From Candidatus Zixiibacteriota bacterium (GTDB lineage Bacteria; Zixibacteria; MSB-5A5; GN15; FEB-12), in the NCBI GenBank assembly GCA_024277795.1, contig JAJRUL010000037.1:1-39275 (forward strand): 39,275 bases of DNA, written 5' to 3'. Below the pieces are notes generated by a model. The model was not told the origin of the DNA and made no database searches. It saw only the letters and a program-made list of their open reading frames with translations. Position numbers and translations under genes: made by a program. Positions 1-39,275 of the stretch are shown here, piece by piece. Every line of letters starts with the position of its first letter. Within the stretch, counting starts at the first letter, position 1.

Positions 1-200
1 CATCAAAACACCCTGAAGGGAACAAACTCAAATCGATGGAACATGTTGCCTACGAACCGAGGTAAAAGCCCATAGTAACAATCTGCTCGCTCGTATTTTT
101 CGATGCATTTGCCAATACAATGCACGATTTCGAACCTGTTCCTCTTCCTTCTTTATTTGAAGAGCTTGCCCAATCTAATTTCAATTACTAACTTGCTCAC
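1..200. other. Left edge, no gene assigned; possible 3' tail of an upstream plus-strand gene
   Basis: No complete gene lies here. The frame starting at base 3 reads through to a TAA at 189-191, just before the methyltransferase start at 201. It gives a protein-like tail ending LPSLFEELAQSNFNY, but it is interrupted by an in-frame TAA at 63-65. The frame starting at base 1 is open only to a TAG at 73-75. It could be the eroded or truncated end of a neighbouring surface-polysaccharide gene, or chance. I recognise no family. Confidence 0.2.
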
Positions 201-875
201 ATGAAAGAAAGGATTAAGCAGATTCCACTTTTGGGGCCAGTTCTCAGAAATATCTACCGCACCTTCAAGCCATTGAAAGAATTTGATAACTCAGCATCAT
301 ACTGGGACGATCGTTACAAATCTGGTGGAACATCTGGTGCGGGCTCCTTCGGTAAATTAGCTAAATACAAAGCATCATTTATCAATGATTTTGTTGCGAG
401 ACACACTATCCAAACAATCATTGAACATGGATGTGGGGATGGCAACCAGTTACTATTGGCGGAGTATGTATCTTATACTGGCTATGACGTAAGCCCTTCT
501 GCAATTACATTATGCAAAGAGCTGTTCCGAGATGACAACTCAAAGATTTTTCGGACCAACGACGAGTATAATAATGAAAAGGCAGAGCTGGCACTTTCTC
601 TCGATGTCATTTATCATCTTGTCGAAGACGAAACATTTCACAGCTATATGAAAAGGCTTTTTAACTCTGCAGAAAAGTTTGTGATTATCTATTCATCAAA
701 CAAAGATGAACAACGAGGCCCACATGAAAGACACCGTGCTTTTACTCCATACATAGATTCTCATTTCACCAGTTGGAAGCTTATTCAACACGAACAAAAC
801 AGATTTCCGTATGATGGGAATGAGAGAAATGGCTCCCTGTCTGATTTCTTTATCTACCAAAATAATTGCGATTGA
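201..875 (+). CDS. Class I SAM-dependent methyltransferase
   Basis: A 224-residue protein with a Rossmann-type SAM methyltransferase core. Motif I is IIEHGCGDGNQ (around residues 75-85), followed by the acidic strand end GYDVSP and a motif IV-like LALSLDVIYHL. The N-terminal YWDDRYKSGGTSGAGSFG stretch resembles small methyltransferases found in polysaccharide and glycolipid clusters. It lies next to a glycosyltransferase and a squalene/phytoene synthase, so a surface-glycan or lipid substrate is likely, but the acceptor cannot be read from sequence. The ATG at 201 gives a natural N-terminus. The gene ends in TGA and converges on the glycosyltransferase. The fold is well supported; the substrate is unknown. 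Confidence 0.75.
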   Translation: MKERIKQIPLLGPVLRNIYRTFKPLKEFDNSASYWDDRYKSGGTSGAGSFGKLAKYKASFINDFVARHTIQTIIEHGCGDGNQLLLAEYVSYTGYDVSPSAITLCKELFRDDNSKIFRTNDEYNNEKAELALSLDVIYHLVEDETFHSYMKRLFNSAEKFVIIYSSNKDEQRGPHERHRAFTPYIDSHFTSWKLIQHEQNRFPYDGNERNGSLSDFFIYQNNCD

Positions 876-921
876 TTATTAGCATAGATAGACTGCTCTC
901 AACATGTACAATACAAATGAT

Positions 922-2130
922 CTATGATGGAGGATATTTCTCCATCACATCAACAATCATCTGAGCGTATTTTTCTGAGAGCGGACCGCTGGCAAAAGTA
1001 GCATGTGCATACTGATATCCACATTCGGCAAGCTCTGACCTTAACTGTCGATCATCAAGTAAACGGTTCAAGGTAGTAGTCAGCTCAAAAAGATCATCAG
1101 GTTTGACGAGCAGACCTGTCTTCTCATGTTCTATAATATCTCGGATACCACCTGAATCTGCTCCGACAGCCACCGCACCACACATCATAGCTTCGGAAAG
1201 TGCTAATCCAAACCCTTCATCAACTGAATTGAGTACAACAATCGATGCACGATTGTATGTCTCACTTAATGCCATCTGTGGGACAGGTGGACGAATCGTG
1301 ACCGCCTCAGCGAGACCAAGCGATATTACTAAATCTCGTATTTCAGCTTCAAGTGGACCTGATGCAAACAGTTCAAGCCGAGTTTCAGGTTTTTGTTTGT
1401 AGATATGATCAAAAGCACGAACCAAATAGTCTACTCGTTTCTGTCTGGTAAAACGGGTTACTGCAACAATCAATGAATCATCACGAGAAATTGTGTCATC
1501 CCTTTGAAAAACTCCCTCATTGTGCGGTAGCGGGAGAACCCGAAGAATATCTTTCAATCCAGAATCGATCGATATAATATTATCACGTAGAAAACTCGAA
1601 ACAACAGTCCAATAATTCAACGATCTGCACATAGGGCGTAGATAGCGATAAACGGCTGTAGCATATCTTTTCATCAAACGTATATCAGTACCATGCGATG
1701 AAAGAATCATAGGCAAACCGCTTTTGCGCTGAACAGTTTTCATCACAATCCCCGTTGGGACGAGCCAATGCCCCCAAATAATATCAATCTGTTCTTTGGA
1801 TATTAGCTCAAGAGCTGACTTCCTGAAACTGTCGAGAAAATGCTTGAACTTGAACGCACCTCCGATCGAGCCTAAAACTAAATCCTGCATATTCCCGCGA
1901 TAGGCGATATCCTGCTTTGATTCATCAGAGGCATAACGAAATCGGCAGACTGTAACCCCGCCCAGCTCTTCCCGTTCCGGTAATCCTGCGTCATGGGGAG
2001 CTAAAACAATCGGCTTGATTCCATGAGGAACTAGCTTTTTGACTAAAAGCTCAATAAACACACCGGCAAAATCACCCTCACGGCGAGGATAGTTATGTGT
2101 CATCACAAGGAGTTTAATCGATTTATTCAT
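922..2130 (-). CDS. GT4-type glycosyltransferase (GT-B fold)
   Basis: About 402 residues with the GT-B layout. An N-terminal domain begins KLLVMTHNYPRREGDFAGVF. A C-terminal nucleotide-sugar domain begins near IVAVTRFTRQKRVDYLVRAF and carries the E-x7-E motif in DEGFGLALSEA (Glu about residues 305 and 313), followed by GADSGGIRDII and TGLLVKPDD. This is the family 4 retaining glycosyltransferase pattern, which transfers a sugar from a nucleotide donor to a lipid, glycan or small-molecule acceptor in the cytoplasm. The ATG at 2130 is preferred over an upstream in-frame TTG at 2145; neither has a clear Shine-Dalgarno sequence. It is divergent from the squalene/phytoene synthase gene, so the two may share the short region 2131-2204. 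Donor and acceptor are not determinable. Confidence 0.85.
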   Translation of the reverse strand: MNKSIKLLVMTHNYPRREGDFAGVFIELLVKKLVPHGIKPIVLAPHDAGLPEREELGGVTVCRFRYASDESKQDIAYRGNMQDLVLGSIGGAFKFKHFLDSFRKSALELISKEQIDIIWGHWLVPTGIVMKTVQRKSGLPMILSSHGTDIRLMKRYATAVYRYLRPMCRSLNYWTVVSSFLRDNIISIDSGLKDILRVLPLPHNEGVFQRDDTISRDDSLIVAVTRFTRQKRVDYLVRAFDHIYKQKPETRLELFASGPLEAEIRDLVISLGLAEAVTIRPPVPQMALSETYNRASIVVLNSVDEGFGLALSEAMMCGAVAVGADSGGIRDIIEHEKTGLLVKPDDLFELTTTLNRLLDDRQLRSELAECGYQYAHATFASGPLSEKYAQMIVDVMEKYPPS

Positions 2131-2204
2131 ATATATAGGGTACAAAACTCATTAGTTCTTAGAAAAGCAATTTTATCTACTCTTTCTACACACTATATTG
2201 TTCT

Positions 2205-3146
2205 ATGATGTTAAATACTAAACCACATATAAGTATTAATTTCGCGACCGATCTAGATTTTTCTGAAATACTGACAAATCCAATATTGGATATCGCCGCC
2301 CGTTTCTGGGAAAAAGATCGTTATGAGGCCTTTCAGATTTGCTATCGGTCGATGAGGATTCTCGACGATTTAGTCGATGACCTCAAATCTGAGGGACGTA
2401 CTATCACTTCCGAGGAAAAAACTGTTATAGCGAAGATGATCACCGATTGGACGTACTCTCTACAGCAGAACAATCAATCAGATCAGTTCATGAAACAATT
2501 ACAAACAGTCATTCATCATTATAGTATACCGATCTGGCCATGGGAGCGATTAGCCCAGGCAATGCTTTTTGATCTTGAACATGACTCTTTTAGAACACTA
2601 CTGGTTTTTCTGCGTTACTGCGAAGGTGCGGCTATCTCCCCTGCTTCTATATTCATGCACCTCTGTGCCATACGACAAAATGATAATGAGATAACACCTG
2701 GCGATGTAGATATCCGTAAGGCATCCCGACCTCTCGCCCTTTTTTCTTATTTTGTTCATATTATGCGAGATTTCCAAAAAGACCAACTTGCTGGTTTGAA
2801 TTATTTTGCTGAAGATATTATGAGCCAATGCCAAGTAACCAATGCCGATCTTGCAAAATCCGTAAAAAATGGTAACTACTCACAATCAGTCCGTAAACTT
2901 CTTACAATTTACAGAGATATTGCGGAGAAATATCGCTCTTTAGCTCGGAGTAATTTAGACCTGATACTCCCACAATTCCCTCCTCGGTATCAGCTAAGTC
3001 TGGAAATGATATATTCTTTGTATCTGCAGATATTTGAACGAGTGAACCCACAACAGGGGATGTTCGACACGGAGACAATGAATCCGACAGGGGATGAAGT
3101 CCAGATGCAGATAGATAAGACTCTGCTGACCTTCAAGCCTTTTTAA
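2205..3146 (+). CDS. Squalene/phytoene synthase family protein
   Basis: A 313-residue all-helical prenyl synthase of the trans head-to-head type, which condenses two prenyl diphosphates. Both Asp-rich Mg-diphosphate motifs are visible: RILDDLVDD (residues 51-59) and the second motif HIMRDFQKD (residues 185-193, Asp189 and Asp193). A central YCEGAA segment (138-143) also fits. Length is near that of bacterial phytoene/squalene synthases (about 280-350). The product could be squalene (hopanoid/sterol precursor), phytoene or an apocarotenoid precursor; no desaturase or cyclase is nearby to decide. Start is the tandem ATG ATG at 2205/2208. Family assignment is firm; the product is an inference. 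Confidence 0.85.
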   Translation: MMLNTKPHISINFATDLDFSEILTNPILDIAARFWEKDRYEAFQICYRSMRILDDLVDDLKSEGRTITSEEKTVIAKMITDWTYSLQQNNQSDQFMKQLQTVIHHYSIPIWPWERLAQAMLFDLEHDSFRTLLVFLRYCEGAAISPASIFMHLCAIRQNDNEITPGDVDIRKASRPLALFSYFVHIMRDFQKDQLAGLNYFAEDIMSQCQVTNADLAKSVKNGNYSQSVRKLLTIYRDIAEKYRSLARSNLDLILPQFPPRYQLSLEMIYSLYLQIFERVNPQQGMFDTETMNPTGDEVQMQIDKTLLTFKPF

Positions 3147-3253
3147 TTTTATGGAAGAAATCGAGCTTTGCATGGTATTCTCTATGGACCTGAGTAAAGC
3201 AAACCGGGACAGATACAATTGAACCGGTGTATAATAAATAGGAGATCAAAATC

Positions 3254-4603
3254 ATGAAAAGTGTACTCGTATGTTTTGCCTTGCTGTTTTGCACAACTGC
3301 TATAACAGCCAATGAAATCTCGGTAACAGTCTACAACAGCAACCTCGGTGTCATTAGTGAAACGAGGACATTCTCCCTCAATAAAGGGATCAATAGGCTG
3401 AACTTTACTGATGTTCCTTCATTGATAGACCCCGCCTCAGTAACTGTTGAACTCCTCAATGGCAAAGGGGGAATAACAATTCTTGAGCAGAATTATGCTT
3501 ATGACCTTGTAAGCCCAGACCAGATTTATCGACGATATGTTGACAAAGAGATAGAATTACTCGACAAAGAAGGGAAGCTTATTACAGGAAAACTACTAGC
3601 CTATAATAATGGAGCAATCACCTTAAAAGATAAAAACAATCGGATCAAAATTGTTGGAACTACGAATATTACTGAAGTAAACTTCCCTTCATTACCCGAT
3701 GGCTTGATTACCCGTCCAACTCTTTTCTGGTTGTATAATTCGACTGTTTCAGGTGACCTTACAGCTCAGGTAGGATACCAAACAAGTGGTTTGAACTGGT
3801 CAGCAGAGTATGTCGGAGTACTTGATGACTCAGAGACAAATCTCAACCTTACAGGATGGGCATCAATCAATAATAACAGCGGAAAATCATACAATAATGC
3901 ACGATTGAAACTAGTTGCTGGTGACATAAATCGAGTAAATCGTGAATATGACCAGCCACGACGAATGGAGATGACTCTTTCAAAAGCGACACCGTCAGCA
4001 GGATTTCGAGAAAAGGAGTTTTTTGAATATCATCTCTATACTCTGCCACGCAAAGCAACAGTTGCAAATCATGAAAAAAAACAAATATCCCTCTTTGAAC
4101 CTGCAACCACCTCAGTTGATAAACAGTTTATTTACCGCCCAGACAGAGACCCAAAAAAGGTTGAAGTTTCCTTAAAATTAACAAACTCCAGTTCATCAGG
4201 TCTTGGGATTCCACTGCCCGCGGGTCGTGTGCGTCTGTTCAAAGCGGATTCTGATGGCGGACTTATCCTGCTGGGTGAAGATCGGATTGACCATACACCA
4301 AAGGATGAAGAGATTGATATTAAGGTAGGATTCGCTTTTGATATTAGTGCTGAAGAAAAATTGATAAAACAGGATCGAATATCAGAAAGAGTCGAACAAC
4401 GGCAATTTCAAATAGACATTCGTAACCATAAGAGGTCTGACATTACCGTACGAGTTGAAAAGAGTCTCTATGGTGATTGGGAATTACTTGAATCGACATT
4501 ATCAGGAAACCGAAAAGATGGCAATACGCTTGTATTTGACGTATCAGTCAAAGCTGGAGAATCGACAACATTAACATATTTGGTACGTTTTACCCATCGA
4601 TAG
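3254..4603 (+). CDS. Secreted DUF4139 domain protein
   Basis: A 449-residue exported protein. Residues 1-19 form a signal peptide (KSVLVCFALLFCTTAITA, cleavage near TANE). The mature part starts ISVTVYNSNLGVISETRTF and LNFTDVPSLIDPASV, the usual opening of DUF4139 proteins, and then has the typical WLYNSTVSGDLTAQVGYQTSGLNWSAEY segment. The rest is beta-rich with an immunoglobulin-like C-terminus. The family has no settled function; members are envelope or secreted proteins in many Gram-negatives. The start is set by AGGAG at 3240-3244, nine bases upstream of the ATG. It ends in TAG and is followed by a good promoter for the TPR gene, so the two are probably separate transcripts. Confidence 0.8.
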   Translation: MKSVLVCFALLFCTTAITANEISVTVYNSNLGVISETRTFSLNKGINRLNFTDVPSLIDPASVTVELLNGKGGITILEQNYAYDLVSPDQIYRRYVDKEIELLDKEGKLITGKLLAYNNGAITLKDKNNRIKIVGTTNITEVNFPSLPDGLITRPTLFWLYNSTVSGDLTAQVGYQTSGLNWSAEYVGVLDDSETNLNLTGWASINNNSGKSYNNARLKLVAGDINRVNREYDQPRRMEMTLSKATPSAGFREKEFFEYHLYTLPRKATVANHEKKQISLFEPATTSVDKQFIYRPDRDPKKVEVSLKLTNSSSSGLGIPLPAGRVRLFKADSDGGLILLGEDRIDHTPKDEEIDIKVGFAFDISAEEKLIKQDRISERVEQRQFQIDIRNHKRSDITVRVEKSLYGDWELLESTLSGNRKDGNTLVFDVSVKAGESTTLTYLVRFTHR

Positions 4604-4611
4604 GACTAGGG

Positions 4612-4640
4612 TTGACAAGCATCTTATTAGCATGTAAATT
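4612..4640 (+). promoter_or_regulatory. Sigma-70-type promoter for the TPR gene
   Basis: TTGACA at 4612-4617 and TAAATT at 4635-4640 are separated by exactly 17 bases, with TG one base upstream of the -10 (extended -10 style). It lies between the DUF4139 stop and the strong GAGGAGGT ribosome binding site at 4673-4680 of the TPR gene. Confidence 0.65.
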
Positions 4641-4685
4641 CTGCCCTTAATAGACTGATAATAAGATGATCTGAGGAGGTCATGA

Positions 4686-6077
4686 ATGAAATTGTTACGT
4701 AATTCGACACTTGTACTACTCTTTCTTTGCTTAGTGGCCTCTGTAGCTATGGCTGGTCCTAAGGCGAGAAAACTACCTGTTTCTGCCTACATTAAGTCGG
4801 CAAAAATTGAAATCCTTTCTGGCGACCTTGACCGGTATCCTTACGCAATGGCAATGATCGATTCATTGTTTCTCTACTACGGACACCATGCCGAAGGTCT
4901 TCACTGGATGATCAACATCCAAGTTGACTATATCAACAAAACCCCAAATCCGCTTGAAAAAGCACAGTATGTTGATAAACTAATCGCTTATACAGATTCC
5001 CTCCATATGTGTTGTGATAACAAGAAGATCAAAAAGAAATATCGCAAACATTGTAATAAATACACAGAGAAAGCTGACTCAACTAAAGTCAAGTTTTTCA
5101 GGGAATTCTATTCTCTCGGTGTTGAACAGTTGAAAAATATTGAAGAACTAGCCAATGACCTAAAGGAAGAGACAGATTCTTCTGCGATTGAATATATCAA
5201 AAATGATATGCAGGTTAATATTGACTCTGTCCTATCAAATATGGAATTGGCCATTGCGATCGACCCAGATGATTACCGGCCATATGTTGCTTTGGGCAAT
5301 GGTTATGAAAAAGCAGGTAACTACGAAAAGTCAATTGAGTGGATGAAAAAAGGGCTTGATCGAGCCAAAGATAATGAAAGATCGAGAATACTCCTGCCTA
5401 TCGCATACAATTATATCAACTTAGGCGATTACTGTAATGCTGCTGACTTTTTTGCCCAACATGTTGAAACAGATCCTACTGACACTCTTAATCTGATAAA
5501 TCTAGCTATTTGCTATGTTAATTGTGATAAGCAGGAAGAGGCACTAGCTACCTATAGGCAGATTCTTGAGATTGACCCAAACAATAGTGATGTTATTGTT
5601 TATATTGGAAGTTACTTCAACCAGCAGGCACAGAAATTCTCCCAAAAAGCTAATGAAGCTCGTGAGAAAGGGGATGAAGAAGCGATCAAAAAATGGAGCG
5701 ATGAACGTGCGATCGCATTTGACTCTGCAAGCTATTATTGGAAATCTGCGATGGCACTAAAACCAGATGAAGTCTTTATTGCCGAACAATGTGGTGTTGC
5801 CTGTGCTCTCGCCGGCGATACTACAGGGGCTATCTCTGCTTTCTCCAAACTTACGGTACTGGCACCTGATGTACCAGATAATTTCAAAGTCTTAGGTAGT
5901 CTCTACGAAGGGCAGTTCAATGCAAAAGAAGCTATCAAAGCGTATGAAGGTTATGTGGCAATAGACAGTAAGAATATTGCTATCTGGGAAGCATTGCGTG
6001 ACCTTTATAAAGAGGTAGGCAATACAGAAGGGCGGAAAAAAGCGATTGCAAAAATCAAGACGCTCTCAAAAAAATAA
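4686..6077 (+). CDS. Secreted tetratricopeptide-repeat protein
   Basis: A 463-residue protein with a signal peptide (residues 1-23, ending VASVAMAG). A lysine-rich middle region contains several Cys (CCDNKKIKKKYRKHC). From about residue 175 onward there are TPR units, for example AIAIDPDDYRPYVALGNGY, LAICYVNCDKQEEALATYRQ and FKVLGSLYEGQFNAKEAIKAY. TPRs are protein-protein interaction scaffolds; a periplasmic role is likely from the signal peptide. The start is firmly set by GAGGAGGT five bases upstream. The gene has its own promoter and an intrinsic terminator directly downstream, so it looks monocistronic. No catalytic domain is seen and no specific role can be given. Confidence 0.85.
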   Translation: MKLLRNSTLVLLFLCLVASVAMAGPKARKLPVSAYIKSAKIEILSGDLDRYPYAMAMIDSLFLYYGHHAEGLHWMINIQVDYINKTPNPLEKAQYVDKLIAYTDSLHMCCDNKKIKKKYRKHCNKYTEKADSTKVKFFREFYSLGVEQLKNIEELANDLKEETDSSAIEYIKNDMQVNIDSVLSNMELAIAIDPDDYRPYVALGNGYEKAGNYEKSIEWMKKGLDRAKDNERSRILLPIAYNYINLGDYCNAADFFAQHVETDPTDTLNLINLAICYVNCDKQEEALATYRQILEIDPNNSDVIVYIGSYFNQQAQKFSQKANEAREKGDEEAIKKWSDERAIAFDSASYYWKSAMALKPDEVFIAEQCGVACALAGDTTGAISAFSKLTVLAPDVPDNFKVLGSLYEGQFNAKEAIKAYEGYVAIDSKNIAIWEALRDLYKEVGNTEGRKKAIAKIKTLSKK

Positions 6078-6131
6078 ACTATAATGAGTGCTATACGTTA
6101 AAATAACTGCGCTCAAATCGAAGAATAGTGA

Positions 6132-6163
6132 AACGGCAGGTAGGAAACTTGCCGTTTTTTTTA
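6132..6163 (+). terminator. Rho-independent terminator after the TPR gene
   Basis: A 10-bp stem (6132-6141 with 6147-6156, one G-U pair) around the loop AGGAA is followed by a run of eight T. It lies between the TPR stop codon and the priA start at 6177. Confidence 0.85.
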
Positions 6164-6176
6164 TATATAGAGAGAG

Positions 6177-8573
6177 ATGAATTCCCAGAACCAATATATC
6201 CGTGTTGCAGTTTCAGGACCACTACGGCAGACTTTTACGTATTCCTATTCAGATCAAGTAGAATTCTTGCAACCAGGGCAACGTCTACTAGTCCCTTTTG
6301 GTAAAGCTCGAAAAGTAGGGTTTTATATTGGTCCAACACAAAGACCAACATCTTTTGAAGTCAAAGAGATTATCAGGCCACTCGATGAAATCAGCTTTCT
6401 TCCTTCTGATCTCTTTCAGTTGTTGATGTGGATTGCTGACTACTATTTTGCCAATCCTGCTGATTGCCTAACTGCGGCTTTGCCTCCAGCTCTAAAGACT
6501 TCACGACCACCAAAATTGATTTGGACCTCCAGTTCAATCGATTGTGCTCAATCACTTCCGCTCACCCCAAAACCTGGGAGGCAACTCACATCAGCCGATC
6601 AAAAAAGATTGAAACAACACGACCGCAACCTCATTCGGCAGTTGATAAATAACGGGGTACTTGCCCAAAAGTGGTTGCAATCAGAAGATGAAAGCTCTGC
6701 ACGAGTCATCGGTTATCGTGCTACTGACCTTCATGGATGGGATCACTGGTTTGAAGACAAAAGAATAAACCCACCAATGTTTGATGGTATCAGGCGAAGA
6801 AGTTCTCTCCTGCAAGACGGCTGGACAGCACACTTTATAGCAAAAGCTGTACGTGAACAGATTTTAGAGCCTATAACTGACCATAACGAGCTTTCTGATT
6901 CCTACCAACATCATAACCGACAAGGTGTCCGAGATATTGAGCTTACAACTGAACAGAAGCAGATCCTCAATGAGATTACAACAGGAAGCGGGAGTTTAAA
7001 GGATTTTTCCGTCTCCTTACTTCACGGTATTACAGGATCAGGAAAAACTTTGGTCTATTGCCATCTGGCGGAACGAGTGTTAAAAACTGGTCGAACAGTA
7101 CTTGTACTGACACCTGAAATCGCACTGGCAGGACTTACCCAAGCGTATTTTCGAGGATACTTCGGCAATGATGTGGCAGTTCTGCATTCAGGGATGACTG
7201 ACCGTGAAAGAATGTTGAGTTTTGATTCTGTACGAAAAGGTCGTTATCCTATTGTTGTTGGCCCACGATCTGCCCTGTTTGCACCACTACCAAATCTTGG
7301 ACTGATCATAGTCGATGAGGAACATGATAGCTCCTACAAGCAGGAAAATCCTTCACCACGTTTTCATGGGCGGGACTGTGCCATAAAAAGAGCACAATTG
7401 AACAAGATACCTATTATCCTCGGTTCAGCCTCCCCGTCATTTGAATCATTCTATCAGGCAAAAAAAGGGAAATACAAGCTATACACGTTGTCAAAGCGCC
7501 CCGGTAATGCACATCTTCCATCAGTCTCAATTATAGATCTAACAACCTCACGTTTACGTGGAGACCTACCTTTCTTCACATGGCAACTTAAGAAACAAAT
7601 TGAAGAACGACTCGAAAAAAATGAACAAACAATCTTATTCCTAAATCGTCGTGGACATTCTCCCCAAATAAAATGCAACAGTTGTGGGCATGTGCCTGCC
7701 TGTCCGAACTGTGAGGTAACGTTAACGTACCACCAAACTGGTAGAAAACTCTCCTGTCATTATTGTGGCCATGTTATGGTCGCAAACGATATTTGCCAAC
7801 AATGTGGATCGAAAGATTTCTTTTATCTTGGAGCAGGTACTCAAAAAATCGAAGAAGCAATCATTCGGCTTTTCAAAGATGAAAAACCACTACGGCTCGA
7901 TTCTGATTCGGCAGGATCAGGTAAACGGATACAAAAAATCATTGATTCCTTTGCAAATGGGGAAAGTAGGCTTCTACTCGGAACACAGATGGTCACAAAG
8001 GGACTTGATCTACCGAATGTGACGTTGGTAGGTGTCTTATCTGCCGATCAGCTTCTAGATCGTCCTGACTTCCGTGCTTCGGAACGTGCTTTTGCTCAAC
8101 TGCTTCAGGTCGCAGGTCGATCGGGTCGTGCGGACAAAGCTGGTGAGGTGCTCATTCAGACATTCTATCCGGAGAGTGAAATCATTGAAAAAGCCTCACA
8201 TCAAGACTTTACAGGCTTCTATGATCTTGAAATCAAATCAAGAGAAAGCTTACATTACCCTCCATTCAGAAGATTAGTCAATATCTTGTTCATGGGAAAG
8301 AATGAACAAAAAGTTGAAACTGAGTCACATACATTTACACAGAATCTTAAGAGCAGATGTTTGACTGAAAAAGTCACTACCGATATTCTTGGACCAGCTC
8401 CATGCCCCATGTATTTCCTTCGAGGACAATATCGACGGCATCTGCTTCTCAAAACAAAATCAATTCTAAAACTGATTCATCTGCTATCAGAGTGGGAAGA
8501 ATCACAAAAGAGATTCAATATCCATTCAACCGTGCGTATCATTGTAGATGTAGACCCGTATGATATGATGTGA
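6177..8573 (+). CDS. priA: Primosomal protein N' (replication restart helicase PriA)
   Basis: A 798-residue superfamily 2 helicase that recognises stalled forks and D-loops and reloads the replisome. Seen in order: an N-terminal 3'-DNA-end-binding domain (RVAVSGPLRQTFTYSY, GQRLLVPFGKARKVGFYIG); Walker A GITGSGKT (about 283-290); a DEEH Walker B (about 379-382); eight Cys in the zinc-binding insertion between about 499 and 546 (CNSCGHVPACPNC, CHYCG, CQQCG); and the helicase C-terminal motifs GTQMVTKGLDLPNV and QVAGRSGRADKAGEV. Length is slightly above E. coli PriA (732). The purine-rich AGAGAG immediately upstream is the ribosome binding site. It follows a terminator and so probably has its own promoter. 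Complete, no missing key residues. Confidence 0.97.
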   Translation: MNSQNQYIRVAVSGPLRQTFTYSYSDQVEFLQPGQRLLVPFGKARKVGFYIGPTQRPTSFEVKEIIRPLDEISFLPSDLFQLLMWIADYYFANPADCLTAALPPALKTSRPPKLIWTSSSIDCAQSLPLTPKPGRQLTSADQKRLKQHDRNLIRQLINNGVLAQKWLQSEDESSARVIGYRATDLHGWDHWFEDKRINPPMFDGIRRRSSLLQDGWTAHFIAKAVREQILEPITDHNELSDSYQHHNRQGVRDIELTTEQKQILNEITTGSGSLKDFSVSLLHGITGSGKTLVYCHLAERVLKTGRTVLVLTPEIALAGLTQAYFRGYFGNDVAVLHSGMTDRERMLSFDSVRKGRYPIVVGPRSALFAPLPNLGLIIVDEEHDSSYKQENPSPRFHGRDCAIKRAQLNKIPIILGSASPSFESFYQAKKGKYKLYTLSKRPGNAHLPSVSIIDLTTSRLRGDLPFFTWQLKKQIEERLEKNEQTILFLNRRGHSPQIKCNSCGHVPACPNCEVTLTYHQTGRKLSCHYCGHVMVANDICQQCGSKDFFYLGAGTQKIEEAIIRLFKDEKPLRLDSDSAGSGKRIQKIIDSFANGESRLLLGTQMVTKGLDLPNVTLVGVLSADQLLDRPDFRASERAFAQLLQVAGRSGRADKAGEVLIQTFYPESEIIEKASHQDFTGFYDLEIKSRESLHYPPFRRLVNILFMGKNEQKVETESHTFTQNLKSRCLTEKVTTDILGPAPCPMYFLRGQYRRHLLLKTKSILKLIHLLSEWEESQKRFNIHSTVRIIVDVDPYDMM

Positions 8574-9001
8574 TTATCGTATTTTTCAGTATTGTTTGAG
8601 CTTCTAACGGGTCCGTCGGGCACGAACCACCCATCAGTAGTCTTATCTTTGCGCCCGACGGTCGTAATCCCGTCCAATGTGGCTCTCACCGGTCGGATTC
8701 CCTTCCGGTCACCGGTAAAGTCCCCCTCTCGAAAAAGGACTCTCTAAGGAACTAGTTGGAAACAGTTCACTCTGTCTATTAACAAATATGATGCCATATC
8801 ACATCAAGTCTGTTTCAATTCAATCAATCTGTTGTTTAACAATGAGATAGTTTTGCAGCTATTCTTAGCGGGGAAAAATTTTCTTAGCTATATTCGTATG
8901 AATAATATACCAATCCACGAAATTCTCGTAACGACGTACGAGTCATAAAAGAAGCCACCGCATGGGTGGCTTCTTTTAATCTATCTGAAAAGAATTGTAA
9001 T
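8574..9001. other. Gene-free convergent interval with stacked hairpins
   Basis: This 428-base stretch between priA (plus) and rplY (minus) holds no convincing gene. Its first part (about 8605-8745) is clearly richer in GC than the surroundings. It contains three consecutive hairpins: a perfect 9-bp inverted repeat, CCGTCGGGC at 8613-8621 with GCCCGACGG at 8653-8661; a nested one at 8688-8716 (ACCGGT/ACCGGT outer, CGGA/TCCG inner); and AGTCC/GGACT at 8719-8741. A further CTCGTA/TACGAG hairpin is at 8925-8942, and the rplY terminator follows. It could be a structured RNA on either strand, a long priA 3' UTR, or a repeat element. Confidence 0.5.
8947..8977 (-). terminator. Intrinsic terminator of the ispE-spoVG-prs-rplY block
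   Basis: A perfect 13-bp inverted repeat (8947-8959 with 8965-8977) encloses the five-base loop GCATG. A-tracts on one side and T-tracts on the other let it work in both directions. It lies 25 bases beyond the rplY stop codon and also faces priA. Confidence 0.85.
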
Positions 9002-9682
9002 CTATTCTTTTTTATCTTCAGATGCACCTTCTGCAGGAGTGGTTGCACCCTCGGCACCTTCAGCACCCTCGGCACCTTCACCTTCAACGCCTTCTTCTTC
9101 TTCACCTTCAGCAGGTTCAGCTTCTTTCACGATCGTTGGAGCAGAGATAACAACAATAGTTCGTGCTTCTTCTGCAACAATCTTGGCATTTGGTATATCA
9201 AGGTCACTAACATGTAAAGACATACCGATTCCTAAGTCACTCACGTCAACTTCAATAACTTCGGGAATATCAGCAAGTAAGCATGAGATTTCCACCTCAC
9301 GCATTGTCGACTGCATGATGCCACCATCAACCTTCACACCAACGGGCTCACCGACAAACTTGATCGGTACCGTGATATTAATCGGCTTCTTCATTGAAAC
9401 CGCATGGAAATCAAGATGTACCACTTTACTGGTCACAGGATCGCGTTGGATATCACGAAGTACTACTTTGCTTACTTTGCCGTCGACATCAAGAGCAAAG
9501 ATAGAACTACTAGTAGCACTTTTCATGGTCTTCAGAAATATACGTTCATCTAACGCAATACTTATTGGCTTCACTTCAGGACCATAGACAACAGCAGGTA
9601 TATTACCAGCCATCCTCGTGCGTCGTGCAAAACCTTTTCCAGCTCCAGGTCTTACTGAAGCATTCAGGGCTATCTCTTTCAT
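9002..9682 (-). CDS. rplY: 50S ribosomal protein L25/CTC family (TL5 type)
   Basis: A 226-residue long-form L25 (CTC/TL5) that binds 5S rRNA in the large subunit. The N-terminal L25 domain is clear (RPGAGKGFARRTRMAGNIPAVVYG, then SSIFALDVDG and VVHLDFHAVSM). The C-terminal TL5 beta domain follows (INITVPIKFVGEPVGVKVDGGIM, LADIPEVIEVDVSDL). The last roughly 35 residues are an acidic Glu/Gly/Ala low-complexity tail (EGEGAEGAEGAEGA), common in this family. Last gene of the minus-strand block, 43 bases after prs and before a strong terminator. The tail creates long spurious open frames on the opposite strand, which I have ignored. Confidence 0.95.
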   Translation of the reverse strand: MKEIALNASVRPGAGKGFARRTRMAGNIPAVVYGPEVKPISIALDERIFLKTMKSATSSSIFALDVDGKVSKVVLRDIQRDPVTSKVVHLDFHAVSMKKPINITVPIKFVGEPVGVKVDGGIMQSTMREVEISCLLADIPEVIEVDVSDLGIGMSLHVSDLDIPNAKIVAEEARTIVVISAPTIVKEAEPAEGEEEEGVEGEGAEGAEGAEGATTPAEGASEDKKE

Positions 9683-9725
9683 GATCTCTTCACATCCTCC
9701 GGGGAATCGAGGCCGAATCTATCGG

Positions 9726-10685
9726 CTAGGTTGTCATCGGCTGATCCTCAAACAGAGAGGAAACCGATTGTTCATCAAATATTCGTTTAGTCGCTTCACC
9801 GATCAGGTCAGCACATGAGAGCACCTCAAATTTTTCTGAAAGCTCTCTACCCGATTGATCGATAGAGTCTGAAATTATCATTTTTTTGATAGGGGAATCT
9901 TCAATTCTCTTTAGAGCCTCACCAGAGAGTACACCATGTGTACATGCGGCGTATATTTCCAAAGCACCGTGATCCTCAATATAATGAGCCGCTTGGCAAA
10001 GGGTTCCCCCCGTATCAATCATATCATCACGAATAATGATATTACGCCCTTCCACATCTCCAATTATATTCATCACTCTTGCTTCATTGGCCTTTGGTCG
10101 TCTTTTGTCAACAATGGCCAATTCTGCATTCAATGCCTTAGCAGTAGACCGCGCTAGTTTTATCGAGCCAACATCAGGTGAGACAATACAAAGGTTATCA
10201 AGCTCTAGAGCACGGAAATAGTTATTGAAGAGAACTGAAGAATACATATGATCGTGAGGAAGGTCAAAAAAACCTTGAATCTGGCTGGCATGAAGATCCA
10301 TAGTAATAACACGATCAGCACCCGCTGTTGTAATCATATTCGCTAATAGTTTTGCAGTAATAGCAACACGCGGACGGTCTTTGCGATCTGCTCTTGCATA
10401 GCCATAATATGGTATTACTGCTGTAATACGCATTGCCGATGCACGCCGAGCCGCTTCAATAAGCATGAGCAATTCCATGATGTTCTCAGCAGGAGGGTTT
10501 GTAGGCTGAATAATAAAGACATCAGTACCGCGAATATTATCATTAATTTGTACGAAGACTTCACCGTCAGAAAATCGCGTAACAGCACAATCGGTTAATT
10601 TTTGGCCGAGGTATGTTGCGATTTTTGATGCTAATGGACGATTTGCATTCCCACAAATAATCCTGAGTTCTTCTCTGACAATCAT
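9726..10685 (-). CDS. prs: Ribose-phosphate pyrophosphokinase (PRPP synthetase)
   Basis: A 319-residue class I PRPP synthase making 5-phosphoribosyl-1-pyrophosphate from ribose-5-phosphate and ATP, for nucleotides, His and Trp. Diagnostic segments: GNANRPLASKIATYLG near the N-terminus, RFSDGEVFVQINDNIRG (38-53), the ATP/Mg region YYGYARADRKDRPR (93-106), DLHASQIQGFFD (130-141), and the ribose-5-phosphate/PRPP loop RDDMIDTGGTLCQAA (219-233). Length equals the family norm. It is downstream of tRNA-Gln and upstream of rplY on the same strand, the spoVG-prs-ctc arrangement seen in Bacillus and many other phyla. A hairpin at 10713-10751 lies in its leader. Confidence 0.97.
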   Translation of the reverse strand: MIVREELRIICGNANRPLASKIATYLGQKLTDCAVTRFSDGEVFVQINDNIRGTDVFIIQPTNPPAENIMELLMLIEAARRASAMRITAVIPYYGYARADRKDRPRVAITAKLLANMITTAGADRVITMDLHASQIQGFFDLPHDHMYSSVLFNNYFRALELDNLCIVSPDVGSIKLARSTAKALNAELAIVDKRRPKANEARVMNIIGDVEGRNIIIRDDMIDTGGTLCQAAHYIEDHGALEIYAACTHGVLSGEALKRIEDSPIKKMIISDSIDQSGRELSEKFEVLSCADLIGEATKRIFDEQSVSSLFEDQPMTT

Positions 10686-10712
10686 TTTTTTTCAGTCTTC
10701 CTTCTCACAGCA

Positions 10713-10751
10713 AGACCTGTATTGAGTGCCTGTATCACTCAATCCAGGTCT
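10713..10751 (-). promoter_or_regulatory. Long hairpin between tRNA-Gln and prs
   Basis: Segments 10713-10719 and 10721-10728 pair with 10745-10751 and 10736-10743: 15 base pairs with one mismatch around a seven-base loop. On the minus strand there is no U-run after the stem, so it is not a classical terminator for the tRNA. It could separate tRNA processing from prs mRNA, act as an attenuator, or stabilise the prs 5' end. On the plus strand it is followed by TTTT, but no plus-strand gene feeds into it. Confidence 0.5.
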
Positions 10752-10766
10752 TTTACCCGTAATTTT

Positions 10767-10838
10767 CTGGGGCGGCAGGATTCGAACCTGCGAATGCCAG
10801 CGTCAAAGGCTGGTGTCTTACCGCTTGACGACGCCCCA
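10767..10838 (-). tRNA. tRNA-Gln(UUG)
   Basis: A 72-nt cloverleaf on the minus strand. The acceptor stem TGGGGCG pairs with CGCCCCA, with discriminator G at 10767. The D-arm contains AAGCGGTAAG. The anticodon stem CCAGC/GCTGG has loop CTTTGAC, giving anticodon TTG (UUG). The T-arm is GCAGG-TTCGAAT-CCTGC. The 3' CCA is not encoded. Only about 22 bases separate it from the spoVG stop codon, so it is probably cut from the spoVG-prs transcript. Confidence 0.97.
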
Positions 10839-10860
10839 ATTTGGACTTTTTTCGCGTCGT

Positions 10861-11130
10861 CTACAAACTACTCTGTACTTTCAACTCCGACTCGTACGCT
10901 TCAATAACACTTTCCTCAAGCAGTTTTCGCATCTCCCCATTAACGGGGTGTGCGATATCCTGATGAGTCCCATTCGGTCTCTTGCGACTCGGCATGGCCA
11001 CGAAATACCCTGTGTTCCCTTGGATGATCTTCATCCCTCGGACAACAAAGGCGTGGTCAAAAGTCACATTCGCAAATCCTTTCAAACGGTCTTCGTCTCG
11101 CAACGTCACCCGGATCTCCGTGATTTCCAT
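10861..11130 (-). CDS. spoVG: SpoVG family RNA/DNA-binding regulator
   Basis: An 89-residue protein matching SpoVG across its length: MEITEIRVTLRD, LKGFANVTFDHAFVVRGMKI, GYFVAMPSRKRPNGTHQDIAHPVN, then a C-terminal helix. SpoVG was named for sporulation in Bacillus but is widespread in non-sporing bacteria as a small nucleic-acid-binding post-transcriptional or transcriptional regulator. No sporulation genes occur here, so sporulation should not be inferred. The ATG at 11130 is chosen over the in-frame GTG at 11142 because GGGAGG lies just upstream of this ATG and family members begin MEIT. It sits directly downstream of ispE and upstream of tRNA-Gln, and is probably co-transcribed with both. 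Confidence 0.95.
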   Translation of the reverse strand: MEITEIRVTLRDEDRLKGFANVTFDHAFVVRGMKIIQGNTGYFVAMPSRKRPNGTHQDIAHPVNGEMRKLLEESVIEAYESELKVQSSL

Positions 11131-11149
11131 GGTGCCTCCCACGTGCAGT

Positions 11150-12040
11150 TTAGTCCCGATGCGGTAAAGTGATCGGCTTCACCAGATAATGTCGACACCT
11201 CTGGTTGTCGAGGAATGCTATCACATTCTCAGAGGGTGCACTTTCATATATCCCAAACATCGTAGGCCCGGAGCCACTCATCCTGACCATCCTGGCTCCG
11301 TATTTCAAAAGTCCCTCCTTGATCTTCCCTAAAACAGGGTAAGACCGAAGATGGACCTCTTCAAAGTCATTCCGTGAGAGGCACAGCTGCACGACCAGGT
11401 CGTCAACCGTCCCACAACGGGGTAAGGTAAAGGGGGGGGCTTGCTTTGTCAAGGCCATTTTCAAGGAGCTATATGCTTCAGCAGTAGAGACTTGCAGGTC
11501 GGGGCTCACCAGCAGAATAATATAGTCGGTTGGGAAGTCAGTATCTTCCACGATTTCCCCACGTCCAGTAACTTTTGCTTGCCCCGACGAAAAGAAAAAG
11601 GGCAGATCCGACCCGATCTCAAGGGATATTGAAACCAAATCGGTTTTTGATAACCCTAACTCCCAGAGCATGTTTACAGCCATTATTGTTGAAACTGCAT
11701 CGGTCGAACCACCCGCCAAACCGGCCGCAAGCGGAATATGTTTTTCAAGATGTACGTGGAGAGTCCCCTTTATATCATACCTCGACTGCATCATGGCAAA
11801 AGTTTTCGCGACAAGATTTGACTGGTCGGGTTTAAGATTTGGTTGTTCTGATATTGTCAATTCAAAACTTCCCCGCTCCATTTTCGTAAAGGTGAGGTAG
11901 TCATAGAGCGATACTGCCTGAAAAAGTGAATTGATATTGTGATAACCATCATCTCGTTTACCCAAGACTTCAAGAAAGAGATTTATCTTGGCGGGGGCTG
12001 AGATTTTGATTGAGCAGTCCGATTTTTTTTCAATAATCAT
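11150..12040 (-). CDS. ispE: 4-diphosphocytidyl-2-C-methyl-D-erythritol kinase
   Basis: A 296-residue GHMP kinase that phosphorylates CDP-methylerythritol in the MEP pathway of isoprenoid synthesis. Visible: SAPAKINLFLEVLGKRDDGYHNINSLFQ (residues 14-41, with the catalytic Lys in PAKIN and the DGYH signature), the glycine-rich ATP loop PLAAGLAGGSTDA (103-115), GSDLPFFFSSGQAKVTGRGE, and the C-terminal RMSGSGPTMFGIY. It starts the minus-strand block; the gap to spoVG is about 20 bases, implying an operon. The pathway supplies precursors that the squalene/phytoene synthase at 2205 could use. Complete. Confidence 0.96.
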   Translation of the reverse strand: MIIEKKSDCSIKISAPAKINLFLEVLGKRDDGYHNINSLFQAVSLYDYLTFTKMERGSFELTISEQPNLKPDQSNLVAKTFAMMQSRYDIKGTLHVHLEKHIPLAAGLAGGSTDAVSTIMAVNMLWELGLSKTDLVSISLEIGSDLPFFFSSGQAKVTGRGEIVEDTDFPTDYIILLVSPDLQVSTAEAYSSLKMALTKQAPPFTLPRCGTVDDLVVQLCLSRNDFEEVHLRSYPVLGKIKEGLLKYGARMVRMSGSGPTMFGIYESAPSENVIAFLDNQRCRHYLVKPITLPHRD

Positions 12041-12217
12041 AGCTGTCTATTCCATAGTTTACGTACAATAAGAGAGCTTTGAAGCAAAGTGTCAAATAAT
12101 GAGTTCGAGTAGAAAATTGATGGATCAAATATGATCTATATGATATTTATCTGGTTTTTCTCATAATAGTAAATTATTCATATCGATACAGAGAGCAACA
12201 AAATAAGAAAGAATGTT

Positions 12218-14191
12218 TTGAATAAAAATGGAATACATAAGATAGTAACGCTAGCTGAACCATGTTCTATTAATTTATGGTTAATTGCTTTTTTTCTCAT
12301 CTCTTCCAGTATAACCCGTGTCGTTTTAGTATTCCTAAATCTCGGAGAGATAGGACATACATTTTATCTTATTCCTATAAGTCTAATAGTTGGAGTAGTT
12401 TTTGACCTGTTTATCGCTCTTTGTCTGACTCTTCCCTGCTCATTCGCCCTACTCTTCCTTCCTGCTCGTTGGCGATCATTTGTCGTCATTCGCTGGTTGA
12501 CTGGGTTCGCCATATACATTTTTGTTTTTGGTAGCCTATATCTTGGTGTGGCAGAGATTATTTTCTTCGATGAGTTCAGCTCTCGCTTCAATTATGTTGC
12601 AGTTGATTATCTGATCTACCCCCATGAAGTCTTTATCAATATCTGGGATACCTATCCAGTTCTCACCATTATCATTGTTTCCGGTTTGCTTGCTCTTTTG
12701 ATTACATGGTTCTCAAGAAAGGTACTGTATCACCACTTACAGTCATTCCCGAGTCGTTTCCACTTTCGACTTCTTACGGCTTTCTCACACACTTTGTTGA
12801 TTGTTATAACCCTCCTCCTGCTCAATACGGGATACGCGCGAATATCAAACAATCGGGTCTTGAATGAAATTTCTTTGAACGGTGTCTATTCTTTTGCCTA
12901 TGCAGGTCTTACAAATCAGTTGGACTATAATCAGTATTACAAGACGATGAATACAACAACTGCATCACAGCGATTAAGGCAGTTAATTGACGATGAAAAC
13001 TCAGTCTTTCTACATAATGACACGAGTGGAATGATAGACAGATATGTAACGAGTAACAGAGATCATAATCGCTACAATATAGTCATTGTGCTTGAAGAGA
13101 GTTTTAGTTCAGAATTCATCGGTACGCTTAACCCGAATGGACCATGCTTGACTCCTCGCTTTGACAGCTTGGCTGAACATGGGATGCTTTTCACCAATAT
13201 ATATGCAACAGGCAACAGAACAGTAAGAGGATTGGAGGCAACATTACTAAGTTTTCCACCTATTCCGGGGAGGTCTATAGTCAAGCGACCGGGGAGCGAA
13301 AATGTTTTCTCATTACCTTCAATTCTCAACAGCCTAGACTATAATACAGCCTTCTTTTATGGAGGTTTATCATATTTTGATAATTTCAAACATTTTGCCG
13401 AAACCAATGGATTTGAACAGATAGTCGACCAGATGCAGTTCAAAAATCCTCTCTTCTCTACTATTTGGGGGGTAAGCGATGAAGACCTCTTTGGCCGTGC
13501 ACTTGTCGTATTTGACTCGCTCGCTACAGAAGATAAACCGTTTTTTGCCACGTTGATTACTGTCTCCAATCATTCACCGTACACATATCCGAAAGGTCGC
13601 ATTGAGTTCGACCCTGATGAACAAAGGCGTGAAAACGCTGTACGGTATGCAGATTATGCAATAGGAAAGTTCATCAAGGATGCTCAGTCTCACTCTTTCT
13701 TCGACAATACACTATTTGTGTTTCTTGCTGATCATGGAGCACGAGTCTACGGAGCCGAGGAAATACCGATGCGCTCATATGAAATTCCAATACTCTTCTA
13801 TAACCCCCATTTGATTCCCGAAGGGGAAAGAATTGATATTCTCGGTTCCCAATTGGATGTAGCTCCGACTCTACTTGATTTCCTCGGGATTAATTACAAC
13901 AGTATGTTTTTTGGTAGATCTCTTTTAGCAACAACAGAATCTACTGCACGAGTTCTGATGTCTCACAACCGGGATGTTTCTCTCTTGAGGAATGATACTC
14001 TCGTCGTGTTAGGAATACTTGGAGGGGAGGAGTTGTGGCATTATGACAGCTCAGGTGATTTCCAGCCAATTGTTGACAGCGTAAACACTCCCTTGTTTGA
14101 AGATGCAGTTGCCTATTACATGACTGCATACAATATGTTTATAAATCATCAACTCCATCCATTGGACCAGCAACATATTGCTCAACGATAG
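12218..14191 (+). CDS. LtaS-like membrane sulfatase/phosphatase-superfamily phosphotransferase
   Basis: A 657-residue inner-membrane enzyme. The first about 215 residues hold five hydrophobic helices; the rest is an extracytoplasmic alkaline-phosphatase/sulfatase fold. Visible: NIVIVLEESFSSEFIG (metal-binding Glu in the LEESF motif), the presumed nucleophile Thr335 in TGNRTVRGLEA, WGVSDEDLF, TVSNHSPY, and DHG at 505-507. This is the lipoteichoic-acid synthase/phosphoglycerol transferase layout. In diderms such proteins (for example the OpgB type) transfer phosphoglycerol or phosphoethanolamine to periplasmic glucans or glycolipids; the acceptor here is unknown. The start appears to be TTG at 12218, since the next Met lies after the membrane domain; the Shine-Dalgarno sequence is weak. 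A hairpin lies downstream, before acnA. Confidence 0.85.
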   Translation: MNKNGIHKIVTLAEPCSINLWLIAFFLISSSITRVVLVFLNLGEIGHTFYLIPISLIVGVVFDLFIALCLTLPCSFALLFLPARWRSFVVIRWLTGFAIYIFVFGSLYLGVAEIIFFDEFSSRFNYVAVDYLIYPHEVFINIWDTYPVLTIIIVSGLLALLITWFSRKVLYHHLQSFPSRFHFRLLTAFSHTLLIVITLLLLNTGYARISNNRVLNEISLNGVYSFAYAGLTNQLDYNQYYKTMNTTTASQRLRQLIDDENSVFLHNDTSGMIDRYVTSNRDHNRYNIVIVLEESFSSEFIGTLNPNGPCLTPRFDSLAEHGMLFTNIYATGNRTVRGLEATLLSFPPIPGRSIVKRPGSENVFSLPSILNSLDYNTAFFYGGLSYFDNFKHFAETNGFEQIVDQMQFKNPLFSTIWGVSDEDLFGRALVVFDSLATEDKPFFATLITVSNHSPYTYPKGRIEFDPDEQRRENAVRYADYAIGKFIKDAQSHSFFDNTLFVFLADHGARVYGAEEIPMRSYEIPILFYNPHLIPEGERIDILGSQLDVAPTLLDFLGINYNSMFFGRSLLATTESTARVLMSHNRDVSLLRNDTLVVLGILGGEELWHYDSSGDFQPIVDSVNTPLFEDAVAYYMTAYNMFINHQLHPLDQQHIAQR

Positions 14192-14227
14192 TATTACCTC
14201 CCCAACTAAAAAAACATCTAACTCATC

Positions 14228-14283
14228 ACAAAAGAAGACGTACTCTTAATCATCCTTACTTGTCCACGGTCTTCTTCTTTTGT
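14228..14283 (+). terminator. Possible terminator hairpin between the LtaS-like gene and acnA
   Basis: ACAAAAGAAGAC at 14228-14239 can pair with the pyrimidine-rich segment 14269-14283 (one three-base bulge), across a 29-base loop, ending in a T-rich run. The large loop makes it weaker than the other terminators here. It could also shape the acnA leader. Confidence 0.35.
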
Positions 14284-14344
14284 ATTATGCAGACCAATAG
14301 TGATTGTATTAGTGATACGTTCTTATAGATAAGGAGTTATAAAG

Positions 14345-17020
14345 ATGAACACATTCGGAGCTAAAGAGAAGCTCAAGACCACAAATGGTAGTTTTGATAT
14401 ATATCGTCTGGACAAACTCAGCGAATTTGGCGCTATCGATCGTCTCCCCTACTCGATTAAGATTCTGTTAGAATCGGTTCTGCGTAATGTCGATGGGCAT
14501 GCTATTCGCGACGAAGATGTAACTCAACTTGCGGGATATAAACCAAAATCTGTCGGACAACTTGAACTCCCGTTTAAACCTGCTCGTGTCCTGCTACAGG
14601 ATTTTACCGGTGTTCCTGCAGTTGTCGATTTAGCGGCTCTACGTTCAGCAATGAAACGGATGGGGGGAGATCCACAGAAGATCAATCCGCTCGTCCCAGT
14701 CGATTTAGTGATCGACCACTCTGTGCAAGTCGACCGCTTTGGCAGTTCTGATGCACTGCAATACAATATGGACAAAGAATTTGAGCGAAATAAGGAACGC
14801 TATGAGTTTCTCCATTGGGGGAAAAAGGCGTTTGAAAACTTCCGCGTTGTTCCTCCAGCAACTGGAATATGCCACCAGGTCAATCTTGAGTATCTGGCAA
14901 AATGTGTGATGGTCAAAGATGGTGTTGCAATGCCTGATACTGTTGTTGGAACAGACAGCCATACGGTAATGATCAACGGTCTTGGTGTGCTTGGATGGGG
15001 TGTCGGAGGGATTGAAGCTGAGGCGGTCATGCTCGGTCAGCCAATATATATGCTCACTCCTGAAGTAATCGGATTTGAACTGACGGGCAAACTCTCAGAA
15101 GGTGTGACAGGCACAGACCTCGTGCTAACTATTACACAAATGCTACGTCAAAAAGGTGTCGTTGGTAAGTTTGTGGAGTATTTCGGGTCTGCCTTGGACC
15201 ATCTTCCTCTCCCTGCTAAAGCTATGATTGCTAATATGGGGCCTGAATATGGCGCAACGATGGGATACTTCCCGTTTGATAACTCCACACTTGATTATTT
15301 GAAAATGACAGGACGGTCAAATGATGAGCTCGATCTGGTCGAACGTTACGCAAAAGAACAGATGCTCTTTAGAGAGAAAGGTTCTACTCCACCTGAGTTC
15401 ACCGATACACTCTCACTTGATATTTCAACTGTTGAGTCATCACTTGCCGGCCCAAAACGACCGCAGGATCGGATCTCTTTAGCTAATATGAAGAGAGAAT
15501 TCAGATCTGACTTGACTAAACCGATCAAGAAACGCGGATTTGAACTTCCAACTGATCAACTTGATAAGTCTGTTATCGTTAAAGATGATTCTAATTCATC
15601 GTTAACTCATGGTTCGGTAGTAATAGCGGCAATCACTTCATGTACGAACACATCTGATCCGTTTGTTCTTATGACAGCGGGACTACTTGCGAAAAATGCT
15701 ACAGCGAAAGGACTGCGAACCAAACCTTGGGTTAAAACCTCCCTTGCTCCAGGATCACGTGTTGTGATCGAATACTTAAGAGAAGCTGGGCTACTTGATT
15801 CTCTTGAACAGCTCGGGTTCCATAATGTTGGATTCGGTTGCACAACCTGTATTGGAAACTCAGGCCCACTCCCTGCACCAATAGTCGATGCGATCAATGA
15901 GGGGAATCTTGTCGCTTCAGCAGTTCTCTCAGGCAATAGAAACTTTGAAGGGCGAGTCAGTCCGAACACGAAAGCAAACTACCTTGCTTCTCCTCCGCTA
16001 GTTGTTGCGTATGCAATAGCGGGAACAACTGATATTGATCTCACAACCGAACCGATCGGAACAGATGCAGATGGCAACAATCTCTTCCTTAAAGATATTT
16101 GGCCATCGCAAAATGATGTCATGGATGCTGTTGCGAAAACGGTTACTCCGAAAATGTTCCGAGAACAGTATGACGGTGTCTTCGACTCGAATGAAGAGTG
16201 GAACAAAATCAAATCTCCTGAGAGCGATTTATATCAGTGGGATGAAAACTCCACCTACATACAGGAACCACCGTTCTTTATCGATATGACAAAGGAGCCG
16301 GGAGATATCGAACCGATTACCGATGCTCGTGCTTTAGCTGTCCTCGGTGATTCTATTACGACTGACCATATTTCACCTGCGGGTGCAATCAAAGCTGACT
16401 CTCCCGGTGGAAAGTACCTGCTTGACCATTCGGTGCAATTTGCTGATTTCAACTCATACGGCTCAAGACGTGGTAATGATCGAGTGATGACGCGCGGAAC
16501 GTTCGCCAATATCCGTCTTCGCAATCTTCTTGCCCCCGGTACTGAAGGCGGAGTGACAACATATCTTCCGGCCGATGAGCAGATGTCAATTTATGATGCG
16601 GCGATGAAATACAAAGAAGAAAAGATTCCACTAGTCGTTTTAGCGGGTAAAGATTATGGCATGGGTTCCTCGCGTGACTGGGCCGCCAAAGGAACGAACC
16701 TTCTCGGAGTCAAAGCTATACTTGCTCAAAGCTATGAACGGATACATCGCTCAAACTTAGTGGGAATGGGTGTGCTTCCTTTACAGTTCAAAGATGGTGA
16801 AAGCAAAGAAAGCCACGGTCTGAGCGGGCATGAGCTCTTCACTATTGAGGGTCTAAATAATGATCTGAAACCAAAACAGACCGTTACAGTCAAGGCACTT
16901 AGTTCAAATGGCACGAAAAGCTTTGAGATGATTGTCCGTATAGATACACCTGTTGAGATCGACTATTATCGTAATGGTGGGATTCTGCATATGGTGTTAA
17001 GACAATTAGCTAAGGAATAG
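14345..17020 (+). CDS. acnA: Aconitate hydratase AcnA
   Basis: An 891-residue monomeric aconitase of the AcnA/IRP1 type, isomerising citrate and isocitrate in the TCA cycle. The 4Fe-4S ligands are all present: Cys433 in TSCTNTSDP, and Cys499 and Cys502 in GFGCTTCIG. Other landmarks are [46 protein letters not shown], and the C-terminal swivel domain with [24 protein letters not shown] and [17 protein letters not shown]. Length matches the family. AAGGAG lies about nine bases before the ATG. Its intact active site is a useful contrast to the degenerate LeuC/LeuD-like pair at the right end of the window. The AcnA family can also act as an RNA-binding regulator when it loses its cluster. Confidence 0.98.
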
Positions 17021-17061
17021 AGCTTTTTGTAGTAATTTGTGATTGTATATCAAATTAAAAT

Positions 17062-17087
17062 GGGCGGGTTCGAAGACGAATTCGCCC
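17062..17087. repeat. Short GC-rich hairpin, possible dispersed repeat or terminator
   Basis: An 11-bp stem, 17062-17072 with 17077-17087 (two G-U pairs), around the loop AAGA. It lies about 40 bases after the acnA stop. There is no T-run afterward, so it is not a canonical Rho-independent terminator. It may protect the acnA mRNA 3' end or be a copy of a dispersed palindrome. Confidence 0.5.
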
Positions 17088-17171
17088 TACCTTGAACTTT
17101 TACATTCTTGTGTCAGGTCACACCTGCTGTACAGACAAACTTGACCAATATTGATATTTATTTCATCATTC

Positions 17172-17250
17172 TCGTCATCGCGAGGAGAAATAACGACGTG
17201 ACGATCTCATGAGTTGTATAGCCGAGATTGTTTCACTTCGTTCGAATGAT
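17172..17250. repeat. Imperfect palindromic intergenic repeat (RPE/MITE-like)
   Basis: The left arm reads TCGTCATCGCGAGGAGAAAT and continues to GACGATCTC. After a 15-base centre, the right arm GAGATTGTTTCACTTCGTTC continues to AATGAT. Arms of the form CATTGCGAGGAG...GCGAT-CTC / GAG-ATTGC-TTC...CTTCG are a recurrent non-coding palindrome in many bacterial genomes. This copy is decayed, with several mismatches between arms. It lies in non-coding DNA between acnA and the lipoprotein gene. Confidence 0.55.
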
Positions 17251-17505
17251 CTGTTCCAAATAAGAAGGTTTTACCAAGAGCTTTGCCCACTGTGGAATAC
17301 TATTTATCTTTATACGTCTCTTAACATGGGTAACAAAACAGACTCAATACAAAGGTCACACTTTTCTTATATTTTGTGTCAGAGCTAAGAGATAATCGAT
17401 AAAAATTATCTCAATTCCCTTTCCAAACCTGTCGATATAATGAATAATTGGGTGAAATCGACGAGTCATGGAAACGAATAGACGCTACAAAAACAGGAGA
17501 ACGTC

Positions 17506-17922
17506 ATGCAGAAACAAACATCTTTGGTCGTGGGATTAGTTATAATGAGTCTGGTATTGGTAACTCTAATCGGGTGTGGTGGTAATAACTCTACGTCAGC
17601 ACTAGCACCATTTGAACCGGAGATAATCAATAATGCTGATGCATTTCAATTCCAAGCAACCGGTGTTAATAATGTCTCTACTACTGTAACCTATACATGG
17701 GCAAATACTGGTACACAAGCTACTATTAATCATTCATCAGCATTAACCTCAGGTACTGCAATCGTAACGTTGTATGACAATGATACGACCCAAGTCTATC
17801 AAAGCGGTCTGGTTGCCTCAGCCAACGAGCCGTCATCTGTCGGAACTGCTGGGACATGGACAGTCAAAGTTGAACTCACCAATGTTGTTGGAACACTAAA
17901 CTTTAGAATACAGAAGTTGTAA
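17506..17922 (+). CDS. Small lipoprotein of unknown function
   Basis: A 138-residue exported lipoprotein. A hydrophobic signal (residues 7-22) ends in the lipobox LIGC with Cys24, followed by GGNNSTSALAPFEP. The mature part is Ser/Thr/Asn-rich and predicted beta, with a segment TVTYTWANTGTQATINHSS and a C-terminal GTWTVKVELTNVVGTLNFRI reminiscent of small beta-sandwich (pre-peptidase/proprotein C-terminal-like) folds, without a firm family match. ACAGGAGAAC gives a good Shine-Dalgarno. It stands alone, with a bidirectional terminator shared with rsmE downstream. Localisation is well supported; function unknown. Confidence 0.75.
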   Translation: MQKQTSLVVGLVIMSLVLVTLIGCGGNNSTSALAPFEPEIINNADAFQFQATGVNNVSTTVTYTWANTGTQATINHSSALTSGTAIVTLYDNDTTQVYQSGLVASANEPSSVGTAGTWTVKVELTNVVGTLNFRIQKL

Positions 17923-18013
17923 AAAGCTTTAGCTTGGTCAATAAACAGACCGCTCTCAAATAATACACAGGTCTCGCCTGTCCAAAACAGAGGGACCTGA
18001 CAGTTCAAGAGAG

Positions 18014-18042
18014 AAAAGCATCGGTCAAACGGTGCTTTTTTG
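18014..18042. terminator. Bidirectional intrinsic terminator between lipoprotein gene and rsmE
   Basis: A 10-bp stem (18014-18023 with 18030-18039, one G-U pair) around the loop GTCAAA has A-tracts and T-tracts on its two sides. The two genes converge on it. Confidence 0.8.
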
Positions 18043-18049
18043 ATATGTA

Positions 18050-18799
18050 TCAATTTTTCATCATTATCATTAATTCAATATGAGACAAAACTGCAGTCAC
18101 TGCATTTTCGACTCTGAGAATCGATCGACCGAGTGAAATAGGAACAAAACCGACCGATTGGAATAGTTCGGCCTCAAAAGGCACAAACCCACCTTCAGGA
18201 CCGATGGCAATCAGTATATGATCAGGGTAGCTTTTGTAAAATGATTGTAACGATTCAGTTGCGCACAGATCAGGGAGCAATTTACAGAGTGTCTTGTATG
18301 AGTCAGAATATCTTTCAGGCAGTTCCTGCACAAATGGCTTGAAGCGATCATGGATTTCAACAGTCGGAAGTCGGGTTAGTTTCCCTTGAGCCATCCCCTC
18401 AATCAGATAGCGATTGAGATTTTCAGGCTCCAAGAGGGGGGATTGAAAGTAACTCTTTTCGACTCTATTAGCTCGAATCAGATGAATATTCCTGACTCCC
18501 ATGCAAGCAGATATAGCAAGTACTTTCTTGAGTGTTTGCGGTCGTGGAAGTGCACAAATGAGGTCGATTGTTGGCTTTATCGGCTGAGGATCAGACATAT
18601 TTTCAACTATCAGCGTGATCGATTCTTTTTCTATACCTGTCAGTCTTGCAAAACCTTTCTGCCCATTCAAAAGTCCTATTTCCACCGTATCATTTACTTT
18701 AGCTTTTAAGATATGCAAAATATGATCTGCGCGTTCGTCTGATAGACGGTAGGTAAGATCATCGAGTCGATCTTTCGGAAAAAGAATTATCAGATTCAT
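18050..18799 (-). CDS. rsmE: 16S rRNA (uracil1498-N3)-methyltransferase
   Basis: A 249-residue SPOUT-class methyltransferase of the RsmE family, which methylates U1498 of 16S rRNA. The N-terminal PUA-like domain contains ADHILHILKAKVNDTVEIG and GQKGFARL. The C-terminal trefoil-knot part carries IAIGPEGGFVPFEAELF and the SAM-binding ISLGRSILRVENAVTAVLSHI. Family members usually read LG.RILR.ETA; here Asn takes the usual Thr place, a modest deviation. It is convergent with the lipoprotein gene across a shared terminator and divergent from gcvT over about 250 bases. Length is typical. Confidence 0.93.
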   Translation of the reverse strand: MNLIILFPKDRLDDLTYRLSDERADHILHILKAKVNDTVEIGLLNGQKGFARLTGIEKESITLIVENMSDPQPIKPTIDLICALPRPQTLKKVLAISACMGVRNIHLIRANRVEKSYFQSPLLEPENLNRYLIEGMAQGKLTRLPTVEIHDRFKPFVQELPERYSDSYKTLCKLLPDLCATESLQSFYKSYPDHILIAIGPEGGFVPFEAELFQSVGFVPISLGRSILRVENAVTAVLSHIELMIMMKN

Positions 18800-18972
18800 C
18801 GCTTAACCAAAACTTGTATTATTGTCGTGTTCATTAACAAAACACCCAAAGTTATCAGACAACCTTTCACATATATGTTGGAAAAGATAGAGCCTGTAGC
18901 TTATAAAGAACAGTAGTTTATCCCTCAAACGACAAACTCTCCCTTCTAAACGGGTTCTACTCTATATAGCAG

Positions 18973-19001
18973 TTGACAATCTGTCCAAGTCGGGTCATTT
19001 T
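18973..19001 (+). promoter_or_regulatory. Possible promoter for gcvT
   Basis: TTGACA at 18973-18978 is followed after 17 bases by CATTTT at 18996-19001, a weak -10. It lies 44 bases before the chosen gcvT start. The GGGTC half-site occurs twice around the -10 (18992-18996 and 19002-19006). Confidence 0.35.
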
Positions 19002-19045
19002 GGGTCGATATTTCTGTCTGTAATACTTTGGTGAAAGAGAATTAC

Positions 19046-20143
19046 GTGTCCGATACTGTTATAAAAACTTCGTTCCATGATTTTCATGTGGAGGCAGGGG
19101 CTAAAATGGTAGACTTTGCTGGTTACCGCATGCCCATACAATACAAAGGGATAACCGCAGAACATCTAGCCGTTCGAGAGAATGTCGGCCTGTTCGATCT
19201 CTCTCACATGGGAGAATTCAAAATTGCGGGTAATGAAAGTTCTGCTTTCTTGAAGAAAGTGACAACCAACGACGTTGACGCACTTAAAATCGGAGATATC
19301 CAATATTCCTGCATGACATACCCCGATGGTGGAATAGTCGATGATCTGTTGATCTATCGGATGGAAGATCATTACCTGCTGATAGTCAACGCCGCGAATA
19401 TTGATAAGGATTTCAAATGGCTAGAGTCTCACCTCTTTGATGGTGTCTCCCTTACCGATCTCTCTCCGACTCTCTCTCTTTTGGCGATTCAGGGACCAAA
19501 CGCTCAGAAAGTGATGACAAAACTCACTGACTATGATTTGGATTCTATGGCATATTATACATCGGCAAAGAGCAAAATCGGCCCCGTTGAGATAATGTTT
19601 TCTCGTACAGGCTATACAGGTGAGGATGGTTTCGAATTGTATATCCCAAATGAGCAAGCTGATATCATATGGAAAGCTGTCACAGAAGCCGGTCAGGCAT
19701 TTGGAATGGAGTTGATTGGATTGGCCGCCCGCGATTCCCTGCGTTTAGAGATGAAAATGGCATTGTATGGCAACGATATAGATGAAACGACAACCCCGAT
19801 CGAAGCAGGTCTGTCATGGATCGTAAAACTCAAGAATAATTTTATCGGACGGGATGTGCTTCGTAATCAAAAGGAAGCCAAACCGAAACGACGACTGGTC
19901 TGTCTTGAGTTAGAGGGGAAGGTATTTCCTCGAAAAGGGTATGAAATCTTTGATGGGGACTCTCAAATCGGCAAGGTAACATCAGGTACATTCTCGCCAT
20001 CTCTTCAGAAACCGATAGCTCTCGGATATGTCCCGAGAATAAAAGCTAAATCGGGATCAACGGTAGAGATAGAAATTCGTAAAAAACGATTTCCTGCAAC
20101 TGTTGTTAAACCACCATTTTATAAAGGTGCAAGTCACAAGTGA
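19046..20143 (+). CDS. gcvT: Glycine cleavage system T protein (aminomethyltransferase)
   Basis: About 365 residues matching GcvT, which takes the aminomethyl group from lipoyl-GcvH and makes methylene-tetrahydrofolate and ammonia. Visible: FHDFHVEAGAKMVDFAGYRMPIQY, VGLFDLSHMGEFKI, the folate-binding SRTGYTGEDGFELYIP, AARDSLRLEMKMALYGNDI, and a C-terminal barrel with GKVTSGTFSPSLQKPIALGYV. I prefer GTG at 19046 because AAAGAG lies six bases upstream; in-frame TTG (19028) and GTG (19031) are alternatives. The gcvH and gcvP partners are not in the window, so they must be elsewhere. A possible promoter lies at 18973. Confidence 0.95.
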   Translation: MSDTVIKTSFHDFHVEAGAKMVDFAGYRMPIQYKGITAEHLAVRENVGLFDLSHMGEFKIAGNESSAFLKKVTTNDVDALKIGDIQYSCMTYPDGGIVDDLLIYRMEDHYLLIVNAANIDKDFKWLESHLFDGVSLTDLSPTLSLLAIQGPNAQKVMTKLTDYDLDSMAYYTSAKSKIGPVEIMFSRTGYTGEDGFELYIPNEQADIIWKAVTEAGQAFGMELIGLAARDSLRLEMKMALYGNDIDETTTPIEAGLSWIVKLKNNFIGRDVLRNQKEAKPKRRLVCLELEGKVFPRKGYEIFDGDSQIGKVTSGTFSPSLQKPIALGYVPRIKAKSGSTVEIEIRKKRFPATVVKPPFYKGASHK

Positions 20144-20210
20144 CCCTTGTATTGATAGATAGAAATTGTTTTTCATTCAGCGGGATTAACATATCAGGGT
20201 ATAAGATAAC

Positions 20211-22106
20211 ATGCGAAAATTACTCATTCTTTTAGCTACAATTGTCATATTGGCAACTTCAGGTTTCTCTGCAACCAACGGTGTTGAATTTGAGATATCA
20301 CTCTTTCAAATTGATTCACTGGCAAAACGTCAGCTTCTGATGATCGATACATTTTCAGTATTGGAATCTGTCGAAGCAACAGGATATTTCCTTGTTATGT
20401 CAGTCGATATAGGCGTACAAAAAATTGATAGTCTGCAAACAGAATTTGTTGTACATACGATCACTCTCGGTCCAACCACAACAACAGATTCAAGACGTTT
20501 TTCAGTCGAATATGGTGCGCCCGCAAGAATGGATCGGATAAAGGGAAAGAATGAAATCGAATATTCGCTACAATTGAAGCCACTTCAACCTGTCGAGCTT
20601 GATAATACTTGTGAGTTCGATCATAACGTGGACAAGACATTTTCATACGATCCATCTGCAAATATGGACATTTACTACGTTCCAAACTCTCTGGGGGATT
20701 TCCACTGGAATATCGTAAAATCACTTCAGGAAGAACGGTATCGTCAATTTAAGACTCTTTTTAATCTCAATCTTCCCGGTAAAATGGATATCTTCCTTTG
20801 CCCATGTGAAATGCGTTCTGTCCTTTGGGATACTCGTTTTGGACAAATGGTCAACCCTACTCGCAATGTCGGTTTTGCAATATATAATCAAGCTGTCAAT
20901 GCGGCTGACCCTTTTATTGTAATTCATGGTGCTATCCTAAGAACATTTGGCTACAGTCCTCCATTCCTCTCAGAAGGATTGGCAGGATATATTTCAATGG
21001 CAGCTTATGATATGAAACAGATATTCAAAAAAGGAGCTGAAGTACCTTTTGAAAGCTACCTGAACACTAAGACGTATCTTCAGGCCGACCCGTTTATATC
21101 TGATAGAACAGCATCAACTTTCGTTACGTATTTGATAGATCAATATGGCTGGAAAAAGTTTCATGAGCTGTACAAAATCGCTGATGACCTGTCTCTTTCG
21201 ACAAGTTTTCGTACAGTCTATAAAAAAGGAACAAATGACTTGGAAGCTGAGTGGAGAAGATACATAGATACGGTGACTATACCTTTGTCACGTATGAAGA
21301 CATTTTATGATCAAGCTGAAGCAATGCGGGATTATCCTCTTATGCTTGAATATGCAAAAGGGATTCAACCATATGCTAAAACACTCTCTGATTCACTTTA
21401 TTTTCTCAAACTTGTTGAGCGTGCCCATTTCCTCAATGGTGACTACTATGCGGCAACTGAGACAGAAGCTCAACAACTGCAATTGGACAGTACAGATGCA
21501 CGCAAATGGATGTCATCAGGCAGTTATAAACTGATGAATGGACTGTATGAAGATGCATTGAAAGACTTAAAGAAAGCTGAAGCTATAGATGATACTGATC
21601 CTTTTGTCCTTTTTAATCTGGCTCAATATTATTTGGTTATTGATGATAAAGAAACTGCCAAAGAGATTCTGCTACGAATTGTCGGTAATACCACAACTGG
21701 TGAGGCACAAGCAGAAAGTCGAGTCCTGCTTGGTAATTTGTTACGAGTTTCCAAAAACAAACAAGACCGAGCTATGGCAATTACATATTATCAGGAAGCT
21801 ATTTCAATGTTTGCCCAACAACTCCAAGCTCATGCAGCCGCTTCTGATTCTCGAATGTGGATGGGGATATCATATCTCGGTATGGACGACAAGGGATCGG
21901 CGCGTGAACTCCTTGATGCGGCACTCTTCCTTGAAACAAGACCATTTTATATCGGTATGACATATCTTTGGCTAGGCAAGTTGGCTGATGTTAACGGTGA
22001 TCGAACAGCAGCAAAGTCGTTCTATCGAACCTTGTTGAATTACCCAGCCGCTGTTTACCATCAAAAGGAAGCAAAGACGCTACTATATGCGCCATATAAG
22101 CAATAA
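20211..22106 (+). CDS. Secreted peptidase-MA-like/TPR protein with a degenerate active site
   Basis: A 631-residue protein with signal peptide (1-20, ending SGFSA). Residues about 170-350 look like the gluzincin peptidase MA-like domain often joined to TPRs: a conserved PFLSEGLAGYIS with Glu255, and a C-terminal region DQYGWKKFHELYKIADD. The expected HExxH is HGAIL (from His239), so both the catalytic Glu and the second zinc His are missing and the domain is probably inactive. From about 380 to the end are TPR helices (AEAIDDTDPFVLFNLAQYYL and similar). It probably acts as a periplasmic scaffold. It is followed five bases later by the BatA-type gene, so the two are likely co-translated. Confidence 0.75.
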   Translation: MRKLLILLATIVILATSGFSATNGVEFEISLFQIDSLAKRQLLMIDTFSVLESVEATGYFLVMSVDIGVQKIDSLQTEFVVHTITLGPTTTTDSRRFSVEYGAPARMDRIKGKNEIEYSLQLKPLQPVELDNTCEFDHNVDKTFSYDPSANMDIYYVPNSLGDFHWNIVKSLQEERYRQFKTLFNLNLPGKMDIFLCPCEMRSVLWDTRFGQMVNPTRNVGFAIYNQAVNAADPFIVIHGAILRTFGYSPPFLSEGLAGYISMAAYDMKQIFKKGAEVPFESYLNTKTYLQADPFISDRTASTFVTYLIDQYGWKKFHELYKIADDLSLSTSFRTVYKKGTNDLEAEWRRYIDTVTIPLSRMKTFYDQAEAMRDYPLMLEYAKGIQPYAKTLSDSLYFLKLVERAHFLNGDYYAATETEAQQLQLDSTDARKWMSSGSYKLMNGLYEDALKDLKKAEAIDDTDPFVLFNLAQYYLVIDDKETAKEILLRIVGNTTTGEAQAESRVLLGNLLRVSKNKQDRAMAITYYQEAISMFAQQLQAHAAASDSRMWMGISYLGMDDKGSARELLDAALFLETRPFYIGMTYLWLGKLADVNGDRTAAKSFYRTLLNYPAAVYHQKEAKTLLYAPYKQ

Positions 22107-22111
22107 CAATC

Positions 22112-24187
22112 GTGTTTAACTTTCTTAATTCAACAGTTCTCTTTGCCGCCGCGGCGGCATTAATACCGCTCGTTATACATCTGTTTTCGAAGCGACGGGT
22201 TAAAACAGTTGAGTTTTCATCAATCCGCCACCTGAAGGCTATGCAAAGGCAACAGGTACGTCGCCTAAAAGTCCGGCAATTATTACTTCTGTTGCTTCGT
22301 ATGTTAATTATTCTGCTCATTGTGATCGCCTTTGCCCGACCAACTACAGAAAAGGGAACGATTGGATCACACGCATCAGTTTCAGCGATTATATTAATTG
22401 ATAACTCTGCTTCAATGAACCGAGAAGTTGCCGATGGTAACCTTTTCGTTATTGCACGTGAACAGGCGAAGAAGCTCCTGAATACTTTTGGAGAAGCGGA
22501 TGAACTGTCTCTGCTTACGACATCTCCGTTAAATCCTGGAGATCGAGTATCGTTCACATCGGTCAGCGGAGTTGCTTCACAAATAGCAAATCTGAAGCCA
22601 TCAAGCGAGTTGCACACTTTGGATGAACCGCTTTCAAAAGCTGTCGCACTTCTCAATGAAGCATCTAATCTGAATAAAGAAATATACCTCATTACCGATC
22701 GACAACGCGTTGCACTTCCTGACACAACTATACTCGCAAATAGTGATGCTCAGGTATACATCATAAATCTTGATGTTTCGGATTATGGAAATATCGGCGT
22801 TTCAAAAATCGACCTTGGAGGACAGCTTCTTTTACCCGGACATCCATTTGATATTAATACTGTGATCAAGAATTATAGCGGTCGTAACCGTGATGACCTT
22901 ATTGCGTCTTTGTTTATTGATGGGCATCGGGTTTCACAAAGTAGTGTTGCAGTAAGTGCTGGTGGAGAGAAACAGATCCGATTTAACTATACCTTGCAAT
23001 CAGGCGGACACCATTACGGTGCGATCGAGCTTTCTGATGATCGTTATCTAACCGATAACACATGTTACTTTAGCTTTCATATTCCTGATCAATTCAATGT
23101 TCTGATTATAGGAGAAAATGTTGAGGCAGAATATCTGTCTTTAGCTCTCTCCCCCTCTTCGACAATCAATCAATACTGGTCTATTAAGCGCGCACATACA
23201 AATGACCTGTCAAAGATCAACCTAGGGGAATACGATGTCATTGTAATAGCGGGACAACCGGAGATTGAAGAAGTATATGCAAAGCGAATACAATCATACG
23301 TACAGCGCGGGACACCACTCTTTTTTGTATATAGTGGACGTGGATCAGTAGACAACTTCAACTCGGTCTGGTCTCCTGTATGCGGTTTCACATTCAAAGA
23401 AAAACTCAATGAATCATTCTCTCGTTCAGGATTTTATTCTCTAAAGTCAGCTCAGGCAAAGCATCCGATTTTCTCTATTTTTGATCTTGTAGAATCTAAA
23501 CTGCCTGAGATAAAGTTTTACACTCTGGCCCGTGTATCCCCATCTGAAACTGCCTCTGTGCTCGCGCGTTTTACGGGCGATCATCCTGCATTAATTGAGT
23601 CTGCATATGGACAAGGAAAAGTTATCTCTTTCCTTGGCCCAATTAGTCCGAAGTATTCTGACCTTTCTTCAAACGCATTTTTTGTACCGTTTTCAATCCG
23701 CATTTTGGAATATCTGTCTGCTCGCTTGTCCAGTTATGACCTTGCTCTCACTACAGGTTCTATCATTACAAGACCTGTTCATAGTAGCACAGCACTTACA
23801 GGATCGATTGAAATGCTAGCTCCCGACTCATCACTCTATCTTTTGACTCCGACTGAATATAAAGGAGAAGTGTCAGTTACAGCTACCCCAATCAAACAAC
23901 CGGGGATTTACAAGTTAAAGTATCTGTCAATTCTTCTGGATCAATTTGCTGTCAATACAGATGCAAGAGAGGGAGACCTTACTCCCGTCGATATCAAACA
24001 ATTCGCTACAGCAATTGGAAGTGATGACTTTGTTTCGCTTGAGCTCGGATCAGATTATACTGTAGCAGTATCTGAAAACAGACACGGAAAAGAACTTTGG
24101 CAACTATTCCTTTGGTTGGCAGGTTTTCTCATGCTGACTGAAATGATTATATCCCGTGGAAAACCGGCTGAGGATGAAACTCAATGA
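22112..24187 (+). CDS. BatA-type membrane protein with VWA domain
   Basis: A 691-residue inner-membrane protein. The N-terminus (FLNSTVLFAAAAALIPLVIH, then RRVKTVEFSSIRHL) and a second hydrophobic helix near residues 55-73 are the BatA N-terminal domain. A von Willebrand A domain follows, with an intact MIDAS start DNSAS (97-101). After it come an Ig-like segment (RNRDDLIASLFIDGHRVS), a glutamine-amidotransferase-like segment (YDVIVIAGQPEIEEVYAKRI) and a C-terminal helix (LWQLFLWLAGFLMLTEMII). Such proteins occur in Bacteroides-aerotolerance-type clusters of FCB bacteria. The start is GTG at 22112, five bases after the previous stop, and its TGA overlaps the ABC-F start (ATGA). The MoxR ATPase usual in bat clusters is absent here. 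Confidence 0.8.
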   Translation: MFNFLNSTVLFAAAAALIPLVIHLFSKRRVKTVEFSSIRHLKAMQRQQVRRLKVRQLLLLLLRMLIILLIVIAFARPTTEKGTIGSHASVSAIILIDNSASMNREVADGNLFVIAREQAKKLLNTFGEADELSLLTTSPLNPGDRVSFTSVSGVASQIANLKPSSELHTLDEPLSKAVALLNEASNLNKEIYLITDRQRVALPDTTILANSDAQVYIINLDVSDYGNIGVSKIDLGGQLLLPGHPFDINTVIKNYSGRNRDDLIASLFIDGHRVSQSSVAVSAGGEKQIRFNYTLQSGGHHYGAIELSDDRYLTDNTCYFSFHIPDQFNVLIIGENVEAEYLSLALSPSSTINQYWSIKRAHTNDLSKINLGEYDVIVIAGQPEIEEVYAKRIQSYVQRGTPLFFVYSGRGSVDNFNSVWSPVCGFTFKEKLNESFSRSGFYSLKSAQAKHPIFSIFDLVESKLPEIKFYTLARVSPSETASVLARFTGDHPALIESAYGQGKVISFLGPISPKYSDLSSNAFFVPFSIRILEYLSARLSSYDLALTTGSIITRPVHSSTALTGSIEMLAPDSSLYLLTPTEYKGEVSVTATPIKQPGIYKLKYLSILLDQFAVNTDAREGDLTPVDIKQFATAIGSDDFVSLELGSDYTVAVSENRHGKELWQLFLWLAGFLMLTEMIISRGKPAEDETQ

Positions 24188-26067
24188 CTTTGCTGACCGC
24201 CGAGAATATAGCTAAAAGATTCGGCGATCAGGTTATACTCGACTCAGTTTCGTTGACAATTAACGATTCTGATCGCATCGGTCTGGTCGGAGCTAACGGA
24301 ACAGGCAAAACTACGCTGTGCGATCTCTTGGCAGGCTACTCTGATCCCGATCATGGTTCTGTTTCTCCTGCACGTTCATGCCACATCGACTATATTGTTC
24401 AAGATAAGACAGACCTGCATGATAGTATACTTTTTGACTATGTTGCTACGGCTCGACAAGACTTGTTAGACCTCCGAACAGAGATTCAATCACTTGAAGA
24501 AAGATTAGAATCAAACCCTGATGATCAATCTTCTCTTAAACGACTTGGTGTGCTACAAAGCCAATTTGAAACAGGTGGTGGTTTCTCATTTGAAAGTGAA
24601 GTGAAAATTATACTGGAAGGACTTGGCTTTCCTGCTGAAAGACATAGTGAACGTCTCTCCAATTTTTCAGGAGGAGAAAAAAATCGCGCAGGCTTAGGAC
24701 GTGCCCTTGCAGGTCGGGGAAACCTGCTGATTCTCGATGAACCAACCAATCACCTTGATATAGAATCAACAGCATGGCTTGAACAGTACATTTCCGCATC
24801 AGACCGAGCCTGTCTCATTATTTCTCATGATCGTGCTTTTCTTCAGGCCACGGTAAATCAGGTATGGGAGCTACAATACACTAAACTTCATACGTATAAA
24901 GGGAGCTTCTCCGCATATCTGAAAGAACGACAGGAACGAAATCGCCTCCACGAACATCACTATATGCACCAACAACAAGAAATAAAACGGATTGAAGAAT
25001 ATGTCCGTCGTAATATGGCAGGTCAGAAGACAAAACAGGCACAATCTAAACTCAAACACTTGTCACGAATCAAGAGAATCCCTCCCCCTCGTGCTGACCA
25101 AACTGGTCCGAATATCTCGATGAATTCATCACGGCGGTCATTTGCTCATGTTGCCTCTGCTGAAAAAGTGCGACTTGGTTATGGAAATAACATCGTTGTT
25201 AAAGATGTCAACTTCGATTTGTATCGAGGAGACAAAGTCGGTCTGCTTGGACGCAACGGTAGTGGGAAATCGACTATCCTCAAAGCACTTATTGGAGAGC
25301 TTTCCCCGGTTGAGGGAACGATCTGGTTAGGCTCCAATGTTGATGTTGCCTATTTTGATCAAGAGTTGACAGATCTTCGACTAGATGTTTCCGTGATGGA
25401 TATAATCTGGGAGCTTGATCTTCAAGCAGATGCGGGTAAAATACGGACATTTTTAGCTCGATTCGGATTTACGGGTGAAGATTCGATCAAAAAAGTTTCC
25501 TCACTTTCAGGCGGCGAGCGGACAAAATTATCTCTGGCTAAATTGCTCTACCATCCTGCCAATCTACTTATCCTTGACGAACCTACGAACCATCTCGATA
25601 TGGATTCTCGTGAAGCTCTTGAAGAGGCACTACGTGATTACGATGGCTCATGTCTCATGGTCAGTCATGACCGCCACTTTTTGGACCGTGTAGCTACAAG
25701 GATATTTCATGTTGAGAATGCCAGACTCAAAGTTTATGACGCTGACTATGCATACTTTGTTGAGAAAACACAGCCCGTCGCACCCCCAACAAAAGAGAAA
25801 GACAACTCCTCAAAGGAACAGTATCTTTCATTTAAGGAGAAATCCCGGAAACGAGCTCGTCACAAGAAACAAATTGTTGCTACAGAAGAAGAAATTAAAC
25901 AGTTAGAAGAACAACTTCACAGACTGGAACGCGAGATAGATTCTGAGATTCCATCGACTGACTGGGAAAAACTGGCTGAAGCAAATGCAAGAAAGCATGA
26001 TACAGAAACATTGCTTCTTCAAGCATATGATGAACTCGAACGTTTAATGGAAATCGAACTTGATTAA
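24184..26067 (+). CDS. ABC-F family ATPase (Uup/YdiF-like)
   Basis: A 627-residue soluble protein with two ABC ATPase domains and no membrane segments. Domain 1 has Walker A GANGTGKT, signature FSGGEKNR and Walker B LLILDEPTNHLD. A charged linker follows (KQAQSKLKHLSRIKRI). Domain 2 has Walker A GRNGSGKS, signature LSGGERTK and a second LLILDEPTNHLD. The C-terminus is a long Lys/Glu coiled coil (about 535-627), as in Uup and YdiF, some of which act on ribosomes or DNA. ABC-F proteins modulate translation, sometimes giving antibiotic resistance; the subgroup cannot be fixed by eye. It overlaps the BatA-like gene by four bases and the next gene by eight. Confidence 0.93.
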   Translation: MTLLTAENIAKRFGDQVILDSVSLTINDSDRIGLVGANGTGKTTLCDLLAGYSDPDHGSVSPARSCHIDYIVQDKTDLHDSILFDYVATARQDLLDLRTEIQSLEERLESNPDDQSSLKRLGVLQSQFETGGGFSFESEVKIILEGLGFPAERHSERLSNFSGGEKNRAGLGRALAGRGNLLILDEPTNHLDIESTAWLEQYISASDRACLIISHDRAFLQATVNQVWELQYTKLHTYKGSFSAYLKERQERNRLHEHHYMHQQQEIKRIEEYVRRNMAGQKTKQAQSKLKHLSRIKRIPPPRADQTGPNISMNSSRRSFAHVASAEKVRLGYGNNIVVKDVNFDLYRGDKVGLLGRNGSGKSTILKALIGELSPVEGTIWLGSNVDVAYFDQELTDLRLDVSVMDIIWELDLQADAGKIRTFLARFGFTGEDSIKKVSSLSGGERTKLSLAKLLYHPANLLILDEPTNHLDMDSREALEEALRDYDGSCLMVSHDRHFLDRVATRIFHVENARLKVYDADYAYFVEKTQPVAPPTKEKDNSSKEQYLSFKEKSRKRARHKKQIVATEEEIKQLEEQLHRLEREIDSEIPSTDWEKLAEANARKHDTETLLLQAYDELERLMEIELD

Positions 26068-26680
26068 GCTTCTGACCATATCAGGATCACCTGTCGAAGG
26101 AGCATCAACTGATATTCTTCTGGCAAAGTCAGCTGAGTCGTTTCTTTCGGCTTATGACACAAGTGAAGAAATAACTGTACAACATTTCAAACTGAGTTCA
26201 CTAACATTTATACCTTGTCAGGCCTGTGGAAAATCTCCAGAACCTCACTTTTGCTTTTATGATGATGACCTTAGCTCTGTGTACAAGGAGCTCGCTGAGT
26301 GTGATGTGCTACTTTTTGGTTCACCTATCTATTTCGACTCTGTATCAGCACAAGCGAAGTCTTTTATCGATCGATGCAACTGTTTCCGACCACCTGATTT
26401 TACAAATTCCAATCCCGACTATGACTTTCTGAAGCGAATAAAACAGAAACGACCTGGAGGAATAATTTTAGTCGGTGGGGAACGAGGGTGGTTTGAAGGT
26501 GCGCGAAGAGTAATAGCAGGCTTTTTCAAATGGATTGAAGTTACAAATGAATCGATGGTCGTATATAAATCTCCAGATTTTCGACAGTCAGGTTCAGTTG
26601 CTTCTGATGAAAAGGCTATCGGTGAGGCTCTGGCAATGGGCAAACTACTTGCAACAAAAGTAAAATCAGTCAGAAAATGA
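26060..26680 (+). CDS. Flavodoxin-like NAD(P)H-dependent FMN reductase
   Basis: A 206-residue flavodoxin-fold protein. The FMN phosphate loop is ISGSPVEGASTDILL at the N-terminus. The segment PCQACGKSPEPHFCFYDDDLSSVYKELAECDVLLFGSPIYFDSVSAQAKSFIDR is typical of the FMN-reductase/iron-sulfur-flavoprotein branch, with Cys residues in a CxxC-x8-C-like spacing before the acidic DDD. Whether it binds a cluster cannot be decided. The start is a TTG at 26060 inside the end of the ABC-F gene, implying translational coupling. Substrate unknown. Confidence 0.8.
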   Translation: MIKLLTISGSPVEGASTDILLAKSAESFLSAYDTSEEITVQHFKLSSLTFIPCQACGKSPEPHFCFYDDDLSSVYKELAECDVLLFGSPIYFDSVSAQAKSFIDRCNCFRPPDFTNSNPDYDFLKRIKQKRPGGIILVGGERGWFEGARRVIAGFFKWIEVTNESMVVYKSPDFRQSGSVASDEKAIGEALAMGKLLATKVKSVRK

Positions 26681-26807
26681 GACAGATCAAACTGATCGAC
26701 GACTACAATATATGTGCATAGGAACATAAACAGGTATATGTTGACACTGCCAGCGGGAACGCCAAGCTATTGAATAACAGCAACTTCAAAAACTAACCCC
26801 TTCCTGC

Positions 26808-26837
26808 TTGCCAAATCTAAGAAGATATGTATATTAT
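26808..26837 (+). promoter_or_regulatory. Probable rpmE promoter
   Basis: TTGCCA at 26808-26813 is followed by the AT-rich TATATT/TATTAT at 26830-26837 (spacing 16 or 18 depending on the hexamer). This leaves a leader of about 65 bases before the rpmE start. Confidence 0.5.
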
Positions 26838-26907
26838 GAGGCTCGGGTTTCTGCGTAAATGGGGAACCCTGTTTTGTTACAGTAGTAAAGAAACTGAGGT
26901 AAGTATT

Positions 26908-27120
26908 GTGAAACCTGGAATTCATCCAAAGACTTTTCAAATTGAAGTGACATGTGCGTGTGGAGCAACATATCCGACTAGTTCAACAAAAGAACAGATC
27001 AAGCTGGACATCTGCTCTGCTTGCCATCCGTTTTTTACCGGTAAACAAAAGCTGATTGATACAGCCGGTCGTGTTGAACGGTTCCGTAGCAGATACGGAA
27101 ATCTCAAGAAAAATAAATAG
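26908..27120 (+). CDS. rpmE: 50S ribosomal protein L31 (zinc-ribbon form)
   Basis: A 70-residue L31 of the zinc-binding (C+) type. Cys pairs CAC and CSAC lie in the conserved sequence [14 protein letters not shown]...[15 protein letters not shown], followed by [14 protein letters not shown]. The true start is GTG at 26908, giving [13 protein letters not shown] like other L31 proteins; GAGGT at 26896-26900 is the ribosome binding site. An in-frame upstream ATG would add 27 non-conserved residues across the promoter region and is rejected. First gene of the rpmE-DUF1385-prfA-prmC block, a common bacterial order. Confidence 0.96.
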
Positions 27121-27275
27121 TCTACTATTTTTATTTTCTGTTGTTTTTGTGGGGTGTAGGTACGTATAACAATCAACTATATGGCACCCCACTCTGTTTT
27201 CCTTATGCAGGAATGTTGTCACAGAAACGCGGAGCTTGAGAAGAATATTTTTTGTAATGAACTACATGTGAGCCT

Positions 27276-28244
27276 ATGCCAGATCTGAACGTCGGTGGAC
27301 AAGCTGTAATTGAAGGTGTAATGATGCGGTCGAAAGACAGAATCGCCACCGCTGTTCGCATTCCTGATGGACGGATTCTGGTCAAGACTGAACCGTACTC
27401 ATCCCTTTCCAATCGAAAAAAAATACTATCACTGCCTATTCTTCGAGGTGCTATCTCTTTTGTTGAGATGCTGATCATTGGCATTCGTACTCTCAATTTC
27501 TCTGCTGATATTGCAATGCAGGAAGCGGAAAAGGAAGAAGCTCTGAGTAAAGGCGAAGTGTACAACGAAAAAGAGAAAAAATCGAACAATCTGATGTTAG
27601 GTTTCTCAGTCCTATTTGCAATGACTGTCGGCATATTTCTTTTCTTCTTTCTCCCGTTAGCTTTCGCTTCTTGGCTTGGAGTAGAAAAAGAAGCGATTGG
27701 TTTTAATCTGATGGCAGGTGGTATCCGATTGACTATGTTCATACTGTATGTCTGGGGTATCTCATTATTCAGTGAATTCAATCGCATATTTCAATATCAT
27801 GGTGCAGAACATAAATCAATCTATGCCCACGAAATGGGTGATGAGCTCACACCAGAAAGTGCTTCAAAGCATACACGGTTCCATCCTCGTTGTGGAACCT
27901 CTTTTATACTGATTGTTGCACTCAATGCAATCGCTATGTACGCAATTTCAGATACGATTTATTCTCTTTTAGTTGGACACCCCCCTACTCTACTAACCCG
28001 ATTTGGAATCCACTTCTCACTTCTTCCTCTTGTGGCAGGCAGTTCATACGAATTATTGAAGCTTTCTGGTAAAACACGTGACAATAAACTAACCCAGATT
28101 CTAATCAAACCAGGTCTCTGGCTTCAAAAAATCACGACCAAAGAACCTTCTAAAGATCAACTTGAGGTCGCAATCGTGGCTCTTGAAACTGCCTTGGGTG
28201 TGACTAATTCACGAATAGTCTCTGAACGCACAGCCTCATCGTAG
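27276..28244 (+). CDS. DUF1385 membrane protein (YqhQ-like)
   Basis: A 322-residue integral membrane protein. It starts PDLNVGGQAVIEGVMMRSKDRIATAVRIPDG, the hallmark of DUF1385. Then come ILRGAISFVEMLIIGIRTLNFSAD, two strong helices (about 110-130 and 140-170), the conserved FQYHGAEHKSIYAHE motif with His and Glu, the conserved TRFHPRCGTSF, and further helices. The family is widespread and is often found between rpmE and prfA, as here. Its biochemical role is unsettled. Complete, with 155 bases separating it from rpmE and about 70 from prfA. Confidence 0.88.
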   Translation: MPDLNVGGQAVIEGVMMRSKDRIATAVRIPDGRILVKTEPYSSLSNRKKILSLPILRGAISFVEMLIIGIRTLNFSADIAMQEAEKEEALSKGEVYNEKEKKSNNLMLGFSVLFAMTVGIFLFFFLPLAFASWLGVEKEAIGFNLMAGGIRLTMFILYVWGISLFSEFNRIFQYHGAEHKSIYAHEMGDELTPESASKHTRFHPRCGTSFILIVALNAIAMYAISDTIYSLLVGHPPTLLTRFGIHFSLLPLVAGSSYELLKLSGKTRDNKLTQILIKPGLWLQKITTKEPSKDQLEVAIVALETALGVTNSRIVSERTASS

Positions 28245-28315
28245 CTGTCTAGATTTACTTGCAGTAAGAACTGCTTTCTGGTACTCTTAATCCAAAACAA
28301 AATATATGGATGTGT

Positions 28316-29401
28316 ATGCTTGATATAGTAGATAAAATAGAAAAACGATTACAGGCGATCGACAATCAGATGGCTGATCCTGAAATGGCAGGAGATCAAA
28401 AGAAGCTGATTGAGCTCAACCGTGAACGTCGTACTGTAGCGAAAATTCTTGAAGCGGGTGAAGAATACCGTCGGGTAAAGCTCGCGATTGATGAAGCTCA
28501 GGAGATCATTGCCTTAAATGAAGATGCTGAGCTGGTTGAGATGGCTAAAGAGGAATTGGCTGAGTATGAGGCACAGATTGAGGATGTTGAAAAGAGATTC
28601 AAACTTGAGCTAATCCCGAAAGACCCGACTGATGACAAACCCGCAATCGTGTAAATGCGAGCGGGAACGGGCGGTGATGAGGCGGGGCTGTTTGTTGGCG
28701 ACCTCTTTCGGATGTATCAAAAATGGGCTGATCAACAAGGCTGGAAACTTGAAATAATCAGCTCAAGTGAAACTGGCGTAGGTGGATTCAAGGAAATAAT
28801 ATTCTCATTGGATGGCGAAAATGCTTATGGCACGATGAAATACGAGTCAGGTGTGCATCGTGTACAACGAGTTCCGCAAACGGAAACACAAGGACGGATT
28901 CATACATCGGCTATTTCCGTTGCGGTTCTTCCTGAAGCTCAAGAAATTGATGTCGAGATAAAAGAGAATGAAATCAAAGTTGATGTCTATCGATCTTCGG
29001 GGCCTGGAGGGCAATCGGTAAATACGACAGACTCAGCAGTACGCCTGACTCACCTTCCGACTGGTTTGGTAGTTATGTGCCAGGATGAAAAATCCCAACA
29101 CAAAAATCGTGCAAAGGCTCTCAAAGTACTTCGGGCACGGTTGTATGATAAAAAATTAGCTGAACAGCAGGCCAAAATAGATGCTGAGCGACGAACTATG
29201 GTTTCATCAGGAGATCGCTCGGCCAAAATACGTACATATAATTTCCCTCAATCCAGAGTAACTGACCACAGAATTAACCTAACATTGTATAAACTAGACC
29301 AGATATTGCAAGGTGACCTCTCTGAAGTAATTGGTGCTTTGCAACAATATGAACAGAACCAAAAATTGAAGATTCAGGAAGAAAGTGGAGGAGAGTCATG
29401 A
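28316..29401 (+). CDS. prfA: Peptide chain release factor 1 (RF1), interrupted by one in-frame UAA
   Basis: RF1 releases peptides at UAA and UAG. Both halves are in the same frame and together match RF1 end to end: about 361 codons against 360 residues in E. coli. The first half ([12 protein letters not shown] to [14 protein letters not shown]) is the helical domain 1. The second contains [12 protein letters not shown], the PxT recognition tripeptide as PQT (codons 187-189), the catalytic GGQ (231-233) in SGPGGQSVN, and [22 protein letters not shown]. PxT rather than SPF excludes RF2. Between the halves, codon 113 is TAA (28652-28654), where RF1 normally has Glu before [IM]RAGTGG; GAA to TAA is one base change. 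An ATG follows immediately. Readthrough, reinitiation (112 + 248 residues) or a sequence error are all possible. An alternative ATG lies at 28310. The last bases overlap the next gene. Confidence 0.93.
28652..28654 (+). other. prfA: In-frame UAA inside prfA
   Basis: The context is ATC GTG TAA ATG CGA. The reading frame is the same on both sides, so this is not the +1 frameshift arrangement known from prfB. The next codon is ATG with no Shine-Dalgarno sequence of its own, so any separate downstream product would depend on coupled reinitiation. Confidence 0.9.
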
Positions 29402-30390
29402 AACCTGCGCGCATAATCATTGCACTAGCCCTTTCTCTTGCTGTGCTCTATATTGCTCGCACATACTCAACAGTACAACCACAGACAATCACAACGACTA
29501 CTAATGGCTTTACGTTTACATATGAAACAGTTCCGAAGGCTTTGGAGATGACATCCTTCGATATAAATGTGAAAGTTGACGGAGATATCGATAGCACGCT
29601 CTCGGTTGTATTTAAGTCAAGTAAGTATGGTCAGGATATCCACACCCCTCACTATCAGTATACGACAACACCAATGACCCTCCTTGATTCAACATCGAAC
29701 ATATACACTACAACGATACAAACAGGTAAGCGTGGACAGAACATCTATTATTACTTTGTTATTCGCGACAATACAGGAGGACAACGGGCAGTATTCCTAC
29801 CACAGGACACTAATGCTTTCACACTCAGGTTTATTGGAGATATTCCGAACTACGTGTTAGCTCTTCATATAGTATTTTTGTTTGCAACTGCTTTTCTTGT
29901 AACTATTGCCGCTTTGCAAGGATTGGATATCTTGACAAAATCAGCACCAGTCGCACCTCTGAGCAAGACAATGGTATGGGTTGTGCTTTGTACGTTTATC
30001 GCTGGTTATCCGATTGGATTTATGATGAACCAATTCGGATATGGTGGTTTCTGGGAAGGTATCCCATTTGGTACTAACGTTACCGATAACAAATCACAAC
30101 TGCTTTTTGTGTATATGTTCATAGTACTACTCGGATCAATTGGTTCTCTAACTGGAGGTAAAACTGGCAAGGATGCTTTCTCATCGAAAACAATAGGTAA
30201 GCTTGCTATTTTCGGTTTTTTCCTTCTTGTGTTAACGTATCTTACCCCACATTCATTACAGCTCTCACCAACCCTGATCAATACAATATGTTATGGGTTT
30301 ATTTCTCTTATTCTGATTGCCTATACCCTCGGTTTGCTTAAGCATCAAAAAGGGGGAGTTACAAAAAAAGGGCGCAAAACGAGTGCCTGA
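29398..30390 (+). CDS. Membrane protein of unknown function between prfA and prmC
   Basis: A 330-residue protein not matched to a family I know. An N-terminal hydrophobic anchor (residues 5-20) precedes a roughly 120-residue extracytoplasmic beta-rich part ([30 protein letters not shown], then [22 protein letters not shown]), reminiscent of an immunoglobulin-like fold. About five membrane helices follow (near 150-175, 195-215, 235-255, 267-285, 295-313) and a basic tail. Start ATG overlaps the prfA stop (ATGA) and its stop overlaps the prmC start, so it is translationally coupled to both. Gene insertion between prfA and prmC, which are usually adjacent, is unusual. Confidence 0.8.
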
Positions 30391-31243
30391 AACCCTTGTT
30401 ACATTAATCTCCCGATATGCTGAGATTTTACAAAAAGTTGGTATTGATAGAGCAAAAGCAGAAGTTGAGATAATACTCTGCTCTTTACTTGAAATAGACC
30501 GACTGAAGTTGTATTTGGATGGGCTGGATGCAATTGATCAACCAACACTCGAATTACTGGGAGAGATAGTAACTGAAAGAGCGACTAGATATCCGCTTCA
30601 GTATATTCTAAAAGAATCACATTTCTACGGGCGGAAATTCTTTGTCTCCCCTGCTGTTATGGTACCCACGCCAGAAACGGAAGTTTTGGTAGAATCGGCG
30701 CTTGGCTTTATCCGATCACGATCGATCGCAGAGCCAAAAATTCTTGATATTGGGGTCGGTTCAGGAGTTATTGCAGTTACTCTTGCTTGCGAACTACCGA
30801 AGGCAAAGATAACAGCTCTTGATATTTCTAGTGAGGCCCTTGAAGTTGCGAAAAAGAATGCTCATTCGATGAGTGTTCTCGATCAAATCAAGTTTCATCA
30901 ATCAGATATTTTTGAAGCTTTAACGGTTAAGGACAAATTCGATCTGATTCTATCTAATCCTCCCTATATCGCTGAACGGGACTATGATACACTCCCCCCC
31001 GAGGTTTTAGCAGACCCGAAAATCTCACTAGTTGGAGGGAATGAAGGGCTCGATATTATCCAACGATTGCTTTCAGATGCACCCAAATATCTTGCACAGA
31101 ACGGCAGAATTATGTTCGAGATAGGATATGATCAAGCATTGAAAGTGGCACAATTGACTGAAGAAGATGCGCGATATACTATCTTTACACATTTGAAAGA
31201 TCTCAACGATATTGATCGTGTTGTTATCCTTGGCTGTGAGTGA
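30383..31243 (+). CDS. prmC: Release factor glutamine methyltransferase
   Basis: About 286 residues of PrmC (HemK), which N5-methylates the Gln of the GGQ motif in RF1 and RF2. An N-terminal helical RF-binding part (LISRYAEILQKVGIDRAKAEVEIILCSLL, then RYPLQYILKESHFYGRKFFV) precedes a SAM domain with ILDIGVGSGVIAVTLA (motif I) and catalytic NPPY at 192-195 in LILSNPPYIAERD. GTG at 30383 is preferred because it overlaps the preceding stop and gives the family N-terminus; the longer frame to 30317 would lie inside the upstream gene. Its substrate RF1 is encoded just upstream. Complete. Confidence 0.94.
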   Translation: MPETLVTLISRYAEILQKVGIDRAKAEVEIILCSLLEIDRLKLYLDGLDAIDQPTLELLGEIVTERATRYPLQYILKESHFYGRKFFVSPAVMVPTPETEVLVESALGFIRSRSIAEPKILDIGVGSGVIAVTLACELPKAKITALDISSEALEVAKKNAHSMSVLDQIKFHQSDIFEALTVKDKFDLILSNPPYIAERDYDTLPPEVLADPKISLVGGNEGLDIIQRLLSDAPKYLAQNGRIMFEIGYDQALKVAQLTEEDARYTIFTHLKDLNDIDRVVILGCE

Positions 31244-31246
31244 GCT

Positions 31247-31897
31247 GTGGCACGTGAATCCCTGAAAAATAAGACTATCAGAGCTGAAGCAATTCTGGCA
31301 TTACTTAAAGAGCATTACCCTGATGCTCGTTGCTCTCTTGACTTTAATTCAGTTCATCAATTGATGGTCGCTACTATTTTATCAGCTCAATGCACTGATG
31401 AGCGGGTAAACAAAGTGACCCCTGATCTATTCCGCAAGTACCCATCAATCAAAGCATTTGCTGATGCCGACCTCAGACAATTGGGAAAAGATATTTTTTC
31501 AACGGGCTTTCATAACAGCAAAGCGAAAAACATAAAACGCTCGGCTCAACAGCTCCTTGAAACATTTGATGGAGAGATCCCCAAAACAATACCGGAACTT
31601 GTACAACTAGCAGGAGTCGGCAGAAAAACGGCCTCTTGTGTCATGGGTGCTGGGTTTGGTATCGCAGAAGGAATAGTAGTCGACACGCATGTCGGACGAA
31701 TCAGCAGACACCTCGCCCTGACTAAGGAAACTGATCCCGTCAAAGTTGAGAAGGACCTGATGAAAATCATCCCTAAGCAAGACTGGATTATCTACTCACA
31801 CCTGCTGATCGACCACGGACGAGCAATATGTAAAGCACGGAAGCCAAACTGTAAAGACTGCTTCCTTTCACACCTCTGCCCCGCTTCTGGAACATAA
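31247..31897 (+). CDS. nth: Endonuclease III
   Basis: A 216-residue base-excision-repair glycosylase/AP lyase for oxidised pyrimidines. The helix-hairpin-helix LAGVGRKTASCV carries catalytic Lys127, the catalytic Asp is Asp146 in VDTHVGRIS, and the 4Fe-4S ligands C-x6-C-x2-C-x5-C are Cys195, 202, 205 and 211. The LSAQCTDERVNKVTPDLF segment is also diagnostic. Start is GTG at 31247, three bases after the prmC stop, so translational coupling is likely. Complete, all catalytic residues present. Confidence 0.97.
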   Translation: MARESLKNKTIRAEAILALLKEHYPDARCSLDFNSVHQLMVATILSAQCTDERVNKVTPDLFRKYPSIKAFADADLRQLGKDIFSTGFHNSKAKNIKRSAQQLLETFDGEIPKTIPELVQLAGVGRKTASCVMGAGFGIAEGIVVDTHVGRISRHLALTKETDPVKVEKDLMKIIPKQDWIIYSHLLIDHGRAICKARKPNCKDCFLSHLCPASGT

Positions 31898-31989
31898 CCC
31901 CTACAATCAATTTATCAACGCCTTCTAACATGTCGTTGACCAGAGATGAGAACCCGACTATATTCTCTATCTGAAACGAAGGAGTATAT

Positions 31990-34230
31990 ATGCCGACCGC
32001 CTTTTCACAACCTCCCGTAACACGGGAGATGATAGCTTTTCATGGTCTCAATGATGAAGAATATGCAAAAATCAAAGAGATTCTCGGACGTGAACCCAAT
32101 TATACAGAGCTTGGCATTTTTTCAGTCATGTGGTCAGAGCACTGTTCATACAAAAACTCAATCTCATTGATAAAAACTCTTCCTCGTGAAGGGGATAACC
32201 TTCTGGCAAAAGCGGGAGATGAAAATGCGGGGGCAGTTGACATTGGTGACGGTCTTGCTGTTGTGTTTAAGATTGAATCTCATAATCACCCCTCAGCCGT
32301 AGAGCCATATCAGGGAGCAGCAACAGGTGTCGGAGGGATTTTGCGCGATATATTTACGATGGGTGCACGACCAATCGCGGCCTTGAACTCACTTCGTTTC
32401 GGATCTCCCGATAACCCTCACGTTCGTTTTCTGGTTGATGGCGTAGTACGAGGTATTGGCGACTATGGGAACTCTTTTGGTGTCCCAACAGTCGGAGGTG
32501 AAGTCTACTTCGATGAATCTTACACAGGCAATCCTTTGATCAATGCTATGGCTGTTGGATTGGTAAAAGATGACGGGATTGTCTCTGCAGTTGCCAAAGG
32601 GAAGGGAAATAAGATGATGATTGTCGGATCGAAAACGGGACGTGACGGCATTCATGGCGCAACCTTTGCCTCAGAAGAGCTGACTGAAGCATCCCAAGAG
32701 AAAAGACCTTCAGTACAAATCGGCGATCCATTTACTGAGAAACTGCTTGTAGAAGCCACACTAGAAATTATCAAAGAAGGTCTGATTGTTGGTATACAGG
32801 ATATGGGAGCGGCGGGGATTACTTGCTCTACAAGCGAGATGAGTGCAAAAGGCGAGGCAGGCATACGACTCGATATTGATCAAGTCCCTGTACGGGAAGA
32901 AGGCATGACACCATACGAAATCCTTCTTTCAGAATCACAGGAGAGGATGCTCGTCTGTGTAAAACCCGGCAAAGAAGCGGCCATTACTGAGATTTTTGAT
33001 AAGTGGGGACTTGATTCAAAAATTATTGGTGAAGTTACTGATGACGGTATGATGACTGTTACATTACATGGCGAAGTTATCGCACAGATCCCGTCTGACT
33101 GCCTTGTCCTCGGTGGTGGTGCTCCCGTCTATACGCGTGAAGTGAAACGCCCAAAATACCTTGATGAGATCACAAAAATAGACATGAATAGTTATTCGTT
33201 GGAACGTAACTGGAATGAAGATCTGTTTTCGCTCCTGTCGGCTCCAAATATCTGTAGTAAAGGTTGGGTGTTTGAGCAGTATGATTCCATGGTACGCACC
33301 AACACTGTACTAGGTCCCGGTTCGGATGCCGCGGTTCTGCGATTGCGAAAGACACGAAAAGCTCTTGCGATTTCAACAGACTGCAACGGACGCTATTGTT
33401 ACTTGAACCCGAGAATCGGAGCACAGTCTGCTGTTGCAGAAGCGGCTCGCAATATAGTTTGCTCCGGCGGAAAGCCATTGGCGGTCACAAACTGCCTCAA
33501 CTTCGGTAACCCCTACAAACCTGAAATATATTACGGCTTCAAAGAAGCAATTACAGGAATGGGTGAAGCATGTACTGTTTTCGGTACACCCGTAACAGGT
33601 GGGAATGTTTCATTTTACAATGAAGACCCCGACCGTGCCGTCTTTCCAACCCCAACTATCGGTATGGTAGGGTTGATAGAAGATATAAACCACATCACTA
33701 CACAGTGGTTCAAAGATGAAGGTGACATAATCCTGTTAATCGGACAAAATGAAGAACACTTGGGAGCCTCTGAATATCTTCATGCGATTTACAAACAGAA
33801 TGCGGGTGAAGTTCCTCCTCTTGATCTTGAATATGAACACAGAATACAACAATTTCTCCTTAATGCGATACGCTCCCGTCTAGTGAAATCTGCTCATGAT
33901 GTTTCCGATGGTGGTCTGGCTGTTGCTTTAGCTGAATGTTGTATTTCCAACCAAGAAAGACAGATCGGCGCAGTAATAGAACTGGCTGACGATATACGAC
34001 CTGACTGCCTGCTCTTCGGTGAGACTCAATCGAGAATTGTAATCTCATGTTCAAAAGAAGATGAGAAAGAGCTGACCATGAAGATGACAGAATTGAATTT
34101 GCCGTTTAGTAATTTAGGAACAGTTGGTTTGGATCGCTTGGTTATCAACGATCTCATCGATCTACACATTACTGCCCTATCCAAAGCATTTTTTGATGCT
34201 ATGCCTAAATTTATGGAAAAAGTAGGGTAA
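31990..34230 (+). CDS. purL: Phosphoribosylformylglycinamidine synthase, large catalytic subunit
   Basis: A 746-residue small-form PurL of de novo purine synthesis, converting FGAR to FGAM with ATP. Landmarks: [49 protein letters not shown], the glycine-rich [25 protein letters not shown], a second repeat with [17 protein letters not shown] and [10 protein letters not shown], and [16 protein letters not shown]. This size lacks the glutaminase domain, so separate PurQ and PurS are expected elsewhere. AAGGAG lies just before the ATG. It uses PRPP-derived substrate, so its flux depends on prs in this same window. Confidence 0.96.
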
Positions 34231-34296
34231 TCTACACCTGACAGAACAAAATTGATTGCCGTTGCTGAGCTATTTTTCTAGTCGTATATTATCCCT

Positions 34297-35016
34297 ATGG
34301 CGCTCTATATCTTTTCAGATGCACATCTTGGTTCAACCAACAAGGAGCTGGAAGAACTAAAAGCTAAAAAAATCGCTCAATTATTCGAGAAAGTTCGCAA
34401 TGATGGTGACCGTTTGATTATCCTCGGTGACCTGTTTGACTTCTGGTTCGAATACAAGCATGCAATTCCAAAAGATCATCATCAGGTTCTCTGCCTGTTG
34501 TCACAGTTGAGAGATTCAGGTGTTCAGATAGATTATATCAGCGGTAACCATGATTTCTGGATGGATGATTTTTTCCCAAATCAAATGAACATCGTAATCC
34601 ACCAAGATCAACTCAATATAGAATATCAGGACAAGAAGATTCATCTCACTCATGGTGATGGTCTTGCACCTGCTGATAGAGGATACCGGTTTCTCAAGAA
34701 AATCCTACGTAATAGATTCAATATATGGCTCTATCGGAAGCTCCCCCCTGACTGGGCTATCCCATTAGCCAAGTTTGTCTCAGGCTCTTCCAGAGATTAT
34801 ACATCTCAGCGGGACCATACCTTTGCCAAGGACTATGAAGCGTATGCTGAGAAAATGCTCGATAAGGGATACGATATAGTTGCAATCGGACATCTACATA
34901 TCCCTCTGCTGAAAGAATGTAAGAGTGGTATATATATCAACAGCGGGGATTTCATCAACCATTTCAGTTATGTCAAGATAGACAATGGGACAGCCTCTTT
35001 AGAGTACGTACAATAG
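34297..35016 (+). CDS. lpxH: UDP-2,3-diacylglucosamine pyrophosphatase-like phosphoesterase
   Basis: A 239-residue calcineurin-like metallophosphoesterase with the LpxH arrangement: SDAHLGS (DxH), ILGDLFDFWFEYKH (GDxFDFW), ISGNHDFW (GNHD), LTHGDG and IGHLHIPLLKE (GHxH). All metal ligands are visible. LpxH cleaves UDP-2,3-diacylglucosamine to lipid X in lipid A synthesis at the inner membrane face, so this is evidence for a diderm envelope; related phosphoesterases with other substrates exist. It is convergent with the LeuD-like gene, whose stop lies three bases away, with no terminator visible between them. Confidence 0.8.
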   Translation: MALYIFSDAHLGSTNKELEELKAKKIAQLFEKVRNDGDRLIILGDLFDFWFEYKHAIPKDHHQVLCLLSQLRDSGVQIDYISGNHDFWMDDFFPNQMNIVIHQDQLNIEYQDKKIHLTHGDGLAPADRGYRFLKKILRNRFNIWLYRKLPPDWAIPLAKFVSGSSRDYTSQRDHTFAKDYEAYAEKMLDKGYDIVAIGHLHIPLLKECKSGIYINSGDFINHFSYVKIDNGTASLEYVQ

Positions 35017-35019
35017 AAG

Positions 35020-35478
35020 TTACGATTTACCAAGCATCTGCCTTGCAACTGCAACGAGCGATCCGTGTGTAATACACTCTCGAAGGAATCTCGGGTATGC
35101 TTGGGTTTTGAAGACCTCATCACCTAATGCTATTGTCCCTTTAGTCAAAGATATAGCTATATCAGCATTATCGTTCACCGTTGCGGGAATCTCAGCTGTA
35201 AAGAGGGGCAAACCTGTATTCACTGCATAGCGAAAGAATTGCCGTCCAAAATCTCGTGCAATTATCGCTTTAATTCCAGTATCTTTCAGCCTCGCTATTT
35301 CTTTCTCTGATATTCTACCATGACCGAACTGTTCTGTTGATACAATAATCTCGGCTGATTGTAGACTGTCACCCATACCATCGCATTCACCAAAAAGCTG
35401 TTCATCTGAAGAACGAAAAATCATCTTAGCTGTGATCGGTTCGTTCACTAATACAAATTTCCCCTGGATCTCATTCAT
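35020..35478 (-). CDS. Degenerate LeuD-like (aconitase swivel domain) protein
   Basis: A 152-residue protein with the fold signature of isopropylmalate isomerase small subunits: AEIIVSTEQFGHGR, then DTGIKAIIARDFGRQFFRYAVNTGLPLF, aligning with GVKAVIA.SF..IF.RNAINNGL of LeuD. The substrate-binding loop FGCGSSRE is replaced by FGHGRISEKE (51-60), and the N-terminal DTD.I.P.RY region is ITAKMIFRSS. A functional isomerase is therefore unlikely. The gene is 28 bases downstream of the DNA methyltransferase on the same strand, not beside a LeuC in the usual leuCD order. Its probable partner is the HTH-LeuC-like protein at 37159. Homology is well supported; the non-catalytic role is an inference. Confidence 0.75.
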   Translation of the reverse strand: MNEIQGKFVLVNEPITAKMIFRSSDEQLFGECDGMGDSLQSAEIIVSTEQFGHGRISEKEIARLKDTGIKAIIARDFGRQFFRYAVNTGLPLFTAEIPATVNDNADIAISLTKGTIALGDEVFKTQAYPRFLRECITHGSLVAVARQMLGKS

Positions 35479-35506
35479 TGTTGTTTTCTCGTGTTGCGTA
35501 ATCTTG

Positions 35507-36451
35507 TTATATTCCTGCTATAGATGTAGTCATATTATGTTTAAACGGCTGTTCTGATTGCCAACCTACTTTTCCTGTCTCTCTATAGTGCTCTAAACGT
35601 CTGATCGTAAGCTCTGCAAAAATCGGGTCAATATCGAGAGTAACACACTTGCGATTATTCTGCTCACAAGCAATCAATGTTGTTCCCGAATGTGCAAAAA
35701 AATCTGTTACGGTATCACCTGATGTAGTTGAGGCAAGAATGATACGCGCTATCGCCTTGAGTGGTTTTTGAGCATAGCATCCCGCTACATTTTCATGCAT
35801 TCGATAAAATACCTGTTGGATATCTACCCAGACATTCCCTGGTCTGATCGTTTCGGATCTCGAGCGTTCCAAATTCTCGCTTCTCCGCCCCTGTACTTCT
35901 TTATAATATCCCCTGAGAATCTTTGGAATATCTGTATACTGTACCTCAAACTCAGGATTCCCCCACGTATAGCAAAGAAGCTCTTGACGTACTGCCATCC
36001 AATTCTTCTGTGTCCCATATCCCCGCTGATTTCGCATAGTGATAAATGAACGGGAGACGTAATCAGTTTCAGCCATCATCAACATAAACTGTGGCAATGG
36101 TTGAAAGTGCTTCTTTTGATCAGCACCCAACCAGACATACATTGAGGCATGTTCTGCTAAGATCCCAGATGTATTTTCCACCCACTTCTTGCACCAGTTG
36201 ATATATTCATCAACCGACTTCATAGCAAATGCTACAAGATTATAGGGAGGATCATGCACCGCAAGAGTTGCACGTGTATCCTCAAAAAGAGACTTAACAA
36301 ACAGAGAGTCTGTTGCATCTCCACAACCTACAACATGCCGACCTTCAGGATCATGCCAAACTTCACCTTGTTTTAACCGACATTGTTCTAACAAGAGAGA
36401 CCGACAGTTTTCATCGGTAAGATCGAGTCGATCTGCTTTTTCCACCAACAT
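35507..36451 (-). CDS. DNA methyltransferase (N4-cytosine/N6-adenine type, beta order)
   Basis: A 314-residue DNA amino-methyltransferase. Motif IV DPPY at 67-70 precedes the SAM motif I region DFFAHSGTT (250-258) and LDIDPIFAELTIRRLEHY, so the motif order is that of beta-class enzymes. The usual FxGSGTT is FAHSGTT here, with His for Gly. Further family features: EHASMYVWLGADQKKHF, ITMRNQRGYGTQKNW and QKPLKAIARIILASTTSGDTV. No restriction endonuclease or specificity subunit is adjacent, so it behaves as an orphan methyltransferase. It is the first gene of an operon with the LeuD-like gene and divergent from the HIT gene. Target sequence unknown. Confidence 0.85.
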   Translation of the reverse strand: MLVEKADRLDLTDENCRSLLLEQCRLKQGEVWHDPEGRHVVGCGDATDSLFVKSLFEDTRATLAVHDPPYNLVAFAMKSVDEYINWCKKWVENTSGILAEHASMYVWLGADQKKHFQPLPQFMLMMAETDYVSRSFITMRNQRGYGTQKNWMAVRQELLCYTWGNPEFEVQYTDIPKILRGYYKEVQGRRSENLERSRSETIRPGNVWVDIQQVFYRMHENVAGCYAQKPLKAIARIILASTTSGDTVTDFFAHSGTTLIACEQNNRKCVTLDIDPIFAELTIRRLEHYRETGKVGWQSEQPFKHNMTTSIAGI

Positions 36452-36521
36452 AGTATGAATTTGCGATCATAGCAGATTCAGCTCAACAAAAAACAGAAAA
36501 CCGCACAAATATCGGCTTATG

Positions 36522-36596
36522 TAAGGAATTGTCCTACATTGTATTAGAGGGCAGACCTGCCACCCACAGGAACTGCCTGTAAATCCGTTAATTAAC
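36522..36596. promoter_or_regulatory. Divergent promoter region with several palindromes
   Basis: Within the 222-base interval between the methyltransferase and HIT genes lie four dyads: AGGA-attg-TCCT at 36525-36536; GGCAG-ac-CTGCC at 36550-36561; ACAGG-aactg-CCTGT at 36566-36580; and the perfect ten-base GTTAATTAAC at 36587-36596. The middle two share AGG/CCT cores in close tandem. They are plausible operator sites; no clear -35/-10 pair was fixed. Confidence 0.35.
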
Positions 36597-36673
36597 AACA
36601 AGTTAGCACTGATACGATAAAAACTGCAAGAGCTACTTGGCAGTAGAATGAAATTGAATTATCATATATCACT

Positions 36674-37162
36674 ATGGCTGACAAGACTCTATGGGCACCC
36701 TGGCGCGCCGGGTTTGTGCTATGTAAAAAAGAAAAAGGGTGTATCTTTTGCACTCGGCTGAAAAAACGGGATTCAACCTCGAATCTGATTGTTCATCGTG
36801 GTAAAACCTGCTTTGTCATTCTTAATAAGTATCCATATAATGCAGGCCACACGATGGTGGTACCAAAGCGACATATCGGCCAAATTGAAAGACTCAACAA
36901 AGAAGAATCTGCTGAGCTTTTTGAACTGACTAGAACAACAGTTGCGGTGATCAAAAAAGCTCTCAAGCCACACTCGATGAACCTTGGCATGAATATCGGT
37001 AAATCTTCAGGTGCTGGTGTACCGGGACATCTTCATATGCATATAGTGCCACGATGGACAGGTGATACGAATTTCATGCCTGTAATCGGTGAAACTAAAG
37101 TTATCTCAGTATCACTGAAAAAAGTGTATGATGCGATTCGCAAGGAGTTCAAACTACGATGA
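36674..37162 (+). CDS. HIT family nucleotide-binding protein
   Basis: A 162-residue histidine-triad protein. It starts LWAPWRAGFV and has a zinc-type CIFC (23-26), then LNKYPYNAGHTMVVPKRH and MNIGKSSGAGVPGHLHMHIVPRW with the catalytic triad His119-x-His121-x-His123, followed by GDTNFMPVIGET. It belongs to the Fhit/Ap4A-phosphorylase-like branch, which hydrolyses or phosphorolyses dinucleoside polyphosphates or nucleotide-adenylates. Its stop overlaps the start of the HTH-LeuC-like gene (ATGA), so the two are translationally coupled. All catalytic His are present. Substrate not determinable. Confidence 0.9.
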   Translation: MADKTLWAPWRAGFVLCKKEKGCIFCTRLKKRDSTSNLIVHRGKTCFVILNKYPYNAGHTMVVPKRHIGQIERLNKEESAELFELTRTTVAVIKKALKPHSMNLGMNIGKSSGAGVPGHLHMHIVPRWTGDTNFMPVIGETKVISVSLKKVYDAIRKEFKLR

Positions 37163-38784
37163 CTCCTCGTCGCAAGATTCCGACCAAGTCTGAACTGATT
37201 CAGCTTCAGAAATTATATAAGACTGATGAAAAGATAGGCGAACGTCTTGGTGGGGTACCGGCCTATTTAGTTGCCTATTGGCGCAGGAAAAAGAATGTTG
37301 CTCGACACTCTGTGCCAAAATTCTCTGAAAGCGAAATCAGGAATCTTTGGGAGCGTTTTGGCGATGATGATCGTTGTGGTCTTGAACTCGGTATTTCCAA
37401 AGCTGCGTTCTACAATTGGAGGCGACGCTACTCCATTCGTGAAAAACCTGCATTTCTAAAACTTGAACAGCTCGAACTGAATCTTCCCGGAATGCTGGCT
37501 AAGCAACAATCCTCCTCGCTTTATGGCGAACAGACCGTAGCTCAAAAAATGCTGGCGATAGCTTCGGGAGAAGAAAAAGTCACAACTGGTGAGTTAATAA
37601 TGGTCGAACCGGATTTGGTTACCTCACATCAGGACAGTGCAAAAATAATAGAGCATTTCAAAGAAGTCGGGGTTGAGTATGTTCGTGATCCTTCAAAAAT
37701 AGCAATCACTCTTGCTCAGTGTACTGAAGTAGACAACAATACAACGGCAACAAACCTCAAGATGATCCGCGAGTTTGTACGCAAGCATAGCATACAATCA
37801 TTTTATGACCTAACCAACGGCACCTGCCATCAGTCAGTCATTGAACATGGCAACATTCTCCCAGGACAACTTATCCTCGGGACTAATAGATATATCGCAT
37901 CTTGTGGGGCTTTTGCCGCTTTTGCTACTGATATCACACCAGCTGAAGCCGCGACTATCTGGGCAGGTGGCAAAATATGGCTGAAGGTGCCAGAGACTAT
38001 TCGTATTGATATTAACGGCCGTCGCCCACGTGGGATTCTCGTTCGAGATATCGCACTTTCAGTACTCTCACAGTTAGGGGTTGGATCAGCTGAATATCAG
38101 GCAGTTGAGTTTTATGGTACAGCAATTTCACATCTTCAGATGAGCGAACGGATTGCTTTGTGTAATATCACACTTGAGCTTGGTGCAAAAGCGGTCATCT
38201 GTCCATTTGAAGCTACTACAAGACGATATCTCAACAGTCGCACGACCTCTCTCTATCAACCTGTTATTGCCGACAAAGACGCTATCTATCGTCAAGCATT
38301 TCAGTTTAACATTGAAAAATTACAACCACAGATTATCGGCCCAGGTCGAGACGGAACAACAAAACCTGTTCCTGAACTTGATAACCTGTCAGTTCAACAA
38401 ATCGTTATTGGGCAATGTGCCTCAGGACGTTTTGATGATTTGCGAATTGTTGCAGATATTCTAAAAAGCAAGAAAGTCCATGCTGATTGTCGTCTGACTG
38501 TTATTCCCGCTTCTCATACTGTTTATCTTGAAGCTCTAAAAAAAGGTCTTGTTCGCGCAATGCTTGAAGCGGGTGCAGAAGTTGTCAACCCAAGTGGACA
38601 TTCATGGAATATGCAAAGCGAGCAATTACTCGGAACGGGTGAGCGTTGTTTGAGTACGGGAAATCACTCCTTTTTTGATCGTTTTGATCGCGATGATGTC
38701 GAAATATATCTTTGTTCGACTGCAACAGCGGCAGTCAGTGCACTCAATGGCCGAATCACCGACCCTACCCCGTATGTACGGTAG
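37159..38784 (+). CDS. HTH-fused pseudo-isopropylmalate isomerase (LeuC-like) protein
   Basis: A 541-residue fusion. Residues 11-47 and 57-93 are two similar helix-turn-helix units, ending VAYWRRKKNV and FYNWRRRYSI, of homeodomain-like type. From about 120 the protein follows LeuC: GELIMVEPDLVTSHQ, FYDLTNGTCHQSVIEHGNILPGQL, AAFATDITPAEAATIWAGGKIWLKVPETIRI, AVEFYGTAI, GAKAVICPFEAT, CASGRFDDLRIVADILK and STATAAVSALNGRITDP. Cys420 of the Fe-S site is kept, but the later CxxC (PGCxxCLG in LeuC) is PSGHSWN (478-484). The DSH motif is TNR (242-244) and the FDH motif AQC (186-188). No 4Fe-4S enzyme is expected. Probably a DNA-binding regulator sensing a ligand through a dead isomerase fold; function is inferred. 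ATG overlaps the HIT stop. Confidence 0.85.
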   Translation: MTPRRKIPTKSELIQLQKLYKTDEKIGERLGGVPAYLVAYWRRKKNVARHSVPKFSESEIRNLWERFGDDDRCGLELGISKAAFYNWRRRYSIREKPAFLKLEQLELNLPGMLAKQQSSSLYGEQTVAQKMLAIASGEEKVTTGELIMVEPDLVTSHQDSAKIIEHFKEVGVEYVRDPSKIAITLAQCTEVDNNTTATNLKMIREFVRKHSIQSFYDLTNGTCHQSVIEHGNILPGQLILGTNRYIASCGAFAAFATDITPAEAATIWAGGKIWLKVPETIRIDINGRRPRGILVRDIALSVLSQLGVGSAEYQAVEFYGTAISHLQMSERIALCNITLELGAKAVICPFEATTRRYLNSRTTSLYQPVIADKDAIYRQAFQFNIEKLQPQIIGPGRDGTTKPVPELDNLSVQQIVIGQCASGRFDDLRIVADILKSKKVHADCRLTVIPASHTVYLEALKKGLVRAMLEAGAEVVNPSGHSWNMQSEQLLGTGERCLSTGNHSFFDRFDRDDVEIYLCSTATAAVSALNGRITDPTPYVR

Positions 38785-38808
38785 TGGGGAAACGAATTCA
38801 TCACAGAT

Positions 38809-38835
38809 TAGCAGGTCCGCAAGCGGACTCTGCTA
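38809..38835. terminator. Strong hairpin after the HTH-LeuC-like gene
   Basis: GTCCGC and GCGGAC pair around the loop AA, extended by TAGCAG/CTGCTA with a one-base bulge. There is no T-run after the stem, so it may be a weak terminator, an mRNA 3' stabiliser or a dispersed repeat. Confidence 0.4.
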
Positions 38836-38956
38836 CTGAAGAAGCATAGTACTTATAGAAAACATCGTCAGTATATTTTATACTTTCCTCTCCAGTTCTA
38901 CAGTGCTATGAATAAATCAGATTGGATTTCAAACATACAATAACTGGATACTCATT

Positions 38957-39275
38957 ATGAGCAAAAAGAAACCTGCACCGTTAATTCGCCCATCGTTTAT
39001 TGGGAAAAACGTGTATCTCAGACCGCTTACGGTCAATGATCTTGAATCAATCTATATTTGGCAACAACTGTGTGAACCGCAATCATTGAGCTGTCGTCCA
39101 TGTGGTTTTACTTCATTTGATCAATACGTTGAGAAATTCAAGAAAGGTCAGGCAGACTCAAAAGTAAACCGCTTCGCTATTGTCGAACAAGACGAAAACA
39201 CGCTCGTTGGTACAGTATCATTCTTTGATTATAACCCGCACAATCGATCTGCTGAACTTGGAGTGCTTATCGATC
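38957..39275 (+). CDS. GNAT N-acetyltransferase, RimJ/RimL-like (cut by window end)
   Basis: The first 106 codons of a gene running off the right edge. It begins MSKKKPAPLIRPSFIGKNVYLRPLTVNDL, followed by an acidic-aromatic stretch (SIYIWQQLCEPQS) and NRFAIVEQDENTLVGTVSFFDYNPHNRSAELGVLID. The YLRPLT...DL opening, the IGTVSF-type strand and the AELGVLID strand just before the acetyl-CoA loop are those of RimJ/RimL-type acetyltransferases, which acetylate protein N-termini or small amines. The acetyl-CoA loop itself is beyond the window. Substrate unknown. Confidence 0.75.
   Translation, partial: MSKKKPAPLIRPSFIGKNVYLRPLTVNDLESIYIWQQLCEPQSLSCRPCGFTSFDQYVEKFKKGQADSKVNRFAIVEQDENTLVGTVSFFDYNPHNRSAELGVLID

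Follow-up and report, generated by a model that had tools for sequence, protein, structure and literature searches.

A tandem helix-turn-helix module fused to a decayed isopropylmalate isomerase, a probable core DNA-binding regulator of the Zixibacteria

The gene at 37159-38784 (forward strand) of the window, a 39,275-nucleotide stretch of a Zixibacteria draft genome (contig JAJRUL010000037.1), is an intact open reading frame of 541 amino acids that joins a tandem helix-turn-helix (HTH) module to the body of an isopropylmalate (IPM) isomerase large subunit (LeuC). We consider it probable that this essentially single-copy fusion protein is a core DNA-binding regulator in which the dead isomerase serves as a scaffold, and that its ancestor was bifunctional.

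The body, residues 125-541 (37531-38781, +), has the LeuC/IPM isomerase large-subunit fold with the catalytic and Fe-S residues lost. Residues 125-536 were matched by the PRK00402, HacA_fam and LEU2 models with E-values of 1e-113 to 1e-92 and by Pfam Aconitase with 7.8e-58; the PRK00402 match (E 1e-113) scored 379.6 bits against a cut-off of 385, and the LEU2 equivalog score, 311.6 against a cut-off of 610.65, was far below. The closest solved structure was the IPM isomerase large subunit MJ0499 (8e-78 by sequence), to which Foldseek aligned the AF2 model of the window protein (pLDDT 87) with a TM score of 0.91. An earlier note, made from the letters of the window, had placed a LeuC-like body behind HTH repeats and had proposed comparing a predicted structure with LeuC; the homology models, the Aconitase match and the recovered large-subunit fold all bear this out. 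The window protein is thus homologous to LeuC, yet judged by its sequence it is not a functioning LeuC. No described protein with this architecture was found in the literature searched, in keeping with the earlier note, which knew of no characterised one, and the architecture is not a product of chance, because it recurs across the phylum.

In the residue alignment, Cys420 (38416-38418, +) was the sole cluster cysteine kept, and the former CxxC at residues 480-483 (38596-38607, +) now reads GHSW, with G480 and W483 at the positions of C480 and C483; this agrees with what had been read from the sequence before. Catalytic residues were replaced at DH (AQ, 186-187), DSH (NRY, 243-245) and NRN (NHS, 502-504, with the Arg lost). 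The loss of DSH and of FDH had also been noted before and stands, but the replacements then given, TNR and AQC, came from an alignment shifted by one, the true readings being NRY (243-245) for DSH and LAQ for FDH. With two of the three cluster cysteines, DH, DSH and the NRN Arg all gone, the pseudo-LeuC is predicted to be catalytically dead, as was originally proposed, and the loss of two cluster cysteines also removes what a reversible 4Fe-4S switch of the IRP1 type requires.

The N-terminal part was modelled by AF2 as two three-helix units, the first at residues 10-44 (37186-37290, +; helices 10-20, 23-29 and 35-44) and the second at residues 57-90 (37327-37428, +; helices 57-67, 70-77 and 81-90). 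Scanning of 27 N-terminal sequences gave HTH_Tnp_1 in all 27 and HTH_23 in 21, weakly (E up to 0.1); in the window protein both matches fall at residues 76-92 and are weak, under the Pfam cut-offs. The nearest solved folds of the module were the bipartite DNA binders Mos1 transposase and DUX4, again weakly (E 0.1 or worse), and a sequence search for homologues of the module in phage families and solved structures returned generic HTH matches only. The two N-terminal HTH repeats of the earlier note are supported by the modelled units and these family matches, and from its fold and conservation the tandem HTH is a predicted DNA-binding module.

A profile of the N-terminal module was found in 121 of 133 Zixibacteria genomes and in 77 of the 79 good ones. 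It is essentially single copy, with one strong copy per genome and a second weak match in two genomes (G030 and G038). Outside the phylum, 254 sampled genomes yielded no strong match; four gave weak ones (E 2e-4 to 8e-4), of which one that was followed up (G141) proved to be a transposase-like open reading frame of 379 aa. In a pattern-based scan of 84,980 species, which reaches close relatives only, all matching records bore the titles Zixibacteria, Calditrichota or FCB group or were called simply bacteria. The full fusion was present in most genomes of the window's family, mostly at 47-62% identity. On the sequences compared, the HTH-LeuC fusion is a phylum signature of Zixibacteria.

A tree was built, with the active-site columns removed, from the bodies of 74 fused proteins and of 18 LeuCs that these genomes encode without a fusion. 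One branch, with support of 100/100, parted every fused from every unfused body, as a single fusion predicts, and independent fusions are not favoured; the tree points to one ancient event that joined a tandem HTH to a large subunit of the isopropylmalate isomerase family. Nine of the fusions (families f6, f11, f16 and f17) are intact: they retain the three cluster cysteines and each of the eight catalytic positions that were scored. In another seven the three cysteines are present but catalytic residues are lost, and 58 have fewer than three cluster cysteines. Since fully intact fusions exist beside graded decay in others, the fusion is older than the decay. On the tree, no fewer than seven changes of state are needed to explain the complete cysteine set, whose loss was therefore probably a repeated event. 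The earlier note had expected HTH fusion and CxxC loss to co-occur and had named fused homologues that keep the cluster and catalytic residues as evidence against its reading; the nine intact fusions and the seven with three cysteines contradict that expectation. Two unfused LeuC-like proteins (L082 and L084), with DY for DH and a PGCSLC cluster motif, form a separate odd branch.

The small subunit has decayed with the large one. At 35020-35478 (-) the window holds a degenerate LeuD, overlooked in the earlier note, in which GSSRE has become GRISE (Aconitase_C 2.4e-4, just under the cut-off); its homologue in other families is an intact LeuD, encoded after an HTH-LeuC that is itself intact. Intact HTH-LeuC occurs at loci L069, L070, L104-L107, L112, L116 and L120, and in eight of these nine an intact LeuD comes next, with GCGSSREQ preserved in all eight and a loop of the type YPG(K/R)(Y/C)LPI. 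The GSSRE motif was gone from each LeuD that was inspected next to a degenerate fusion, and in many genomes of the window's family no LeuD-like gene was found. With both LeuC and LeuD damaged, the original catalysis has very likely been lost in the window's lineage. That the protein is still an enzyme with an altered chemistry is a very remote prospect: nine relatives are indeed intact, but in the window's lineage the cluster cysteines, DH, DSH, NRN and the LeuD GSSRE have all been hit.

Regulation of leucine synthesis was considered and rejected for the window genome, where no other LeuC was detected and LeuB matches reached only the level of isocitrate dehydrogenase (IDH)-like proteins, absences that are provisional in a draft 90.7% complete. 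Five strong LeuB-like genes were found in the genomes searched, and those whose positions were checked (G082, G095 and G096) adjoin unfused LeuC. Leucine synthesis is also unlikely to be the pathway of the intact fusions.

Within the window's family, mean pairwise identity was 0.88 for the HTH and 0.48 for the body. Catalytic and cluster columns fell to pairwise identities of 0.06-0.35, and the structural Gly, Pro, Asp, Glu and Arg columns that are invariant in canonical LeuC stayed at 1.0. In close pairs, the HTH had a dN/dS of 0-0.025, the body one of 0.08-0.16 and the catalytic loops one of 0.17-0.27, the last being ~1.3-2.6 times the value of the remaining body; another two pairs were saturated. 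This pattern indicates that the body is under selection and the catalytic loops are relaxed; the fusion protein is accordingly functional, with the HTH its most constrained and the old pocket its least constrained part. Decay into a pseudogene, which the lost active site might bring to mind, can be given next to no credence when reading frames are open across the phylum, the HTH is nearly invariant and dN/dS is well under 1 in every computable pair. Nine basic residues are common to the window's family and are not those of canonical LeuC (R288, R291, R355, R356, R361, K373, R429, K462 and R466), and these newly conserved Arg and Lys residues suggest a new contact surface.

The same measurements bear on the reading of the protein as a classical one-component regulator, in which the old pocket binds a malate or citrate derivative and thereby switches DNA binding. 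The fold is kept under purifying selection, and an HTH joined to an enzyme fold is a usual layout for such regulators, for example MocR/GabR (PMC8739950). A shared ligand, however, needs a shared pocket, and near-random catalytic columns among invariant structural ones, with relaxed catalytic loops, make this reading rather unlikely; the dead isomerase as ligand sensor, which the earlier note had put forward, is not favoured for this lineage. Sensing by the fast-evolving folded body at another site is possible.

We therefore prefer a core regulator built on a scaffold. The ancestor would probably have been a bifunctional trigger enzyme, given that a few families keep an intact isomerase together with LeuD. 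Both isomerase subunits are dead in the window's lineage, where selection holds most tightly to the DNA-binding module; there the fusion protein would have a core role, in regulating transcription or in organising DNA. Its HTH would bind a fixed DNA target, which should be nearly unchanged because the HTH is nearly unchanged over the whole family. The old isomerase body would be a scaffold that stays folded and mediates oligomerisation or contacts with partners, a role favoured over a pocket sensor by orthologues that share no pocket.

The target of the HTH does not appear to be its own promoter. A HIT-family gene (36674-37162, +; Pfam HIT 1.2e-16) precedes the fusion gene in one operon and overlaps its start, and in 73 of the 75 fused loci the gene immediately before the fusion is a HIT gene. 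Twenty-eight regions upstream of the operon were searched by k-mer and EM motif methods for a conserved operator and none was found; all that came out was an AT-rich -10-like promoter element together with a short stretch next to where the methyltransferase gene starts. Autoregulation at 36452-36673 was rejected on this result, and the binding to that region proposed in the earlier note was pursued through the same search, which found no such operator there. In many relatives the AT-rich -10-like element (36640-36676 in the window) seems to sit only a few bases from where the HIT reading frame starts, a spacing of the kind known from leaderless transcripts.

An orphan N6/N4 DNA methyltransferase (35507-36451, -; Pfam N6_N4_Mtase 1.3e-27) stands on the other side of this region. 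Most genomes of the window's family carry it, at 61-73% identity and mostly near the fusion, in varying order and on either side, as might be expected if in this family the fusion protein were its reader or partner in an epigenetic pair resembling GcrA/CcrM. The search of other families, in which the HTH is conserved too, found no close homologue of the methyltransferase. Being limited to the window's family, the methyltransferase does not belong to the core system, and such a pair, at most a family-level addition, is improbable. Elsewhere in the window, prfA (release factor 1, 28310-29401) carries an in-frame TAA at 28652-28654 with an ATG directly after it. Among 51 genomes searched, a stop inside prfA was clear in the window genome only, one further TAA probably being the gene's own end, and the split prfA could reflect either a mistake in the assembly or a genuine peculiarity.

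After the HTH module, residues 104-109 (37468-37485, +) read QLELNL, at the edge of a disordered linker. The pattern Q[LMI]x[LIF]x[LFI] was found in 74 of 74 fused proteins, the fifth position being free, and residues 106-118 had pLDDT <50 (predicted disordered). The hexameric beta-clamp-binding motif (CBM) is QLxLxL (PMC4564189), and the resemblance of QLELNL to it is suggestive. The fusion protein might then bind DNA in the service of replication or repair instead of regulating transcription, tethered by QLELNL to the DnaN clamp as E. coli polymerases are by their CBMs. The match to the hexameric motif, its presence in every fused protein at the start of a disordered linker and the essentially single-copy, phylum-wide distribution speak for this. 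Six residues beside a conserved domain may, on the other hand, be kept for packing (in a shorter N-terminal model the helix extends to 107 and covers part of QLELNL), and the gene is not consistently near dnaA; overall we regard a clamp-tethered role as possible but unlikely. The fuller version, a phylum-defining chromosome factor in which a tandem-HTH binder rides on the replication clamp through QLxLxL and whose bulk is a dead isomerase from central metabolism, is offered as speculation.

A single sub-clade (loci L014, L023 and L053, and also L015 and L013) has clusters of perfect DnaA boxes (TTATCCACA) in front of the HIT/HTH-LeuC operon, up to ~330 bases upstream of the HIT gene. An oriC/dnaA neighbourhood was rejected, the distances from fusion to dnaA ranging from ~77 kb to >1 Mb.

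With a core regulator on an isomerase scaffold as the preferred reading, the HTH-LeuC family is probably an enzyme-fold regulator with an unusually complete evolutionary series, as far as its sequences tell. Within one phylum it would show how an enzyme turns into a protein that binds DNA: the fusion came first, catalytic loss followed repeatedly and the partner subunit decayed too. The order of events in the evolution of a regulator could be tested with living proteins. It would also be an apparently core DNA-binding protein of a mostly uncultured phylum, of which no description was found in the literature searched. In the chromosome-factor reading, living members of the phylum still display the whole path, with an HTH-isomerase that apparently works at one end, intermediates that keep the cluster in between, and at the other end bodies that can hardly be recognised as LeuC.

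Among known systems, the archaeal-type LeuC/HacA proteins (MJ0499, PDB 4kp1) share fold and homology with the whole body, and intact fused relatives keep their catalytic and cluster residues and mostly adjoin a LeuD gene; the window protein differs in its N-terminal tandem HTH and in being without the active site, the cluster ligands and the leucine pathway context. IRP1, which Foldseek found at a lower score than MJ0499, and bacterial aconitases are cases of an aconitase-superfamily fold turned into a nucleic-acid-binding regulator. IRP1 binds RNA through the enzyme fold itself and switches with its cluster, whereas in the window protein the likely binder is the added HTH and the cluster is lost. 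Intact HTH-LeuC with LeuD shares with the trigger enzyme PutA the layout of an enzyme plus a DNA-binding domain, although in PutA both differ from those of HTH-LeuC, and most HTH-LeuC members, unlike PutA, appear dead. MocR/GabR regulators likewise join an HTH to an enzyme fold, that of an aminotransferase, used in regulation; they have a single winged HTH and a conserved cofactor or ligand site, whereas the HTH-LeuC fusion has two HTH units, and its old active site has become randomised.
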